A stretch of DNA of 64,000 nt from Rhodospirillales bacterium (lineage in GTDB: Bacteria; Pseudomonadota; Alphaproteobacteria; Acetobacterales; Acetobacteraceae), in assembly GCA_025352665.1 (NCBI GenBank), contig JANXSM010000177.1:1-64000 (forward strand), read 5' to 3'. Of this stretch, positions 1 to 64,000 are shown one piece after another. The stretch's first letter is position 1. Every line of letters starts with the position of its first letter. Position numbers and translations under genes: made by a program. The notes beneath the pieces were generated by a model. It did not search any database, was not told the origin of the DNA, and saw only the letters and a list, made by a program, of their open reading frames with translations.

Positions 1-53
1 CTCTTTCAGCATCAAGGCGGGCTGGTATCACGCGCCGGCCTTGCCGCCGGCGG

Positions 54-542
54 TCAGAGCGCTGCGAGCACGGCTTCGGCGCGGCTGACGTCAAACCCGC
101 CGGGGGCTTCGATCATCAGATGGGTCACCTTTGAATCGTCGACGATCATGGCGAAGCGCTGGCTGCGCAGGCCGAGTCCGCGGGCGGTGAGGTCAAGTTC
201 GAGGCCGAGCGCCTTGGTGAGGGCAGCGGAACCATCCGCCAGCATGACGATGCTGCTGTCGACATTCTGGTCGTTCGCCCAGGCGCCCATGACGAAGGGA
301 TCGTTCACTGCCATGCACACGACGGTGTCGACGCCCTTGGCCTTGATCTCGCCCACATGCTGCACGAAGCCCGGCAGATGTTTCGCGCTGCACGTCGGCG
401 TGTAAGCACCGGGAACAGCAAACAGGACCACTTTTTTGCCCTTGAACAGCTCCTCGGTGGAGACTTCCTGCGGGCCGGACGGGGTGGCTGTCATCAATTT
501 CATCGCAGGGATGGTGTCGCCCACCTGGATCGTCTGAGTCAT
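54..542 (-). CDS. Peroxiredoxin, Prx5/glutaredoxin-dependent type
   Basis: A thiol peroxidase of 162 residues that reduces hydrogen peroxide and organic hydroperoxides in the cytoplasm. The peroxidatic cysteine lies in the family motif PGAYTPTCS (about residues 45-53), and the length is typical of bacterial Prx5-type enzymes. No second fused glutaredoxin domain is present, so an external thiol donor is expected. It reads away from the yqgE-like gene at 650, giving a divergent pair with a 107-bp shared promoter region. The assignment to the Prx5 branch is from family knowledge; the exact reductant is not shown by the sequence. Confidence 0.93.
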   Translation of the reverse strand: MTQTIQVGDTIPAMKLMTATPSGPQEVSTEELFKGKKVVLFAVPGAYTPTCSAKHLPGFVQHVGEIKAKGVDTVVCMAVNDPFVMGAWANDQNVDSSIVMLADGSAALTKALGLELDLTARGLGLRSQRFAMIVDDSKVTHLMIEAPGGFDVSRAEAVLAAL

Positions 543-649
543 GGCGGAGTTCCTTATGGAAGCACGAGCGGACCTCCCGCCTGCGTGTCAGCGCAATTCC
601 TAGCGTTGTGGCGCTTGCCTGTCACGCTGGTGCTGCCAACATATGGTGG

Positions 650-1240
650 ATGAGCGAACACCCTCCCAAGACACCCTCGCGTGAAGCGACATCCCTGGCC
701 GGTCAGGTGCTGATCGCCATGCCCGGATTGCCCGATCCGGAGTTTGCCCACAGTGTGGTGTATTTGTGCGCGCACTCTGGCGAAGGTGCCATGGGCATCG
801 TGGTCAACCGCCCCCTGGCAGCGCCCAGCTTCGCCGACCTGCTGGTGCAGCTCGAAGTCAGCCCGACGCCGACCGCGCGGGAGATCCGCCTGTGCAAGGG
901 CGGACCGGTCGAACATTCACGCGGTTTCGTGCTTCACACGACGGATTGGACCGGCGACGGCAGCCTCAAGGTCGATGACACCGTGGCACTGACCGCGAGC
1001 CTGGACATCCTCAAGGCATTTGCCCTTGGCGGCGGCCCCAAGGAAGGCATCCTGGCGCTCGGCTACGCCAACTGGGGACCGGGCCAGCTCGATGACGAAA
1101 TCCTGCAGAACTCCTGGCTCAACACTGATCCGGACCTGCCGCTGCTGTTCGACACGGACCACGAAAGCAAATGGGCGCGCGCCCTGGCCAAGCTGCGGGT
1201 GACGCCGGCACAGCTGTCCAACCTGTCCGGCCGCGCATGA
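650..1240 (+). CDS. YqgE/AlgH family protein (DUF179)
   Basis: A 196-residue cytoplasmic protein of the YqgE/AlgH family, conserved in Proteobacteria and of uncertain biochemical role. Family features are the N-terminal GQVLIAMPGL segment, GIVVNRPL, the CKGGPVE loop and the C-terminal GYANWGPGQLDDEI. An in-frame upstream start at 608 would add 14 residues unlike the family, so the ATG at 650 is preferred. It is transcribed divergently from the peroxiredoxin gene and converges on the HAD phosphatase gene 15 bp downstream. Confidence 0.9.
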   Translation: MSEHPPKTPSREATSLAGQVLIAMPGLPDPEFAHSVVYLCAHSGEGAMGIVVNRPLAAPSFADLLVQLEVSPTPTAREIRLCKGGPVEHSRGFVLHTTDWTGDGSLKVDDTVALTASLDILKAFALGGGPKEGILALGYANWGPGQLDDEILQNSWLNTDPDLPLLFDTDHESKWARALAKLRVTPAQLSNLSGRA

Positions 1241-1255
1241 TCTGGCGAGCCTGAG

Positions 1256-2110
1256 CTACCAGACGAACGCCGGGATGCAGGCCACCGGCGAAAGTCCGGC
1301 AGCTTCCGCGGCCGCTTCGATCCTGATGGGGTCGTGGCCGAGTTCGGCGCCGTGGATGCCGCCGAGCACCCAGCAGCTGTCGATGCCGGCGCTGTCGGCA
1401 CCGGCGATATCGGTGCGCAACGCATCGCCCACCGCCAGCACGCGGCCACGGTCGAGACCCATCATCGAGAGCACTGGCTGGTAGATGGCGGGGTCCGGCT
1501 TGCCCAGCCAGCGAACGTCGCCGCCTTCCGCGGCGTAGATCTGGGCGAGTGCGCCGGCGCAGATGACCCGGCAGCCGCCGCGGATCACCTCAAGGTCTGG
1601 GTTGGCACAGATCATCGGCAGTCGGGCGGCGCGGCAAGCCCGCAGCACGGGAAGGAACTCCGCGGTGTCGGTTTGGCTGCCGAGATCGTCAGGGCCCGTG
1701 TTGACCACGAAATCGGCCTCGGCCGGCGTGTCGACGCGGATCAACGGCAGATCTTCCATGACGTTGCGATCCCGCGCTGGCCCCAGGTGGAACACCCGGC
1801 GGCCGAGTGCCTTGAACCACGGATCGGCCTCGGGCTGCGACAGCGCCAGCCATGTCGCCTCCCCGCTTGTCATGATGCCGGTGTAAAGATCCGGACCGAT
1901 GCCCATGTCGATCAGTGCCTTGGCGGCGACATAGCCCCGGCGCGGTGCGTTGCTGAGCAGGACCGCGGGTTTGCCGGCGTCCTTGATGGCCCGAAGGCAG
2001 TCGGCAGCGCCCGGATAAGGCGTGACGCCATCATGGATCACGCCCCAGAGGTCGAGGATGAAACCGTCGTAGCGCGCGGCGATGCGACCGAAGCCGGTGA
2101 GGTGCTCCAT
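1256..2110 (-). CDS. HAD-superfamily class IIA hydrolase (TIGR01459-like)
   Basis: A 284-residue HAD phosphatase with a class IIA cap, related to NagD and 4-nitrophenylphosphatase. The nucleophile motif is DLWGVIHDG near residue 20 (DxWGVxHDG), followed by LLSNAPRRG (motif II) and GKPDPAIY plus GDALRTDIAGA (motifs III and IV). The physiological substrate cannot be read from the sequence. It lies 9 bp downstream of pyrD on the same strand, so the two are probably cotranscribed; a nucleotide or sugar phosphate substrate would fit but is unproved. Confidence 0.9.
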   Translation of the reverse strand: MEHLTGFGRIAARYDGFILDLWGVIHDGVTPYPGAADCLRAIKDAGKPAVLLSNAPRRGYVAAKALIDMGIGPDLYTGIMTSGEATWLALSQPEADPWFKALGRRVFHLGPARDRNVMEDLPLIRVDTPAEADFVVNTGPDDLGSQTDTAEFLPVLRACRAARLPMICANPDLEVIRGGCRVICAGALAQIYAAEGGDVRWLGKPDPAIYQPVLSMMGLDRGRVLAVGDALRTDIAGADSAGIDSCWVLGGIHGAELGHDPIRIEAAAEAAGLSPVACIPAFVW

Positions 2111-2119
2111 GGGATTCCC

Positions 2120-3157
2120 TTAAATATCGGCGCCGATGGCGGCTTCGGCGCTGCTAAAGCCCTGCGCGTCGAGTGCTGCCAGAAGTTCGTGCAGCAGGCG
2201 GGGGATCAGCGCCGGACCCTCGAACGCAAGTGCCGTGTACAGTTGCACCAGCGAGGCGCCGGCGCGCAACTTGGCCAGGATGTCGGCGCCGGTCGCCACG
2301 CCGCCAACGCCCACCAGCGTGAGCCGGCCGGCGGACAGACGGGCAGCCTGGGCCAGCATGCGGGTGGAGGCGGCGAACAAGGGCTGGCCGGATAATCCGC
2401 CCGCTTGGGTCGCCTGGGGCGAGCGCAACGGTGGCCGCGCGATCGTGGTGTTCGAGACGATCAGGCCGGCTGCCCCGCCTTCGATGCAGGTGGCGACCAC
2501 CGCTTCCAGCCCTGATTGTGACAGGTCGGGTGCGATCTTGACCAACAGTGGCGGATGGGCCGGCACGGCGGCGGTGATCGCCGCCAGGATGGCGCGCAGT
2601 CGCGCCTCGCCCTGCAGGTCGCGCAGCCCTGGAGTGTTGGGCGAGGAGACATTTACCACGATATAATCGACCTCGCGCGCCAGGGCCTCAACGAGTGCTG
2701 GGTAGTCGCGTTCCGGCGTGGTCGAACCTTTGTTGATGCCGATATTGCCGCCGACCGGAATGTTGCGCGGCCGGCGGGCGAGGTTGGCGAGATAGGCGTC
2801 AATCCCGGCATTGTTGAAGCCCATGCGGTTGATCACCGCGCGGTCCTCTGTCAGGCGGAACAGGCGTGGCCGCGGGTTGCCTGATTGCGGATGGCGCGTG
2901 ACGGTGCCTGCCTCGACAAAGCCGAACCCAATCCGCGCGAGCGGGGCCAGGGCCGTGGCGTTCTTGTCGAACCCAGCGGCGAGGCCGAGCGGATTGCGAA
3001 ACCGCAGGCCTAGTACCCGCACTTCAAGGCGAGGATGCTCGCCGTTCGCTGACCCCGCGAGGCCGAGGCGCAGGGCGCGAAGGGCAATCCCATGGGCGGT
3101 TTCCGGGTCGATCAGGCGGAGCAGGGGCGTGAGGGCGGAGGCGATCACAGGGTTCAT
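2120..3157 (-). CDS. pyrD: Quinone-dependent dihydroorotate dehydrogenase (class 2)
   Basis: Oxidises dihydroorotate to orotate in pyrimidine synthesis and passes electrons to membrane quinone. The 345-residue length and the N-terminal amphipathic stretch (LLRLIDPETAHGIALRALR) mark the membrane-associated class 2 enzyme. FMN-binding signatures include GLAAGFDKNA, VNVSSPNTPGLR with the catalytic serine region, and the C-terminal GVGGVATGAD. The next gene downstream, the HAD hydrolase, follows after 9 bp. Confidence 0.96.
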   Translation of the reverse strand: MNPVIASALTPLLRLIDPETAHGIALRALRLGLAGSANGEHPRLEVRVLGLRFRNPLGLAAGFDKNATALAPLARIGFGFVEAGTVTRHPQSGNPRPRLFRLTEDRAVINRMGFNNAGIDAYLANLARRPRNIPVGGNIGINKGSTTPERDYPALVEALAREVDYIVVNVSSPNTPGLRDLQGEARLRAILAAITAAVPAHPPLLVKIAPDLSQSGLEAVVATCIEGGAAGLIVSNTTIARPPLRSPQATQAGGLSGQPLFAASTRMLAQAARLSAGRLTLVGVGGVATGADILAKLRAGASLVQLYTALAFEGPALIPRLLHELLAALDAQGFSSAEAAIGADI

Positions 3158-3184
3158 GCCGCGGTGATGCCGGTTTTTGCCGCG

Positions 3185-3418
3185 TTACGCCAGCGGGGCA
3201 AGCGCGACCGTGCCGGTCGCTTGCGCCACGAAGGCGACGCAACCGCCATCGCGTGCCGACATCATCATCATGTCGCCGGCGGCCAGCATATCTGTGGCGT
3301 TATCGAAGAAGCCCTTTGACTTGAGCTGCGTGAGTGGCGTGGCCGGTGCCTTGTAGTGCCAAAGGGTGAAGCCCTGGGCGTAGGCGAGGACCGAAAGATT
3401 GCGAATGGCGAAATCCAT
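3185..3418 (-). CDS. Small conserved hypothetical protein
   Basis: A 77-residue protein beginning MDFAIRNLSVLAYAQGFTLW when the ATG at 3418 is used; it follows a purine-rich AGGAGAC ribosome site. I do not recognise a domain. It contains a run of four methionines (GDMMMMSARDGG, about residues 48-59) and no signal peptide. It lies between pyrD (27 bp downstream) and another unknown gene (32 bp upstream) on the same strand, so it may belong to the operon read from the S24-repressor intergenic region. Coding status rests on the clean ribosome site and open frame. Confidence 0.6.
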   Translation of the reverse strand: MDFAIRNLSVLAYAQGFTLWHYKAPATPLTQLKSKGFFDNATDMLAAGDMMMMSARDGGCVAFVAQATGTVALAPLA

Positions 3419-3450
3419 GGAAGTCTCCTGGTAGGAATGTTGTCTTTGCA

Positions 3451-3834
3451 TCAGCCGACGATCCCGCGGGCCCGCAGCTTGGCGTCCAGCCGATCGATCG
3501 CCTCGCGCCAGATGCGGGCGTCGCTCGCCTGGCCTGGATGCAGCGTGCTCGGGGCGGTGCCACGCTCGCCCCAGATGCGCAGGATTCGGGCATGCACGAG
3601 GTCGATGCGGCGGTTACGGTACAATTGATCGAGAGCGCGGATCACGTCGTCGGGGTCGCAGGGGCGGGGCGTGGCGCAGTTGCCGCCGCGGCCGGTGCCC
3701 TCGCGGCGGGATTCCAACGCAGCCATGGTCCAGAACCAGGCCTGCTCACCGTTGGGGAACGGACGCTCACGCGGCTCACCGGTGCGCAGATGCGGACGTT
3801 GGGCGTAGGCTGGAACATTGAGGGCTGCGGACAT
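3451..3834 (-). CDS. Conserved alphaproteobacterial protein of unknown function
   Basis: A 127-residue cytoplasmic protein with the ATG at 3834. Recognisable conserved stretches are QAWFWTMAALESRREG, TPRPCDPDDVIRALDQLYRNR and the C-terminal ARIWREAIDRLDAKLR. I recall similar small proteins across Rhodospirillales, always without an assigned function. It is divergent from the LexA/CI-like regulator at 4033, with two perfect palindromes between them, which suggests it is a direct target of that repressor. No catalytic motif is visible. Confidence 0.72.
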   Translation of the reverse strand: MSAALNVPAYAQRPHLRTGEPRERPFPNGEQAWFWTMAALESRREGTGRGGNCATPRPCDPDDVIRALDQLYRNRRIDLVHARILRIWGERGTAPSTLHPGQASDARIWREAIDRLDAKLRARGIVG

Positions 3835-3948
3835 GGTGGGCTCCTGCTGGGCGGTCATTTGATCAATCGCAACAGGAACATTTACCCACAGTCTGTTCGG
3901 AAGCAAAAGTTAATAAGCTATTATTCCTATTAATGTGGAATTGCCTTC

Positions 3949-3968
3949 CTGTGATGAATGATTCACAG
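3949..3968. promoter_or_regulatory. Candidate operator: CTGTGA-N8-TCACAG
   Basis: A perfect 6-bp inverted repeat with an 8-bp spacer in the divergent region between the unknown gene (start 3834) and the S24 repressor (start 4033). The spacing is unlike the N6 of CRP sites. It is a candidate binding site for the adjacent repressor or another dimeric regulator, by position only. Confidence 0.35.
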
Positions 3969-3987
3969 TGCGAATCGGTATCATGTA

Positions 3988-4005
3988 GTCTTAAAGTCCT
4001 AAGAC
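3988..4005. promoter_or_regulatory. Candidate repressor operator: GTCTTA-N6-TAAGAC
   Basis: A perfect palindrome (arms GTCTTA and TAAGAC, spacer aagtcc) ending 27 bp before the ATG of the S24 repressor gene, in the position expected for an autoregulatory operator. It does not resemble the alphaproteobacterial LexA box GAAC-N7-GTTC, so if used it implies a different specificity. Confidence 0.4.
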
Positions 4006-4032
4006 AGAACGCCAGCAAAGGACCCAAAGGCT

Positions 4033-4677
4033 ATGAAACACGAGGACATCTGGCGCGCGCTCGACACGCTGGCGGCTGAGAATGGCCTGTCCGCATCGGG
4101 GTTGGCCAAGCGCGCCGGCCTGGACCCCACCACGTTCAACCCGTCGAAGCGCCGCATGTCCGACGGCCGGGCGCGGTGGCCGAGTACCGAAAGTCTCGCC
4201 AAGGTGCTGGATGCCACCGGTGCCACGCTCGACGCGTTCACCGCTCTGGTCACCGGTGCGCGCGCCATCCCCGCGAGCTCGCGCCAGCAGTCCCGGCGGA
4301 TACCGCTGATCGGTCTCGCCCAGGCCGGCGGCGAGGGATTCTTTGACGACGGTGGCTACCCGGTCGGCGGCAGCTGGGACGAGGTCTCGCTGCCGGAGAT
4401 CGCCGATGGCAACGCCTACGCGCTCGAGATCAGCGGCGAGAGTATGGAGCCGGTGTTTCGCGACGGCGACCTTGTGATCGTGTCTCCGAACGCGCCGATC
4501 CGTCGTGGCGATCGCGTGGTCGTGCGCACAGCGGGTGGAGAGGTGATGGCCAAGCAGCTTGCCCGTCGATCAGCCCGCAGGGTCGAACTGCGCAGCCTCA
4601 ACCCCGCTCATCCCGACTATAATTTCGATCTCAACGAGGTCGCCTGGATACATCGTATCGTTTGGGCCAGCCAATAA
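4033..4677 (+). CDS. XRE-type HTH regulator with S24 (LexA/CI-like) peptidase domain
   Basis: A 214-residue repressor with an N-terminal helix-turn-helix (about residues 5-75) and a C-terminal S24 autoprotease domain. The catalytic serine is Ser137 in SGESMEP and the lysine is Lys174 in GGEVMAKQL. An Ala98-Gly99 pair in GLAQAGGEGF matches the usual self-cleavage site, so RecA-stimulated cleavage in response to DNA damage is plausible. It is divergent from two unknown genes and has a palindrome just before its start. It is not the main LexA by sequence, and no phage genes surround it, so a stress regulator rather than a prophage repressor is favoured. Confidence 0.9.
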   Translation: MKHEDIWRALDTLAAENGLSASGLAKRAGLDPTTFNPSKRRMSDGRARWPSTESLAKVLDATGATLDAFTALVTGARAIPASSRQQSRRIPLIGLAQAGGEGFFDDGGYPVGGSWDEVSLPEIADGNAYALEISGESMEPVFRDGDLVIVSPNAPIRRGDRVVVRTAGGEVMAKQLARRSARRVELRSLNPAHPDYNFDLNEVAWIHRIVWASQ

Positions 4678-4758
4678 ATCCGCCAGCGCCGATAACGCTG
4701 CTCATCAGAACCAAAATTTCTCTGGACTCGCCGGCACCGTTTCCCCGACGCTTTGTCG

Positions 4759-5508
4759 ATGCGTTGGTTGTTCCTCACCCTGCTGCTGCTGAACCGCCCG
4801 GCGCTTGCCGCTGAGCCGGTCGATCTCGCGCTGGTTCTGGTGACCGATGTGTCCCGCTCGATAGACGATAGCGAGTATGACCTTGAAAAGCGCGGCACCG
4901 CAGCCGCTCTGTCCGATGCCACCGTGCTGGCCGCCATCAGCCGTGGTGCGATCGGCAAGATCGCCGTGGCCTATCTGGAATTTGCTGGCCCCTACGAAAT
5001 CCGGACTGTGGTGCCGTTCACCCTGGTCTCCAACGCCGTGACCGCGAATGACTTCGGCACCCGCCTGGTGGAGGCGCCCCGCAGCTTCTACGGCCGCACA
5101 TCGATCAGCGCCGGCATTGATGCCGCAGTGGAATTGCTTGGCAAGGCGGATCTGGAGCCGCAGCGGCGGGTGATCGACGTGTGCGGCGATGGCACCAACA
5201 ACGCGGGGCGTGAAATCACCGCCGCGCGTGACGACGCACTCCGTCAGGGCATCACCATCAACGGGCTGACCATCATCAACGATCACCCGGTGAGCTACAC
5301 CTTTGCCCATGTCGCACCGCAGGGTGGCCTTGCCGAATGGTATCGCAACAACGTCACCGGTGGTCCGGGCGGCTTCGTTCTGGAAGTACACGACTTCCAA
5401 ACCTTCGGTACGGCGATGACGCGCAAGCTGATCAGCGAGATCGCCGGCCTCTCGCCGCCGACCCGGTTCGCAGTTGCCTGGCCGGATGCGGTTCAGGGAC
5501 GCAGGTAG
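4759..5508 (+). CDS. DUF1194 family exported von Willebrand factor-like protein
   Basis: A 249-residue protein with an N-terminal signal peptide (MRWLFLTLLLLNRPALAAEP) followed by a von Willebrand A-like domain. The start of the domain, LVLVTDVSRSIDDSEY, carries a DxSxS metal-site motif, and CGDGTNNAGREI is the family's second conserved block. The family is common in Alphaproteobacteria and has no established function. The ATG at 4759 is chosen over an upstream TTG at 4753. It converges on the DsrE-like gene and overlaps its 3' end by 16 bp. Confidence 0.87.
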   Translation: MRWLFLTLLLLNRPALAAEPVDLALVLVTDVSRSIDDSEYDLEKRGTAAALSDATVLAAISRGAIGKIAVAYLEFAGPYEIRTVVPFTLVSNAVTANDFGTRLVEAPRSFYGRTSISAGIDAAVELLGKADLEPQRRVIDVCGDGTNNAGREITAARDDALRQGITINGLTIINDHPVSYTFAHVAPQGGLAEWYRNNVTGGPGGFVLEVHDFQTFGTAMTRKLISEIAGLSPPTRFAVAWPDAVQGRR

Positions 5509-5948
5509 CTCCAGCCGGCTTCCTGCAGCTCGGTCAGCCGCACCACGCCGGCCGGTACCACACGCGCCTGTGCCACGATGACCACTGGCTGACCTTCGGC
5601 CTTTTCGACGCCGCGAATCGTGTTGGCGCAGGCTGAGAATGTTACCCCAGATAGTGCAGCCAGCCGTTCCTTCACAGGGCTGGTGTCCTGGCGCAGCATC
5701 GTGAGCCCAGGTCCATAGGCGACCAGTTCAATCCCCACAGTCTCCCTCTGCTCGGCGTAATAGCTGCGCATGGCACTGATGTTGTTGAGCGCCAGGTTCA
5801 TCGTGCCGGCATCGCCGCTGCTCACCTGGAACGCCACGCGATGGTGCTTGCCCTGGGCCTGGGCGGGGCGGACGAACAAAGCGGCAGCGGCGCCGATGGC
5901 GGCGGTCGCGAGGCCGAAGGCTGTGCGGCGTGGGGTGATGATCTGCAT
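5493..5948 (-). CDS. Exported DsrE/DsrF-like protein
   Basis: A 151-residue protein starting at the ATG at 5948 (MQIITPRRTAFGLATAAIG), with a twin-arginine-like signal and cleavage near AQA-QG. The mature part resembles periplasmic DsrE-family proteins: LNNISAMRSYYAEQ, VAYGPGLTMLRQ and the single cysteine in SACANTIRGVEK. Such proteins are thought to act in sulfur or small-molecule handling, but no substrate is known here. It lies 8 bp downstream of the LprI-like gene on the same strand, probably as one operon. Confidence 0.82.
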   Translation of the reverse strand: MQIITPRRTAFGLATAAIGAAAALFVRPAQAQGKHHRVAFQVSSGDAGTMNLALNNISAMRSYYAEQRETVGIELVAYGPGLTMLRQDTSPVKERLAALSGVTFSACANTIRGVEKAEGQPVVIVAQARVVPAGVVRLTELQEAGWSYLRP

Positions 5949-5956
5949 CCTTCTGA

Positions 5957-6355
5957 TCAATGGTCCATGTAGCGGGCGCGAAGTTCGGCACTGCGGGCTT
6001 TGGTCTTCTCGGTGAGGCAGGTGAGCGTGGCAAGGCCCAGGCCGGTGCCACCATACCATTCATAGCCGATCGGCTCGCCGCAATCCGCGTCGCGAAAGGC
6101 GATCCAGGCGCGCTGCGATTTCTTCAGCGCGTCGGCCCATTTGCCGCGGGTGGCGGCATCCATCTCGCTGTGCTGATCGATGCTGCCCAGCACCTGGCGC
6201 CACAGCACGTTGAGGGCGGAATCAGCCCGCTTTAGCTCGATTTCAGCGCAGAACGCCAGCTCAGGGGTCGTCTGCGCCTTCGCACAATCGACCGCGGCCC
6301 ACGCCCGCGGCGCCATCAGAAGCAACATCAGAGCGACGAACGTCCAGCCACGCAT
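5957..6355 (-). CDS. Lysozyme inhibitor LprI-like protein (DUF1311)
   Basis: A 132-residue exported protein whose start at 6355 gives a signal peptide (MRGWTFVALMLLLMAPRAWA). The mature protein has the LprI N-terminal domain pattern: paired cysteines in VDCAKAQTTPELAFCA, LNVLWRQVL, and KSQRAWIAFRDADCG with a further C-terminal cysteine. Members of this family bind lysozyme or act as small periplasmic proteins. It is divergent from the aldo/keto reductase gene, with 54 bp between the starts. Confidence 0.85.
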   Translation of the reverse strand: MRGWTFVALMLLLMAPRAWAAVDCAKAQTTPELAFCAEIELKRADSALNVLWRQVLGSIDQHSEMDAATRGKWADALKKSQRAWIAFRDADCGEPIGYEWYGGTGLGLATLTCLTEKTKARSAELRARYMDH

Positions 6356-6409
6356 GGTTGCAGCCTCCCCAAGCTCGGGCGACACTGTCGCGGTATCGGG
6401 AGAAACGCC

Positions 6410-7360
6410 ATGGAATTTCGCAACCTCGGCCGGTCCGGCCTGCGCGTCTCGGCGATCGGCCTGGGCTGCAACAATTTTGGCGGACGGTTGGATGCGGAGG
6501 CGAGCAAAAAGGTGATCCACGCGGCGTTCGACGCCGGGATCACCTTGTTCGACACCGCCGATGTCTACGGCAACCGCGGCGGGTCCGAGACCGTGATGGG
6601 CACGGTGATCGGGCCGATGCGACATTCCATCGTGCTGGCGACCAAATTCGCCATGCCGATGACCGACTCGGGCGAGCCCAAGGGCGGTTCGCGCCGCACC
6701 ATCATCTCAGCCGTTGAAGCATCGTTGAAGCGGCTGCAGACCGACTACATCGATCTTTACCAGATGCACCGGATGGATCCGCTCACACCCATCGAGGAAA
6801 CCCTGCGCGCGTTGTCCGACCTCGTGACCCAGGGTAAAATCCGCTATTTTGGTTGCTCGAATTTTTCGGCCTGGCGGGTGGTGGAGGCGCAATGGACCGC
6901 CAAGGCGATCGGGCTGCCCGGCTTCGTCTCGGCACAGGACGAATATTCGCTCATCAAGCGCGAGCACGAGGCGGATCTGATCCCGGCCTTATGTGAATAT
7001 GGCTTGGGGTTGTTGCCGTATTTCCCGCTCGCCTCCGGCCTGCTGACCGGCAAATACCGTCGCAACGCGCCGATGCCCGAAGGGGCGCGGCTGACCGTCT
7101 CGCAGCAATCGGCCGATCGCTACCTCAACGAGCGGAACTGGGGGATCAGCGAGAAGCTGACCGATTTTGCCGAGCAACGCGGCCATACCATTCTCGAGCT
7201 GGCGTTCAGCTGGTTGCTGGCCCACCCGCCTATCAGCAGCGTCATCGCCGGCGCCACGAGGGTCGAGCAGATCGCACAGAATGTCGCCGCCGGCGGCTGG
7301 AAGTTGGCGGCGGAGGAACTGGCAGAAATCGACAGGTTGACGGCGTCGGGTTTGCTTTAG
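6410..7360 (+). CDS. Aldo/keto reductase
   Basis: A 316-residue NADPH-dependent oxidoreductase of the YajO/Tas-like branch. The (beta/alpha)8 signatures are MEFRNLGRSGLRVSAIGLG at the start, the catalytic tetrad region FDTADVYGNRGGSE (Asp, Tyr), LATKF (Lys) and YQMHRMDPLTP (His), and the cofactor-binding C-terminal SVIAGATRVEQIAQN. The substrate is unknown. Its TAG stop coincides with the boundary of the palindromic repeat that fills the 99 bp to the convergent aroKB gene. Confidence 0.93.
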   Translation: MEFRNLGRSGLRVSAIGLGCNNFGGRLDAEASKKVIHAAFDAGITLFDTADVYGNRGGSETVMGTVIGPMRHSIVLATKFAMPMTDSGEPKGGSRRTIISAVEASLKRLQTDYIDLYQMHRMDPLTPIEETLRALSDLVTQGKIRYFGCSNFSAWRVVEAQWTAKAIGLPGFVSAQDEYSLIKREHEADLIPALCEYGLGLLPYFPLASGLLTGKYRRNAPMPEGARLTVSQQSADRYLNERNWGISEKLTDFAEQRGHTILELAFSWLLAHPPISSVIAGATRVEQIAQNVAAGGWKLAAEELAEIDRLTASGLL

Positions 7361-7459
7361 GGCGTGATGACCGAGGGTGGGATCACCGAAAGGTCTGAGT
7401 CACGCGGAAAAATAAAGAGCTAAACCGGGGCGATTTCGCCTTTCAGAAATCATCCTGGT
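7361..7459 (+). repeat. Palindromic dispersed repeat, copy A (99 bp, YTAG-bounded)
   Basis: Full-length copy of a short repeat seen in four places in the window. It begins GCGTGATGACCGA, contains nested inverted repeats (GCGTGA with TCACGC, GACC with GGTC, GGTG with CACC), an A-rich middle and a terminal hairpin GATTTC-gcctttca-GAAATC. It is bounded by TTAG (7357-7360) and CTAG (7460-7463). Both boundary TAGs are used as stop codons, by the aldo/keto reductase on the plus strand and by aroKB on the minus strand. Its position between convergent genes would suit a bidirectional terminator. Confidence 0.75.
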
Positions 7460-9163
7460 CTAGCTGCAGCCCGCCGCCGTAAGCACAGCGCGCACCTGTT
7501 CGAGCGGCGTGATGCTGATGGTTGCGCACCGGCCGATCGCGTGTGGCAGGATCAGATGCATGCGGCCGTCGCGCATCTTCTTGTCGCGGCGCATGTGGTC
7601 AAGCAGACCATCGGCACTCAGCCGGCGATTGAGGCGCGACAGGTCGCCGGGCAGGCCGACGCTGTTGAGATGGGCGATCACCCTGTCGGTGTCGGAGGCG
7701 TCGCACAGACCCAGCCTTGTGGCGAGCTGAAAGGCGAGGCCGATGCCGGCGGCAACCGCTTCGCCGTGCAGCACATTACCATAGCCGCATTCCGCCTCGA
7801 TGGCATGGCCGAAGGTGTGGCCGAGGTTGAGCAGGGCGCGCCCGTTGTTCGGCTTCTCCTCGCGCTCGTCCTCGCCCACCACCTGCGCCTTGAATGCGCA
7901 GGCCCGCAGCACCGCCTCCGCCTGCACTGGGCGGTCGCCGGCAATCACTGCTTCGCCGTGGCTTTCGCACCAGCCGAAGAAGCCAGCATCGCCGATCAGC
8001 CCCGCCTTCACAGTCTCGGCGTAGCCGGCCCGCAACTCGCGCGGCGGCAAGGTCGCAAGCGTATCGGTGTCCGCCAGCACCATGCGGGGCTGATGGAACG
8101 CGCCCAGCAGGTTCTTGCCGTGGCGGGTGTTTATGGCGGTCTTGCCGCCGACCGAACTGTCGACCTGGGCCAGCAAAGTCGTGGGGATTTGGACAAGCGG
8201 CAGCCCACGCAGAACGGTGGCGGCAGCGAAGCCCGCGAGATCACCAACCACGCCGCCGCCCAGAGCCACGATGGCGGTACGTCGCTCGACCCGCAGATCG
8301 AGCAGCCGGTCGATCAGCTGAGTATACTGCTCCAGGCTTTTCGCCCGCTCGCCGTTTGGCAGCACGATGACATCGTGCTGAAAACCGGTGGCGGCGAGGC
8401 CGGCTTGCAACGCCGCGAGATGCAAGGGGGCGACGATGTCGTCCGTGATGACGACGCAGCGCTTCTGTGGCAGCACCGGTGCCAGCAATGCCCCCGCCCG
8501 GCTGAGCAGGCCGGAGCCGACCACCACATCGTAGCTGCCCTGAGAGAGCGATAGTGAAAGTCGGCGCGGCGCTTGCCAGGCTTGTAGGGCGGTGACGACG
8601 CGGCTCGTGGTGTGGTCTGGTGGCTCGTCGCCGCAATCGAGTACCAGATCGGCTTCGGCGTAGACGGGATGGCGTTGTTCCATCAGTCGCTGCAGCACGT
8701 CGGCCGGTTCCTGGCCCACCAGGAGCGGGCGATGGCTGCGCTGGGAGACGCGCCTTACCAGCGTCGGCAACGGCACCCGCAGCCACAGGCTGACCGCGTC
8801 GCGCCTGACCGTGGCCCGCGTTTCCGTATCCATGAAGGCGCCACCACCGGTCGCCAGCACGATCGGCTCCCCTGCCAGCATGCGGCGGATCACACGGCGT
8901 TCGCCGGCGCGGAACTCGGCCTCACCGAAGCGGTTGAACAGTTCTGCGATCGAGGTGCCGGCCGCGAGTTCGATCTCGGCATCCGCGTCGTGGAAGGGCA
9001 ACCCCAGCCGGGCCGCCAGCCTGCGCCCGATGGAGGTTTTCCCCGCCCCCATCAGCCCGACCAGAACGATGGAACGGCCAGACAGGCTCTCCGGCAGAAT
9101 TGGAGCATCCTCGCGCAGTGGGATCGCCTTATGAATGGGTGTGGTCGCGGTGTTGCGTGTCAT
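7460..9163 (-). CDS. aroKB: Bifunctional shikimate kinase / 3-dehydroquinate synthase
   Basis: A 567-residue fusion catalysing two steps of the shikimate pathway. The N-terminal kinase (about residues 28-190) has Walker A GLMGAGKT at 36-43 and the shikimate-binding ATGGGAFMD. The C-terminal dehydroquinate synthase (about 200-567) has the NAD-binding GGGVVGDLAGF, a KTAIN segment and the metal-ligand motif NLGHTFGHAIE. The ATG at 9163 is preferred; upstream codons encode a glutamine-rich stretch with no family similarity. The fusion is found in Acetobacteraceae and relatives, whereas most bacteria keep aroK and aroB separate. It is divergent from the small membrane gene and xerD. Confidence 0.96.
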   Translation of the reverse strand: MTRNTATTPIHKAIPLREDAPILPESLSGRSIVLVGLMGAGKTSIGRRLAARLGLPFHDADAEIELAAGTSIAELFNRFGEAEFRAGERRVIRRMLAGEPIVLATGGGAFMDTETRATVRRDAVSLWLRVPLPTLVRRVSQRSHRPLLVGQEPADVLQRLMEQRHPVYAEADLVLDCGDEPPDHTTSRVVTALQAWQAPRRLSLSLSQGSYDVVVGSGLLSRAGALLAPVLPQKRCVVITDDIVAPLHLAALQAGLAATGFQHDVIVLPNGERAKSLEQYTQLIDRLLDLRVERRTAIVALGGGVVGDLAGFAAATVLRGLPLVQIPTTLLAQVDSSVGGKTAINTRHGKNLLGAFHQPRMVLADTDTLATLPPRELRAGYAETVKAGLIGDAGFFGWCESHGEAVIAGDRPVQAEAVLRACAFKAQVVGEDEREEKPNNGRALLNLGHTFGHAIEAECGYGNVLHGEAVAAGIGLAFQLATRLGLCDASDTDRVIAHLNSVGLPGDLSRLNRRLSADGLLDHMRRDKKMRDGRMHLILPHAIGRCATISITPLEQVRAVLTAAGCS

Positions 9164-9232
9164 GGCGTGCAAGGGTAGCACGACCCCCGCGATACACGCC
9201 AAGCCAAGGGGTGTGGGGTTGGGAGTACTGGT

Positions 9233-9379
9233 ATGGGTCGGCTGCTGCTGCTGTTGTTCCTGCTTTTGCTGCTGGCGACCGGCCTCGGCTTTCTCGCACT
9301 CGGCGCGTTTCCGCCGGAGCCACGGACGGCACCCGTCCATAAGGTGATACCGAACGACCGGTTCATCCGGGGAAGCTGA
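9233..9379 (+). CDS. Small single-pass membrane protein coupled to xerD
   Basis: A 48-residue open frame beginning MGRLLLLLFLLLLLATGLGF, with one strongly hydrophobic helix (about residues 4-26) followed by a charged tail ending NDRFIRGS. Its TGA overlaps the xerD ATG (TGATG at 9377-9381), a typical translational-coupling arrangement. No domain is recognised. The length, hydrophobicity and overlap support a real gene; its function, perhaps membrane anchoring or assembly, is unknown. Confidence 0.6.
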   Translation: MGRLLLLLFLLLLLATGLGFLALGAFPPEPRTAPVHKVIPNDRFIRGS

Positions 9380-10239
9380 TGGACCGCCATATCGAGGCCT
9401 TCCTCGAAATGCTGGCGGCTGAACGCGGGGCCGCGCTCAACACCCTGCTGGCTTATCGCGCCGATCTGGAGAGTTTCGCAGAGACCGTGGCCAAACCGGC
9501 GGAGGCGGATGGCCAGGATCTGCGGCGTTATCTCGCAGGGTTGGCGGACCAGGGGCTGTCGCCGCGCACTCAAAGCCGACGCCTCTCGGCATTGCGACAG
9601 TTTCACCTTTTCCTGTTGCGTGAGGGTGTGCGTCCCGATGATCCCACCAAACTGCTCGATGCGCCGCGGATTGGTACAACCCTGCCGAAATATCTGTCCG
9701 AAGCGGAGGTGGACTTGTTGCTGGCAGCGGCGCGGGGCGAGCGGCAAGGATTGCTGATGCATGCAGCGCTGGAAATTCTCTACGCCACCGGTTTGCGCGT
9801 CAGCGAGTTGCTCGCCCTGCCGCGCATAGCACTTGCCGGCAATGCGGTTCTGTTAATGATCCGCGGCAAAGGCGGGCGCGAGCGCATCGTGCCGCTCAGC
9901 GATGCCGCGCGCGACGCCGCCGCCCTGATCGCCACGCATAAGGGCAAATGGCTGTTTCCCGGCCGCAACCCTGCCCAAGCGCTGACGCGCCAAGGTTTCG
10001 CCCGACTTCTCAAACAGGTGGCGTTAGCTGCAGGCCTCGACCCTGACCGGGTTAGCCCTCATGTGCTGCGGCATTCCTTCGCCAGCCACATGCTCGCGCA
10101 TGGCGCCGATCTGCGCAGCCTGCAGACGTTGCTCGGACATGCCGACATCGCGACCACGCAAATCTACACCCACGTGCTGGCCGAACGCCTGCAGCGCCTG
10201 GTCGAAGCGCACCATCCTCTGGCCTCCCGTTTGCGCTGA
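9379..10239 (+). CDS. xerD: Site-specific tyrosine recombinase XerD
   Basis: A 286-residue recombinase that with XerC resolves chromosome dimers at dif during division. The N-terminal SAM-like core-binding domain spans about residues 1-90. The catalytic domain shows Arg140 ([10 protein letters not shown]), Lys164 (RGKGGRER), His228 and Arg231 ([10 protein letters not shown]), His254 ([11 protein letters not shown]) and the nucleophile Tyr263 (IYTHV). Length and motifs fit housekeeping XerD rather than an island integrase. It starts within the stop of the small membrane gene and is followed by accA after 25 bp. Confidence 0.95.
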
Positions 10240-10264
10240 GGCTAAAGCCTGCTTAGGAAGCTGC

Positions 10265-11224
10265 ATGCGCCATTTTCTCGACTTCGAAAAACCCCTCGCA
10301 GAGCTCGACGCCAAGATCGCCGAACTGCGCGCCATGTCCGCCCCTGAGGGCATGAATATCGGTGACGAAGTCGCTCGGCTGACCGAAAAGGCCGACAAGC
10401 AGTTGCGCGTGACCTACGCCAAGCTCACACCCTGGCAGAAGACGCTGGTGGCACGCCATCCGGAACGGCCGAAGGCGAGCAACTATCTGGAAGGCTTGAT
10501 CACCGACTACACGCCGCTGGCCGGAGACCGGGCGTTCGCGGAGGACGCGGCGATCGTCGGAGGGCTGGGGCGTTTCCAGGGTCATTCCGTCGTTGTCATC
10601 GGCACCGAGAAGGGCCACGACACCGAAAGTCGCGTGCGGCACAATTTCGGCATGGCGCGGCCGGAAGGCTATCGCAAGGCGCGCCGGCTGATCGAGCTTG
10701 CCGGCCGATTCGGCCTGCCGGTGCTCACCTTCGTCGACACGTCAGGCGCGTTTCCAGGCATCGATGCTGAGGCGCGCGGCCAGGCTGAGGCGATCGCCCG
10801 TTCCATCGAGGCGTGCCTGGAACTGCGCACGCCGCTGATCGCCACCATCATCGGCGAAGGCGGCTCCGGTGGCGCCATTGCCCTGGCGGCCGGTGACAGC
10901 GTTCTGATGCTCGAGCACGCCATCTATTCTGTCATTTCTCCCGAAGGCTGTGCCTCCATCCTGTGGCGCGACGCGGCCCAGGCGGAGGCGGCGGCCGAGG
11001 CGCTCAAGCTGACCGCTGAGGACCTCAAGCGGCTGCGCCTGATCGATGGCATCGTGATCGAGCCGCTCGGTGGTGCACATCGCAATCCCGGAGCCGCGGT
11101 GGCCGCGGTGGGCGAGGCGATCGGGTCGGCGTTGCGCCCGCTGCTCGGCATGCCCGAGGCTGCGCTGATCGCCAGGCGCCGCGAGAAATATCTCGATATG
11201 GGCCGCGAGCCCGCTGGGGTATAA
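10265..11224 (+). CDS. accA: Acetyl-CoA carboxylase carboxyltransferase subunit alpha
   Basis: The 319-residue alpha subunit of the carboxyltransferase that, with AccD, makes malonyl-CoA for fatty acid synthesis. Family blocks include [20 protein letters not shown], the [13 protein letters not shown] segment, [18 protein letters not shown] and the oxyanion-forming [15 protein letters not shown]. An upstream in-frame start at 10061 lies inside xerD and is rejected; the ATG at 10265 gives the standard N-terminus. It is likely cotranscribed with xerD and possibly tyrS. Confidence 0.96.
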
Positions 11225-11254
11225 CCCGCCCCCGATAAACCAGGAATTCAGCCA

Positions 11255-12499
11255 ATGCCCAGCAGCGCCTTCCTGCACGAAGCGACCCAACGGGGCTTTG
11301 TGTTCCAGTGCACCGACACCGAGGCGCTCGACGCCGCTTTCGCGGCCGGGCCGGTTGCCGGCTATATCGGGTTCGACTGTACGGCGGATAGCCTGCATGT
11401 CGGCTCGCTAGTGCAGATCATGTTGCTGCGCCTGATGCAACGGCATGGCCACAAGCCGGTGACGCTGATGGGAGGGGGCACCACGCGGATCGGCGACCCG
11501 AGCTTTCGCGACGAAGCCCGCCAGTTGCTTTCCGACGACCAGATCGCGGCCAACATGGCTGGGATGAAGCGCTGCTTCGCGCCGTTCATGCAATTCGGCG
11601 ACGGCCCATCGCTGGCCATCATGCCCAACAACGCCGACTGGCTCGACCAGCTCAGCTACATCCAGCTGCTGCGCGAGGTCGGCGTGCATTTCAGCGTCAA
11701 CCGCATGCTCAGCTTCGACAGCGTGCGCACGCGGCTGGAGCGCGAACAGGGCCTGACGTTCCTCGAATTCAACTACTCCATTCTGCAAAGTTACGATTTC
11801 CGCGAACTCTACCGTCGCCACGGTGTGACGCTGCAGATGGGTGGATCGGATCAGTGGGGCAACATCGTCTCCGGCGTCGACCTCGTGCGTCGTACCGACG
11901 CCAAGACCGTGTTCGGCCTGACCACGCCGCTGATCGCGACAGCCTCCGGCGCCAAAATGGGCAAGTCCGCCAAGGGCGCCGTTTGGCTGACCGCCGATCG
12001 GTTAAGCCCATACGACTACTGGCAATTCTGGCGCAACACCGAGGACGCTGATGTCGGACGCTTCCTGCGTCTGTTCACCGATATACCGCTCAATGAGATC
12101 GCGCGGCTTGAAGCGCTTGGCGGCGCCGAGATCAATGAGGCGAAGAAAATCCTGGCGACCGAGGCAACCACCCTCGCGCACGGGCCGCACGCGGCGCACA
12201 CTGCGGCTGAAACCGCGCGTCAGGCGTTCGAGCAGGGGATGGCGGCCGATGATCTGCCCGGCATCATCATTGCGGAAGACGATCTGCGGGGGGGCATCGC
12301 AGCCATTCGCCTGTTTGTCGACTCAGGGCTTGCGGCCAGCAATGGAGAGGCACGTCGGCTGATTCGCGGCGGTGGCGCACGGGTCAACGACGTTCCATTG
12401 ACCGACGAAGCCGCGGTCGTCGGCGTTGCTGATTTGCTTGATGGCGTCATCAAACTTTCCGCGGGCAAGAAGCAGCACCGCCTGGTGCGCATTGGCTGA
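11255..12499 (+). CDS. tyrS: Tyrosyl-tRNA synthetase
   Basis: A class I aminoacyl-tRNA synthetase of 414 residues. The HIGH-like motif is SLHVGS near residue 51, and the KMSKS loop appears as KMGKS in [15 protein letters not shown]. Tyrosine and tRNA contacts are suggested by [11 protein letters not shown]. The C-terminal S4 RNA-binding domain ([19 protein letters not shown]) is complete. It follows accA by 30 bp with a purine-rich ribosome site before the ATG. Confidence 0.97.
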
Positions 12500-12833
12500 G
12501 GCGGTGTCTCGCCGCGCTGTGCTGCGCGGCAGGCTTTGACGGTTTGTTTGTCCGCATTCAGACGAGCTTTGCCCAATGGTCCACCACCTTGGCCATCCGG
12601 AGGACCACGGCGTCGCGTCACATATTTTAGCGCATGACGCGTCGAAGCCTGGTTCTCAGGAGAGCGTCTGCTGCGTCGATTGTCTCAGTGCCAACCGCTT
12701 CAAATCAAAAAGGGCTGGCCGTGATCGCGGCCAGCCTTTTTCTGCGTGAAACAACCCGGCAGAGTGGCGCTTGGCTTGATCGTTATGACTTTGGATATGT
12801 CATCCAAAATCATAAAATGACGGTCAAGCAAAG
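12500..12833. other. Intergenic region downstream of tyrS, no gene called
   Basis: The convergent gap between tyrS and the acid phosphatase gene. A 70-codon frame at 12634-12846 has no recognisable product and runs through the terminator, so it is not called. A 7-bp inverted repeat CGCGTCA/TGACGCG (12614-12620 and 12635-12641) lies midway. The 207 bp between the tyrS stop and the terminator could be a long 3' UTR or hold a small RNA; the sequence does not decide. Confidence 0.4.
12707..12741. terminator. Bidirectional intrinsic terminator
   Basis: A GC-rich stem GGCTGGCC/GGCCAGCC with a short loop, preceded by AAAAAG and followed by CTTTTT, so it has a T-run on either strand. It is placed to end transcripts from tyrS on the plus strand. 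Confidence 0.8.
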
Positions 12834-12880
12834 GCCGAGAGACTGATGATGTTTTTACCCAACATCATCAGTCTCTCGGC
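12834..12880 (-). terminator. Perfect 20-bp hairpin after the acid phosphatase gene
   Basis: Arms at 12834-12853 and 12861-12880 are perfect reverse complements with a 7-nt loop (tttaccc). The hairpin begins 5 bp beyond the stop of the phosphatase gene on the minus strand. The T-run after it is weak (GCCTTTGCTTG), so it may act as a terminator or as a 3'-end stabiliser. Confidence 0.7.
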
Positions 12881-12885
12881 TGGGC

Positions 12886-13581
12886 TCAGAGGCCGAGTGC
12901 TGCGCGCACCTCGGCTTTTGCCGCGGCGAAATCAGCCTGGAACTCTGGCTGTTGGAACATCACCGCCGCGATCGCTGTGCCGGCGCGGGTGCCTGCTGTG
13001 ATGTCCGTGGGATAATGCATCCCACCAATAACTCGGCTCTGCGCGTATTCGTCAGCGCGGGCCCAAATCTCGTATTTCATTTCCGGAACCATCGCAGCCA
13101 TGACGATTGCGGTGATTATGACCTGGGTGGTGTGGCCGGACGGATAGGAACCGCTTTTGGTGGGTTGCGCGATCGCCTTCACGTCGGGGTTGGCGAGCCA
13201 GGGGCGCACACGGCCAAATACCGGTTTGATCGGATCGAGCGTGCCGGCCTCGCTTTCTGCAATGCGCTCATGCAGCGCGTTCATCTTGGGTGTGGTCTGC
13301 TCGGTGAATTTCGGCCCGAACACGCTACCGAACATGACATAGACGGTCTCCGCCGAATCCTCGAAGGCGAGTCTCTTTCGGGCGTCACTTGCGGCGGCTT
13401 GGGCGTCGAGCACGGCCTGCATGTCTGACTTGTCGACGGCAGAGCCTTTGACCGGCGGCGGCTGCATCAGCACCGCGAGATCCATCGTTTTGTTGGTGAC
13501 GTATGGCTCGGCAGCGAATGCCGGGAACACCAGGGCTGCGGCAAACGCTGAGGCAAGCAACAGGCGACGGGAAGCAATCAT
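12886..13581 (-). CDS. Class A non-specific acid phosphatase (PAP2 family), periplasmic
   Basis: A 231-residue exported phosphatase that removes phosphate from varied organic phosphomonoesters. The start at 13581 gives a signal peptide (MIASRRLLLASAFAAALVFP, cleavage near AFA-AEP). The three PAP2 motifs are present: K119 with RP126-127 (KPVFGRVRP), PSGH at 147-150, and SRVIGGMHYPTD at 182-193 with the catalytic histidine. Its length fits PhoN-like enzymes. The gene stands alone, ended by a strong hairpin. Confidence 0.93.
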   Translation of the reverse strand: MIASRRLLLASAFAAALVFPAFAAEPYVTNKTMDLAVLMQPPPVKGSAVDKSDMQAVLDAQAAASDARKRLAFEDSAETVYVMFGSVFGPKFTEQTTPKMNALHERIAESEAGTLDPIKPVFGRVRPWLANPDVKAIAQPTKSGSYPSGHTTQVIITAIVMAAMVPEMKYEIWARADEYAQSRVIGGMHYPTDITAGTRAGTAIAAVMFQQPEFQADFAAAKAEVRAALGL

Positions 13582-13665
13582 GACGGCATTCTCTCTATGA
13601 ATGGAGCCGTGCAGAACGCCTCGTGCGCATGATGCCGGCAAGCGACATGTTGATGAATTAGTTTG

Positions 13666-14913
13666 CTAAAAAAGGGACATCTGACTTTCGGCGACACCAG
13701 GTATGCCGCACGGCGCCCGAAACCTGGTGCAATCGAGATCCTGCCGTTCCTCCATGCCCCATTGGCGGGCGACGCGAGCGAAGCGGCGGGCGAGCAGATC
13801 CGCGTAGACACCGGTGCCGGTGAAGCGCTTGCCGAAGCGCGCGTCGTTCAGCCCGCCAGCACGGGTCTCGCGCACCATTTCAAGAACGTGGCGGGCGCGG
13901 TCGGGGAAGTGGGTATGCAGCCAATCTTCAAAGATCTGCTTCAGTTCGTGTGGCAGGCGCAACAGCACATAGCCGGCCTGCCTGGCGCCGGCCTTGGATG
14001 CGACCTCGATAATGCGTTCCATTTCGCAATCGTTGAGCGCCGGTATCATCGGCGCCGCCAGCACGCCGGTAGGAACGCCGGCAGCACTTAATTCGCGGAT
14101 GGCCTGCAGCCTGCGCATTGGAGTGGCCGCCCGCGGTTCCATCCGCCGCGCAAGCGTCGTGTCAAGCGTTGTGACCGACAGGTAGACACGCACGAGATTG
14201 CGCTGCGCCAGTTCCTGCAGGATGTCGAGATCCCTGAGTACACCGGCGGATTTTGTGACGATCGTGACGGGGTGATTGAACTTCTCCATAACCTCCAGCA
14301 CCTCACGCGACAGTTTCAACGTGCGCTCGATCGGTTGGTATGGATCGGTGTTTGAGCCGAGTGCCAGCGGGCGCGCGACGTAGCCGGGTTTGCGCAATTC
14401 CTTTTCCAGCAAGCTTGCAACGTCGGGTTTGAAAAGCAGCTTGGTTTCGAAGTCGAGCCCCGGCGAATGGCCCAGATAGGCGTGCGATGGGCGGGCGTAG
14501 CAATAAACGCAGCCGTGCTCGCATCCGCGATAGGGGTTGACCGCGCGATCGAAGCCGATGTCCGGGCTTTGGTTCCAGCTGATTACAGTGCGGCTGGCAT
14601 CTCGGGTCAATGTTGTCGGCAGCGGCGGCAGTTCGGCGAAGTCGGCGGTCAACGTCTCCCACCCGTCGTCGAATGGGGTTGCCTCGCGCGCGTCGAACCG
14701 ATTGCGCGGGTTGAGCGTGGCGCCGCGTCCGCGTTGCGGAGAGCGCAGCGGGGGCGGCACCGGCGGAATGCCGAGCCCGTGGCGGCTGCGGGGGCCGCTG
14801 GCCGGCATGTCTGGCTGACCGGCGCGTTCTAACGCCTCGAGTTCCGCGGGATCGATTTCCCGGGCGAGGTCGCAATCGCTATACGAGCGGGTGTATTCCT
14901 GCGCACGCATCAC
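13666..14913 (-). CDS. PA0069-family radical SAM protein (SPL-like)
   Basis: A 415-residue radical SAM protein related to spore photoproduct lyase. The 4Fe-4S cluster motif is CEHGCVYCYAR (CxxxCxxC) after NPYRGC, near residue 130, followed by family blocks LALGSNTDPYQPIERTLK and VTIVTKSAGVLRDLDIL. The N-terminal 90 residues are arginine- and proline-rich and variable in the family. Its reaction is unknown. The gene is monocistronic, with a 320-bp gene-poor stretch upstream. Confidence 0.9.
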   Translation of the reverse strand: MMRAQEYTRSYSDCDLAREIDPAELEALERAGQPDMPASGPRSRHGLGIPPVPPPLRSPQRGRGATLNPRNRFDAREATPFDDGWETLTADFAELPPLPTTLTRDASRTVISWNQSPDIGFDRAVNPYRGCEHGCVYCYARPSHAYLGHSPGLDFETKLLFKPDVASLLEKELRKPGYVARPLALGSNTDPYQPIERTLKLSREVLEVMEKFNHPVTIVTKSAGVLRDLDILQELAQRNLVRVYLSVTTLDTTLARRMEPRAATPMRRLQAIRELSAAGVPTGVLAAPMIPALNDCEMERIIEVASKAGARQAGYVLLRLPHELKQIFEDWLHTHFPDRARHVLEMVRETRAGGLNDARFGKRFTGTGVYADLLARRFARVARQWGMEERQDLDCTRFRAPCGIPGVAESQMSLF

Positions 14914-15233
14914 GGTGATCCCTGTTTGTTCACAGGCACCTTGCCGAGTTCCATGGGCAGCGTCAAGAACGTTGTGCGAACATTAACCCTTGGGCGTTTT
15001 GCTGCTTAGTCCCGATGTAGAGCCAGTAATCCGTGGGGGCGCCCGCTGTGAGAGTCATCAGTGTCGGGGGATCGTGTGTGTATGTGACCCCTGAGCACAG
15101 GCAGCAGATTGAACAAGAAGCTCACGAACTGCGTCAACGTCTATTTCCGAGCGGTCGATAATGCAATCCTGATGCAGGTCGATCTGAAGCGAGGTCGGCA
15201 AGCGGCAGTTTTCCGTTTCATATTACGTCAGCG
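14914..15233. other. Gene-poor stretch, possible tiny ORF remnant
   Basis: Between two minus-strand genes. The only frame of note is a 37-codon GTG-started plus-strand ORF at 15048-15161, whose product ends EAHELRQRLFPSGR; it matches nothing I recognise. No convincing promoter, tRNA or terminator is seen. It adjoins a lower-GC gene and may be part of a small horizontally acquired or decaying segment. Confidence 0.35.
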
Positions 15234-15833
15234 CTATAAATGTGTGAGCATGTAGTGTTGGCACGCCGTCAGCGCGTCCGCTAGGCCCGGCTCCGGCACA
15301 AGGGTAATTCCCCGTATTTGCGAATCGTCGGCTACCACATCGACGCGAGTGGTTTTGTAGACTAGCTGGTTCACTGCGTCGAAAGCAGTCTCGATCGGTG
15401 TACCCTCGATTGGGACCAAATTCACGACGTTGAAGATACCTTGGTGGCCGGCGCTACTTACTTTTGAAAAAATGTAGACTGAGTTGATTTTCACCGTTGC
15501 CGCGCTGCCCAGATCAACCCGAGGTAAAGGTAGTTGCGAGGCGAGCATGATGGTCATTCTGTTGTCGCTGTGGAGCGCGAGTGAGAGTCCGAGAACGGGC
15601 AACCCTGCAGTTATGGTGATTACGCATGAGGTGGTATATCCGGGGCTGTGAGCGTCCACATAGGTCACGTTCACACCCGCTTCCCCTGTGGGAAAGTCCC
15701 GCTGTAAGGCCCACGCAGATACGGAAGCGCAAGTCAGCCCAGCGGCGAGCGTAGCGGTGTGAATGTGGATGACAGTGCGCTCCTTCTTTACCCTAGGCGA
15801 CGCCGTTGCGTGCGGGTAGGCAGATTGCAACAT
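15234..15833 (-). CDS. Putative exported protein of unknown function
   Basis: An open frame of 199 codons whose product carries a signal-peptide-like stretch (IHIHTATLAAGLTCASVSAWA, residues 22-42) followed by a beta-rich region with no recognised domain. Two cysteines lie in the mature part (TTSCVITITAG and TACQHYM). The start is uncertain: the strongest ribosome site, AAGAAGGAG, lies inside the frame 9 nt before an ATC codon, while the ATG at 15833 has a poorly placed AGGGG. Base composition is visibly less GC-rich than neighbours, suggesting acquisition or decay. Confidence 0.5.
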   Translation of the reverse strand: MLQSAYPHATASPRVKKERTVIHIHTATLAAGLTCASVSAWALQRDFPTGEAGVNVTYVDAHSPGYTTSCVITITAGLPVLGLSLALHSDNRMTIMLASQLPLPRVDLGSAATVKINSVYIFSKVSSAGHQGIFNVVNLVPIEGTPIETAFDAVNQLVYKTTRVDVVADDSQIRGITLVPEPGLADALTACQHYMLTHL

Positions 15834-16014
15834 CCCCTGTTTAGAAGCTTACCAAACCTATCCTGCGGGGACGCAACGAGTATATAATATAATGTCGTGT
15901 CAGGGGCTCAGCATCCCGTGAGCTGCGCGCTCTCAATGACATGAATGCGATTGCTTGCGGCGGCGCAGTCAAGTGGGTGTGACTAATCCGAACTCTAGGG
16001 ATGGTCGACACACA

Positions 16015-16560
16015 CTAAAGTTTTGCCTGCAGATGCTCTTGCAGCCGAGGCATCAGCTCGACCAAGTTGCATGGGCGATGGCGATTGTCGAGCTGCCAGA
16101 CAAGAATATCGTCCCAGGCGTCGCGTACTGCGCCGGTGCTGCCTGGGAGAGCAAACATGTATGTTCCACCGGCAACACCACCGATTGCGCGCGACTGCAT
16201 GGTGGACGTCCCAATCTTCTGGTAGCTCAGCATGCGGAAGAGTTCTCCGAAGCCGTCAATGGTTTTTTCCAGCACACGGGCGAACGCCTCAGGTGTGACA
16301 TCGCGCCCGGTGATCCCCGTGCCGCCGGTGGTGATAATCACGTCGATATCCGGCTGCGCGATCCAGCGCTTCAGAAAACCAATAACCAAATCGGCATCGT
16401 CACGTTCGATCGCGCGATCGGCAATCACATGGCCGGCGGTCTCGATCCGCGCCACCAGCGTATCGCCGGAGCTGTCATTGTGCAGGCCGCGTGTGTCCGA
16501 CACGGTAAGGACTGCGATGCGGCAGGCGATGAAGGGGCGGGTTTCGTCGATACGGGCCAT
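16015..16560 (-). CDS. moaB: Molybdenum cofactor biosynthesis protein MoaB
   Basis: A 181-residue MoaB/MogA-family protein, which adenylylates molybdopterin or acts in related cofactor steps. The nucleotide-binding signature is ITTGGTGITGRDVTPEAF (about residues 76-93), followed by the conserved LSYQKIGTSTMQSRAIGG and ALPGSTGAVRDAW blocks. The ATG at 16560 is selected; the longer frame to 16650 overlaps the lytic transglycosylase gene. It lies 13 bp downstream of that gene on the same strand. Confidence 0.93.
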   Translation of the reverse strand: MARIDETRPFIACRIAVLTVSDTRGLHNDSSGDTLVARIETAGHVIADRAIERDDADLVIGFLKRWIAQPDIDVIITTGGTGITGRDVTPEAFARVLEKTIDGFGELFRMLSYQKIGTSTMQSRAIGGVAGGTYMFALPGSTGAVRDAWDDILVWQLDNRHRPCNLVELMPRLQEHLQAKL

Positions 16561-16573
16561 GGGGCACTCCTGA

Positions 16574-18457
16574 TCAGTGCAGGCGGGCCGGAACCCCCTG
16601 CATACCGATGGACGCATGGTAGCGCGGCCAGGCGCCGGCGGCGAGTTCATCGAGACTGGGTGTTGGCAGGTTCATGCGCGCGGCATAAATCCAGGTGTAG
16701 GTGAGAACGCGCGGCACGAAGGCGCGGGTTTCGTCGATTGGGATTGCCTCGATGAATAACAACGGGTCACCCTCGTGACGCATGGTGGGGCCCCAACGGC
16801 CGAAATTGCCGGGGCCCGCGTTGTAGCTGGCAAGCAGGCGAAGCAGATCGCCGCCGACCACCTCGTGCTGGGACAGATAGGACACGTAGCGCTGGCCTAG
16901 GTCCAGGTTCAGTCCCGGTTCGCGCAACCGCCCGCGCAGTTCGCCTCCAACTCGCTGGCCGGTGAGGAAGCTCGCAGTATCCGGCATGATCTGCATAAGG
17001 CCGGTGGCTCCGGCAGAAGAGACCAGGCTGGTGTTGAAGTTCGATTCGGTGCGGGTGATCGCGTAGACCATCGCGGGGTCCATCTGAAATCCGCCGGCCG
17101 GCCACAGGCGCGGGATTGGGAAGCGAGTGGCATCGCGCGGCACGCCGTCGCTGGCCTGGACGAGATCGGCCAGCTGGGCTGCCAGCTGCACAAGCCCTGC
17201 GTGTCGCGCGACCAGCATGATGGCGCGACCGAGAGCCGGCTCGCTGGTTGCGGCCGGCCACAGCCGCCGCAACTCGGCCTCGGCGCGCGGCAATTGGCCG
17301 ACCTGGATGAGGGAGAATGCGCGCAGGCCCTCCGGCCGGGCGGAAACCGCTTCGATATCGGCCTCAGACAGCGTCTCCCGCGTATCGCGCTGGCTGCGAG
17401 AGAAGCCGAAGTCGAGGCCGAGTGCGCGGCGGGCCAACAGGCCGTAGAAAGTGCGGGGTTCCGCCGCGGCACGCTGCATCCAGGGCTGATAGCCAATAGG
17501 GCGGCCGGACCGGACCTGGGCGCGGGCGGCCCAGAATGCAGCGGCGCTGCGCAGTGCCGCGGTGGTCAATTCTGCGTGATAGGCGGCCTCAAACATCGGG
17601 CGGGCCTGCTCGATCCTTCCCATGCGCCAGGCCGCGAGCCCCGCCATTTGGCCTGGGAGGCTGGCAAAGGGGCAGGAGGGCGCGACGCATGGCGGGGTTC
17701 CGGCGGAGCCGAGTGCGAAAGCATCGGCGTCGCGGTTGAGCGTGAACAGGATCTGTGCCGCTTCCCCACGTAGCTGTGAGGCATAAACCGGCGTGAGGCC
17801 AGCGGTGCGGGCCAGCAGGCGTTCCACCAGCGGGGCGCCTCCTGCGCGGGCTGCATCGTGGACCGAGTGGTCCAGCGCGGGATTGCGGCTGAGGGTAAAG
17901 CCGCCGGGCTCGCTTTCCTCCGGCACCGGCCCGAGGGGGCTTGCGGTGTCGCGCATCGGCGCGAAGCCGTCGGGTGCGGGGGGCGGCGCGACGCCACGGG
18001 GCAGGCGCGACACCAGCAGGGAATGGATGGCCGGTGCGTCGGGCAGCGTAGGCCAGCGCTGCAGCCAGGATCGCAGCTCGTCGGCGCCTGGATGGGTGGT
18101 CGGGCCAAGGTATCGATCGGCGAGGATATGGCCGAGGATGTCGACGCCCGGCTGATAGCTGAGGTCGAGATCCGCTGTGGCAAGAACCGCGTCGGCGATT
18201 TCGTCGCGCGCCTGGAGGGCAAAAATTCGTTTGATTCGAGCAGCTTCGCTCGGCGGCAGCGGTTGCGGCAGGCTGACCCCGGATGCGCCGCGCGGATCGA
18301 CCCGCGGCATCGCGAAAGCGGTGTCGTCCATCCCAGCGGTCTGTGCGTGTGCCGAGCCCATTCCGCCTGCGACTGACGATCCAGCCAGAATTGCTGCCCC
18401 TGCAATGAATGCACGGGCAGCAGAAAGGCGGGAAAGCGTTCTGCTGATCCCTTGCAT
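16574..18457 (-). CDS. Soluble lytic murein transglycosylase (Slt-like)
   Basis: A 627-residue periplasmic enzyme that cleaves peptidoglycan glycan strands with formation of 1,6-anhydromuramic ends. It has an N-terminal signal (AAILAGSSVAGGMGSAHAQ), a long alpha-helical superhelix resembling the Slt70 U domain, and a C-terminal SLT domain. The catalytic glutamate is in TRTESNFNTSL, followed by SAGATGLMQIMPDTA and LLASYNAGPGN. The length is close to Slt70. It reads into moaB. Confidence 0.93.
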   Translation of the reverse strand: MQGISRTLSRLSAARAFIAGAAILAGSSVAGGMGSAHAQTAGMDDTAFAMPRVDPRGASGVSLPQPLPPSEAARIKRIFALQARDEIADAVLATADLDLSYQPGVDILGHILADRYLGPTTHPGADELRSWLQRWPTLPDAPAIHSLLVSRLPRGVAPPPAPDGFAPMRDTASPLGPVPEESEPGGFTLSRNPALDHSVHDAARAGGAPLVERLLARTAGLTPVYASQLRGEAAQILFTLNRDADAFALGSAGTPPCVAPSCPFASLPGQMAGLAAWRMGRIEQARPMFEAAYHAELTTAALRSAAAFWAARAQVRSGRPIGYQPWMQRAAAEPRTFYGLLARRALGLDFGFSRSQRDTRETLSEADIEAVSARPEGLRAFSLIQVGQLPRAEAELRRLWPAATSEPALGRAIMLVARHAGLVQLAAQLADLVQASDGVPRDATRFPIPRLWPAGGFQMDPAMVYAITRTESNFNTSLVSSAGATGLMQIMPDTASFLTGQRVGGELRGRLREPGLNLDLGQRYVSYLSQHEVVGGDLLRLLASYNAGPGNFGRWGPTMRHEGDPLLFIEAIPIDETRAFVPRVLTYTWIYAARMNLPTPSLDELAAGAWPRYHASIGMQGVPARLH

Positions 18458-18577
18458 GACGCCGACCTACACGGCGGGGATGTCGCACGCAACCATAAAT
18501 ACCGTTACTAGTCTCAAGAAATGGACGCTCGGGAAAAATGAAAGCCCTACAAGGAGATGCAAAGTATTACAAATATT

Positions 18578-19375
18578 TTATTTGACCTGCGAGTCGATTG
18601 ATCGCCGCAGGGCGAGCATGTCGGACCAAGCATCGCGCTTGGCGCTGGGATTGCGCAGCAGATAGGCCGGATGCAGCATCGGCAGGGTGGGCACCGGCTG
18701 CGGAAGGCCGTCAAAGCTGGCGTCGGTCCATGTGCCACGCAGACGTGTGATACCGGCCCGGGTGCCGAGCACGGCGCGGGCCGCAAGTGCCCCCAGCAGC
18801 ACCAGGCGCTGCGGCCGCACGAGTTCGATATGCCGGCGCAGAAAAGGTAGGCAGAGCGCCACCTCCGCGTCCGTGGGGTTGCGGTTGCCGGGCGGCCGCC
18901 AGGGAATGAGATTGGTGATCAGACAGGTGCTGCGATCGAGGCCGATGCTGGCGAGCATCCTGTCCAATAGCTTGCCGGAGGGACCTATGAAGGGCAGTCC
19001 GGCGCGGTCCTCCTCAGCACCCGGGCCTTCGCCGACCAGCATGAGGCCTGCGTCCGGATTGCCGTCCGAAAACACCAGGTTGGTGGCGGTCGCCGATAGC
19101 GCGCAGCCATCGAAGGCGATAAGGGCGGCCCGAAGTTCCGCGAGTGTGTTGGCGGCAGAGGCGAGATCCTGGGCGCGCAGGGTGGGTTGGGCGATGACCA
19201 GGGCTGCTGCGACAGCGGGGGCTACCACAACCGGGCGCGGCTCCGCAGGCCGTGCGGCCGGCGTGGCCGCGCCCGGCTGGGGCTCGCGGGGACGCAGACG
19301 ATCGACCGGCGCATCCTCCAGCGCCTCGTCCGCTCCCCATTCCATCTGCAACCGCAGCGCAGCCCATGCGTTCAT
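18578..19375 (-). CDS. Uracil-DNA glycosylase, family 4-like
   Basis: A 265-residue base-excision repair protein. Motif 1 is [17 protein letters not shown] and motif 2 is [11 protein letters not shown], both typical of family 4 enzymes. The iron-sulfur cysteines of classical family 4 are largely missing: [10 protein letters not shown] keeps one, and [10 protein letters not shown] has tryptophan where a cysteine is usual. A cluster-free variant is therefore likely, as I recall for several Alphaproteobacteria. The N-terminal 90 residues are variable and alanine- and proline-rich. It is divergent from the ETF-QO gene. Confidence 0.87.
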
Positions 19376-19471
19376 GCCCTATCGTCCCGCGCTGGCCGAT
19401 TTTGCGCAACCGCTGCAATCTCCCTAATTTGCCGGGCCGACCCATGTGCAGGGTCGAGGAGGAGTTCTGGC

Positions 19472-21106
19472 ATGGCGGCGGATGTGGAACGCGAGCGGAT
19501 GGAATTTGATGTCGTGATCGTCGGCGCAGGCCCGTCTGGTCTGGCTGCGGCCATTCGGCTGAAGCAACTGGCGCCGGAGGCTGCCGTCTGCGTGGTGGAG
19601 AAGGGCAGCGAAGTCGGCGCACACATTCTTTCGGGTGCCGTGATCGAGCCGCGTGCGCTCGACGAGCTGTTGCCGGACTGGCGCGATAATGATGCGCCTC
19701 TCACCACGCGTGCCGGAGAGGACCAATTCATGTTCCTCACGAAGCAAAGTGGCTTTCGCCTGCCGACGCCGCCACAGATGCGCAACCATGGCAACTACGT
19801 GGGTTCGCTGGGCAATCTATGCCGCTGGCTGGGCGTGCAGGCGGAGGCGCTTGGCGTTGAAATCTATCCTGGTTTTGCCGCCGCCGAGATTCTCGAGGAC
19901 AATGGCCGCGTGATCGGGATCGCCACCGGCGACATGGGCGTGCTGCGCGACGGCAGCCATGGGTCGCAGTTCCAGCCCGGCATGGAATTGCATGCCACCT
20001 ACACGATCTTTGCCGAAGGGTGCCGCGGCAGCCTGACCAAGCAGTTGTTCGAGCGCTACGATCTTCGCCAGACCTGCGATCCGCAGACCTACGCCATCGG
20101 GATCAAAGAACTTTGGGAGGTCCCGGCCGCCCAACACAAACCCGGCCTGATCGTGCACACCATCGGCTGGCCGGTCGACAGCGGCACCTACGGTGGATCC
20201 TGGCTGTATCATTGGGGCGAGAACTTTGTATCGTACGGATATGTCATAGGCCTGGACTATAAAAATCCGTTCCTCTCACCATTCGAGGAGATGCAGCGGT
20301 TGAAGACGCATCCGGTTATGCGGCCGCATTTCGAAGGGGGGCGGCGTATTGCCTATGGCGCGCGGGCGCTGAGCGAGGGCGGCCTGCAGTCGATGCCGAA
20401 GCTAACCTTTCCGGGCGGCTGCCTGGTGGGCGATACCGCGGGTTTCCTCAATGTTGCAAAGATCAAGGGCACGCATACGGCGATGAAATCCGGCATGCTC
20501 GCAGCCGAGGCCGTGGCGGAGGCGTTGGCAGGCGATCGCGCGGTAGAACCTGTGAGCTACACAGCGAAGTTGAAGGCGAGCTGGCTGTGGCAGGAGCTTT
20601 CCGCGGTGCGCAACATCCGACCGGGTTTCGCGCGGTTCGGCCAGTTCGGCGGATTGCTCAACGCTGCGGTCGATACCTACGTGTTTCGTGGCAAGGCGCC
20701 GTGGACGCTCCATATCCAACATGCCGACAACGAGACGCTGGCAAAGGCTGCCGACAGCACGCCGATCGTCTACCCGAAACCGGATGGCAGGCTGACCTTC
20801 GATCGGTTGTCGTCTGTGTTCATCAGCAATACCAATCATGTCGAAGATCAGCCCAATCATTTGACGCTGCGTAATCCTGCCGTGGCAATCGACGTGAATT
20901 GGAATCAGTATCGCAGTCCAGAGACACGGTACTGCCCTGCCGGCGTCTACGAGATCGTCGGCGCTGACACGGATACGCCGCGGCTGCAGATTAACGCGCA
21001 GAACTGCGTTCATTGCAAAACCTGCGACATCAAGGACCCTACGCAGAACATCAACTGGGTCACCCCCGAAGGCGGTGGCGGACCGGTCTATCCAGGCGGG
21101 ATGTGA
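19472..21106 (+). CDS. Electron-transfer flavoprotein:ubiquinone oxidoreductase
   Basis: A 544-residue membrane-associated enzyme passing electrons from ETF to ubiquinone. The FAD-binding motif is VIVGAGPSGLAAAIRL near residue 14. The C-terminal 4Fe-4S domain has CPAGVYE and CVHCKTCDIKDPTQNI, supplying all four cluster cysteines. The ATG at 19472 has a GAGGAGG ribosome site 9 bp upstream; the longer frame to 19187 overlaps the divergent glycosylase gene. The TPR lipoprotein gene follows. Confidence 0.96.
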   Translation: MAADVERERMEFDVVIVGAGPSGLAAAIRLKQLAPEAAVCVVEKGSEVGAHILSGAVIEPRALDELLPDWRDNDAPLTTRAGEDQFMFLTKQSGFRLPTPPQMRNHGNYVGSLGNLCRWLGVQAEALGVEIYPGFAAAEILEDNGRVIGIATGDMGVLRDGSHGSQFQPGMELHATYTIFAEGCRGSLTKQLFERYDLRQTCDPQTYAIGIKELWEVPAAQHKPGLIVHTIGWPVDSGTYGGSWLYHWGENFVSYGYVIGLDYKNPFLSPFEEMQRLKTHPVMRPHFEGGRRIAYGARALSEGGLQSMPKLTFPGGCLVGDTAGFLNVAKIKGTHTAMKSGMLAAEAVAEALAGDRAVEPVSYTAKLKASWLWQELSAVRNIRPGFARFGQFGGLLNAAVDTYVFRGKAPWTLHIQHADNETLAKAADSTPIVYPKPDGRLTFDRLSSVFISNTNHVEDQPNHLTLRNPAVAIDVNWNQYRSPETRYCPAGVYEIVGADTDTPRLQINAQNCVHCKTCDIKDPTQNINWVTPEGGGGPVYPGGM

Positions 21107-21189
21107 CAATGAGCGACGCTAATTTCAAAACTATGAGTTTCGGTAAACATGTTCGCCTTGACACCCCGACATCAAACAAGGGTCTACGC

Positions 21190-22902
21190 ATGCCCCGTAT
21201 GAAACCGCTTCGGCGGTGGCTCCTACTGAGTGTCTCTCTGTTGTCGGCCTGCGCCGCAGCGGAGGTCACGCCGTCCGGCCAGGCGGCAAATCCTGCAGCG
21301 CCGCGGCTGGTGACAAGCGGCGCGCCCGGCAGTTATCTCGCCGGGCGGCACGCGGCAGTGCAGGGCGACATGGGTCTGGCGGCCGATCTGTTCCTCCAAG
21401 GGTTGCGGGCCGATCCTGGCAATGCCGATATCGAACAGCAGGCGTTTCTGGCAGCCCTGCTCGCCGGCCGGCCCGAAGCCGTCGATCTTGCGCGTCGGCT
21501 GCCGGGCGATCTGCCGGCCCAGCTCCTGCTCGGCAATGCCGAAGTCAAGCAGGGCAACTGGCTGGCGGCGGAAAACAGGTTCGGCGGCCTGGTGCGGCAG
21601 GGCATCACGCAATTGCTGCAGCCCTTGCTGGTGGCGTGGGTGCAGTATGGCGAGGGCCATACGGACGTGGCGCTGGCGACCCTGCGACCCTTTGTGGAAG
21701 GGCCCCAGTTCCGTGGAGCCTTCGCGCTACACGCGGCGATGATCGCGGACCTGGCGGGGCGCGACCAGGATGCCGCGCGGCTGTATAAGGTTGCGCAAAC
21801 TGGGTTCGCCAGCACCAATCTGCAACTTGCCCGAACGCTGGCCAGCTGGCAGGCGCGTCAGGGGCACCCGGCTGAGGCACAGCAGGCGCTGAGCCAACTG
21901 CTGCAGTCGAGCGGCGAGGTCGCGGTATCGCTGCCGGGGCTTTATGCGAAATCGGCGCAACGCCAGGTGCGCGACGCCAAGGACGGTATGGCCGAAGCCT
22001 ATCTTGCACTCGCCGGCGGGCTGCGTGGCCAGGAGGGCGGTCAGCTTGCGATGATCATGTTGCGGCTCGCACTCGACCTGCGGCCGGATCTGACGGCGGC
22101 GCGCTTGCTCACCGCAGATCTGCTGGAGGCTTCGCACCAGCCGCGGTCGGCCCTGGCGATCCTGGGCCCGGTGCCCGAGGAAGACCCGCTCATTCCCACT
22201 GTGCGGCTGCGTCAGGCGGCGCTCATGGAACAGACCTCTGATACCGCAGGTGCCCTTGCAACGCTCGACAAGCTTGCCGCCGTTGCGCCAGACCGCCCTG
22301 AGCCGTACGCGATGCGTGGCGATATTCTGCGTGGGCAGAAGCGGTTCGCTGAGGCCGTCACCGCGTACGATCAGGCAGTGGCGCGGGTGCCGCATCCGGA
22401 CCGGTCCAACTGGCCGCTGTTCTATGAACGTGGCATCGCACTCGAGCGCGCGCAGGATTGGAAGCGCGCCGAGGCCGATTTCCAACACGCCTTGCAACTG
22501 TCACCGGACGAGCCTTCCGTGCTCAACTATCTCGCGTACTCCTGGACCGAGCAGGGGATCAACCTACCGCAAGCGCGGCGCATGATCGAACGTGCCGTGG
22601 AGCAGCGGCCGAACGACGGGGCGATCATCGACAGTCTCGGCTGGGTGGTGTTTCGCCAGGGCGATACCGCGAGCGCGGTCAAGCTGCTGGAGAAGGCGGT
22701 GGAACTGACGCCGAGCGATTCGACGGTCAATCTTCATCTGGGCGATGCCTACTGGGCAGTGGGGCGCAAGCTTGAGGCGCAGTTCCAGTGGCGCCGTGCA
22801 TTGACCTCGGATCCTGATCCGGAGGATGTGCCGAAGCTGCAGGCCAAACTGCGGGAAAGCGAGCAGGCGCTCGGCAACGTCGACACGAAGCCGACGCCTT
22901 AG
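21190..22902 (+). CDS. TPR-repeat lipoprotein
   Basis: A 570-residue protein with a lipoprotein signal: [20 protein letters not shown], then Cys22 in the lipobox LSAC. The rest is a chain of tetratricopeptide repeats, with clear examples such as [16 protein letters not shown] and [20 protein letters not shown] near residues 380-440. It probably acts as an envelope scaffold. The ATG at 21190 has AAGGG 7 bp upstream; an earlier ATG at 21109, 3 bp after the ETF-QO stop, is possible but would bury the lipobox. Its stop overlaps the ispE GTG. Confidence 0.85.
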
Positions 22903-23795
22903 TGTCGGTCATCTCCACCTGGTCCGAGCCCGCTCGGGCGAAGGTGAACCTGTATCTGCACGTTACCGGACGGCGGGGCGATGGTTATCATTTGCTGGAC
23001 AGCCTGGCGGTGTTTCCACCGGTCGGTGACGTGCTGTCCGCTCAGCCGCAGGACGGTCTGACGCTGGAACTGTCCGGCCCGTTTGGAGAGCGGCTGGCGG
23101 CAGAGGCCGATAATCTGGTGCTGCGTGCGGCCCGTGCATTGGCTGTCACGAGCGGCTTCACTGGCGGTGCGCGCTTGCGGTTGGAGAAGAACCTGCCGAT
23201 CGCATCGGGTATCGGTGGTGGCTCGGCCGATGCGGCGGCGGCACTGCGGCTGTTGCAGCGGGTGTGGAGGGTGGAGGTGCAGCCGGCGCAGATGATGATG
23301 ATTGCAACCGGCTTGGGGGCCGATGTAGCCGTGTGTCTTGACTCGGTGCCTGCCCGCATGCAGGGGACGGGCGAGGTGCTGGTCGCGGCGCCTGGCCTAC
23401 CTGCGTGCGGCATCGTGTTGGTCAACCCCGGGGTTGGCGTGGCAACGCCTGCGGTGTTTCGCGCCAGGGCTGGCGCTTTCACTCTCGCACCTGTGCTGCC
23501 GCCGTCGTGGAGCGATGCCGAAGCGCTGGCGGAGAGCTTGGCCGGCATGTCCAACGACCTTGAGGCGGCTGCCGTGAGCCTGGCGCCCGCCATCGGCGAG
23601 GTATTGGCGGCACTGCGGGCCGTGTCCGGCAGTCTGCTTGCCCGCATGAGCGGCTCGGGCGCCACCTGCTTCGCATTGTTTGCTGATTCCGAAGCGGCCG
23701 TAGCGGCCGCGGGGGCTGTCGCACGGCCGGGTTGGTGGTGTTGGGGCGGCCCGCTCGCATCAGCGGACTTGCCAGAGCGGGTGTCGCAGCCCTAA
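22902..23795 (+). CDS. ispE: 4-diphosphocytidyl-2-C-methyl-D-erythritol kinase
   Basis: A 297-residue GHMP kinase that phosphorylates CDP-methylerythritol in the MEP isoprenoid pathway. The N-terminal block [20 protein letters not shown] and the ATP loop [18 protein letters not shown] (about residues 96-113) are diagnostic; a C-terminal [10 protein letters not shown] closes the active site. It starts with GTG overlapping the TAG of the lipoprotein gene (TAGTG), indicating coupling. The next feature is a tRNA gene. Confidence 0.95.
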
Positions 23796-23812
23796 TCAGT
23801 CACGGCTGCGAA

Positions 23813-23887
23813 TGGGACGTCGCCAAGCGGTAAGGCAGCGGATTTTGATTCCGCCATTCGGAGGTTCGAATCCTCCCGTCCCAGCCA
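23813..23887 (+). tRNA. tRNA-Gln (anticodon TTG)
   Basis: A 75-nt cloverleaf with an encoded 3' CCA. The acceptor stem pairs TGGGACG with CGTCCCA. The anticodon stem GCGGA/TCCGC encloses the loop TTTTGAT with anticodon TTG at 23845-23847. The T arm is GGAGG-TTCGAAT-CCTCC. No integrase or att-like duplication is seen beside it. Confidence 0.96.
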
Positions 23888-23922
23888 GCCACTAATTCCT
23901 GCAAGGCGGAACGGAGGCTGGG

Positions 23923-24300
23923 TTGCAAAAGACGATCGAGTTCGTGGAAAAAGCGTTCCTGGTCGTCATCGGCTTATTCACCGTGATGGCGATGGGCCAG
24001 GAGGTGATCGGCGTCATCGGTCGGAGGCATGTCGATCTGAAGGATCTGCTGCTGATGTTCATTTTCGCAGAGGTGTTCGGCATGCTCGGCGTCTATTACT
24101 CCTCCAAGCGTATTCCGATCGATCTGCCGCTGTTCATTGCCGTCACCGCCCTCGCGCGGCTGATCATCCTTGGCGACAAGGAGAATCTCGATGGTTTGAG
24201 TCTCATATACGAGAGTGTGGCAATTCTGCTCATCGCGTGCGGCGGCTTCGTCATGCGTTATCGGCCGACGGGGGAGCGGACCCTGCCGACCAAGGATTAG
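23923..24300 (+). CDS. Phosphate-starvation-inducible PsiE family membrane protein
   Basis: A 125-residue integral membrane protein resembling PsiE, with about four hydrophobic helices (FLVVIGLFTVMAMG, LLLMFIFAEVFGMLGVYY, LFIAVTALARLIIL, SVAILLIACGGFVM). The RIPIDLPLFI and ARLIILGDKE stretches are typical of the family. It appears to start with TTG at 23923, with GGAGG placed 6-7 bp upstream; no in-frame ATG exists earlier. Its TAG stop is the boundary of repeat copy B. The role is unknown beyond a link to phosphate stress in E. coli. Confidence 0.82.
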   Translation: MQKTIEFVEKAFLVVIGLFTVMAMGQEVIGVIGRRHVDLKDLLLMFIFAEVFGMLGVYYSSKRIPIDLPLFIAVTALARLIILGDKENLDGLSLIYESVAILLIACGGFVMRYRPTGERTLPTKD

Positions 24301-24384
24301 AGCGTGATCACCGAAAGGTCTGAAACACGCGATAACACAAAGAACTAGAGCGGGATTAAGCCGTCTATCAGACGCCGTCCCGCT
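24301..24384 (+). repeat. Palindromic dispersed repeat, copy B (84 bp, internal deletion)
   Basis: Second copy of the repeat seen at 7361-7459, again between convergent genes and directly after a TTAG whose TAG ends the upstream gene. Compared with copy A it lacks exactly 15 bp after GCGTGA, so the intact length would be 99 bp. Its distal hairpin pairs AGCGGGA with TCCCGCT and encloses GTCTatcAGAC. The right boundary is CGAG instead of CTAG. Confidence 0.7.
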
Positions 24385-24390
24385 CGAGGG

Positions 24391-25221
24391 CTACGGTTGG
24401 CCAGGGTAATCCGGGTCGGAGATAAACGGGAACGGCCCGGGGTAGTTCTCGACATAGACGGTATGCGAGATGACGGTGGCGTCGTCGCCTTCGATGGTCA
24501 GATGCACGTCGAAGGCGGCAGGTTCCAGGTTCCACTGGCCCGGCGCGTCGCTGAGATCGAATTCCACCTGGGCTGCGACTGACGGCGCGATCGAGGCGAT
24601 GGCGTGAGCGACCTGCGTCGTGATCGGGCGATGATTGTGGCCGCACAGGATGCGCCGCACCTGCCGGTGGCGCGCGATAACCTTGGTGAAGGCGGGAACG
24701 TTGCGCAGCATGATGCGGTCCATATGGCGGATGCCGCAGGCGAACGGGGGGTGGTGCATGACCACGATGGTGGGTGTGTCGGGCTTTGCCGCAAGCGTTG
24801 CTTCGAGCCACGCGAGGCGAGCTTCACAGAGCTCCCCATGGCCGGCGCCGGGCACCAACGTGTCGAGCATCACCAGGCGGACCGGCAGGGCTTCCACAGT
24901 ATATTGCACGAATTCCTCATGGGCGGTGATGCCGGGAAACATCGACAGACCCGCCCGCAGATTGCCGCGGCGGTCGTGGTTGCCAGGAACCATGTAGACG
25001 GGCACGCGGATTGTCCGCTGCAGCATGGCGGAGAGCTCGGCGTATTCGGCCGCCAGCCCGTTCTCGGTGAGATCGCCGGAAATGACGATGGCGTCTGGCT
25101 GAACCGGCATCGCGCGGACGGCGCGCAACGCCCGTTCAGTGAGCATGTTCGATTCGAGCACACGCACCGCGGCCATGCCACGGGGCCTGATGTGTAGATC
25201 GGTCAGTTGAACAAGGATCAT
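24391..25221 (-). CDS. GpdQ-like cyclic/glycerophosphodiester phosphodiesterase
   Basis: A 276-residue binuclear metallophosphoesterase of the GpdQ/CpdA group. Metal ligands are visible in TDLH (residues 7-10), SGDLTENG, PGNHDRRG, VVMHHPPFACG and CGHNHRP. The length and the MHHPP...MD pattern match GpdQ, which hydrolyses glycerophosphodiesters to glycerol-3-phosphate. It is the last gene of an operon encoding a UgpB/E/A-like transporter, so release of importable glycerol-3-phosphate from phospholipid headgroups is the likely job. A cAMP phosphodiesterase role is the alternative. No signal peptide is seen, so it acts in the cytoplasm. Confidence 0.86.
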   Translation of the reverse strand: MILVQLTDLHIRPRGMAAVRVLESNMLTERALRAVRAMPVQPDAIVISGDLTENGLAAEYAELSAMLQRTIRVPVYMVPGNHDRRGNLRAGLSMFPGITAHEEFVQYTVEALPVRLVMLDTLVPGAGHGELCEARLAWLEATLAAKPDTPTIVVMHHPPFACGIRHMDRIMLRNVPAFTKVIARHRQVRRILCGHNHRPITTQVAHAIASIAPSVAAQVEFDLSDAPGQWNLEPAAFDVHLTIEGDDATVISHTVYVENYPGPFPFISDPDYPGQP

Positions 25222-25242
25222 CGAGAACTCCGAAGCCAGGCT

Positions 25243-25267
25243 CCCTCCGCCCGGGGCGGGCGGAGGG
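25243..25267 (-). promoter_or_regulatory. Intercistronic GC hairpin between binding protein and phosphodiesterase genes
   Basis: A perfect 10-bp stem CCCTCCGCCC/GGGCGGAGGG with a 5-nt loop in the 55-bp gap between the two genes. There is no T-run, so it is more likely a processing or stability element that protects the upstream binding-protein message than a terminator. Confidence 0.55.
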
Positions 25268-25276
25268 TATCGTTGC

Positions 25277-26590
25277 TTACTGTGGCAGCTTCAGCGCGGT
25301 CTGCTCAACATAGGGGCGAAGCAGCGCGTCGGCGGCCTTCTGGGCGTTGACCATCGCGTCGGCTGGCTTCACTTTGCCCGAGAGCACCGCCTGCACCTGG
25401 TCCTCCAGCGCCTTGCGGACGCCGACAGTGTTGAAGGTAGCGAACCAGGGCTGAGCGTAGGCAAGCTGGTCGACGGCGACCTTGGCGTCGGGATTCTGGG
25501 CCAGATACGCCTTCATCTCCGGCAGGTCGTAGGCGGCCATGCGGGGGGCAAAATAGCCGGTGAAGCGGCTCCAGCCACCGTTGATCTCCGGGCTGGTCAG
25601 ATACTTGATGAGCTTCCAGGCGGCGGCTTCGCGCGCCGGTGTGTTGCCTTTGGGGATCAGCAGCGAGGCGCCTCCAATGGGAACCGCGTTGCGCAGGGCG
25701 CGGGGAATGAAGGCGACCTTGAAGGGCAGCTTCATGTTGTCGCGGATGAAGCCGAGTGCTCCGGTGGACTGGATCATCATGGCGGTACGGCCGGCGAAGA
25801 AGGCATTGCTGGCAACGCCCGCATCGGTCACGCCGTCCGGCATGACGTGGTGTTTGTGCACGAGATCGTCGAGGAATTGCACGGCGCCGATCGTGCTCGC
25901 CGTATTGTAGTAGACCTCGCCACCCCAGCCGCGATTGTAGTAATCACCGCCGTTGGACATGGCGAGGCCACTGACCACCCAACCCAGCGAGTCGTAGTTG
26001 GACGGTATGACGATGCCGCTGCGCGTCATTGTCTTGCCGTCGGACTTCGTCAGCTTCTTCGCCGCATCGACCAAATCCTGCCAGGTTGCCGGCGGCTTCT
26101 CCGGGTTCAGCCCGGCTTCCTTGAACATATCGGTATTGTAATAGAGGATCGGTGTCGAGTTGTGGAACGGCGCCCCATAGACATGGCCGTTCTCGGTCGC
26201 ATTTGTGCGCACAGCAGGCCAAAACTGGGCGATAAACTTCTCCGGCGTCTGGCCGTCCTTGGCGATGAGCGGGCCGAGATCGATCGCTTCGTCGTTGATC
26301 ACGTATTCACGAATGAAGTTCGCACTCATCAGCACGGCAGCCGGCGGCCGACCCGCCTGGATGGCCGCACGGGTCTTGAGGTTGGTGTCGTCGTAGGCGC
26401 CGGTATAGACGGCGGTTACGGCGACATCGTTCTGAGACCTGTTGAACTGGTCAATCAGTTTGGTCATTTCATTGGCAAGTTTGCCCTGCACGGGCACAGG
26501 GAAGAAGAAGTCGATGTCGGTCGTGGCCGACGCCGGGGCAGCCGTGGTGAGCAGCGACAGCCCAAGGGCTGCACCTGCGAGAATGCGCAT
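25277..26590 (-). CDS. ABC transporter substrate-binding protein, UgpB-like
   Basis: A 437-residue periplasmic binding protein with a signal peptide (MRILAGAALGLSLLTTAAPA). It resembles UgpB, the glycerol-3-phosphate/glycerophosphodiester receptor: DIDFFFPVPVQGKLANEM at the mature N-terminus, NSTPILYYNTDMFKEAG, GGASLLIPKGN and WSRFTGYFAPR. It sits 12 bp downstream of the second permease gene, as usual for high-copy receptors, and a GC hairpin follows it. Confidence 0.88.
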   Translation of the reverse strand: MRILAGAALGLSLLTTAAPASATTDIDFFFPVPVQGKLANEMTKLIDQFNRSQNDVAVTAVYTGAYDDTNLKTRAAIQAGRPPAAVLMSANFIREYVINDEAIDLGPLIAKDGQTPEKFIAQFWPAVRTNATENGHVYGAPFHNSTPILYYNTDMFKEAGLNPEKPPATWQDLVDAAKKLTKSDGKTMTRSGIVIPSNYDSLGWVVSGLAMSNGGDYYNRGWGGEVYYNTASTIGAVQFLDDLVHKHHVMPDGVTDAGVASNAFFAGRTAMMIQSTGALGFIRDNMKLPFKVAFIPRALRNAVPIGGASLLIPKGNTPAREAAAWKLIKYLTSPEINGGWSRFTGYFAPRMAAYDLPEMKAYLAQNPDAKVAVDQLAYAQPWFATFNTVGVRKALEDQVQAVLSGKVKPADAMVNAQKAADALLRPYVEQTALKLPQ

Positions 26591-26602
26591 GAGGTTTCTC
26601 CT

Positions 26603-27421
26603 TTATTTCAGTCCGGTAAAGACGAGGCTCGAGACGAAGCGGCGCTGGAAGAACAGGAAACCCAGCAGCAGGGGCGCCGCGACGAGGGTGGTGCCGGCGG
26701 CGATGACACCCCATTCCCCGCCGGCCTCCGCCCCGCGGGTGAAGCTCGCCAGGCCCACGGTGAGCACCTGCGCGCGCGGGCTGGAAACGGCCATCAGCGG
26801 CCACAGGAACTCGTTCCAATGCGAGGTGACCGAGACCACCGCGAAGGCTGCCAGCCCCGGGCCCGCGAGCGGGATGAGGATGTGGCGGATCACCTGCAGC
26901 CTGGTGGCGCCGTCGACCATGGCCGCGTCCTCGAAGTCGCGCGGCATGGCACGGAAGGTCTGGCGCATCAGGAACACGCCGAAGGCCGACGCGCAGTAGG
27001 GTGCGGCGACGCCGGCCAGGCTGTCGAACAAGCCCAGTTTGGTGATCATCACCAGGTTGGGCACCACCAGCACTGCCGGCGGCAGCAGAAGCTGTAGCAG
27101 GAACAGGGTGAAGATGGTCTCGCGGCCGGGAAACTGCAGGCGTGCGAAGGCGTAGCCGGCCAGACTCACGGTCACCGTCTGCACGGCCAGAATACCGCCG
27201 CAGAGCAGGATGGTGTTGGCATACCACAGCGGGAAATGTCCGCTGGTCCAGGCCTCGATATAGTTGTCGGGGCTGAACGGTCCGGACGGGAACAGCGACG
27301 CGAGGTCGAGCGCGCCGGAGACCTGCGGGCGGGCGGAGGCGACCCCCATCCAGGCGAACGGCGCCAGCCAGAGAATGGCCGCAAGCGCCGCCAGGATCAC
27401 CCCGACCCGGCTAGCTTTCAT
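26603..27421 (-). CDS. Carbohydrate ABC transporter permease, UgpE-like
   Basis: A 272-residue inner-membrane permease of the MalG/UgpE type with six predicted helices. The cytoplasmic EAA loop is visible as DFEDAAMVDGATRLQVIRHILIP split over the loop (key residues EDAAMVDGA). The ATG at 27421 overlaps the end of the first permease gene by 11 bp, so the two subunits are translated together. No ATPase gene lies in this operon, so the energising subunit must be shared or encoded elsewhere. Confidence 0.9.
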   Translation of the reverse strand: MKASRVGVILAALAAILWLAPFAWMGVASARPQVSGALDLASLFPSGPFSPDNYIEAWTSGHFPLWYANTILLCGGILAVQTVTVSLAGYAFARLQFPGRETIFTLFLLQLLLPPAVLVVPNLVMITKLGLFDSLAGVAAPYCASAFGVFLMRQTFRAMPRDFEDAAMVDGATRLQVIRHILIPLAGPGLAAFAVVSVTSHWNEFLWPLMAVSSPRAQVLTVGLASFTRGAEAGGEWGVIAAGTTLVAAPLLLGFLFFQRRFVSSLVFTGLK

Positions 27422-28331
27422 AGTGGATGCCTTGCTCCAGCGCCCGCAGCGAAATAATTGAGAGCGCCAGCAAGGCACCGACGCAAATGACGGTGGCGGC
27501 GGAAGCGAGGCCGGAATCCATGTTCTGCTCGGCCTGCTGATAGATGTAGTACAGGATCATATTGGTGCTGTCAGACGGCCCGCCGCCCGTCATGACGATG
27601 ACGTGGTCGATCTGCACCAGCGTGTTGACCAGCGCGATGACGGCGACAAAGCCGATGGTGGGGCCAAGCAACGGCAGGGTGATGCGCCAGAAGCGGGTTG
27701 CGATACCGGCGCCGTCGATCTTGGCGGCCTCGTGATATTCCTCGGGAATGCCAGCAAGCCCCGCTAGAAAGAAAAGCATATAGTAGCCGGTGTTCTTCCA
27801 GATAGTGATGGCGATGATGGCACCCAGTGCCAGATCGGGGTCGCCGAGCCAGTTGGTCTGCGCCATGCCGAGCGCTGCGAGATAGTAATCGATCAGCCCG
27901 CCCCCGGGCAGGAAGATAAAGATGAACAGGGCCGCGACGGCCACCAGCGGGATCAGCAGTGGCATGACGATGATGGTGCGCAGCAGGGTGGTCAGCCGCC
28001 CCTGTTCGCGCAAGGCCAGCGCTAACAGCAAGGCGAGCGCCAAGCTCGGAACGATGGTGCCGAGGGCGTACAGCAGCGTGTTCCAGGCGGCGGTGCTGAA
28101 ATGCGGATCGGCGAACAGGCGCACGAAATTGTCGATGCCCCAGCTCGGCTTTTGCCCGAAGCGCTGCTGGGTGAGGCTGCGCAGAGTGACGCCCATCACC
28201 GGCCAGTAGGTGAAGGCCGCCAGCAGCAGCAGCGAAGGGGTCAGCAGGCCCAGCGCAAGCAACGTCGTGTGCGGCAGGATGCGACGGTGCCGCACGCCCA
28301 GCGCGGGGGCAGCCAGGACGGCCTGGCTCAT
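27411..28331 (-). CDS. Carbohydrate ABC transporter permease, UgpA-like
   Basis: A 306-residue MalF/UgpA-type permease and first gene of the operon. Six hydrophobic helices follow a short cytoplasmic N-terminus; the EAA loop reads IPEEYHEAAKIDGAG near residue 200. It is divergent from a TetR-type regulator whose start is about 140 bp away, so that regulator probably controls the operon. With the downstream permease and binding protein it forms a glycerol-3-phosphate-type importer lacking a local ATPase. Confidence 0.9.
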   Translation of the reverse strand: MSQAVLAAPALGVRHRRILPHTTLLALGLLTPSLLLLAAFTYWPVMGVTLRSLTQQRFGQKPSWGIDNFVRLFADPHFSTAAWNTLLYALGTIVPSLALALLLALALREQGRLTTLLRTIIVMPLLIPLVAVAALFIFIFLPGGGLIDYYLAALGMAQTNWLGDPDLALGAIIAITIWKNTGYYMLFFLAGLAGIPEEYHEAAKIDGAGIATRFWRITLPLLGPTIGFVAVIALVNTLVQIDHVIVMTGGGPSDSTNMILYYIYQQAEQNMDSGLASAATVICVGALLALSIISLRALEQGIHYES

Positions 28332-28469
28332 CGGGCAGGTGTGTAGATCATTGCGGCCTGATAGACGCCAAGCCTTGCGGTCGCGTGACGGTCCGGCGAC
28401 GGTTCGATGACAATGGCGCGCGGGCCTGCCGCGTGTGTTTTACGAGTGTTTGATGTATCAGCGCATTAC

Positions 28470-29117
28470 ATGCGCTTCTCCTCAGACGATCCCGCGGGCC
28501 GCCGCGACAGCTACCACCACGGCAATCTGCGCGAGGCGCTGGTCGAGGCGGCTCTGCGCCTGATTGGCGAGCGGGGTCCGGGCGGATTTTCGTTTGCCGA
28601 GGTGGCGCGCGCCGCGGGCGTGAGTCCGGCGGCACCGTATCGGCATTTTCGCGACCGCAACGCTTTGGTGGCCGAGGTGGCGCGGCTTGGATATGAGCGG
28701 CTTGCCGATGAACTCGAGGCCGCCTGGGCCAACGGCGCGCCCGACCCGGTGGCGGCGATCGAGAATTGCGGCAAGGCATATCTGTCGTTCGCCCGGCGCG
28801 ACCCGGCCTCCTACGCCGCGATGTTCGAGACCGGATTTCCGCTGGAGGAGGACGCTATGCTGCTGCGGGCATCTGAACGCGCCTTCGGCGTGCTGCGCCG
28901 GGCGGCTGAATTCGCCTGCAACACCCACCGGATCGGCGGCGTGCGGCCACCGCCGATGATGGTGGCGCTGCACATCTGGGCGCTCGCGCACGGGATCGCG
29001 TCGCTGTTCGTCGGGCGTGGTGACGGCACGCGGCGCCGCTTGCCGATGTCGGCGGAGGATCTGCTGGAGTCGGGCCTGCTTATCTACCTGCAGTCGCTTG
29101 GACTGACATCCGCGTGA
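28470..29117 (+). CDS. TetR/AcrR family transcriptional regulator
   Basis: A 215-residue regulator with an N-terminal TetR helix-turn-helix (LREALVEAALRLIGERG, then FSFAEVARAAGVSPAAPYRHF, key residues 18-60) and a ligand-binding C-terminal domain of the WHG type. The ATG at 28470 is preferred to one at 28407 because it places the helix-turn-helix at the usual distance. It is divergent from the UgpA-like gene, and a short palindrome TGATgtATCA lies just upstream. It may repress the transporter operon and itself; the ligand is unknown. Confidence 0.88.
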   Translation: MRFSSDDPAGRRDSYHHGNLREALVEAALRLIGERGPGGFSFAEVARAAGVSPAAPYRHFRDRNALVAEVARLGYERLADELEAAWANGAPDPVAAIENCGKAYLSFARRDPASYAAMFETGFPLEEDAMLLRASERAFGVLRRAAEFACNTHRIGGVRPPPMMVALHIWALAHGIASLFVGRGDGTRRRLPMSAEDLLESGLLIYLQSLGLTSA

Positions 29118-29196
29118 TCCTCTTGACGGCAGATAACCCCGGGCCTAGCTATGTTAATGTGATAAACATTCACATCACAGGGTCATGGAGGCTCAG

Positions 29197-29637
29197 GTGC
29201 CGATTTCCGCCTATGTGCAGGATATTCCGCGACCGTTTCTAATCGCGGCGATGGTTATGGGTTTCATCTGGTTCTGGCCGGTCGGGCTGATGGTGCTGGG
29301 ATATCTCATCGGCAGCGGCCGCCTACGGCGCGGGCGTTGTGGACCAGGACGATGGTACAACACAGCGCAGCCCGATGGACAAGCGGGCGGACCGTCGTGT
29401 TCGCCTTGGGGCAGCTGGTCAAACTGGGGTCCAAGCTGGAGCCAGCCGAAGCAGGCGCCTGGCAGCAGCAACCGCGCGTTCGACGACTATCGCGCCGAGA
29501 CGCTGCGGCGCCTGGAGGAGGAGCAGAAGGAGTTCGTGGATTACCTCGAACGCCTGCGCCAGGCCCGCGACAAGGCGGAGTTCGACCAGTTCATGGCCGA
29601 TCGCCGCGGCCGCCCTACCCCGCCGACCGAGGCCTAG
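29197..29637 (+). CDS. DUF2852 family membrane protein
   Basis: A 146-residue protein with one hydrophobic helix (LIAAMVMGFIWFWPVGLMVLG), a Trp/Ser-rich linker and a charged C-terminal helix containing YRAETLRRLEEEQKEF and the DYLERLRQARDKAEFDQFM block that define DUF2852. Its function is unknown. A GTG at 29197 has GGAGG 5 bp upstream, while the in-frame ATG at 29185 has no ribosome site, so GTG is chosen. An inverted repeat AATGTGA-N7-TCACAT precedes the gene. Confidence 0.82.
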   Translation: MPISAYVQDIPRPFLIAAMVMGFIWFWPVGLMVLGYLIGSGRLRRGRCGPGRWYNTAQPDGQAGGPSCSPWGSWSNWGPSWSQPKQAPGSSNRAFDDYRAETLRRLEEEQKEFVDYLERLRQARDKAEFDQFMADRRGRPTPPTEA

Positions 29638-29659
29638 CTCTGGCAGTCGCGAAAGCATA

Positions 29660-29705
29660 GCGCCACCCACCATTCTCCGGGGCTTCCGGGGATGGTGGGT
29701 GGCGC
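29660..29705. terminator. Convergent hairpin terminator
   Basis: A perfect 14-bp stem (GCGCCACCCACCAT at 29660-29673 with its complement at 29692-29705) around an 18-nt loop, between the convergent DUF2852 and D-lactate dehydrogenase-like genes. No long T-run follows on either strand, so it is a likely but imperfect bidirectional terminator. Confidence 0.7.
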
Positions 29706-29711
29706 AAGCGT

Positions 29712-31103
29712 TTAATTCAGAAACATCTTGCCGGGGTTCATGATCCCCCGCGGATCGATCGCCGTTTTCAGGCTGCGCATGACGGCGAGTGCTTCGACGC
29801 CGTGCTCCTGCTCTAGGAAACCGCGTTTGCCGACCCCGATGCCATGCTCGCCGCTGCAGCTGCCGCCTAACGCCAGCGCGCGGGCGACAATTTTCTTGTC
29901 CAGCTCCCACGCGCGCTCCAGCGCCCCGGGCTCGTCCGCCACAAGAATTACCGTATGGAAATTGCCGTCCCCGACATGGCCCACGATGGGGGCGGTGAGA
30001 CCGGAGGCGGCAATATCCTGCTTCACCCCCAGCACGGCTTCGGCAAGTTTCGAAATCGGCACGATAGCGTCAGTGGTCATGCCGCGATGGCCGGGCCGGT
30101 AGGCCAGGCACGCCCAATAGACGTCATGGCGCGCCTGCCATAGCTTGTTTCGCTCGGCGGGGTCGGTCGCCCAGCGGAAACCGTTGCCACCGAATTCGAG
30201 CGCCAGCGCCTCGGTCTGGCTGGCCTGTTCGGCCACCGCCGATGGCGTGCCGTGGAATTCCAGGAACAGCGTCGGCACCGGCCGGAGCCCTTCAAGCTTC
30301 GAGTAGCCGATGCAGGCATCCATCTGCACATCGTCCAGCAACTCGATGCGGGCGACGGGAATGCCGGTCTGCATGACGGCGATGACCGTCTCCACAGCAC
30401 CGCCCAGCGTGTCGAACTGGCACACGGCCGATGAGATCGCCTCAGGAATGCCGTGCAGGCGCAAGGTGATTTCCGTGATGATGCCAAGTGTGCCCTCGCT
30501 GCCGATGAACAGGCGGGTCAGGTCGTAGCCATTGGCGGATTTGCGCACACGACCGCCGGTCTGGATCACCCGCCCATCCGGCAGGGCCACCCTCAGGCCG
30601 AGCACATTTTCCCGAATGGTGCCATAGCGCACCGCCGCGGTGCCGGAGGCGCGGGTCGCGCACATGCCGCCGATCGTGCACACGCTGCCGGGGTCGACTG
30701 GGAAGAACAGCCCCTGGTCGCGCAAATATTCATTGAGCTGCTGGCGGGTGACGCCGGCCTGCACCCGGCAGTCCATGTCGGCCCCGTTGACCTCGAGGAT
30801 CGCGGTCATGCGGCTGAGGTCGATGGTGAGCCCGCCGCGCACGGCGTTTACATGCCCCTCCAACGAGGTGCCGGCGCCGAATGGGATCACCGGCACACCT
30901 TGCGCGTGGCACAGCGCGAGCAAGCGGGCCGCCTCCTCCGAGCTCTCAACGAAGGCGACGGCGTCGGGCAGGGCCGGCGGCATGGCGTCTTCGCCGTGGC
31001 TGTGCTGTTCGCGCAGGGCTGCGTTGGTGGTGATCCGCTCGCGCAGGAAGCCACGGGCCTGGGCGATCACGGTGTCGATGGGGCGAGCGAGGGTGTTTGA
31101 CAC
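29712..31103 (-). CDS. FAD-linked oxidase, D-lactate dehydrogenase (cytochrome) type
   Basis: A 463-residue flavoprotein of the Dld/GlcD group, oxidising D-lactate or another 2-hydroxy acid and feeding the respiratory chain. The FAD-binding PCMH domain has VPVIPFGAGTSLEGHVNAV and DPGSVCTIGGMCATRASGT; the C-terminal cap has HVGDGNFH and the metal/substrate block GSCSGEHGIGVGKRGF. It begins with GTG at 31103 preceded by GAGGAAA; the longer open frame upstream overlaps the anti-sigma gene. It follows that gene by 8 bp. Confidence 0.9.
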   Translation of the reverse strand: MSNTLARPIDTVIAQARGFLRERITTNAALREQHSHGEDAMPPALPDAVAFVESSEEAARLLALCHAQGVPVIPFGAGTSLEGHVNAVRGGLTIDLSRMTAILEVNGADMDCRVQAGVTRQQLNEYLRDQGLFFPVDPGSVCTIGGMCATRASGTAAVRYGTIRENVLGLRVALPDGRVIQTGGRVRKSANGYDLTRLFIGSEGTLGIITEITLRLHGIPEAISSAVCQFDTLGGAVETVIAVMQTGIPVARIELLDDVQMDACIGYSKLEGLRPVPTLFLEFHGTPSAVAEQASQTEALALEFGGNGFRWATDPAERNKLWQARHDVYWACLAYRPGHRGMTTDAIVPISKLAEAVLGVKQDIAASGLTAPIVGHVGDGNFHTVILVADEPGALERAWELDKKIVARALALGGSCSGEHGIGVGKRGFLEQEHGVEALAVMRSLKTAIDPRGIMNPGKMFLN

Positions 31104-31111
31104 GGGTTTCC

Positions 31112-32203
31112 TCAATGATTGGCGAGCGTGCCGCCATACAGCACAGGGCCGGTGAGCGTGCCGCCGGGCGCACCCCCGCGCGGTTCCATGCTGACCAGCA
31201 GCTGGGTGCCTTCTGCAGGCGTTGCCGACAGGTTGATGATACGGCCACCGGCGGGCAACACACCCAGCGACGTCGGGCGATCGGTCGAGTTCGGCGGCAG
31301 CATCCAGAGTTCGAGGTCGCGCCCGTTGGGCACCGCAATTGTGGCCAGCGGGGTCAGCACGAGATGGCCGGACAGGTCGACCTCCGCCAGGAACAGCGGC
31401 GCCGGCGCGCTGACCGGACCGATGGCGGCGACGGCGCGCGATTGGATGGCACGCGGCACCGCCAACAGTGCCAAGCCGATGACGAGCACCAGCAGCACGC
31501 CGCAGGCCACCCGCCACACCAGCAGGTTTTCAAACCAGGGCGGGGCGGCACGGGTCTGCGGCGGGCGGGAAGGCGACGGTCTCGGCGGAATGCGCGGCAG
31601 ATCGTCGTATTGCGGCGCGAACTCCGGCGCGGAATCCGACTCTGGCCATACCGCGAGCGGCACGAACAGACCGCCCGGCTCGCGCGGCGGGGGATAGGGT
31701 GCGGGGGAGGGGCCCATCTCCGGCGCCGGCGGGTCCGCGGGGGTTACCCATTCCGCAGGCTCCCATTCCTGCACTTGCGGCGGTTGGGCCTCGGCCAGCG
31801 GCGGTGGGGCGGCGGCGGGCGGCTCGCTGGCGACGGGCTCGCGAGCCGGTTCTGCTTCGGGTTCGGCAAATTCCTCATAAGGCTCCGGTTCTGGGGCCGC
31901 GGTGGCAGGTGCCGAGGCCGTGGTCGGACGCGGCGGTGCCGGCGTCTCCGGCAAGCCGGCGTCAGCGGCAAGACGGCGCCACAACATCGGCGGCGGCTCG
32001 GCCAAAGGCAGCGCCTCCGTTAGCAGCGCCAGGCGCTGCTGCCAGCGGGCGATCGCCGCCGCCAGCACCGGGTCGCCATCGGCGCGCAGCCGCGTCGCCG
32101 CCGCATCGCCAGGATCCAGCACGCCGAGCGCGTGTTCGGCCGCCAGCAGGTCCACGTCCTCGGACGGTTCCTGCTCGGGCGGAAACAGATACAGCGCGCT
32201 CAC
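31112..32203 (-). CDS. Anti-sigma-K factor RskA-like protein
   Basis: A 363-residue membrane-bound anti-sigma factor. The N-terminal cytoplasmic part (LLAAEHALGVLDPGDAA, then IARWQQRLALL and LWRRLAADAGL) is the RskA sigma-binding domain. A very proline-rich linker (about residues 95-225) leads to one transmembrane helix (CGVLLVLVIGLALLAVP) and a periplasmic RskA C-terminal domain (VPNGRDLELWMLPPN). It starts with GTG overlapping the sigma-factor stop (GTGA), the usual arrangement for such pairs. The linker is longer than typical. Confidence 0.88.
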   Translation of the reverse strand: MSALYLFPPEQEPSEDVDLLAAEHALGVLDPGDAAATRLRADGDPVLAAAIARWQQRLALLTEALPLAEPPPMLWRRLAADAGLPETPAPPRPTTASAPATAAPEPEPYEEFAEPEAEPAREPVASEPPAAAPPPLAEAQPPQVQEWEPAEWVTPADPPAPEMGPSPAPYPPPREPGGLFVPLAVWPESDSAPEFAPQYDDLPRIPPRPSPSRPPQTRAAPPWFENLLVWRVACGVLLVLVIGLALLAVPRAIQSRAVAAIGPVSAPAPLFLAEVDLSGHLVLTPLATIAVPNGRDLELWMLPPNSTDRPTSLGVLPAGGRIINLSATPAEGTQLLVSMEPRGGAPGGTLTGPVLYGGTLANH

Positions 32204-32772
32204 GCCGGCTGATCCCAGGCGCCCCGCAGCAGTTCCAAGCTGCGGCGGGTCCAGGACTTCACCGTGCCGATCGGCAGGCGCACCCGATGGGCGATTTCGC
32301 CGGGGGACATGCCGTCGAGATACGACAGCAGCAACAGCAACTGGCCGTCCCGCTCCAGCCCGTCCAATGCCACCCGCAATCGGTGCGCGGCCGGGTTCGC
32401 CGCCGCCGCCAGCCGGCCCAGGTCCGCGTCGAGATCCACCTGCCGCAGCGCCATATCCTGGCCAAGTCCGTCGCGCTGGCGGCGGCGCAGCAGCTCGATG
32501 GCGCGGTTGCGAACCAGGCTGATCAGCCACGCGCGCGGCGGGCCGGATTGCGGATCGAACCGCGCCAGCCCCCGCCAGACCTGGAGAAGCGCGCCATGAA
32601 CGATCTCGACCGCGAGCTGGTTGGTGCCCACCATGCGCAGCGCCAGGGTATACAGCCGCGCACCCTCGCTGTCGTACAGGCGGGAAAACGCCTGGCCGTC
32701 ACCGGCGGCAACCAGCCACAGCAGGGCCGTCAGGTCGTCGAGCTCGTCCTGGGGCTCAGCGGTCTCAGGCAT
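32200..32772 (-). CDS. ECF RNA polymerase sigma factor (SigK-like)
   Basis: A 190-residue group 4 sigma factor. Region 2 is FSRLYDSEGARLYTLALRMV and PRAWLISLVRNRAIELLRRR (key residues about 30-105), and region 4 is LSYLDGMSPGEIAHRVRLP plus GTVKSWTRRSLELL near residues 145-180. It is paired with the overlapping RskA-like anti-sigma gene. The ATG at 32772 is preferred to a TTG at 32787. It likely directs its own operon, possibly including the D-lactate dehydrogenase gene. Confidence 0.92.
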   Translation of the reverse strand: MPETAEPQDELDDLTALLWLVAAGDGQAFSRLYDSEGARLYTLALRMVGTNQLAVEIVHGALLQVWRGLARFDPQSGPPRAWLISLVRNRAIELLRRRQRDGLGQDMALRQVDLDADLGRLAAAANPAAHRLRVALDGLERDGQLLLLLSYLDGMSPGEIAHRVRLPIGTVKSWTRRSLELLRGAWDQPA

Positions 32773-32928
32773 ATCGGAGGGGCGCAATACGGCAGATCGG
32801 CACGGGGATGACCTTCGGTTGGCGAGAACCTACTCTACGCCCCCGCCCGCCCACCTGAAAGCCGGCCGCAGCAAGCCAATCTTAACGATGCGTCAGTTCC
32901 CGCCATACTATCGGTAACGGAACGAACA

Positions 32929-33136
32929 GATGCCAAGGTCAACGCGGAGATCGCGGAAATTCGTGGCATTCCAGACGGCATATGACAGCATCAGCCCCAA
33001 TCGGCACCGCAACATCGGCAGCATTACCGAACTCGGCACCTTCGTACGTCGCGTTCGCAGCGTCACTGGCAAGCCGGTGGGCGTGAAGATCGTGGCGGGG
33101 CACCCGAAGTTTCTCGAAGGCTGGTTCGCCGATGTC
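32929..33136 (+). pseudogene. Fragment of FMN-binding glutamate synthase-family gene, frameshifted
   Basis: Two adjacent frames together read like the FMN domain of glutamate synthase-related proteins: DAKVNAEIAEIRGIPDGI in one frame, then after a shift near 32980, DSISPNRHRNIGSITELG, FVRRVRSVTGKPVGVKIV and FLEGWFADV. Neither a complete N-terminus nor the C-terminal half is present. It is a degraded remnant of about 70 codons in a gene graveyard upstream of the sigma factor. Confidence 0.7.
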
Positions 33137-33149
33137 GTGGCCTACCCCG

Positions 33150-33520
33150 AGCATTGCCCGCACCGCTTCTGTCGCCCGCGTGGCCCGGCGCCCGCGTGGC
33201 CGGCGTCACCAACGACGGCTCCAGACCCAGCGCCCGGCATATCGGGCGCAGCAGCCTCGCCAACCGGATCACCGCGACCCGCGCTAGGAGCCTGATCGCT
33301 TCTGGTAGGCGAAGCGATCAGGCTCTCGCCTTTTGTTTTAACGGGAAATTTTATCGGGCGGTTAACTCAACCTCAGGCGGTATTGCTCTAACACCTCGCG
33401 CACGAACCACCGCAATCGGGCGCAGATCACCACGATCATCGGCGCCGCCAGCGGCCGGGCGCCAAACTGCGCCGCAACCGCCCGATACAGCACATCGAGG
33501 ACTAGCGAGAATCGCTCCAT
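33150..33520 (-). pseudogene. Remnant of a small conserved protein, split by a hairpin element
   Basis: A 52-codon frame from the ATG at 33520 begins MERFSLVLDVLYRAVAAQFG and contains PLAAPMIVVICARLRWF, which I recall from conserved hypothetical proteins of Acetobacteraceae. It stops at 33362. After a 38-bp hairpin element, the same strand reads VIRLARLLRPICRALGLEPS, like the C-terminus of the same family. The gene appears broken with its middle deleted. The family match is from memory and moderate. Confidence 0.4.
33288..33324. repeat. 37-bp hairpin element bounded by CTAG
   Basis: A near-perfect palindrome: GAGCCTGATCGCTTC pairs with GAAGCGATCAGGCTC across the loop tggtaggc. The left flank is CTAG (33284-33287) and the right is CTCG. 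It resembles the hairpin at 35946-35981 in stem and loop (GCTTCtGktrGGCGAAGC), defining a second small repeat family. It sits between two halves of a broken gene. Confidence 0.6.
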
Positions 33521-33622
33521 TGCAGAAAGGGTTTGGAAACACCCCATGCACAAGACATGAACGAATCAGCGATCAGGCGCAGCCCGCAATATTACCTTGC
33601 CGAAACGGTCCGCCCGCACCGG

Positions 33623-34912
33623 TCACTCAACCGCTGCGAGCGCCTGGGCAAGGTCGGCCACGATATCGTCGATATGCTCGATGCCGATGCACAGCCGCAC
33701 ATAGCCTGGGGTCGCGCCGGTGGCGATTTGCTCGGCCTCGTCCAACTGCGAGTGGGTGGTGGTCGCGGGATGGATGGCCAGACTGCGCGTGTCGCCGATG
33801 TTGGCCACGTGGTAGAACATTTTGAGCGCCTTGATGAAGCTGCGCCCGGCTTCTGCGCCGCCCTTCAGCTCCATGCCGACCATCCCACCCATGCCGCGCG
33901 GCAGATATTTCAGCGCACGCTCGAAATCGGCGCCGGTGGCCGTGGAAGGGTGGATCACCTGCGAGACCTGCGGCTGATTCTTGAGGAATTCGACCACGGC
34001 GCTCGCGTTCTCGCAATGCGCCCGCATCCGCAGCGCCAGCGTCTCGATGCCCTGCAGGATCAGGAACGAATTGAACGGGCTGATGGCCGCACCCAGGTCG
34101 CGCAGCAAGGTCACGCGCATCTTGAGAATGTAGGCGATCGGCCCCAACGGCTTGACCGCCTGGCTCCAGACCGCGCCGTGATAGCTGGGGTCAGGTGTGT
34201 TCAGCAGCGGCTGACGCTCGGCATGGGCCTCCCAATCGAAATTGCCGCTGTCGACGACCATGCCGCCAATCGAGGTGCCATGCCCACCAAGGTATTTGGT
34301 CAGCGAATACACGATGATCGCAGCGCCATGGTCGAACGGGCGCACCAGCAACGGAGCCGCCGTGTTGTCCATGATGAGGGGAATGCCGAAGCGCCGGCCA
34401 ATGGCGGCAACCTCGGCGATCGGGAACACCCGCAGCTTCGGATTGGGGAGGGTCTCCGCGTAATAGGCACGGGTCCGATCGTCGGTCGCCCGGGCGAAGG
34501 CTTCCGGATCCTGCGGGTCGACGAAACGAACCTCGATACCCTGGTCCTTCAGCGCGTTGGCAAACAGGTTCCAGGTGCCGCCGTAGAGATCGGTGGAGCT
34601 TACGATATTGTCCCCGGTGCGGGCCAGGTTCTGCACTGCAAACGCCGAGGCAGTCTGGCCGGAGGCCACCGCTAAGGCCGCCACACCGCCCTCGATGGCG
34701 GCCACTCGCTTTTCCAGCACGTCCGTCGTGGGGTTCATGATGCGGGTGTAGATGTTGCCCAGCGCCCTCAGGCCGAACAGATCCGCGGCGTGTTCGGGGC
34801 TTTCGAACAGAAATGATGTGGTCTGATAGATAGGCACCGCAACGGCTGTCGTCGCGGGATCGGCGCGCCAGCCGGCGTGCAGGGCCAATGTCTCTGGATG
34901 CGTGGTGCTCAT
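33623..34912 (-). CDS. metY: O-acetylhomoserine aminocarboxypropyltransferase (sulfhydrylase)
   Basis: A 429-residue PLP enzyme making homocysteine from O-acetylhomoserine and sulfide. The N-terminus TLALHAGWRADPATTAVAVP, the block NIYTRIMNPTTDVLEKRVAA, VASGQTASAFA, DNTAAPLLVRP and the PLP lysine in YSLTKYLGGHG fit MetY, whose length exceeds the roughly 400 of MetB/MetZ. The ATG at 34912 is chosen; the longer frame enters the monooxygenase pseudogene. I looked for a SAM-II riboswitch in the 97 bp upstream and see none. It is the only intact gene in this decayed stretch. Confidence 0.94.
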   Translation of the reverse strand: MSTTHPETLALHAGWRADPATTAVAVPIYQTTSFLFESPEHAADLFGLRALGNIYTRIMNPTTDVLEKRVAAIEGGVAALAVASGQTASAFAVQNLARTGDNIVSSTDLYGGTWNLFANALKDQGIEVRFVDPQDPEAFARATDDRTRAYYAETLPNPKLRVFPIAEVAAIGRRFGIPLIMDNTAAPLLVRPFDHGAAIIVYSLTKYLGGHGTSIGGMVVDSGNFDWEAHAERQPLLNTPDPSYHGAVWSQAVKPLGPIAYILKMRVTLLRDLGAAISPFNSFLILQGIETLALRMRAHCENASAVVEFLKNQPQVSQVIHPSTATGADFERALKYLPRGMGGMVGMELKGGAEAGRSFIKALKMFYHVANIGDTRSLAIHPATTTHSQLDEAEQIATGATPGYVRLCIGIEHIDDIVADLAQALAAVE

Positions 34913-35009
34913 GTGTGGTCTCCCCGAGGCGTTGGCATGCTCGCCGTAGTGCATCAGTTTATGAAGCCCAACGCAACACAGCCCCCATCTCGACGCCGTT
35001 CGGCCGGTC

Positions 35010-35943
35010 TCACACAATCGCGCTGGCCTGCGCGACCGAGGGGATCATGCTTGCATTGCGCATCAACGCGCGATGTCGCGCCGGTACGGCTGCGGTTTCC
35101 CAAAGCTCTGCCCAATGGATTTCGCGACGCTCCCGATCGGTCTCGCGGTGGCGCCGGTAATTGACGTTCGATTGCTTTTGCACGTCCTCGGCCGCGATCA
35201 GCCGGCGCTGGCGGGCGTAGCGGCCGAGTTCGCCATCTTCGGCGCCGCCGCGGACGCGGGCCAGCGTGTCCACCACCAGATTGCGCGCGTCATGAATGCC
35301 GCTGTTCATCCCCATGCCGCCGGAGGGCGAGTTGAGATGTGCTGCATCGCCTGCCAGCAGCACCCGCCGACGCGAAAGCTGTCGACCAGGCGGCGGGGAA
35401 TAACCGACGCGCCAGCCATCCTGTGCTCCCATCAGGCTGAAATGGCCCGTCTCGGTCCAGGCATAGGTCACGTTGAGCAGATTGGGCAGATGCTGCTCGA
35501 ACGGAAAATTCCTGGACATGGTCATCGAGGTCAGCGGATAGGTTTCGCCCGCATTTCCCGGCCGCTGCTCTTTCGCACAACCGAATGCGCCCCATCCGAG
35601 CCGATCACGTCCCCACCGCGCAGGCCAACGCGGACGCCGTCGATCTCAACCACAACGATTACGCCGTCGCCACCCTGCGTGACCGACTGGACTTTTTATT
35701 TGAACACAATGTCGCAGTCAGGATGGCCAGCAAGCTCGGCTACGATCAGTCGGGTCAGCTGGTATTATTTGTATTGAAACCAAAACAGACACGCGGTCAC
35801 ATCTGAAAGCACCGTCATGTCGAACACGATCGCCGCGCCGGTGTCACGCCGCAGATACTGCCATTGCGGCGCGCGCACGCGTTGCGCCACGCGTTTTTCG
35901 GAGATGCCGAAATCCTGCAGCATATCCAGCGTGGCCGCAGACT
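35010..35943 (-). pseudogene. FAD-dependent aromatic monooxygenase, truncated with two stops and a frameshift
   Basis: Reading the minus strand from 35943, one frame gives SAATLDMLQDFGISEKRV, then FQYK-stop-YQLTRLIVAELAGHP, IVFK-stop-KVQSVTQGGDG and VIGSDGAHSVVRKSSG. TAA stops lie at 35765-35767 and 35696-35698. A frameshift near 35545-35558 moves to the frame encoding GETYPLTSMTMSRNFPFEQ, RRVLLAGDAAHLNSPSGGMG and the natural C-terminus. The order matches UbiH/PHBH-type hydroxylases, but the N-terminal Rossmann motif is missing, cut where the repeat elements begin. The gene is certainly inactive. Confidence 0.85.
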
Positions 35944-35945
35944 AA

Positions 35946-35981
35946 AGCCTTACCGCTTCGCCCAACAGAAGCGATCCGGAT
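35946..35981. repeat. 36-bp hairpin element flanked by CTAA and CTAG
   Basis: Contains CCGCTTC-gcccaaca-GAAGCGA, related in stem and loop to the hairpin at 33288-33324. Read on the minus strand its flanks are CTAG and TTAG. It joins the truncated monooxygenase pseudogene directly to repeat copy C, sharing the CTAG at 35982-35985. Confidence 0.55.
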
Positions 35982-35985
35982 CTAG

Positions 35986-36085
35986 AACAGGATGACGTCT
36001 GATAGGCGACGTCATCCTGCTTCAGCTCTTCATTTTCTCGCGTGACTCAGACCTTTCGGCGATTCCACCTTCGGTCATCACGCTC
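35986..36085 (-). repeat. Palindromic dispersed repeat, copy C (100 bp, CTAG on both sides)
   Basis: The best-preserved copy, on the minus strand. It begins AGCGTGATGACCGAAGG, shows the nested palindrome, an A-rich spacer (GAGAAAATGAAGAGC) and ends with a perfect 12-bp hairpin CAGGATGACGTC/GACGTCATCCTG (35988-36019) around an 8-nt loop. It is flanked by CTAG at 35982-35985 and 36086-36089. It lies exactly between two truncated genes. Confidence 0.8.
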
Positions 36086-36089
36086 CTAG

Positions 36090-36270
36090 TGCTTCGCAGC
36101 CGACGGTCCCGTTCAGGCCGGTCCCATGCTTCACCCCAGCAATATCTCAGCGCGAGTTCCCGGAACGGCCGGTCGAGTTTGCTGGCGTCGGCGAGCGCCG
36201 CTTCGGACCGGCCGCGGCAGATGACCTCGGCGCGGATCTCCTAACTGCGCTGAAGAAGTCCGTCGCTCAT
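36090..36270 (-). pseudogene. N-terminal fragment of carboxymuconolactone decarboxylase-like gene
   Basis: An ATG at 36270 overlaps the pqqE TGA (ATGA). The frame reads MSDGLLQRS, an in-frame TAG (36241-36243), then EIRAEVICRGRSEAAL and DRPFRELALRYCWGEAW with ERDRRLRS. This matches the N-terminal half of carboxymuconolactone decarboxylases (PF02627), including the WGE block. The C-terminal half is gone: the frame meets repeat copy C at the CTAG. Both the amber codon and the truncation make it non-functional. Confidence 0.75.
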
Positions 36271-37367
36271 AGAACGGAAGTTTTGACTCTGGCCCGCTCG
36301 CGATAGATGAAATCCCCAGCCGGTGCCGCGGCCCGCTGCACGGCGACATCGAGCAACGAATGATCCCGCGACAGCCGGCAGGCCGGATCGGTCGCGGTCG
36401 CATCGCCGGTCAACGCAAAGGCCTGGCACCGGCAGCCGCCCCAGTCCCGCTCCGCATTGACGCAACCCTGGCACGGACCGCGCATCCATCCGGTTCCACG
36501 ATACATCTCGAAAGCTTCTGACGAAGTCCAGATGCTTGCCAAATCACGATCCAGCACCGATTCGAACACCATGCCGGGCAGGCTCTCCGCGGCGTGGCAC
36601 GGCAGCACCTTGCCGGTCGGGTTGACCACCATCACCTGCCGGCCCCAGCCACCCATGCAGGCCTTTGGCTCAGTCGCGTAATAATCCGGCACCACGTAGT
36701 CGATCGACAAAACACCACGATGCTCCGAGCGCGCCTGCTCCACCATAACGGTCGCCCGATCGAGCTGATCGCGCGTCGGCAGCAGATGATCGCGGTTCAA
36801 CAAGGCCCAACCATAATATTGCACATGCGCCACTTCCAGTCGCTTCGCGCCCAGCTGCAGCGCAAGCGCCACGATCTCGCCGAGATGATCGAGGTTTTGA
36901 CGATGCACCACGGCATTCAGCGTGAACGGAAGCCCAGCCTGCGTCACCAGTCCTGCAAATGCCAGCTTGCGCGCATGGCCTCCCGGAAACCCCGCGATGC
37001 GGTCCGCCGAGCCCGGCTCGCTGTCCTGCACCGAAAGTTGCACATGGTCCAGTCCGGCCTCAGCCAACGCCGCAAGCCGTCCGGCATCCAGCATCATGCC
37101 GGAGGTAATCAGGTTGGTATAAAGCCCGGCCCCCGCCGCGTGGCTGACCAGTTCCACCAGATCGCGCCGCGCCGCCGGCTCGCCACCGGAAAGATGCAGC
37201 TGCAGGACTCCAAGTTCCGCGGCCTGGCGAAACACCCGCGCCCAGTCGGCGGTCGTCAACTCGCCGTCCGCCGCCGCTAGCGCCAGCGGATTGGAACAAT
37301 ACGGACAGCGTAGCGGACAACGATGCGTCAACTCCGCCAACAGACCGATCGGGGGGGGCGGGGTCAT
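36267..37367 (-). CDS. pqqE: PqqA peptide cyclase (radical SAM)
   Basis: A 366-residue radical SAM enzyme forming the Glu-Tyr carbon-carbon bond in PqqA, the first step of PQQ synthesis. The SAM-cluster motif is CPLRCPYC (residues 17-24), and the C-terminal SPASM cysteines lie in KACMGGWG, VLPCHAAESL and CQGCVNAERDWGGCRC. It overlaps pqqD by 4 bp and is the last intact gene of pqqABCDE; its stop overlaps the start of a broken decarboxylase gene. Confidence 0.97.
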   Translation of the reverse strand: MTPPPPIGLLAELTHRCPLRCPYCSNPLALAAADGELTTADWARVFRQAAELGVLQLHLSGGEPAARRDLVELVSHAAGAGLYTNLITSGMMLDAGRLAALAEAGLDHVQLSVQDSEPGSADRIAGFPGGHARKLAFAGLVTQAGLPFTLNAVVHRQNLDHLGEIVALALQLGAKRLEVAHVQYYGWALLNRDHLLPTRDQLDRATVMVEQARSEHRGVLSIDYVVPDYYATEPKACMGGWGRQVMVVNPTGKVLPCHAAESLPGMVFESVLDRDLASIWTSSEAFEMYRGTGWMRGPCQGCVNAERDWGGCRCQAFALTGDATATDPACRLSRDHSLLDVAVQRAAAPAGDFIYRERARVKTSVL

Positions 37368-37621
37368 CCGGCGAGTACCTGGCGCTCACGCAAATCGGCC
37401 AGCATGACAGTCACGTCGGCCGCGATCGCATCCCGCGGCGCGGCGAACTTCGCAGCCAGCGCATCGACGATCTCATCGAACGTGCGGACGCCGTCTACCA
37501 GCAGCAGTACCTCGGTGGCGATGTCGTCCGGCTCGAACACCCGCTCTGGCGCCAGGATCACCCAACGCCCACGCGCCTTGTCTTCGCGCAAACGATGGCC
37601 GCGAGCGAATTGCGGAACCAT
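37364..37621 (-). CDS. pqqD: PqqD peptide chaperone
   Basis: An 85-residue RiPP recognition element that binds PqqA and delivers it to PqqE. The sequence RGHRLREDKARGRWVILAPE and the block GVRTFDEIVDALAAKFA are typical of PqqD. The ATG at 37621 overlaps the pqqC stop (TGATG), and its own end overlaps the pqqE start. Stand-alone PqqD, rather than a PqqC-D fusion, is encoded here. Confidence 0.94.
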   Translation of the reverse strand: MVPQFARGHRLREDKARGRWVILAPERVFEPDDIATEVLLLVDGVRTFDEIVDALAAKFAAPRDAIAADVTVMLADLRERQVLAG

Positions 37622-38361
37622 CACGGCCGAAATGCCCCAGGCGGCGGCAGCCCAGGAGCGACGTAGGCGAAATGCAAAGCATCGAGCTGGGCCCACAGCA
37701 GATCGCATTTGAAGCGCAACGCGTCCAGCACGCCCTGCTGTTCCAGGCGCGTCTTGGCGTGGGCCTTCACGTAGTCGAGCGCGAAGGCCACGTCGAGCGG
37801 CGCCTGGGTCAGCCGCGGCGTGAAATAGGACAGCGTGTCGGCATCGACGAAATCGTAGTTGCGCAGCATGCCCGCAACCCGTTCGGAAATAATCTTGCCA
37901 GAGAACATCTCGGTCAACGACGACGCCACTGCCTCCAACACCGTCCGCTCGCGCACGAAATTCACATACGCGTCGACCGCAAACCGCGTGCCCGGCAGCA
38001 GGCCTTCCAGCGACATCACGTAGTTGTTGTCCAACCCAAGTCCGCCCGTCAGCCGCAGCCAGCGTTCGACGCCGCCGGGCGCGGTCCCTTCGCCGTCGTG
38101 ATCGACCAACCGACGGCGCCACTCGCGGCGCAGGTCGGTGGTCGGTAGCCGCGCCAGCAGGGAGGCGTCCTTCGCCGGAATGCGGCATTGATAGTAGTAG
38201 CGGTTCAGAGCCCAGGCCTGCACCTGGCCACGGTTGAGCTTGCCGTCATGCAGCAAACGATGGAACGGATGCAGGTTGTGATACCGCTCCGCACCGATTT
38301 CAAGCAGGCGGCGCTCCAACTCGTCAGGAGAAAGCATCGGCTCCGGATTTGACACGTTCAT
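37621..38361 (-). CDS. pqqC: Pyrroloquinoline-quinone synthase
   Basis: A 246-residue cofactorless oxidase that performs the final ring closure and oxidation to PQQ. Family blocks are YHNLHPFHRLLHDGKL, QAWALNRYYYQCRIPAKDA, GLLPGTRFAVDAYVNFVRE and DFVDADTLSYFTPRL, with active-site His, Arg and Tyr residues in place. It overlaps pqqB by 4 bp and pqqD by 1 bp. Confidence 0.97.
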   Translation of the reverse strand: MNVSNPEPMLSPDELERRLLEIGAERYHNLHPFHRLLHDGKLNRGQVQAWALNRYYYQCRIPAKDASLLARLPTTDLRREWRRRLVDHDGEGTAPGGVERWLRLTGGLGLDNNYVMSLEGLLPGTRFAVDAYVNFVRERTVLEAVASSLTEMFSGKIISERVAGMLRNYDFVDADTLSYFTPRLTQAPLDVAFALDYVKAHAKTRLEQQGVLDALRFKCDLLWAQLDALHFAYVAPGLPPPGAFRP

Positions 38362-39278
38362 GTGAGCAGCTCCATGCCATCGAAGGCAACGTCCCAGCCC
38401 TGGTCTTGCAGAATGGCTCGTTCGGGCGAGCAGGCCAGCAGAGCAGGATTGGTGTTGTTGAGGTGAATGAACACGCGGCGTTGCACGTCCAGCCCAGTAA
38501 AGGCGGCCATCACGCCGTCCGGTCCGCTGATGCTCATATGCCCCATGCGGGCGCCCGTTTTGGAGCTGAGATTTGCCGCGATCATCTCGTCATCCTGCCA
38601 CAGCGTACCGTCAAACAACACTAGTCTTGCCCCGCGCAACCGCTGGCGCAAGGCGTCCGTCATCTCGGCACAGCCGGGAATGAAGAACATGCTCTGGCAG
38701 CCGTCGAGGATCTCCAGACCAATGGTGGCACCGTCGTCCGATCGACCGGGATCTCCGTCGACTTCGGCAAACAGCGGAACCTTGCCGGGCACTGCGAAGG
38801 CGCGCACTGAAAGGCCCAGCGAAACGCCGGCAGCGTCGCTCAACACCGTCATTTGGTCGAGCGGCAAGGCCCGTCGCGCCACCCGTGGCTCGGGCAGCGC
38901 ATGGAAAATCGGATTTGCCGCAAGAACGGCAAGAACGTCGCATGCTGCGTATAGTGCGAATGAATGGCCTTCGCGCAGACTGAGCAATCCGGCAATCGCA
39001 TCGATCTCGCCGCTCGTCAGCAGAACCGCGGCGATCGGCGAATGACGGCCGTTCCCTTTCGGATGCAAGTCCGGCGTCCGAAGAATCTGGGTGGACAATT
39101 CCGGCGCGGCGTTCAACAGGATCCAACGCTCGCCATCGGATGAAATGGCTACACCGCACTGGGTGCGCGGCGAGGCATCAGTATCACCGCTGCGGGCCCG
39201 GCGGCACAGTTCACATCCGCAATTCCATTGCGGAAAACCACCACCGGCGGCTGATCCCAACACGATCGCGCGCATCAC
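38358..39278 (-). CDS. pqqB: PqqB, metallo-beta-lactamase-fold PQQ biosynthesis protein
   Basis: A 306-residue protein of the PqqB family, an iron-dependent hydroxylase acting on the diglutamyl/tyrosine intermediate. Conserved parts are GSAAGGGFPQWNC, the zinc-site CGCELCRRAR, LLNAAPELSTQI and MGHMSISGPDG. A second ATG one codon later is possible. It is separated from pqqA by 68 bp containing a strong hairpin. Confidence 0.96.
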   Translation of the reverse strand: MMRAIVLGSAAGGGFPQWNCGCELCRRARSGDTDASPRTQCGVAISSDGERWILLNAAPELSTQILRTPDLHPKGNGRHSPIAAVLLTSGEIDAIAGLLSLREGHSFALYAACDVLAVLAANPIFHALPEPRVARRALPLDQMTVLSDAAGVSLGLSVRAFAVPGKVPLFAEVDGDPGRSDDGATIGLEILDGCQSMFFIPGCAEMTDALRQRLRGARLVLFDGTLWQDDEMIAANLSSKTGARMGHMSISGPDGVMAAFTGLDVQRRVFIHLNNTNPALLACSPERAILQDQGWDVAFDGMELLT

Positions 39279-39302
39279 CCTAGGTCGCCGTTATCAAACC
39301 GG

Positions 39303-39336
39303 CCGGCAGGGAGCCGACACCGTCGGCCCCTGCCGG
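39303..39336 (-). promoter_or_regulatory. Hairpin between pqqA and pqqB (attenuator or processing site)
   Basis: Arms 39303-39318 and 39322-39336 form a stem of 9 plus 6 bp with a single bulged A and a 3-nt loop (CCGGCAGGG, GCCGAC and complements). It is followed by a short GGTTT on the minus strand. Such a structure would let most transcripts end or be stabilised after pqqA, giving more peptide substrate than enzymes. Confidence 0.65.
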
Positions 39337-39346
39337 ATCAGCTCGA

Positions 39347-39424
39347 TCAGACCTTGGCGCAGACGTAGCAATTGATTTCCATTGCGCAGGATACTTCAGT
39401 CACGTGGGGGGTCTTCCAGGTCAT
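39347..39424 (-). CDS. pqqA: PqqA, peptide precursor of PQQ
   Basis: A 25-residue peptide, MTWKTPHVTEVSC followed by AMEINCYVCAKV. The Glu and Tyr that become PQQ are Glu16 and Tyr20 in the ExxxY spacing of the family, preceded by the usual WxxP start. Three cysteines (13, 19, 22) are present, more than in the best-known PqqA peptides. A strong GAGGAGAG ribosome site precedes the ATG. It is first in pqqABCDE. Confidence 0.92.
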   Translation of the reverse strand: MTWKTPHVTEVSCAMEINCYVCAKV

Positions 39425-39548
39425 TTTTCTCTCTCCTCAGGCACGGCTTGTTCAGGCTCCGCGCGCACCAAATAATGCACATTCCGGCGCCACCAGACAA
39501 TCACCTTTCAACCGCGGATCGGCGTTCGCCGATAACGGCTTCGTGCTT

Positions 39549-40022
39549 TTATGGCGTCACTACGTCCGCATCGCACGGCGCTGGCACGATCGCGTCCGCC
39601 TTGATCGCCCCTTGGGCATATTGTTCGAGCCGGGCATGCAGCGCGAGATAGTCGCGCGTCGACTGCTGTTCCCGGCAGGTCATCGCCATGCCTTCGAGGC
39701 GGATCGGCAGCCCGCCATACGCCTCGATCATGCTTTCGATCACTTCGCCAGACCGATGCCGCTGGGCCGCGGTACGCTGGCGAAATCGCTGCTTCGCCGG
39801 CGCCGTGAACGGACAGTTGTTGAACCGCTCTACGAGGGCCTGGCGATAGATCCGCCCGCTGACCGCGTCGCCGCACGCATCGAACGTATAGAACGATGTC
39901 GCGTAAGAACGATCGAACGCCTCGATATGTTCGTCGGACGCCTGAGCGGCGCTAACCGGCTGAGCATGTGCTGTGACCGGAAGTGCCGCCATTGCAGCCA
40001 ACCATAGGATGACGATGCGCAT
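39549..40022 (-). CDS. Exported hypothetical protein upstream of pqqA
   Basis: A 157-residue protein with a signal peptide (MRIVILWLAAMAALPVTAHA) and no recognised domain. Three mature cysteines (FDACGDA, NNCPFTA, TCREQ) and a fourth near the end (PAPCDAD) could form two disulfides. It lies 21 bp downstream of the dihaem cytochrome gene on the same strand, and the pqqA gene follows after 124 bp. The position suggests a periplasmic partner of the quinoprotein system, an inference only. Confidence 0.75.
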   Translation of the reverse strand: MRIVILWLAAMAALPVTAHAQPVSAAQASDEHIEAFDRSYATSFYTFDACGDAVSGRIYRQALVERFNNCPFTAPAKQRFRQRTAAQRHRSGEVIESMIEAYGGLPIRLEGMAMTCREQQSTRDYLALHARLEQYAQGAIKADAIVPAPCDADVVTP

Positions 40023-40043
40023 CTGAAAATCCGTTTGTGAAAC

Positions 40044-40643
40044 TTATGGTAACATCGCGAGGTAGTGCGCCAGAGCCGCGATGTCATCGTCATGCAGGCC
40101 CGACGCCGCCTCGGTCATCGCAGCAACACCGGTGCTGGGTCTTTGGCCGGACCGGTAGTCGGTCAACGACTTCACGACATATTCCTCCCGCTGCCGGGCC
40201 AACCGCGCCGCTCCTTGCTTGCCGGTAAATTCATCGGTGTGGCAATTGGCACAACGATGCTCCTGCGCAACCTCGCTGCCCCGCGTTGCAAGATCCGGTT
40301 TGGGGTCAGGCGGTAGCGGTCGCGTGTCGGGCGGCAGCGAGGCGTAGTAGGCACCAAGATTGCGCACGTCCTCGTCGGACAGCAGGTTCGCGATCGCCCC
40401 CATCACCGGATTCTTGCGCCGCTCGGAACGGTAGAACACCATCTGCCACTGCAGGAAGGCATCCAGATTGCCGGCCAAGGTCGGCACCCCGGCGATTGCC
40501 GAGATGCCTGCCGCACCGTGGCAGTTCGCGCAGAGCTGGGCTTTCTCTCGGCCGGCCTCGATATTTCCCGCGGCGCGGCAAGCAGGCACCGCCACAAGGC
40601 AGGAGGCGGCCAACACGGCCGCCCCCATCATCAACGAACGCAT
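40044..40643 (-). CDS. Dihaem cytochrome c (c4-like)
   Basis: A 199-residue periplasmic electron carrier with a signal sequence and two haem motifs, CANCH at residues 38-42 and CANCH at 131-135, with candidate methionine ligands in KNPVMGAIAN and GVAAMTEAA. The two-domain layout matches cytochrome c4-type proteins. It lies 3 bp downstream of the sorbosone dehydrogenase-like gene and probably takes its electrons. Confidence 0.92.
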   Translation of the reverse strand: MRSLMMGAAVLAASCLVAVPACRAAGNIEAGREKAQLCANCHGAAGISAIAGVPTLAGNLDAFLQWQMVFYRSERRKNPVMGAIANLLSDEDVRNLGAYYASLPPDTRPLPPDPKPDLATRGSEVAQEHRCANCHTDEFTGKQGAARLARQREEYVVKSLTDYRSGQRPSTGVAAMTEAASGLHDDDIAALAHYLAMLP

Positions 40644-40646
40644 CGA

Positions 40647-41903
40647 CTACTTCGCGTAGCTGATGCGATAGATCGCGCCGGCCCAGTCGTCAGCGACCAG
40701 CATCGAGCCATCTTTCGCCACCAGGACATCGGTCGGTCGACCGGAATAATCCGTCTTGCCGGTCAACCAGCCGGAGGCGAACTCCTCCTGATGCGGATTT
40801 TTGCCGTCGGCGTCCACCACCACCCGATCGATCCGTGCGCCCTGATACTGATGGCGGTTCCACGAGCCGTGCAGGGTGACAAAGATGTTGTTTTGATATT
40901 CAGCCGGAAACTGCGCGCCGGTATAGAACTTCATCCCCAAGGGTGCCACGTGGGCGCCCAGGTTTACCACCGGAGGCGTGAACTCGGTGCACTTATGCCC
41001 GTCGTTAAACTTCGGATCCGGCAGATCGCCCTGGTGACAATATGGATAGCCGAAATGTTCTCCCAATCTCGTGATATGGTTCAACTTGTCGCTGGGCAGG
41101 TCATCGCTCATCCAGTCGCGCGCATTCTCGCTGAACCAGTAGTCACCGCTGCGCGGATCGATGTCGCCGCCCACGCTGTTGCGCACACCCATCGCCACAA
41201 CCTCGGCGAGACCGGTCTTTGGATCGACCCGGCGGATCTGCGAGACATTGGTCGGCGGAATGCCGACGTTGAACGGAGGGCCGAAGGGCACATACATTTT
41301 GCCCGACTTGTCGGTGACCAGATACTTCCAACCATGCGCCAGATACGGCGGCATGTCGTCATATGCCACCACCGGCGCCGGCATATGGTCCAGGTTTGTC
41401 TCGGCATTGTCGTAGCGCAGCAGCTTGTCGATGGCGATCACATACAACGCGCCATCCTGGAACGCGATGCCGGTCGGCATCGTGAGGCCCTTGAGGATGG
41501 TCTTGACCGTCCGCTTGCCACCTTGGTCGGTGACGGCATAGACGTTGGTCGCGCCGAATGAGCCGACGAACAGCGTTCCGTTGGCGCCCCAGGCCATCTG
41601 CCGAGCCTCGGGAAGTCCGGCGGCATAGACCTCGATCTTGAAGCCTGCCGGCAGCTTGATGTTCTTCATGTTGGCTTCGAGCTCGGCCAACGGCGTAGGC
41701 GTCGCTGGCCCGACGGAAGGTGCCAGACCCTTCATCGAGGCGGTTTCGTCACCTAAAAACCAGTCGGCCGGCGGGCTCTTCCAAAAGCTTGGCTTGCTCG
41801 AATCGTAACTTTTCAACGGTTGTGCCTGCACGGCGCCGGAGCCCAGCGCGGCGGCCAGGCCGACGCAGCCGGCAATTCTGATCAGATGAGATGTCGATGC
41901 CAC
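40647..41903 (-). CDS. PQQ-dependent sugar dehydrogenase, L-sorbosone dehydrogenase-like
   Basis: A 418-residue soluble quinoprotein with a six-bladed propeller, of the GdhB/SNDH fold. A signal peptide (LIRIAGCVGLAAALGSGAVQA) sends it to the periplasm. Family blocks are LPEARQMAWGANGTLFVGS, YVPFGPPFNVGIPP, GEHFGYPYCHQGD, HVAPLGMKFYTG and VTLHGSWNR. It starts with GTG at 41903 preceded by GGGAG. A dihaem cytochrome gene 3 bp downstream is the likely electron acceptor. The actual sugar or aldehyde substrate is not determinable. Confidence 0.88.
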   Translation of the reverse strand: MASTSHLIRIAGCVGLAAALGSGAVQAQPLKSYDSSKPSFWKSPPADWFLGDETASMKGLAPSVGPATPTPLAELEANMKNIKLPAGFKIEVYAAGLPEARQMAWGANGTLFVGSFGATNVYAVTDQGGKRTVKTILKGLTMPTGIAFQDGALYVIAIDKLLRYDNAETNLDHMPAPVVAYDDMPPYLAHGWKYLVTDKSGKMYVPFGPPFNVGIPPTNVSQIRRVDPKTGLAEVVAMGVRNSVGGDIDPRSGDYWFSENARDWMSDDLPSDKLNHITRLGEHFGYPYCHQGDLPDPKFNDGHKCTEFTPPVVNLGAHVAPLGMKFYTGAQFPAEYQNNIFVTLHGSWNRHQYQGARIDRVVVDADGKNPHQEEFASGWLTGKTDYSGRPTDVLVAKDGSMLVADDWAGAIYRISYAK

Positions 41904-42056
41904 GAATTCGCTCCCTAGTTTTTTGTTCTTGTTAAGCCGAGTGCCACACCAAGGAATGCTCAACCGACGAGCCGCAACCCGTCAAGCATTGCGATCTTGT
42001 TTTGGAAGCTCGCGGCCGCGTATCAAGGCATCGTGATCAAAAGGATCGTGCGCCCT

Positions 42057-42860
42057 TCAGCCTTCGTCGCGACCACGACGGCCGAGCACCCCCTTCTGGG
42101 GATCATAGCCGCGTGCGGCGAAAAGGAACGCCAGCAGACCGACACCAACGGTCACCAACGCTTCAGGCACCGCAAAAATGCCATACAGCGCGAAGCGAAT
42201 GAATTCCACGATGGCGCTGAACGGATTGAGTCGCACCGCCCACACCATCCACAGCGCACCGCTCTCGGCGATCTTCCAGGCAGGATAAAGAGCTGTCGAC
42301 AGAAAGAACGCCGGGAAGATCACGAAATTCATCGTGCCGGCAAAGTTTTCCATCCGCCGCACATGCACTGTCAGCAGCAGCCCGATCGAAGCCAACGCAA
42401 ATCCACCCATAACGATTGCCGGCAGCACCGTCAGCAGCCCGAAAAGCGGATAGTCCACCCCTGCGAGCCAGGCCACCACGAAGAACGCATAGGCCTGCAA
42501 CACGCCCAAAATGGTGCCTGCAAGCAGCTTGGCAAACAAAATGAACCAGCGGGGAACCGGCGCCGTCAGAAGCAGCCTGAGGAACCCCGCCTCGCGGTCG
42601 AACACCAATGCCAGTGACGACTGCATGCCCTGAAAGAGCAGCACCATGCCAACCAGTCCGGGCACCATATAAACGTCATAGGTCACATAGGTTTGATAGG
42701 GTGGCGTGATGGAAATGCCGAGAACGTTGGAAAATCCGGCACCGAACACCAGCAGCCACAGCGCCGGCCGTACCACCGCCGATGCCAGCCGACTGGTCTG
42801 GCGTAGGAAGCGGATCGCCTCGCGCAGCACCACCGCCTCGAGCGCCCGCAACCAGCGCAT
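42057..42860 (-). CDS. ABC-2 type permease, PQQ-dependent alcohol system
   Basis: A 267-residue ABC-2 membrane protein with six helices; blocks such as VRPALWLLVFGAGFSN, YMVPGLVGMVLLFQGMQSSL and FLRLLLTAPVPRW match the PedC-like permease found with PQQ alcohol oxidation genes (TIGR03861 by memory). The ATG at 42860 overlaps the ATPase stop (TGATG). Its cargo is unknown; a binding protein and a beta-propeller protein are encoded in the same operon. Confidence 0.9.
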   Translation of the reverse strand: MRWLRALEAVVLREAIRFLRQTSRLASAVVRPALWLLVFGAGFSNVLGISITPPYQTYVTYDVYMVPGLVGMVLLFQGMQSSLALVFDREAGFLRLLLTAPVPRWFILFAKLLAGTILGVLQAYAFFVVAWLAGVDYPLFGLLTVLPAIVMGGFALASIGLLLTVHVRRMENFAGTMNFVIFPAFFLSTALYPAWKIAESGALWMVWAVRLNPFSAIVEFIRFALYGIFAVPEALVTVGVGLLAFLFAARGYDPQKGVLGRRGRDEG

Positions 42861-43600
42861 CACGCGGGCTTCCGATTTAACGCCAGGAAGGCCTGCTCGA
42901 GCGTGTCGGATCCCGTCGACGCCAGCAACGAAGCCGGCGTGCCGCACGCCACCACCTGACCGCGCGCCAACACCACCACGGCGTCGGCATCCTCGATGTC
43001 CGACACGATATGCGTCGCCCATAGCACCGCGATCCCGCGCTCCCGCGTCGCCTGGAACACGTCCCGCGTGAGATCGTGCCGGGCCTGGGTGTCGAGCCCG
43101 CTGCTCGGCTCGTCCAGCAGCAGCAAGTCCGGTGAGGTCACCAGCGCGCGCGCCAATTCGACCTTGCGCCGCGTGCCGCCCGAGAGTTCCCGCGTCGGCT
43201 TCGTCGCCTGATCCGCAAGACCGAACTGCGCCAATGCTGCGTCGACCGCCGTGCGCATCGCGGCGCGGGTCATGCCATGCAGCCGAGCATGAAAGTTGAG
43301 GTTCTGCCGCGCCGTCAGGTCGAGATCCAATGCTGGCTGCTGGAACACGATGCCCAACCGCGCCAGCGCCGCCTGTGGCCGGTGCCTCATGTCGTGGCCA
43401 AATACCGAGATCCTGCCGGCATCGGCCACGAACAACCCGGTCAGCAGTTGGAACAAGGTGGTCTTGCCGGCGCCGTTCATTCCAAGCAGCGCCGTGACCG
43501 ATCCGGCTTCGACCCGCAACGAAACGCGATCGAGTGCGCGGAGCTTGCCATAGTTCTTGGTCAGGCCTTCGACCTCAAGGATCATCTGGCCGGCTTGCAC
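42860..43600 (-). CDS. ABC transporter ATP-binding protein, PQQ-dependent alcohol system
   Basis: A 246-residue ATPase with Walker A GMNGAGKTT (near residue 40), signature LSGGTRRKVELARAL and Walker B LLLLDEPSSGLD, plus a switch histidine in LWATHIVSD. It pairs with the overlapping ABC-2 permease. Either the first ATG at 43600 or one at 43585 may be used; both lie within the end of the binding-protein gene. The family is associated with PQQ-dependent catabolism (TIGR03864 by memory). Confidence 0.92.
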   Translation of the reverse strand: MQAGQMILEVEGLTKNYGKLRALDRVSLRVEAGSVTALLGMNGAGKTTLFQLLTGLFVADAGRISVFGHDMRHRPQAALARLGIVFQQPALDLDLTARQNLNFHARLHGMTRAAMRTAVDAALAQFGLADQATKPTRELSGGTRRKVELARALVTSPDLLLLDEPSSGLDTQARHDLTRDVFQATRERGIAVLWATHIVSDIEDADAVVVLARGQVVACGTPASLLASTGSDTLEQAFLALNRKPA

Positions 43601-44742
43601 GGCATATCCACCGCGCCGAGGCCTAACGTATCAAGCGTTGTCACCTGGTGCAGGAACCCTTCGATCGGCGCATAGTCGATCACCGCGTCGGCCGTTCGCA
43701 GAATCACCGGCTGGCGTAGCTGGTGGTCCCACGATCGAAACGACGCAGCCATGCCTTTGGAAACATCCAGCTGCACGCTGCCATCCTGCAGCCGCTGTAC
43801 GATCCCGGCAGCATCCGCCGCACTCTTCCGTGCGACCGCCTCGACCACCGCATGCACCGCGACCCAGGCCGCCCAGTCCGCGGGTGTCATCGGCCGACCT
43901 GCAAATTTCGCGAACCTATTGTTGACCTGTGGCGCGCCGAACCGATCCGCTAGCGGGTCCCAGTCGCCGGCCATCAACCCGACCGTGCCGATCACCGGCC
44001 GAGGCCGCGCCAGCGCATATGGCACCGCGCGGCCGAAGTCGTGTGCGGTGTCGGCTACGAAGGCGACGTCGAATTCCTCGGCGTAGCTCATCAGCGCCAC
44101 TGAGTTCTGCTCCCGTCGACGCGGATCGTTGCCCATCACAAACGGCTTATCAGCCACGATCCGTGCGCCAAACTTCTTTGCTGAAACCACGAAGGCCGAG
44201 GCCAGCACACGGTCGGCCTCGAGTGGGCCAGTCAGCAGCAGCACGTTCTTCCAGTTGTGCCGCACCACAAACTGGGCCAGCGCATCGGTCTGCCCGGTCG
44301 TGCTGGCTGGCACATGAAACAGGCTCGTCCCGCAGGCCGCGCGGCGCAAGGCGTCGGTGTCGTCGCGAATGTTGAATACCGCGAGCATGCCCGCAGCGGC
44401 TTTTGCCGCGGCAAGCAGATCAGAGCCCGCGAGGTCGCCGATCACCGCGACCGCCGGGCCGGCGTCGCGCACCGCCTGCGCCACATCGGCGTCAGCGGCG
44501 AGCTCGCGGCTTTCGAGTCGAATCTCGAGCCCGGTGGCACGCCCGATCGCACGCACGTCACGCACCGCGAGCGCAGCACCCGCCCTCGGCCGCGGCGGCG
44601 CAGGCCGGGCCACACCGTCATCGGCGACACTGGCCGCATAGAACGGATCCTCCGCTCGCGACAGCATCAGGATGGTCAGATCGCGCGACATCGCCGGCGC
44701 CGACCACGCCAGAAAGCATATCGCAGCGAGCAGCCTATTCAT
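43582..44742 (-). CDS. PQQ-associated ABC transporter substrate-binding protein
   Basis: A 386-residue periplasmic binding protein of the branched-chain amino acid receptor fold, matching the PQQ-dependent alcohol dehydrogenase-associated type (TIGR03863 by memory). Signal peptide MNRLLAAICFLAWSAPAMS; conserved stretches LTILMLSRAEDPFY, VAVIGDLAGSDLL, HNWKNVLLLTGPL and RPMTPADWAAWVAVHAV. The ATG at 44742 overlaps the beta-propeller gene by 8 bp. A binding protein next to an ABC-2 (exporter-type) permease is an odd pairing typical of this locus. Confidence 0.87.
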   Translation of the reverse strand: MNRLLAAICFLAWSAPAMSRDLTILMLSRAEDPFYAASVADDGVARPAPPRPRAGAALAVRDVRAIGRATGLEIRLESRELAADADVAQAVRDAGPAVAVIGDLAGSDLLAAAKAAAGMLAVFNIRDDTDALRRAACGTSLFHVPASTTGQTDALAQFVVRHNWKNVLLLTGPLEADRVLASAFVVSAKKFGARIVADKPFVMGNDPRRREQNSVALMSYAEEFDVAFVADTAHDFGRAVPYALARPRPVIGTVGLMAGDWDPLADRFGAPQVNNRFAKFAGRPMTPADWAAWVAVHAVVEAVARKSAADAAGIVQRLQDGSVQLDVSKGMAASFRSWDHQLRQPVILRTADAVIDYAPIEGFLHQVTTLDTLGLGAVDMPCKPAR

Positions 44743-45700
44743 CGATGACGATAGCGTAGGGAATGATGCCGACCGGGATCGCCTTGACAACCTTGCCGCG
44801 GGCGACGTCGACGATCGCGATGTCGTCCGATAGCCCGTTGGCAACATAGAGCTTGGTTTCGTCGCCCGAAAGCCGCAGCCCCCAGGGGCGGCGTCCGACC
44901 AGGATGTAGTCGATTACCTCCAGGCGCTGCACGTCGATGACGGCGACGTTGTTTGCGCGCCCCAACGCCACCCAGGCGCGCGTGCCGGCGCGGTTCATCG
45001 CAATATCCACCGGCGTCACCTCGTCGCGCGTCATCCCACGCGGCGCAAAGCTCAGGCTCCCGGTCCGCGTCAGGCTCGCGACGTCGATCACGTCGACCAC
45101 ACCGGCGATCTCGCAAGACACCCACAGCGACTTGCCGTCCGGCGTCAGCGCGAAGCGGCGCGGCCGTTCGGAGACAAAGATGTCCTTCTTCACGACCTGT
45201 GCGGCGATGTCGATCACATGCACCAGGTTGCCGGCCTCGGAAGCGACGAAGGCGAACTTGCCGTCCGGCGTGATCAGCACCCCTTCCGGCTCCTCGCCGG
45301 TCGGGAAATGGCCGGTCACCTCGCCAGTCTCGAGGTTCAGCACGGTCGCCTCCGCCGAGTCCTCGTTCGAGATATAGAGATCGCGTCCGTTCGGGGCGAG
45401 ATCGAAGGTTTCCGGATCCGGCACGTCGCGGAACCGGCGAACCAGCTTTCTCGTGGCGACGTCATACATGGCGATCGTGTTGTCACCGCCGCAGGCCACG
45501 ATCAACTGGGTGTGGTCCTTGGTAAAATGCAGCCCGCGCGGCCGTGCGCAGCTGGCGAACGAGCCGACGACCACGTCATTGCGATCGAGCACGAAGATTT
45601 GGCTGGATCGCTCGTTGGAGACGAATACAAGTCCGCTCCGCTCTGCCCGCGCGGGCGTTGCTGCCAGCAGCAACAGACCTGCGAAGATCAGCGCGCGCAA
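44735..45700 (-). CDS. PQQ-dependent catabolism-associated beta-propeller protein
   Basis: A 321-residue exported YVTN-type seven-bladed propeller with a signal peptide (MRALIFAGLLLLAATPARA). Repeats such as LFVSNE-like VFVSNERSSQIFVLD, LYISNEDSAEATVLN, KSLWVSCEIAGVVDVID and KLYVANGLSDDIAIVD recur about every 42 residues. It belongs to the propeller family found beside PQQ alcohol dehydrogenases (TIGR03866 by memory). No PQQ-binding motif is visible. It overlaps both neighbours, showing tight operon packing. Confidence 0.9.
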   Translation of the reverse strand: MRALIFAGLLLLAATPARAERSGLVFVSNERSSQIFVLDRNDVVVGSFASCARPRGLHFTKDHTQLIVACGGDNTIAMYDVATRKLVRRFRDVPDPETFDLAPNGRDLYISNEDSAEATVLNLETGEVTGHFPTGEEPEGVLITPDGKFAFVASEAGNLVHVIDIAAQVVKKDIFVSERPRRFALTPDGKSLWVSCEIAGVVDVIDVASLTRTGSLSFAPRGMTRDEVTPVDIAMNRAGTRAWVALGRANNVAVIDVQRLEVIDYILVGRRPWGLRLSGDETKLYVANGLSDDIAIVDVARGKVVKAIPVGIIPYAIVIDE

Positions 45701-46035
45701 TCGACCAGATCTTTCTCGCCGACCGAGAACACGCCCTCAGCCGGAACGTTGACGTTGCGAGCGAAGCAGACCCGCCCCTTCACGTCGCGTAGCCGCAGGT
45801 CGTAGCGGCCGGGCGGCGTGTTGGTCACCCTGACCTGCTCGTCGAAATCGACCGCTTTGTCCTTGTCGTTCAGCGCCTGATTGATGCCGAACCCGGTGGT
45901 GCCGGCCGGTGCCAGCTGGATCTCGGCGAGCGTCTCCGGCGTCAGGTTCCACATCTTCACCGGCGACGGCGTGGCTGCGAACGACGCGAATGCGGCAACG
46001 ACGAGGACCGCGGACAGACCGAAAATTCGGATCAT
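45688..46035 (-). CDS. Small exported protein of the PQQ-associated operon
   Basis: A 115-residue protein from the ATG at 46035 with a signal peptide (MIRIFGLSAVLVVAAFASFA). The mature part has two cysteines (GRVCFARNV and LVDCAR) likely to form a disulfide, and an immunoglobulin-like pattern (VRVTNTPPGRYDLRLRDVKG). I recognise no named family. It overlaps the beta-propeller gene by 13 bp, so a linked periplasmic role is likely. Confidence 0.78.
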   Translation of the reverse strand: MIRIFGLSAVLVVAAFASFAATPSPVKMWNLTPETLAEIQLAPAGTTGFGINQALNDKDKAVDFDEQVRVTNTPPGRYDLRLRDVKGRVCFARNVNVPAEGVFSVGEKDLVDCAR

Positions 46036-46099
46036 GGAATTCCCCTTTTCGTGGCGATACCACGCCGGTGGATCGACCGATACCACCCGCCGGCAGCTT

Positions 46100-47011
46100 T
46101 CACCGACCGAGCGCCAGCGCCAGCGCCTCGACGGCATCGACCACCGCCTGCGGCGCGTCGAGTGGGATCTGATGGCCACTACCCTGCACCACTGTCGGCA
46201 GCGGCGCTCCAAGCTCCGATGCAAGCTCCGACTGCATTTTTGTCCATGCCTCCTCCATGCGGCCATCCGGATACGCCTGGTCCCATTCCCGATTGCCGTG
46301 CACCAGCACGCGCGAGGCGACGTGGGGGATCGGCAGCGCGCGCACCTCGCGGGCGTCGGACACGAACCCCAGCATCTCGCGAACGACGAACACCCGCGCC
46401 TTGCCCTGACCGGCTAATTCCTGTGCCAGCCGCTGCAGCGGGGCCGGCATTCCATAGGCGGCAGCGGCAACCGGAGTCCGGCCCAGCACCAGATGCGGAT
46501 CGTCCGGCAAGGCCACGCCGGCTTCGGGAAACCGCGTGAATTGGTCTGGATGCATGGCATCGAGCAGCACCAGCCCCACGACCTCGTCGGGATAGCGTTG
46601 CGCGTAGTGCAGCGAAAGCAGCCCGCCGAGCGAATGGCCGACCATTAGAAATGGCCCTGGCTCGCCGGCGGCGGCGAGAAGTAGATGCAGTTCCTCGGCC
46701 ATCGCATCGGCACTGCGTGGCTGATCGGTGCGCTCACTCCATCCGGCACCGGGCCGATCGAACGAACAGACCCGGAAACGCTGGGCTAAAATCGGCTGAA
46801 CATAAGTCCAGTCGAGCACGTTGCCGCCGAGCCCGGCCTGCAGCACCACCGTCGGCGCGCCGGCCCCGGTGCAAAGGATGTGAAGCATGCTGCCGGCCAC
46901 CGGAAGCAGGCGTCCCGGTGCTTGCGCGGAAACGCCGTCCTCCGCCGATGCCGGCCACGCGAGCAGCGTCAGCCAGCACATCACCAGTCGGACGACGGCT
47001 TGCGCGTTCAT
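46100..47011 (-). CDS. Exported alpha/beta hydrolase
   Basis: A 303-residue alpha/beta-hydrolase with an N-terminal signal (MNAQAVVRLVMCWLTLLAWP). The nucleophile elbow is MVGHSLGGLLS, followed by LVLLDAMHPDQF; the oxyanion region is LQAGLGGNVLDW, and the catalytic histidine is probably in VQGSGHQIPLDAP. An earlier ATG at 47029 adds six residues. The substrate is unknown; an ester or lactone produced by the quinoprotein oxidations would fit the neighbourhood but is speculative. It is divergent from the ankyrin gene. Confidence 0.87.
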   Translation of the reverse strand: MNAQAVVRLVMCWLTLLAWPASAEDGVSAQAPGRLLPVAGSMLHILCTGAGAPTVVLQAGLGGNVLDWTYVQPILAQRFRVCSFDRPGAGWSERTDQPRSADAMAEELHLLLAAAGEPGPFLMVGHSLGGLLSLHYAQRYPDEVVGLVLLDAMHPDQFTRFPEAGVALPDDPHLVLGRTPVAAAAYGMPAPLQRLAQELAGQGKARVFVVREMLGFVSDAREVRALPIPHVASRVLVHGNREWDQAYPDGRMEEAWTKMQSELASELGAPLPTVVQGSGHQIPLDAPQAVVDAVEALALALGR

Positions 47012-47063
47012 CGCTAGACTGTATGTCATTGGTCAGAGATTGGAAGCATTTGACGAGGCACTC

Positions 47064-47993
47064 ATGATCCGTTGTTTATTTGGCTTGGTGCCCGCCGCCG
47101 TCGCAGCGCTGCTGTTGCCGAGCCCGGCACACGCCGTCGTCGACGCCTGCAGCGTAATCGATCGAAACTTCGAAGCTGGCCACGCTGACTTGGCGACTGC
47201 GCAGCTCAGCGCAATGCTGTTCGGCGCAGCCGACAACGACTGCCCGGCGCTGGTGCCCAGACTGATCGCAGCCGGCGCCTCGATCTCCACCCGAGATCGC
47301 ACTGGCGGGACGGCCCTAACCCACGCCGCACGTTCCGGTCGCGTCGATATGGTCCGACTGCTGGTCGCCAGCGGCGCCGACCTCAACCAGCGCGACATTG
47401 GCGGCGCCACGCCGTTGTCGATCGCCATCGAGACCAGCCACGGTCCCGCCGCCCGCGCGCTGATCGACGCAGGCGCTGATGTCGCCCTGGCCGGCCACGC
47501 TGGCGTCACGCCGCTGATCGCCGCCGCCTATAACGGCAACCTTGGTGTACTGGACGCGCTACTTGGCCACAAGGCCGATCCGGCGACCACCGACGGCACC
47601 GGCAAGCCGGCGGTGCTCTATGCCGCGGCGCGCGGATTTTCATCCATCGTCATGCGGCTGCTCGACGCCGGCATCGACGTCAACACGGTTTATGCCAACG
47701 GCCTCACCGTTCTGTCATGGGCTGCCGGACACGCGGAAGACGTGCCAACCGCCGAAGGTGCCACGCTGGTCACCCGATTGCTTGATCGCGGTGCCAGGCC
47801 GGACGTCGCCGACGATCGCGGCCAGACTCCGCTGATGATCGCATCCGCGATGGATCATGCCGACGTGGTCGACATCCTTCTTGCACATGGTGCCGATCGA
47901 ATGGCCCGCGATGCCAAGGGAAAGACGGCCGCGGATCTTGCCGGTTCTGACGTGCTGCGGGCGAAGCTCCTCGCTCAAAGCCCCGCGAGATAG
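47064..47993 (+). CDS. Exported ankyrin-repeat protein
   Basis: A 309-residue periplasmic protein with a signal peptide (MIRCLFGLVPAAVAALLLPS) and about six ankyrin repeats, e.g. GGTALTHAARSGRVDMVRLL, GVTPLIAAAYNGNLGVLDAL and GQTPLMIASAMDHADVVDIL. Ankyrin proteins of this kind act as scaffolds. It is the only plus-strand gene inside the quinoprotein region, and its last 19 bp overlap the cytochrome gene on the other strand. The start at 47064 is chosen for the signal peptide. Confidence 0.88.
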   Translation: MIRCLFGLVPAAVAALLLPSPAHAVVDACSVIDRNFEAGHADLATAQLSAMLFGAADNDCPALVPRLIAAGASISTRDRTGGTALTHAARSGRVDMVRLLVASGADLNQRDIGGATPLSIAIETSHGPAARALIDAGADVALAGHAGVTPLIAAAYNGNLGVLDALLGHKADPATTDGTGKPAVLYAAARGFSSIVMRLLDAGIDVNTVYANGLTVLSWAAGHAEDVPTAEGATLVTRLLDRGARPDVADDRGQTPLMIASAMDHADVVDILLAHGADRMARDAKGKTAADLAGSDVLRAKLLAQSPAR

Positions 47994-48556
47994 GCGGCCA
48001 ACGCCGTCAGATCCTCCGGCGAGGCGGCATTCATCAGGTCCGACATTCCGGGATTGTTGGCCCGCGTGCGCGAGCGAAACGCTTCCATCGAAGCGAGCAG
48101 GTAGCTCTGCTTCTGGCCGGCCAGTCGAGGAATGGAGCTGTTACCCTGGAAGTTCGCCAGGTGACAGCCGGTGCAGCCGATTGAGCTGTTGGCAACCAGC
48201 GCCACCCTCGCGACTTCCGATTGCGCCGCTGGCTGGTTGAGGTTCGGCCAGGGCTTGGCCGCGAAATACTTGGCATACGCAAACATGTCGTCGCGCGACA
48301 TGCCGGCGGCAATGCCGTTCATCAGCGGACTGGCGCGAACATTGTTCTTGAGGTCTTTCAACTGGAGATAAATGTAACCTTCGGTCTGTCCCCACAGGAC
48401 CGGCACGTTCGCAATTGTAGGCACCCCGGCCGCCCCATGGCACGCCGAGCACAACGCCGCCTTGTCGGAAATATCAGGCGCGTCGGCAGGCTGTGCCTGC
48501 GCCAAGGCGCTCCATGACGCCAATGCGCCAACAATGAAAAAGATCAAGCGGCGCAT
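47975..48556 (-). CDS. Dihaem cytochrome c (c4-like), next to the PQQ dehydrogenase
   Basis: A 193-residue exported cytochrome with haem motifs CSACH (residues 36-40) and CTGCH (128-132); candidate axial methionines lie in SPLMNGIAAGM and NPGMSDLMNAA. The start at 48556 gives a signal peptide MRRLIFFIVGALASWSALA. It lies 88 bp downstream of the large quinoprotein dehydrogenase on the same strand, beyond a hairpin, and is the obvious electron acceptor candidate for it. Confidence 0.92.
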   Translation of the reverse strand: MRRLIFFIVGALASWSALAQAQPADAPDISDKAALCSACHGAAGVPTIANVPVLWGQTEGYIYLQLKDLKNNVRASPLMNGIAAGMSRDDMFAYAKYFAAKPWPNLNQPAAQSEVARVALVANSSIGCTGCHLANFQGNSSIPRLAGQKQSYLLASMEAFRSRTRANNPGMSDLMNAASPEDLTALAAYLAGL

Positions 48557-48592
48557 GCCTAAAATTCCAAATGAGTGAGGCTGAGAACTCAA

Positions 48593-48614
48593 ACGGGACC
48601 CCGAAGGGTCCCGT
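48593..48614 (-). terminator. Hairpin after the PQQ dehydrogenase gene
   Basis: An 8-bp perfect stem ACGGGACC/GGTCCCGT with a 6-nt loop, starting 31 bp past the stop codon on the minus strand and followed by TTTGAG. It is likely a partial terminator that lets some transcription continue into the cytochrome gene. Confidence 0.6.
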
Positions 48615-48644
48615 CCGATAGCATTTCAGGCGCGCCGCGAGAGA

Positions 48645-50351
48645 TCAGTCGACAGTGAAGGCGATGATGCTGTTGCCGCGCTTATAGTCCAACTGCGTGT
48701 TGCCGCCGGCACCTACCACGATGTACTGCTTCCCCTCGATCGAGTAAGAGGACGGCGGCGCGTTGACGCCCGCGCCGGCCTGGAACGACCACAGAACCGA
48801 GCCGCTCTCGGAGTCATAGGCCTTGAACAGACCGTTGCCTTCGCCGGCGAACACCAGCCCACCTGCCGTCGCCAAAGCGCCGCCAATCATCGGCTGCGGC
48901 GTCTTGACCTGCCAACGGATTGCGCCGGTGTTATAGTCGACTGCCGTCAGGTTGCCCCACTGCTCCTCGGACGGGATTACCTTGAACGCGCCGCCAAGCC
49001 ACAACTTGCCTGATGGATACTGCGAGGTCTGCACGTGATAGGTCATCGGCTGGTGCAGGTTCAAGGCGTAGGTGAGCCCAAGCGTCGGGCTCACCGCCAT
49101 CGGTGACCACTCCACGCCACCATTGGCGCCGGGCAGCATCCGCGCACCGTCCTTGGTCGGCAGCACCCACATGTTCTCCTGCGGCACCATCGCCTCGGAG
49201 AAGCGGATCAGGCTGCAATCCTTGCGGTCGTGCACATAGACATGGCCCGTCTTGCCGGCATGTAGAATGCCCGGAACCATGTTGCCACCAGCATTCTTCA
49301 CGTTGACCAATACCGGCGGACTGACGGCGTCCAAATCCCACACGTCGTGAGCGATGTATTGGAAGTGGCAAGAATACTTGCCGGTGTCGAGATCCAGCGA
49401 AACGAGGCTGTCGGTGTAGAGGTTGTCGCCCGGGCGCAGCGACCCGTCGAGGTCTGGAGACGGATTGCCGACAACAAAATAGATCTTGTTCGCGGCGAGG
49501 TCGATCGCCGGGGGCTGCCACACTCCGCCGCCAAGGGTCTTGTATGGGTCACCTGACTTGGCGAGCTGGGCTTTTTCGGCAGCGATGTCGCGGTGCAAGT
49601 CGCGACCTGTTGCATCCGTTGTCGCCCACACGCCGACAGAGTTGTCTGGTGCGGTGTCAAACGTCCACAGCAGCTTGCCGTCGGCGACGTCGAACGCCTT
49701 GATAAAGCCGCGGATACCATATTCGCCGCCGTTGGTACCGATCAGCACCTTTCCCTTCGCCACGACCGGCGCCATCGTCTCGCTGTAGCCAAGCTCAGGA
49801 TCGGCGATCTGAATCGACCAGGCGGTTGCCCCGGTCTTGGCATCGAGCGCGACCAGCTTGCTGTCCAACGTCGCGACGAATACCTTGTCGCCGGACACCG
49901 CAACGCCGCGATTGTTCGGGCCACAGCAATAGGTGGTGATCGGCCCCATCTTATGGGCGTAGTGCCAAAGCTCTTCGCCGGTGCGCGCGTTCAGCGCATA
50001 GACGTGGCTGAACGAGGTGGTCACATACATCACGCCATTGACGACGATCGGCGAGGTTTCAAGCGATTCCTTCACCTCGGTCTGGAAAATCCAGGCCGGC
50101 CGCAGCTTCGACACGTTGGTCGTGTTGATCTGGCGGTTTGGATAGTAACGTTGCTGGGCGTAGTCGCCGTTGCTGGTGAGGAAGTTCGAGCTGTCACCGG
50201 CGGCGCGGCTCAGCATATCTTGAGACACAGTCGCCATGTTGCCGAATTTGGTGGCGTTCTTGATCTCCTGCGAAGATGCCGGCTGGGCTGCCAGGGCCAA
50301 AGCCAGCGAACACGTTCCCGCAAGTAAAGCCAGCCGCATGCGATGCCTCAT
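48645..50351 (-). CDS. PQQ-dependent alcohol/methanol-type dehydrogenase, lanthanide-type active site
   Basis: A 568-residue periplasmic quinoprotein with a signal peptide (cleavage near ASS-QE) and an eight-bladed propeller. The PQQ-contacting vicinal disulfide is Cys142-Cys143 (TTYCCGPNN), the metal-site glutamate is in NGGEYGIRG and an asparagine in VGNPSPD. The catalytic aspartate is Asp339 in HDVWDLDAV, followed two residues later by Asp341. That extra aspartate marks lanthanide-dependent enzymes (XoxF, PedH); calcium enzymes have Ala or Ser there. There is no C-terminal haem domain. The ATG at 50351 is chosen over two upstream starts. Its substrate could be methanol, ethanol or another alcohol. 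Confidence 0.9.
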
Positions 50352-50456
50352 AACGTTCCCCTTATAACCCATGCGGTCGCGAAATCCGGCAAGATTGTTG
50401 CCCGACCGCCGCATGAATTCGCTGTAATTTAAGGGTATCGGGCTATTTTCAAGTCG

Positions 50457-50579
50457 TCAACGCATACGTTGTCGTGATGTCGGTCCTGCGACCCGCCGCG
50501 AAACGATGGCAAAGCTCAGTCCGCCCAGAGTGCAGGCGCCAACGAACAGCAGCTCCATGCCCGGCGGCTCGGGGAGAAC
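50457..50579 (-). pseudogene. C-terminal tail of a PEP-CTERM protein
   Basis: The minus strand from 50579 reads VLPEPPGMELLFVGAC followed by TLGGLSFAIVSRRVAG and a stop at 50457-50459. This is the classical PEP-CTERM layout: VPEP-like motif, a hydrophobic helix and a basic tail, used for exosortase-mediated sorting. The codon just before is a TAG formed by a CTAG at 50580-50583, where small palindromic elements begin, so the rest of the gene is missing. Confidence 0.6.
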
Positions 50580-50583
50580 CTAG

Positions 50584-50598
50584 CGGCGTCGATCGCCG
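50584..50598. repeat. Mini-palindrome between two CTAG sites
   Basis: CGGCG-tcgat-CGCCG, only 15 bp, flanked by CTAG at 50580-50583 and 50599-50602. It abuts the MITE-like element on its right and the PEP-CTERM fragment on its left. It may be a collapsed element of the kind seen elsewhere in the window. Confidence 0.4.
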
Positions 50599-50602
50599 CT
50601 AG

Positions 50603-50750
50603 GAGCCTGTCTGAGTAATCATGGCCGTAACGAAAAACGAAAGAGGCTTGCTTCAGAGGGGCAGGCTGATTCTAAAAAGAATCAGCGCCGCCTCGGCTGC
50701 GAACCAATGTTGCGCGGTGTGCTTACGCAAGCGATTACTCGGACGGGCTC
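50603..50750. mobile_element. MITE-like element with 18-bp terminal inverted repeats
   Basis: The left end GAGCCTGTCTGAGTAATC and the right end (complement of GATTACTCGGACGGGCTC, 50733-50750) match at 16 of 18 positions. The 148-bp element has no ORF and holds an internal hairpin CTGATTCT/AGAATCAG. The flanks are CTAG on the left and CCAG on the right, close to the YTAR target duplication of IS5-family transposases. It is likely a non-autonomous IS5-type element; no transposase is in the window. Confidence 0.55.
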
Positions 50751-50754
50751 CCAG

Positions 50755-50788
50755 AGCGTGATGACCGAAGGTGGAATCACCGAAAGGT
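50755..50788 (+). repeat. Palindromic dispersed repeat, copy D (half copy)
   Basis: The first third of the repeat, AGCGTGATGACCGAAGG through CACCGAAAGG, bounded by CCAG (50751-50754, shared with the MITE-like element) and CTAG (50789-50792). The nested GGTG/CACC and GACC/GGTC arms are kept, while the A-rich spacer and terminal hairpin are absent. Confidence 0.65.
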
Positions 50789-50863
50789 CTAGGATCGGCG
50801 GGCTCTGACCCTGCGACCCTTGCCAGGGGCAGAACCCCTTGCCTGGCTTGCTTCAGCTTCCCA

Positions 50864-52483
50864 CTAGAACCGCACGATCGCCGAGGTTTGGATGCGGTCG
50901 GCGGTTCCGGTGGAGGTGCCGCCGGCGTTGCGGTGCGCCAGAGTGCGCTCCACGTGTTGGTATTCCACGCCGACGTCGAGGCGCGGGATGGGTGTCCAGA
51001 TCAGGTTGGTGGCTTCGCCCCACATGCGAGAGTTCACCTGTTCGCAGGTGCCGGCGGCGACGGCTGCGCCGGAGCATCCGCCGAACTGGCCGACATAGCC
51101 GGGGTTGTCCAGCCAGCCGCCGCCCAGGCTGACGTTGGCCTGCAGGGTCGGCAGGATCTTGTAGCTGGCGCCCACCATGGCGCCGAGCACCTTGACCGGC
51201 GTGATATCGACCCGGGCGGAGGTGACGCCGGCCAGGCCGGCGTTGGAAAGTGCCCCGAAGCCGGCCGAGGTTGTCGTCAGGTAGCGACCCAGCCCGGGGC
51301 CGTAGTTGACCGAGGCTTCCAGCTGCAGGCGGCCATCGAGCAGCTTCACTGATCCGGTGGCGCCCACGCCCCAGCCGGTCGTGCTTTTGTTGTAGCGGCC
51401 GCTCGCGGCGGTGGCGGCCTCGTTGTTGAGGGCGATCTCCGGGCGCAGAACGCCGCGCAGCGCCAGGGTATACCAGGGCTGCTCCTTCATCAGGCGCGCG
51501 GCGAAGTCGGGCGCGGTGCTCAGCGCCAGGCCGCCGCCGCCATTGGTGTCGGGGTAGCTGGTGCCGGCGGTGGTGGTGATGTCGCTGTACGAGTTCTCCA
51601 GCGAAACGGCGGCGGACAGTCCATCGCCAAAGCCATAGGCGTAACGCACCTGCGCCTGGCGGACGTTGCTGATCCCGACGAAGTCCCAGTCGCTGAGGGT
51701 GCGCACGGGCAGCATGATGCTGTCGTCGAACAGCGACTCGGTCTGGCCGATGAGCACACTGCTGCCGTGGTCGGTGTAGCCCAGCTGGGCGTAGGCCTTG
51801 CGGAGCCGCGGCGTGTAGGCGTTGTTGGTGGCAGGCACCGTGGCGCTGGAGTTTCCGCCGGCGAAGTCGAATTCAAAAAGCGTGGCGAGCGGGCCGACAT
51901 CGCTGCTCCCCGGCGTGCGCGTCTCGAAGGTCAGGCGAGAGCGGCGGGCGGCGAGCTGGTAGTCGCCGCCGCTGCGTGAGGCGGTGCTGTTCTTGAGCGG
52001 GACGGACTGCGCGGTGATGGTATCCGCCCGGTTCAGCGGCCCGGCGTCCCAGGTGCCATTGACCTTGATTTGCCCGCTCAGCCGCACGGCCGTGGTGGTG
52101 CCGGGGATGACGAAGCTGCCAGGGAAATCTTTCGGCGGGGCGAGCTGGGGCGTGATGTCGGCGGTTTGGGTCGCGACCTTGGCTGTGGTGGCTTCAACCG
52201 CACGAGTGCGCGCTTCGAGGGCCACGGCCTGGTCCTGCGATCCGCGAGCGGAGGCCTCGGCCTGCTGCTGGACCTGGCGCGCCTGCTGAATGGCGCGTCT
52301 CTGCTCCCCCTCCATTTGGTCGATTCGCTTCTGCATGGCATTGAGCTGGCGGCGCATATCGTCGAGCGACTGGGCCTTGGCTGCGTGCGGCACGGCGGTG
52401 CATAGCAACCCGGCGCCGAGCAAAAGGGCTGCGAACTGCGTGTGCGCGCGCCGGGATAGCCGCGCTCTGGATTGGATTGGCAT
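50864..52483 (-). CDS. Outer-membrane porin with N-terminal coiled coil (DcaP-like)
   Basis: A 539-residue outer-membrane protein with a signal peptide ending near AAKAQ. Residues about 38-100 form a coiled coil (LDDMRRQLNAMQKRIDQ, EGEQRRAIQQARQVQQQ), as in DcaP-type trimeric porins, and the rest is a beta-barrel with alternating strands ending in the OmpA-like C-terminal phenylalanine (SAIVRF). It probably carries small organic acids or alcohols. It is monocistronic, divergent from bamA across a 387-bp region. Confidence 0.87.
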   Translation of the reverse strand: MPIQSRARLSRRAHTQFAALLLGAGLLCTAVPHAAKAQSLDDMRRQLNAMQKRIDQMEGEQRRAIQQARQVQQQAEASARGSQDQAVALEARTRAVEATTAKVATQTADITPQLAPPKDFPGSFVIPGTTTAVRLSGQIKVNGTWDAGPLNRADTITAQSVPLKNSTASRSGGDYQLAARRSRLTFETRTPGSSDVGPLATLFEFDFAGGNSSATVPATNNAYTPRLRKAYAQLGYTDHGSSVLIGQTESLFDDSIMLPVRTLSDWDFVGISNVRQAQVRYAYGFGDGLSAAVSLENSYSDITTTAGTSYPDTNGGGGLALSTAPDFAARLMKEQPWYTLALRGVLRPEIALNNEAATAASGRYNKSTTGWGVGATGSVKLLDGRLQLEASVNYGPGLGRYLTTTSAGFGALSNAGLAGVTSARVDITPVKVLGAMVGASYKILPTLQANVSLGGGWLDNPGYVGQFGGCSGAAVAAGTCEQVNSRMWGEATNLIWTPIPRLDVGVEYQHVERTLAHRNAGGTSTGTADRIQTSAIVRF

Positions 52484-52870
52484 GTTACTGCTCCTTAGAT
52501 GTGGCAGGCATCACGCTTGGATTGATCGGCAGGCGCCAGCTGGCCACAATCCTGCGCAAAATCTGACCAGGATTTATGATGTTCGCAATAATTTTGCTGC
52601 CCGATTGCACAGTCTGCAAATATCTCAATCACCACGGAACCGATGCTTTAATAAAACGTTCTGAGGTGCTGCGCGGTTTGCGCCGTTCATTCGTGCGCAC
52701 GAAATGAAAGCAGTCCCGCCTGCCAGAACGCCCACGTCGCGCGTCGGCGGGCCTCGAAAACCGGTGTTTTTCGGCAGAACCGCACATCTGGCCACAGCCG
52801 CAGCCGCTCGCCTTGCTTCCTGCTCCTTGTGGCGTTACCACCCTAGCTGAGTTGCCCAGGAGTATTGTCT
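52484..52870. other. Divergent intergenic region between porin and bamA genes
   Basis: A 387-bp region without a convincing gene. An AT-richer stretch near 52575-52660 (CAATAATTTTG, TTTAATAAAACG) is the probable promoter area for one or both genes. A 90-codon minus-strand frame at 52629-52901 runs into bamA and lacks family similarity, so it is not called. No repeat of the dispersed family is present. Confidence 0.5.
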
Positions 52871-55246
52871 TTGGTTCGCACGCGCGCCGCCTTGTTGGCA
52901 TCTGTTGGCGTCATCGCATTGGTGTCGCCATGGGCGCCCGACGCAGCATGGGCGCAAGGCCTGCCCCGCCCCGCGGGCAATGTCGGCCGGCCTTTGCCGC
53001 AGGTCCAGGCGCAGGCCTCAACGGTCGGCGGTCAGATTTCGGACATCCGCGTCGAAGGCAATCAGCGCATCGAGGAGGGCACGGTGCGCTCGTACATGCT
53101 GGTCCAGCCGGGCGACCCGTTCGACGCTGACCGACTCGATCGGACGCTTAAGACTTTGTATGCAACCGGACTGTTCTCCGACGTGGCGCTGCGCCGCGAG
53201 GCCAACGTGCTGGTGGTGCGGGTGACCGAGAATCCGATCGTCAATCGCATCGTGTTCGAGGGTAACCACAAGATCACCGACGATCAGCTGCGCGCCGATG
53301 TCTCGCTGCGGCCGCGTTCGGTGTTCACCACCGCGATCGCCCAGGTGGACCGCCAGAAGATCCTGGACGACTACGCCAAGAAGGGCCGCTTCAGCGCCCG
53401 AGTCGAGCCCAAGACGATCGCGCTCAGCGAAAACCGCGTCGACGTGGTTTTCGAGATCGACGACGGGCCGGCCACCTACATCAGCCGCATCGCCTTCGTC
53501 GGCAACCACGCGTTCAGTGAGAGCCGGTTGAAGGAGATCGTGAGTTCCCGCGAGGAGGCGTTCTGGCGCCTGCTGTCCACCTCCGACAGCTATGATCCGG
53601 AGCGTATGAACTTCGACAAGGAACTCCTGCGCCGCTTCTACCTCAAGAACGGCTACGCAGATGTCGAGATCAGCAGCGCCAACGCCGAGCTGTCGGCCGA
53701 CCGCACGGCGTTCTTTGTCACTTTCAACATTAACGAGGGCGAACGCTACCGCGTCGGCGACGTGAAGGTGAACAGCGGGCTGCGCAACCTCGATGGCGCC
53801 ACCCTGCTGACGCAGGTGACGCAGAGCGTGGGGGACTGGTACGACGGCGATGCGGTGGAGAAATCCGTCCAGCAGATCACCGACCAGGTGCAGACCCGCG
53901 GCTACGCCTTCGTCGACGTGAAGCCGCGCATCTCGCGCGACAAGGAGAAGCACACCGTCGATCTGGTGTTCGACGTGAGCGAGGGGCCGCGCGTCTACAT
54001 TGAGCGGATCGACATCTCCGGCAACGTGCGCACCAAGGACAACGTTATCCGCCGCGAGTTCCGCGTGGCCGAGGGCGACGCCTTCAACGCGGCACTGGTC
54101 CGCCGGTCGCGCCAGCGGCTGGACGATCTCGGCTATTTCAACAGCGTCACGGTCAGCTCCAACCCCGGCTCGGCCCCCGACAAGGCGATCGTCAATGTCG
54201 GAATCGAGGAGAAGGCCACCGGCGAACTCACCCTCGGCGGCGGCTATTCGACGGACGCCGGCGCCCTGCTCAACGCCGGCCTGCGCGAGCGTAACCTGAT
54301 CGGCACCGGCGTCGATGCCAACATCAACGCCGTGCTGGCGCAGCGGCGCACCCAGGGCGACCTGACCATCACCGACCCGTATTTCCTGGATCGCAACCTG
54401 GTCGGCAGCTTCAATCTGTTCGCGGTGCAGAACAACAACCAGACCGTGGCGCAGTACAGCGAGCGGCGCTACGGCACCTCGTTTACCCTTGGCTACGAGA
54501 TCAGCGAGCATCTGCGTCAGTCCTGGACCTACTCTCTGGTGCAACGAACCATCTACAACGTCCAGACCGGCGCCAGCCTCTACGTGTATGACCAAGCCGG
54601 CACGACGTTGCTGTCGCAGATCGGCCAGACCCTGTCGCTCGACTATCGCGACAGCAAGCTCGACCCGCACGACGGCTACATCGTTCGCTTCGGCAGCGAT
54701 TTCGCAGGCCTCGGCGGCAATGTGAGCTATGTGCGCGCGAAGGTAGACGGCACGTATTTCGTGCCGCTCGACAGCATCTCTGGCAATTCCGACTGGGGTG
54801 TCGCCATCTCCGCCGGCGCCGGCCAGCTGTTCCCGGTCGGCCGGGATGAGAAGATCATCGACCGCTTCTTCCTCGGTGGCGACAATCTGCGCGGCTTCCA
54901 GTCCGGTGGCGCGGGTCCGCATGCCATCCACGGCGGTGACAGCCTCGGCGGCCGGACCATCATCACCCAGTCCACCGAGTTGCGCTTCCCGCTGCCGGTC
55001 TCGCCCGATCTAGGGCTGACCGGACGCGCCTTCGTCGATATCGGCACACTGTACAACGCCCCCACCGTGGTCGCCGGCGTGTCCCAGGCAGTGGCCAACT
55101 TTCACGCGGTGCGGCTCGGCGCCGGTGTCGGCGTGGCCTGGCGCACGCCGTTCGGCCTGATCAACCTCGATCTGGCGCCGTTCGTCATCAAGCAGCATTA
55201 CGACCAGGGACAGATCTTCCGGTTCGGCTTTGGTACAAGGTTTTGA
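52871..55246 (+). CDS. bamA: Outer-membrane protein assembly factor BamA
   Basis: The essential beta-barrel assembly protein, about 791 residues. A signal peptide (ending near AWAQG) is followed by five POTRA domains (about residues 50-395; e.g. GQISDIRVEGNQRIEEGTV, VYIERIDISGNVRTKDN) and a 16-strand barrel with the lid-loop motif DNLRGFQSGG and C-terminal FGFGTRF. It appears to start with TTG at 52871, 8 bp after AGGAG; another TTG at 52865 is too close to that site. It heads bamA-skp-lpxD-fabZ-lpxA. Confidence 0.95.
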   Translation: MVRTRAALLASVGVIALVSPWAPDAAWAQGLPRPAGNVGRPLPQVQAQASTVGGQISDIRVEGNQRIEEGTVRSYMLVQPGDPFDADRLDRTLKTLYATGLFSDVALRREANVLVVRVTENPIVNRIVFEGNHKITDDQLRADVSLRPRSVFTTAIAQVDRQKILDDYAKKGRFSARVEPKTIALSENRVDVVFEIDDGPATYISRIAFVGNHAFSESRLKEIVSSREEAFWRLLSTSDSYDPERMNFDKELLRRFYLKNGYADVEISSANAELSADRTAFFVTFNINEGERYRVGDVKVNSGLRNLDGATLLTQVTQSVGDWYDGDAVEKSVQQITDQVQTRGYAFVDVKPRISRDKEKHTVDLVFDVSEGPRVYIERIDISGNVRTKDNVIRREFRVAEGDAFNAALVRRSRQRLDDLGYFNSVTVSSNPGSAPDKAIVNVGIEEKATGELTLGGGYSTDAGALLNAGLRERNLIGTGVDANINAVLAQRRTQGDLTITDPYFLDRNLVGSFNLFAVQNNNQTVAQYSERRYGTSFTLGYEISEHLRQSWTYSLVQRTIYNVQTGASLYVYDQAGTTLLSQIGQTLSLDYRDSKLDPHDGYIVRFGSDFAGLGGNVSYVRAKVDGTYFVPLDSISGNSDWGVAISAGAGQLFPVGRDEKIIDRFFLGGDNLRGFQSGGAGPHAIHGGDSLGGRTIITQSTELRFPLPVSPDLGLTGRAFVDIGTLYNAPTVVAGVSQAVANFHAVRLGAGVGVAWRTPFGLINLDLAPFVIKQHYDQGQIFRFGFGTRF

Positions 55247-55251
55247 TTGGC

Positions 55252-56166
55252 ATGATGCGTTTTTCCATTCTGGCTGCTCCGGTGGCCGCTGCTCTCGTGG
55301 TCGCGGCGCTGTCGCTGAACCCGGCCCATGCGCAGGATTTCTTTGTTCCCGGAGCCCCGCGTCCGGCGGCCCCTGGCCCCGCCGCGGGACCTCGTCCGGC
55401 GCCCCGGCCACAGCCGCCGCGTCCGCAGCCAGGCCCGGCGCTGGGCAACAGTCCCCAGGGCCTCAACACCCAGGGCGTCGGTGGCCTGTTGCCGCAGGAC
55501 CAGGACCAGATGGTTCAGGTGCAGCTGCCGCCGGTGCCGGAACTGCCTCCGCTGCCCCGCACCGCCTCGCCGCCAACCGCGGTGATCGGCGTGATGGGCG
55601 TGCCCGAAGTGATGCGCGCATCGACCGCGGCCCAACTGGTCGACCGGGTGATCGGCGAGCGACGCGAGAAGCTGAACGAGGACGCACAGAAGGAGCAGGC
55701 CGCTTGGCGCGACCTGCAGCAGCAGCTGGCGGCGCAGCGCAGCACCATGTCGCCCGAGCAGATCCGCACCAAGGAGCGCGAGCTCCAGGACCGCATCACC
55801 AATGCGCAGAAAATCTTTCGCGATCGTAACCGCATCGTGCAGGAGGCCGCCCAGTATGGCGTCGGCCAGATCGAGCGGATGCTGGTGGCGGTGATCCGCC
55901 AGGTGGCGGAAAGCCGCGGCATGAACCTCGTGCTGCACCGGGCCCAGGTCGCTCTGAACGTCAACGAATTCGACATTACCGACCAGGTGGCGGCGCAGCT
56001 GAACAAGCTGATGCCGCAGGTGACGATCCCGCCCGACGGCGTGTCCGCCGCTGCGATGACGCCGCCCGCGGGTGGGCCGGCGGCGATGCCGGCAGCTGTT
56101 CCCCCAGCCAACGGCGCTCGCGGCGGCGCCGCACCGCCGTCGCCGCCCGCCGGTCCGCGGCGGTAG
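55252..56166 (+). CDS. OmpH/Skp-like periplasmic chaperone with proline-rich insert
   Basis: A 304-residue exported protein 5 bp after bamA. A signal peptide ([20 protein letters not shown]) is followed by a proline-rich segment (about residues 32-105), then a Skp-like helical region ([33 protein letters not shown]) and a second proline/alanine-rich tail. Skp normally has about 160 residues, so both extensions are unusual. Its position between bamA and lpxD is the classical skp place, supporting a chaperone role. Confidence 0.85.
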
Positions 56167-56170
56167 CACA

Positions 56171-57334
56171 ATGACCGGGGAGATGGCCGTGGCCGAGACA
56201 ATGGCCGCGGTGGAACCGGTTTCGGGTGACCCCCGATTCTATGCCCGTAGCGGCCCCTACAGTCTAGAGATGGTGGCCGCCGCCGCGCGCGGCACGCTGG
56301 TGCCGGCGCGCGAGCCGACGTTTCCAGCCAATGGCGGTGACAGCCTGCTGCATGGCGTGGCGCCCCTGCAGACGGCCCAGCCAGGCCAGGTCAGCTTTCT
56401 CGACAACCGCAAATACATGTCCGCCCTGGCCGCCTGCCGTGCCTCGGTGGTGATCGTCCACCCCTCCATGCAGGCAAAGGTGCCACCCGCGGCTGCCGCG
56501 ATCGTCACGAGCGAACCGTATATGGGCTGGGCCGGTGCGGCTGCATTGTTCCATCCTTTTCCACCAGAGGTTGCGGGCGTCCACCCGCTTGCTCTGGTCG
56601 ACCCCTCCGCCACGATCGATCCATCCTGCGAGATCGGCCCGTTCGCCGTGATCGGCCCGCACGCCCGCATCGGCCCGCGCTGCCGCATCGGTGCTGGGGC
56701 CAACCTGGGCCAGGGCGTGGTGCTCGGCGCAGATTGCCGCGTGGGCGTCCATTGCTCGATCAGCCACGCCATCATCGGCAGCCGTGTGCTGCTGTTCCCA
56801 GGCGTGCGGATCGGCCAGGACGGTTTCGGTTTCGCCACGACCATGACGCCGGCGGGGCCGTCTCACATCAGCATTCCCCAGCTCGGCCGCGTGGTGCTGG
56901 AGGATGACGTGGAGGTCGGCGCCAACAGCTGCATCGACCGCGGATCGGCACAGGACACCGTCATCGGCGCCGGCTCCCGGCTCGACAACCTGGTGCAGAT
57001 CGGGCACAACGTTCGCCTCGGTCGTTGCTGTGTCATCGTGGCGCAGGTGGGGATCTCAGGCTCTACCGTGTTCGAGGATTTTGTCGTCGCAGCTGGACAA
57101 GCAGGCTTTGCAGGCCACGTCCGGGTGGGGCGCGGGGCACGCATCGGCGGACAGGCTGGGGTGATGTCCGATATCAAGGCCGGCCAGGAGGTGATCGGGT
57201 CGCCCGCCCAGCCGGTTAAAAGTTTCTTCCGGCAAGTGGCAACGTTGCGTCGCCTCGCCGGGTTGAGGGGCAAGAGCAACACGGCAGATCAGGACCCACC
57301 ATCCGGATCGGCTCAGGGGACGGTGTCGGACTGA
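56171..57334 (+). CDS. lpxD: UDP-3-O-(3-hydroxyacyl)glucosamine N-acyltransferase
   Basis: A 387-residue left-handed beta-helix acyltransferase of lipid A synthesis. It has the N-terminal uridine-binding domain ([20 protein letters not shown]), hexapeptide repeats ([17 protein letters not shown]), the catalytic histidine region [12 protein letters not shown] and the C-terminal [18 protein letters not shown]. The ATG at 56171 lies 4 bp after the skp-like gene. The C-terminal tail is slightly extended. Confidence 0.95.
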
Positions 57335-57340
57335 ATTTCC

Positions 57341-57832
57341 ATGGATGTCACGGAGCCCACCACCGAGGCCGGCAGCGCCGCGCGGCCCACCATCCCCATG
57401 CTGGACATCGCGCGCATCATGCATGCGATTCCGCATCGTTTCCCCATGTTGATGATCGACCGGATGGAGGATGTGGTCCTCGGCCAGTCGGCGGTCGGCA
57501 TCAAGAACGTGTCGGTCAACGAGCCGTTCTTCCAGGGCCATTTTCCCGGTCACCCGATCATGCCCGGCGTGATGATCATCGAGGCGATGGCACAGACATC
57601 GGCGGTGCTCGTGGTCGAGACATTGGGTCCCGATGCCGCGGGCAAGCTGGTGTATTTCATGTCCATCGAAAGTGCGAAGTTCCGCCGCCCGGTGGTGCCG
57701 GGCGATCGGCTGCACATCCACGTGTCGAAGCTGCGGTCGCGCGGCAACGTATGGAAATTCAACGGCGTGGCCAGGGTGGACGGCGTGGCCGTGGCAGAAG
57801 CCATCTATGCTGCAATGATCCTGGACCGATAG
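57341..57832 (+). CDS. fabZ: 3-hydroxyacyl-ACP dehydratase FabZ
   Basis: A 163-residue hot-dog-fold dehydratase of fatty acid elongation. The active-site histidine lies in FFQGHFPGHPIMPGV and the glutamate in MIIEAMAQTSAVL. PHRFPMLMIDRM is the N-terminal signature. It sits between lpxD and lpxA, the conserved order that couples fatty acid and lipid A supply. Confidence 0.96.
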   Translation: MDVTEPTTEAGSAARPTIPMLDIARIMHAIPHRFPMLMIDRMEDVVLGQSAVGIKNVSVNEPFFQGHFPGHPIMPGVMIIEAMAQTSAVLVVETLGPDAAGKLVYFMSIESAKFRRPVVPGDRLHIHVSKLRSRGNVWKFNGVARVDGVAVAEAIYAAMILDR

Positions 57833-57851
57833 GCCCGGTGAGCGGAGTTCA

Positions 57852-58664
57852 GTGAGCAGCATCCACCCACGCGCGATCGTGGCCCCAGGGGCTACGATCG
57901 CGGACGGCGCACGCATCGGCCCCTGGTGCCAGATCGGCCCTGACGTTACGATCGGCGCTGGCGCCGAATTGATCAGCCATGTGGTAGTGGAAGGCCGTAC
58001 GTCCATTGGTGCCGAAGCACGGCTTTACCCGTTCTGCACCGTGGGCATGGCGCCGCAGGACCTGAAATACAAAGGCGAGCCGACTGGCTGCGAGATCGGT
58101 GCCCGTACTCAAATACGCGAACATGTAACCGTAAATCGTGGCACCGTGACAGGCAGCGGGATCACGAGGGTCGGCGAGGATTGCCTTCTGATGACCGGCG
58201 TGCATGTGGCACATGATTGCGAATTGGGCCGCGGGGTTGTCATCGCCAACAATGTGCTGATGGGCGGTCATGTCACTATTGGCGACAATGCTGTGATCGG
58301 CGGGGGGGCTGCGATTATTCAGAACGCCAGGATTGGCCGGGTCGCCATGATCGGCGGCATGTCTGGCGTGGAGGGTGATGTCGTGCCGTTCGGCACCGTC
58401 CTCGGCAACCGCGCGCGACTCTCAGGCATCAATGTTCTGGGCCTCAAGAGGCGCGGTTACGATCGCGCCCAGCAGCATGCTGTTCGTGCTGCGTTTCGGA
58501 GTCTGTTCAAGGGCTTTGGCGTTTTTGCGGAACGGGTGGAAGCGCTTAGGGCCGAGCACGGCCACGATCCGCTGATTGCCGAACTGCTCGCCTTCATTGA
58601 TACGCCAAGCCGTCGTGGGCTGATCCGGTCGGCGACCGAGGATGCGGATGAAGACGCCGGCTGA
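57852..58664 (+). CDS. lpxA: UDP-N-acetylglucosamine acyltransferase
   Basis: A 270-residue acyltransferase for the first committed step of lipid A synthesis. It shows hexapeptide repeats from IHPRAIVAPGATIADGARIG, the catalytic histidine in GVHVAHDCELG, the conserved AGMSG-like GGMSGVEGDVVPFG and GLKRRGYDRAQQHAVR. It begins with GTG at 57852, 19 bp after fabZ. A hairpin terminator follows, and the next lipid A gene, lpxI, is beyond an opposing small gene. Confidence 0.96.
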   Translation: MSSIHPRAIVAPGATIADGARIGPWCQIGPDVTIGAGAELISHVVVEGRTSIGAEARLYPFCTVGMAPQDLKYKGEPTGCEIGARTQIREHVTVNRGTVTGSGITRVGEDCLLMTGVHVAHDCELGRGVVIANNVLMGGHVTIGDNAVIGGGAAIIQNARIGRVAMIGGMSGVEGDVVPFGTVLGNRARLSGINVLGLKRRGYDRAQQHAVRAAFRSLFKGFGVFAERVEALRAEHGHDPLIAELLAFIDTPSRRGLIRSATEDADEDAG

Positions 58665-58680
58665 GGCCGGATATGCAAGT

Positions 58681-58721
58681 TGGTCCCCGGCCAGGTCCGG
58701 CTCTGGCCTGACCGGGGATCA
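58681..58721. terminator. Convergent hairpin after lpxA
   Basis: Arms 58681-58695 and 58707-58721 pair at 13 of 15 positions (core GTCCCCGG/CCGGGGA) around an 11-nt loop. The right arm includes the stop codon of the opposing small gene, so the structure can end both transcripts. No T-run is seen. Confidence 0.55.
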
Positions 58722-58964
58722 GTGCAGGTTGCAGGATTCGAGCAGTTCCCGGCCAGCGGTCTCGAGCAGGCATGCGCCGATTGCCCTGCGGATTGCAAGG
58801 TTGGTGTCGCCCAGTCCCAGTTCCGCCGCCTCATCCGCTAGTTTGCCGAGACACAACGCTATGCCGCGCGCGGCAGGCCCGCGCTCTTCCTGCGACGGCC
58901 GATCGTCCTGTGGTTCCGGCACATCGGGTCCTTTGAAACTGCCATCCTGCATCGCCTTCGACAT
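58719..58964 (-). CDS. Small conserved hypothetical protein, antisense within the lpx cluster
   Basis: An 81-residue frame from the ATG at 58964 (MSKAMQDGSFKGPDVPE); a second ATG is at 58952. The second half, RGIALCLGKLADEAAELGL and LAIRRAIGACLLETAGRE, looks like a compact helical protein, with cysteines in ALCLG, GACLL and ESCNLH. I do not recognise a domain. It is the only minus-strand gene between lpxA and lpxI and is divergent from lpxI with 74 bp between the starts. Confidence 0.6.
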   Translation of the reverse strand: MSKAMQDGSFKGPDVPEPQDDRPSQEERGPAARGIALCLGKLADEAAELGLGDTNLAIRRAIGACLLETAGRELLESCNLH

Positions 58965-59038
58965 CCTATTACAATTTGGCAAGAAAATGCAGGTTTCGCC
59001 TGCCGGCGCCCATACGTACATATCTGGATCTCGGACCG

Positions 59039-59869
59039 ATGACTGAGCCCCGCAGAGTGCTTGGAATCCTGGCCGGTGGCGGTCCGTTGCCGGGGCAGGT
59101 GGCAGCAGCGGCCACCGCCGCGGGCCGGCCAGTGTTCCTGGTGGGGCTCGAAGGGTATGCGGATCCCGCGGTTTTAGCAGGTTTTTCGCATGAATTCGCC
59201 AGATTGGGGGCGGCGGGGCAAATCCTGTCGCTGCTGCGTGCGGCCGGGGTTCAGGATCTCGTGCTGGTCGGCCCGGTACGCCGCCCGTCGGTTTTCGACC
59301 TGCGACCTGACGCAGAAGGTGTACGCATCATGGCCCGGATCGGTCGCGCCGCCTTCGGGGGCGATGACGGTCTGCTGGCAGCCGTGGTGCGTGTGCTGGC
59401 CGAGGAAGGCTTCACCGTGGTGGGCGCCCACGAGATCATCACCGAGTCGCTGGGTCCGCGCGGGCAACTGACCATGCTGGGTCCGGACGCCCAGGCGCAG
59501 GCGGATATCGACCGTGGCGTGGCGGTGGCGCGTCTGCTCGGCACCGCCGACGTCGGCCAGGGCTGCGTGGTGCAGCAGGGCATCGTGTTGGCGCTGGAAG
59601 CCATCGAGGGAACCGATGCGATGCTCGCCCGCGCGCGCGGGCTGGCGCGGCCGGGCCCAGGCGGCGTACTGGTCAAGCTGGTCAAGCCAGGGCAGGATCG
59701 GCGGGCCGACCTGCCGACCATCGGGCCAGGCACGATCGCGGCATGCAACGCCGCGGGGTTGCGGGGCATTGCGTTCGAGGCGGGAGGCACGATGCTGACG
59801 GATCGGGTCGCCACCATCGCGGCTGCCGATGCTGCCGGGTTGTTTCTGGTTGGCGTCGAATCAAAATAA
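59039..59869 (+). CDS. lpxI: UDP-2,3-diacylglucosamine diphosphatase LpxI
   Basis: A 276-residue pyrophosphatase (DUF1009) that makes lipid X in organisms lacking LpxH. Conserved parts are [17 protein letters not shown] at the N-terminus, [34 protein letters not shown] and the C-terminal [18 protein letters not shown] with [14 protein letters not shown]. The ATG at 59039 is chosen. It is followed by the glyoxalase gene 13 bp later. Confidence 0.94.
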
Positions 59870-59882
59870 CGAGGAGATCACC

Positions 59883-60278
59883 ATGGCCGAAGGTTTTCAC
59901 TTTCTGCACACGATGCTGCGCGTGTCGGACCTGGAGAAAAGCGTCAAGTTCTACACCGAGCATATGGCTATGAAGGAGCTGCGCCGGCGTGATGTGCCGG
60001 ACGGCAAATACACCCTGGTTTTCGTCGGCTACGGCCACGAGCCGGAGCATGCGGTGGTGGAGCTGACCTACAACTACGGCGTCGACAAATACGAGATCGG
60101 CACGGCGTTCGGCCACCTTGCCATCGGCATGCCCGATGTCTACGGCGTCTGCGCCAAGCTGAAGGAAGCCGGCGCCAAGGTGACGCGCGAACCCGGGCCG
60201 GTGCAGTTCGGCACCACGGTCATCGCCTTCGTCGAAGACCCGGACGGCTACAAGATCGAGCTGATCCAGCGCGCCTGA
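59883..60278 (+). CDS. gloA: Lactoylglutathione lyase (glyoxalase I)
   Basis: A 131-residue enzyme that isomerises the methylglyoxal-glutathione hemithioacetal. Metal ligands are His8 or His9 in [10 protein letters not shown], Glu in HAVVELTYN, His in [10 protein letters not shown] and Glu in YKIELIQ. The GAGGAG ribosome site precedes the ATG at 59883. Its last base overlaps the start of the ycjX-like gene (TGATG). Confidence 0.94.
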
Positions 60279-61606
60279 TGAGCCTGCTGGAGGCGGCGCG
60301 CGGGTTGATCCCCGTGCGCCGCCGCGTTCGCATCGGGGTAACCGGGCTCCGGCGTGCCGGCAAGACCTCGCTGCTGACCTCGCTGTCGGTCAATCTGCTG
60401 GCCATGGGCCGCGGGGTCCCGGCACTGCCGGCCCTGGCCGGGGCGCTCGGGCCGCGCAGCCTGCGGGTGGTGCTGGCGCCGGCGGGCGCAGAAGCAATGC
60501 CGCGGTTCGACCCGCTTGCAAAGTCCGCTTCGCTCGCCGCCGACCCGCCGGCCTGGCCCACGCCCACCGACGCCGTCAGCCTGCTGGCGCTGGATGTGGA
60601 CATCGGCCATGGCGGATTGGCCGCCTATCTGCCGCCACAGCGGTTGCGGTTGGAATTTCTCGACTATCCCGGCGAATGGCTGCTCGACCTGCCGCTGCTC
60701 GGCCAAAGCTTCGCCGCCTGGTCCACTGCCACCCTACGGCGCCTCGAATCGCTGCCGGAGGCGCAGGATTTCCTCCGCTTCGTGCACGGCCTACCGGCAG
60801 GCGTTGCCGCGGACGAAGATCTCGTTCGCAGCGGCCACATCCTTTACGTCGCAACCCTTCGACGTTTGCAGGCGGCAGGGCTGTCGCTGCTGCAACCCGG
60901 CCGCTTCCTCATGCCGGCCCCTGGCGCGCCGCCGCCCTGGATCGCCTTCTTCCCGCTCACCGCCTCCGGCCCGCTGGCGCGGCTGCTGCAGTCGCGGTTC
61001 GTCGCCTATGTCACGGCCGTGCGCGAGGGCCTCGCAGCCCCCGGCTTCGCCCAGATCGACCGTCTCGTGGTGGTGGCGGACCTGCTGAGCGCGCTGCACG
61101 CCGGCCCCAAGGCGTTCGCCGACGCTGCCGAAGCGCTGGGCCTGGTGGCCGGTGCGTTGGCGCGGCGCCATCCGTTGCCGCTGCTGCCGTCCTGGCTGCA
61201 GCCCTGGGGCATCGGCCGGATCGCCTTCGCCGCCACCAAGTCCGACCACGTCGCCAGCCGCCAGCGCGCCAATCTCGCAGCCTTGATGGCACGGCTGACG
61301 GAAGCGCCCGCCAATGCCACTTGGCGCAGCTTCGCGATCGCGGCCATCGCTTGCACCGAGGATTTTGTCTGGACGCTGGACAACCGGCCGGTTTCTGCCG
61401 TGCGCGGCCATGTCGCGGGGCAGGGCCTGGTGCGCTCCTATCCCGGCGAAGTCCCCGATCGTCCGCCGAGCGCGGCCGACTGGGCGCATCCTTTCCTGTC
61501 GCTGCCCGATTTCAGCCCCAAGCGGCTCGACGCTCTCGGCCGCGGCACCATCCCGCAGCTCGACCTCGACCGGTTGCTGCTGTTCCTGCTGGAGGACATG
61601 CTGTGA
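60278..61606 (+). CDS. YcjX-family P-loop protein (DUF463)
   Basis: A 442-residue predicted GTPase/ATPase of the YcjX family. Walker A reads GLRRAGKTSLL (near residue 23) and the family motif RLRLEFLDYPGEWLLDLPLL lies near 125; WIAFFPLTASGP and FAATKSDHV follow. The fold is a stress-associated P-loop NTPase of unknown function. It overlaps gloA by 1 bp and the ycjF-like gene by 4 bp, the usual YcjX-YcjF pair. Confidence 0.88.
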   Translation: MSLLEAARGLIPVRRRVRIGVTGLRRAGKTSLLTSLSVNLLAMGRGVPALPALAGALGPRSLRVVLAPAGAEAMPRFDPLAKSASLAADPPAWPTPTDAVSLLALDVDIGHGGLAAYLPPQRLRLEFLDYPGEWLLDLPLLGQSFAAWSTATLRRLESLPEAQDFLRFVHGLPAGVAADEDLVRSGHILYVATLRRLQAAGLSLLQPGRFLMPAPGAPPPWIAFFPLTASGPLARLLQSRFVAYVTAVREGLAAPGFAQIDRLVVVADLLSALHAGPKAFADAAEALGLVAGALARRHPLPLLPSWLQPWGIGRIAFAATKSDHVASRQRANLAALMARLTEAPANATWRSFAIAAIACTEDFVWTLDNRPVSAVRGHVAGQGLVRSYPGEVPDRPPSAADWAHPFLSLPDFSPKRLDALGRGTIPQLDLDRLLLFLLEDML

Positions 61607-62454
61607 GCGACACGCGCGTGACCCCTCGCATCGAGGTCGAAAACCCGATCGCAGGGCGCCTCGAGCCCGAGCAACTGCCGGCCGTGCTGCCGGCGCGCGA
61701 GGGGATCGGCACATTGGGCCTGGCCGCCACCGGCGTGGGCGTGCTGGTCGCGGGCCTGTCGGCGCTGTCGATCGGCAATTTTGTGGTCGACCAGTTCGCC
61801 CGTGCCCCCGCGTTGGGCTGGGCCACCTTAGGCGTGGCGGTGGTCGGCGCCGGGCTGGTCGGGGCCGCGCTTTGGCGCGAACTCGGCTTTATCCGAAGGC
61901 TCGACCGGGTGGACGAACTGCGCGCCGAACTCGCGGACCCCGCCCGCGCCCGCGCCGCCGCGCGACGGTGGCTGGCGACCTTGCCCGACGGATCCGCACT
62001 GCTGCCGGCGATTGAAGCGACCGATAGTCCTGAGGCGATCGCGGCCCTGCTGCGGGCCGGGCCCGCGCGCGTGCTGCGCGACGAGGCCTCTGCCCTGGGC
62101 CGCATCGCCGGCCTGCAGGTGCTGGCGATCACCGCCGCCGTGCCGGCGCCGGCGCTGGATGGTGCGATCGTCACGCTGCGCGGCATCCGGCTCGTCCGGC
62201 AGGTCGCCAGCCTCTATGGCATGCGGCCGGGCACGCTCGGCACGGTGGCGCTGCTGCGGCGCACGCTGTTGTCGGCCGTGTACGTCAGCGGCACCAATGT
62301 GGCGGTCGACACGCTGGTAAAGGCGGTGATCTCGAATCCCAGCCTGCAAACCTTGGCCGGCGACGTTGCCGGCGCAGGGGTCGCGGCCCGGCGGATGATC
62401 GTGCTGGCGCGGGCGACGGCTGCCGCCTGTAGTCCGATCCAGCCAGACGCGTAG
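61603..62454 (+). CDS. YcjF-family membrane protein (DUF697)
   Basis: A 283-residue membrane protein with two or more hydrophobic segments (LGLAATGVGVLVAGLSAL, ATLGVAVVGAGLVGAALW) followed by the DUF697 region (ALLRRTLLSAVYVSGTN, TLVKAVISNP). It begins with GTG overlapping the ycjX stop (GTGA). The pair is induced by envelope stress in enterobacteria; the role here is not known. A T-rich/A-rich stretch follows before the convergent ccmI. Confidence 0.85.
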   Translation: MSDTRVTPRIEVENPIAGRLEPEQLPAVLPAREGIGTLGLAATGVGVLVAGLSALSIGNFVVDQFARAPALGWATLGVAVVGAGLVGAALWRELGFIRRLDRVDELRAELADPARARAAARRWLATLPDGSALLPAIEATDSPEAIAALLRAGPARVLRDEASALGRIAGLQVLAITAAVPAPALDGAIVTLRGIRLVRQVASLYGMRPGTLGTVALLRRTLLSAVYVSGTNVAVDTLVKAVISNPSLQTLAGDVAGAGVAARRMIVLARATAAACSPIQPDA

Positions 62455-62484
62455 ACAGGACTTCTTTTTTGAAAAAAAGGACTG

Positions 62485-63207
62485 CTATTTTCCGCCCAGT
62501 CGCTGCCTGACCAGATTGGCCCAAGGCGAATCCGGCGGCGCATTGGCGAGCGCCTTCTCGAACAACGCCCGTGTCGTCGGCTGCAGGGTCCCGCTGGTCT
62601 GAAACTCCGCCTCGGCGACCTGGGCAGCAAGGTTCGGGTCGAAGTTGACATCGAGCGCCACGCGCCATGCAGCAGCCGCTGCGGCAAGATGGCCGCGGCT
62701 CGCTTCCGCATTGCCAAGCAGCAGATATCCCTGGGCCGCGATATTGGTGTGCGGATCGAGTTCGGCCAGACGCTGGCGCAGGGTGGTGATGAGGGTATCG
62801 GCCTGCTGTTTTTCCTTTTTGCTTTCGACGGAGACATTGGCCGCACTGCCGTTGGGAAGCTCGGGATGGCCGCTAAGCATATAAAGCCCCTCTGCGGCCA
62901 GAGGCACCAGAATAACAGCCGCGACCAGCGCGGAGCGACTACGCCGCTTCGGCGCCGGGTCTGCCTGGTCGGCGACCGCGAGCAGACGGCGCTGCACCTC
63001 CAGCCGGGCGCCGGCGTGCTCCGCGGTGCCGATGCGCCCTTCCTCGAGCTCACGGTCAAGCTCTTCGAGCTGGGCGCGATGCAGGGCGATGGCGCTGTCA
63101 CGACGCCCCCGCGGCTTTTTGCCGGTCCACAGGCCATAGAGCAGGGGGGCGATGGCGACGAGCGTGAGCAGGCCGAACAAGGCGAAGACGGGCAGGGGAA
63201 GGGTCAC
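62485..63207 (-). CDS. ccmI: Cytochrome c biogenesis protein CcmI
   Basis: A 240-residue membrane protein that holds apocytochrome c for haem attachment. It has an N-terminal helix (LPVFALFGLLTLVAIAPLLYG), a coiled-coil region (IALHRAQLEELDRELEEGRI), a second helix near residue 95 and a TPR-like C-terminal domain (AAQGYLLLGNAEASRGH). It overlaps ccmH by 4 bp. The several cytochromes c in this window require this system. Confidence 0.92.
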   Translation of the reverse strand: MTLPLPVFALFGLLTLVAIAPLLYGLWTGKKPRGRRDSAIALHRAQLEELDRELEEGRIGTAEHAGARLEVQRRLLAVADQADPAPKRRSRSALVAAVILVPLAAEGLYMLSGHPELPNGSAANVSVESKKEKQQADTLITTLRQRLAELDPHTNIAAQGYLLLGNAEASRGHLAAAAAAWRVALDVNFDPNLAAQVAEAEFQTSGTLQPTTRALFEKALANAPPDSPWANLVRQRLGGK

Positions 63208-63644
63208 CGTTCAAGCAGGCTTTGCAGCCGGATCCGTTCAGACTCGTTCAAAGGCGAAGGCGGCACGGTTCTGCGCCGCAGTCCGATGGCCAGACCGAGG
63301 CCAATCAGCACGGCCAACACAGGCGAGGCCCAGAGCAGCAGCGTGCCGGTGTTGAACGGCGGGCGCAGACGGACGAAATTGCCGTAGCGCGCAACCAGCC
63401 AGCCATTGATATCGGCGTCGCTGCGGCCTTCGGCAACCTGGGTCCGTACGATCTTGCGCAGGTCGCGCGCGAGATCGGCGCCACTCTCCTCAATACTTTC
63501 GTTCTGGCAAACCAGGCAACGAAGCTGCTGACCGATGGCAACCGCACGCGCCTCCTGCCTCGGGTCCGGTAGGGCTTCGGAGGGGTCGCTGATCGCCCAG
63601 GCCGGCCCTGCCAGCAGCAGCATCAACATCAGCGTACGGATCAC
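63204..63644 (-). CDS. ccmH: Cytochrome c maturation protein CcmH
   Basis: A 146-residue thioredoxin-like reductant of apocytochrome thiols. The redox motif is LRCLVCQNESI (LRCxxCQ) near residue 40, followed by one transmembrane helix (LLLWASPVLAVLIGLGLAIG). A signal peptide precedes it. The GTG start at 63644 overlaps the dsbE stop (GTGA). The neighbours on either side belong to the same operon. Confidence 0.94.
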   Translation of the reverse strand: MIRTLMLMLLLAGPAWAISDPSEALPDPRQEARAVAIGQQLRCLVCQNESIEESGADLARDLRKIVRTQVAEGRSDADINGWLVARYGNFVRLRPPFNTGTLLLWASPVLAVLIGLGLAIGLRRRTVPPSPLNESERIRLQSLLER

Positions 63645-64000
63645 GCGCGCAGTCTTCCCGCCAGCGCCTGCGCGGCCTCGATCGGGAGCGGGCCGGAGAA
63701 CCGCCAGCGCACGATGCCCTTGGGGTCGACGAGATAGGTTTCCGGCACCCCGGTCACACCCCAGTCGATCGCGACCACGCCGGGCTCGTCGCGCGCCAGG
63801 CGGGTGAAGGGATTGCCGTGGCGGGCGAGAAAGGCGTCGGTGGCCGCCGGCTTGTCTTTGTAGGCGATGCCCCACAAGGCCACCCCGGCGCGCGACAATG
63901 CGACCAGCGTCGGCGCCTCGTCAATGCAGGGCGCACACCAGGAGGCGAAGAAATTGATCACCACCGGGTGTCCGGCCGCGCGCACGTCGGCGGCGGTGAA
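63641..64000 (-). CDS. Thiol:disulfide interchange protein DsbE/CcmG, partial
   Basis: The last 119 codons of a thioredoxin-fold protein that supplies reductant to the cytochrome c maturation system. The redox motif WCAPC is in NFFASWCAPCIDEAP, and the cis-proline and CcmG-specific segments are visible in GVTGVPETYLVDPKG. The frame runs off the right edge of the window, so the N-terminal membrane anchor is outside. It heads a ccmG-H-I order. Confidence 0.93.
   Translation of the reverse strand, partial: FTAADVRAAGHPVVINFFASWCAPCIDEAPTLVALSRAGVALWGIAYKDKPAATDAFLARHGNPFTRLARDEPGVVAIDWGVTGVPETYLVDPKGIVRWRFSGPLPIEAAQALAGRLRA

Follow-up and report, generated by a model that had tools for sequence, protein, structure and literature searches.

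Predicted lanthanide-type PQQ alcohol dehydrogenase encoded with a dihaem cytochrome, a PedA1A2BC-like transporter and pqqABCDE in a Rhodospirillales bacterium

Gene content of the locus

The window, i.e. the whole stretch of 64,000 nucleotides analysed from a Rhodospirillales bacterium of the Acetobacteraceae, carries a gene for a PQQ-dependent alcohol dehydrogenase (hereafter ADH) within a gene island whose features, from the ADH gene downstream, are as follows.

48645..50351, minus strand: PQQ-dependent alcohol dehydrogenase, 568 aa, with a lanthanide-type site (E210, N296, D339, D341; G209; C142-C143)
49923-49928, minus strand: Cys142-Cys143 codons (codon check)
49722..49727, minus strand: Gly209-Glu210 codons; Glu210 (49722-49724) is the metal ligand, in a GGE as in the XoxF and PedH references
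49464..49466, minus strand: codon of Asn296, metal ligand (alignment and codon check)
49329..49337, minus strand: Asp339-Leu340-Asp341 codons, the Asp-x-Asp motif (HDVWDLDAV); Asp339 at 49335-49337 and Asp341 at 49329-49331 (codons checked)
47975..48592, minus strand: dihaem c-type cytochrome (CSACH, CTGCH), probable electron acceptor; alternative ATG start at 48556
47064..47993, plus strand: ankyrin-repeat protein with a signal-peptide-like N-terminus (by eye), convergent to the cytochrome gene
46100..47029, minus strand: alpha/beta hydrolase, with homologues in 5 of 80 relatives' loci
45688..46035, minus strand: small exported-looking protein, no family match in the family scan
44735..45700, minus strand: PedA2/LutB-like YVTN beta-propeller (TIGR03866, 304.7 bits, over cut-off)
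43582..44742, minus strand: PedA1/LutA-like periplasmic binding protein (TIGR03863, 342 bits, below the cut-off of 413.6)
42860..43600, minus strand: PedB-like ABC ATPase (TIGR03864, over cut-off)
42057..42860, minus strand: PedC-like ABC permease (TIGR03861, 327.8 bits, over cut-off)
40647..41963, minus strand: GSDH-domain (glucose/sorbosone dehydrogenase-like) protein, scanned from 41891
40044..40643, minus strand: second dihaem cytochrome (two CANCH; family scan and motif)
39549..40022, minus strand: small exported-looking protein, no family match over cut-off in the family scan
39347..39424, minus strand: pqqA-like precursor peptide, 25 aa, ExxxY (family assigned by eye)
38358..39278, minus strand: pqqB (TIGR02108)
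37621..38361, minus strand: pqqC (TIGR02111)
37364..37666, minus strand: pqqD, start approximate (TIGR03859)
36267..37367, minus strand: pqqE (TIGR02109)

The ADH start was placed at the ATG at 50351, and an upstream in-frame ATG would give a protein of 589 aa. By its sequence the protein looks exported. As it contains no CxxCH, it is haem-free, which bears out the description of a quinoprotein without haem in the initial annotation. Against the methanol/ethanol family model TIGR03075 it scores 471.2 bits, under the curated cut-off of 480.05 for membership by score, and against TIGR03074 238 bits. Among solved structures, those of PedH, a type II quinohaemoprotein ADH and XoxF match it best by sequence, and PedH also matches it best by fold, the fold alignment giving 33% identity. 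In the AlphaFold model, whose mean pLDDT is 68, only the fold could be confirmed, as residues 141-145, 209-212 and 300-304 all fall below a pLDDT of 50 and the surroundings of the active site are too weakly modelled for their geometry to be measured.

The PedA1A2BC-type four-gene set and pqqABCDE both lie downstream of the ADH gene on its strand, and both had been overlooked by the initial annotation. The same annotation had stated that the window holds no xoxJ, xoxG or lanthanide uptake receptor. Indeed, no TonB receptor, XoxJ, single-haem XoxG or lanthanide regulator was recognised among the 50 window ORFs scanned for families (all within the first 60.3 kb, and exclusive of many small ORFs), but the statement passed over a transporter set of the lanthanide type. 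At their 3' ends, the convergent ankyrin and cytochrome genes share 19 bases (47975-47993).

Metal site, transporter and predicted metal use

The initial annotation had placed Asp341 two positions after Asp339 in HDVWDLDAV, which the codon check of 48645-50351 confirmed, and had equated it with the extra aspartate of XoxF and PedH, replaced by Ala in MxaF and Ser in ExaA. The reference alignment agrees with this assignment: Asp341 aligns with the extra Asp of XoxF (6dam, 6oc5, 4mae) and PedH (6zcv), and the equivalent residue is Ala in MxaF (1lrw), Ser in ExaA (1flg) and Thr in qhADH (1kv9). Gly-Glu, Asn and Asp-x-Asp are found in all nine XoxF and PedH/PedH-like rows, while the corresponding residues are Ala-Glu and Asp-x-Ala in MxaF, Asp-Glu and Asp-x-Ser in ExaA, and Ala-Glu and Asp-x-Thr in qhADH; at every compared position (Gly-Glu, Asn, Asp-x-Asp) ADH follows the lanthanide pattern. 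Furthermore, Asp339, Asp341, Glu210, Asn296 and the GGE are kept in 80/80 relatives (loci L011-L090, the best 80 of 272 confirmed by tblastn). Since all 80 loci keep both Asp339 and Asp341, the Asp-x-Asp of ADH is not a product of chance.

Residue 209 was also followed in a class sample of 241 genomes, with an ADH match in 60 and PedC in 33, in which the site was read in 118 listed ADHs outside the genome under study, plus its own two; the best five candidates per genome were scored, so that some enzymes may be missed. Gly occupies this position in 44 of the 61 proteins with Glu, Asn and Asp-x-Asp, and in 2 of the 38 that combine the same Glu, Asn and Asp with Asp-x-Thr/Ser/Ala. Because Ala replaces it in the nearest relative outside the ADH family (L008) and in some XoxF-like rows, Gly209 is supportive rather than decisive.

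The Asp-x-Asp motif had been treated as diagnostic by itself, and this part of the initial annotation is not supported. As sole proof of lanthanide use the motif was rejected, given that E. coli Gcd and a paralogue in the same genome as ADH (L002) carry it without the Glu and Asn ligands; Rahnella Gcd resembles that of E. coli in having Asp-x-Asp but neither ligand in the aligned columns. In their ocean survey, Voutsinos et al. used Asp-x-Asp as a lanthanide marker and noted its presence in E. coli Gcd (PMC11996626), an enzyme (m-GDH) reported there with Ca, Mg, Zn and Sr. As the same authors predict Gcd to be facultatively lanthanide-using (PMC11996626), it is no clean negative control either. 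Thus, with E. coli Gcd carrying it too, Asp-x-Asp alone is weak evidence and is best interpreted in the light of the Glu and Asn positions and of the neighbouring genes. The full ligand set is the better mark of a lanthanide site, and the lanthanide-type site proposed for ADH appears well founded when judged by all four ligands rather than by the motif.

In the genome under study, two strong ADH matches and three weak fragments were found, and since the second ADH lacks Glu and Asn, the window ADH is the only full-site enzyme found there. The second PQQ dehydrogenase (L104, contig C177, 9226-11046), with Asp-x-Asp and without the Glu/Asn ligands, is closest to the 9m2c/7wmd/sorbose type and adjoins genes for an ABC permease and ATPase distantly like PedC and PedB.

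All four gene kinds of the PedA1A2BC/Lut systems (binding protein, YVTN propeller, ATPase and permease), as described in the relevant part of PMC6839425, are present in the window; three of the four score over their curated cut-offs and the binding protein falls below its own. According to the same account, P. putida requires PedA1A2BC to grow in a lanthanide-dependent manner when La is low (PMC6839425), and the lut genes of M. extorquens are likewise described as acting in lanthanide transport (PMC7391723). A review names PedA1A2BC as a lanthanide transporter and, in its passage on this system, gives it as absent from P. aeruginosa PAO1, which has no REE-dependent dehydrogenase (PMC12997753). 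The window transporter was likened to these systems through NCBIfam models and the descriptions in the papers; its lanthanide cargo is a prediction, and transport itself is supported for P. putida and M. extorquens only (PMC6839425, PMC7391723).

In the class sample, the distribution of PedC follows that of the metal site. Of the 60 genomes that gave an ADH match, a full-site Asp-x-Asp ADH was present in 27/30 with PedC and 5/30 without it (Fisher p = 5.7e-9); with one genome per family the figures were 17/19 and 3/19 (p = 5e-6), and with any Asp-x-Asp counted 27/30 and 8/30 (p = 4.8e-7). Three PedC genomes had no ADH match at threshold (G146, G151, G200), and five genomes had the full site without PedC (G039, G043, G160, G233, G241). 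In three further PedC genomes (G145, G148, G231) only Asp-x-Thr ADHs were found, which would mean either that some enzymes were missed or that the transporter there carries something else.

Within the ADH family itself the association is closer. Fifty of the 80 family loci were chosen for the PedC search, which covered the genomes of all but one of them (L082), and PedC was over the cut-off in 49/49 searched genomes; some genomes in these co-occurrence comparisons are incomplete MAGs. In 21 of the 49, the sole methanol/ethanol-family match at E 1e-70 is ADH itself, as judged by locus position, and in G284 and G287 nothing matched at the threshold although both genomes have a family locus. PedC over the cut-off was also found in three family members of the class sample (G088, G152, G236), in G021, G425 and G662, and in the deeper relative G058, while a family member outside the window's class (G658) has a PedC-like match of only 131 bits, below the cut-off. 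At least one transporter gene lies near ADH in 20 of the 33 relatives with at least 9 kb of flank on both sides. The ADH family is rare overall, occurring in 4 of 397 phylum genomes, the genome under study included, in a search that scored the best three candidates per genome and may have missed some enzymes. The genome of Bradyrhizobium erythrophlei (G295, locus L071) gave 14 methanol/ethanol-family PQQ dehydrogenase matches.

These data bear directly on the possibility that ADH works with calcium, or promiscuously with Ca and Mg, and has kept Asp-x-Asp from a lanthanide-using ancestor, with the transporter serving something else. The motif and the several metals reported for E. coli Gcd (m-GDH) would fit such an enzyme, as would the three PedC genomes in which all ADHs found are of Asp-x-Thr type and the family member G658, which has ADH without PedC over the cut-off. 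In addition, metal choice can be loose, because the calcium enzyme PedE_M.s. is described as retaining 50-80% activity with La, Nd, Sm, Gd or Yb added (PMC10409515). However, the full ligand set with GGE is kept in all 80 relatives, unlike in Gcd, and PedC accompanies ADH in all 49 genomes of the family search, including the 21 without another such ADH match at E 1e-70; a calcium enzyme therefore seems unlikely. Lanthanide use by ADH is the likely reading, and the initial annotation was probably right in this respect, for better reasons than the motif: the transporter set together with pqqABCDE on the same strand is the stronger evidence.

Phylogenetic place

Phylogeny against XoxF, PedH, ExaA and MxaF, the enzymes named for comparison in the initial annotation, assigns ADH to none of the four. 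In a tree of 43 rows (with a long-branch warning for Deinococcus L103, pdb9m2c, L008 and L002), ADH falls in a clade of 21 rows (100/98), and this clade together with L008 (53% identity) lies outside the clade of XoxF, MxaF, PedH, ExaA and qhADH (98/93). A quick 67-row tree, built without bootstrap and with L103, pdb9m2c and Rahnella Gcd left out, recovers the ADH clade at 99, apart from the type 6a group of M. aquaticum; it took 30 of the 118 class-sample ADHs, nearly all of them Asp-x-Asp. Membership in XoxF, PedH, ExaA, MxaF, qhADH or type 6a is rejected by the trees. The references were of XoxF5 type plus SolV 4mae for XoxF (XoxF1, XoxF3 and XoxF4 were not among them), and PedH with a PedH-like Variovorax row for PedH/ExaF (AM1 ExaF was not among them). 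No characterised member of the ADH branch was found. The clade may already bear a Keltjens type number, as the trees included few Keltjens references. As far as sequence goes, ADH appears to represent an uncharacterised and widespread branch of lanthanide-type PQQ enzymes, separate from XoxF, PedH, ExaA and MxaF.

For column 341, four changes between Asp and non-Asp suffice for these 67 rows, most of which were chosen for Asp-x-Asp, and MxaF, ExaA, qhADH and one type 6a copy are nested among the Asp-x-Asp enzymes. The nested non-Asp rows fit repeated loss of Asp at this position in a tree whose root was not inferred, and the deep position of the ADH clade, together with calcium-type sites nested at several points of the tree, is consistent with lanthanide use being ancestral in the family. 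On the M. aquaticum 22A plasmid, a probable type 6a ADH (L231, 144 kb) has Ala at 341 and its relative (L230, 449 kb) has Asp, so that the metal motif is probably mixed within this one type.

It is also conceivable, though improbable, that ADH falls into group 1b or group 2 of Voutsinos et al. (PMC11996626), which comprise putative glucose dehydrogenases free of TM segments, and acts as a sugar or polyol dehydrogenase. HDVWDLD resembles the HHDLWDMD of Gcd, Lys367 is common to both, and a GSDH-domain gene lies in the island. On the other hand, ADH scores 471 bits with TIGR03075 against 238 bits with TIGR03074, and Gcd, which stands for these proteins in a comparison without references of groups 1b and 2, lacks the Glu/Asn ligands and the Cys-Cys pair and joins the 43-row tree on a very long branch. 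That ADH is an ordinary XoxF or ExaF/PedH-type enzyme, merely divergent, is highly improbable, since despite PedH being its best solved match by sequence and fold, it has Lys367 in place of the Arg found in the XoxF, PedH and MxaF references, a dihaem cytochrome instead of XoxG/XoxJ, and a well-supported clade of its own in both trees.

Probable electron partner, proposed function and comparison with known systems

The dihaem cytochrome, suggested as a possible partner in the initial annotation, is 3'-adjacent to ADH in 69/69 relatives with enough flank, which supports that suggestion, and two CxxCH motifs are present in 78 of 79 ORFs of this adjacent cytochrome. The convergent ankyrin gene is found in 58 of 61 relatives' loci; a rough and uninformative signal-peptide pattern is matched by 33 of 72 ankyrin ORFs. 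Within 1.5 kb of 30 other ADH loci, neither a cytochrome nor an ankyrin homologue was detected. In the relatives' examined flanks, matches to XoxF, XoxG and XoxJ queries occurred in 2/80, 1/80 and 2/80, respectively. Four betaproteobacterial plasmid loci with a cytochrome homologue (L095, L225, L226, L228) all have an ankyrin gene as well, though oriented differently; both homologues are absent from a fifth (L227), and the flanks of the five gave no PedC match (0/5). In the open-licence literature, no paper was found that links a quinoprotein with ankyrin repeats, the periplasm and cytochrome c, and the combination of ankyrin with quinoprotein, PQQ or lanthanide was absent among the matches listed from the same literature.

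Two further loci show other arrangements. In L008 (0.8-Mb genome), no dihaem cytochrome homologue was found in the 1.5-kb flanks of ADH, and a small, exported-looking protein, cupredoxin-like by eye, is encoded beside it at 833-1453. On the Alloyangia pacifica plasmid (L094, L105), a stretch of about 20 kb contains the ADH module, a xoxF-type cluster accompanied by formaldehyde genes, and two propeller/binding-protein pairs; about 10 kb separate the ADH module from a gene that the 43-row tree places as XoxF5-like and whose neighbours were read as xoxG and xoxJ.

Taken together, the locus is quite probably a self-contained island for lanthanide-dependent alcohol oxidation. In the mechanism that we propose, the PedA1A2BC-like transporter would bring lanthanide into the cell and pqqABCDE would make PQQ; a light lanthanide ion, bound through Glu210, Asn296, Asp339 and Asp341, would activate the PQQ, as in XoxF and PedH; and ADH would oxidise an alcohol in the periplasm, with the dihaem cytochrome c encoded next to it as the acceptor of the electrons. 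The convergently encoded and probably periplasmic ankyrin protein may be a dedicated accessory of the enzyme-cytochrome pair. If true, this would add to the lanthanide enzymes an uncharacterised branch with a different electron partner. Moreover, in cultured isolates such as Oricola cellulosilytica, Salipiger mangrovisoli and Alsobacter metallidurans, ADH is the sole methanol/ethanol-family PQQ dehydrogenase found at E 1e-70, so that whether PedA1A2BC exists for lanthanide enzymes becomes a simple gene-deletion question.

Compared with known systems, the island shares different parts with each. Gcd has Asp-x-Asp and the Lys at 367 in common with ADH, but it is distant in the tree, lacks the Glu and Asn ligands at the aligned positions, and has Cys-Arg where ADH has Cys-Cys. 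Adh4 and Adh6 of M. aquaticum 22A, described in the passage concerning them as type 6a and uncharacterised (PMC7356819), are PQQ-ADHs with the Glu/Asn site; however, the two plasmid loci, to which the names adh4 and adh6 were given by inference from their order, show 37% identity at best and group elsewhere, with no Cys-Cys pair in the two aligned copies and Ala at 341 in one. XoxF, which works with XoxG and XoxJ, is like ADH a periplasmic quinoprotein with the four-ligand lanthanide site, whereas the window cluster has no recognised XoxG or XoxJ and ADH lies in a separate clade. The closest resemblance is to PedH/ExaF of P. putida (6zcv/6zcw), with which ADH shares the fold, the adjacent-Cys pair, the Glu/Asn/Asp/Asp site, the GGE and a PedA1A2BC-type transporter nearby, although the two are 33% identical, belong to separate clades and differ in Lys367 against Arg. 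For the ped cluster a review names the cytochrome c550 PedF (PMC12997753), and in its place the window has the dihaem cytochrome with its ankyrin partner.
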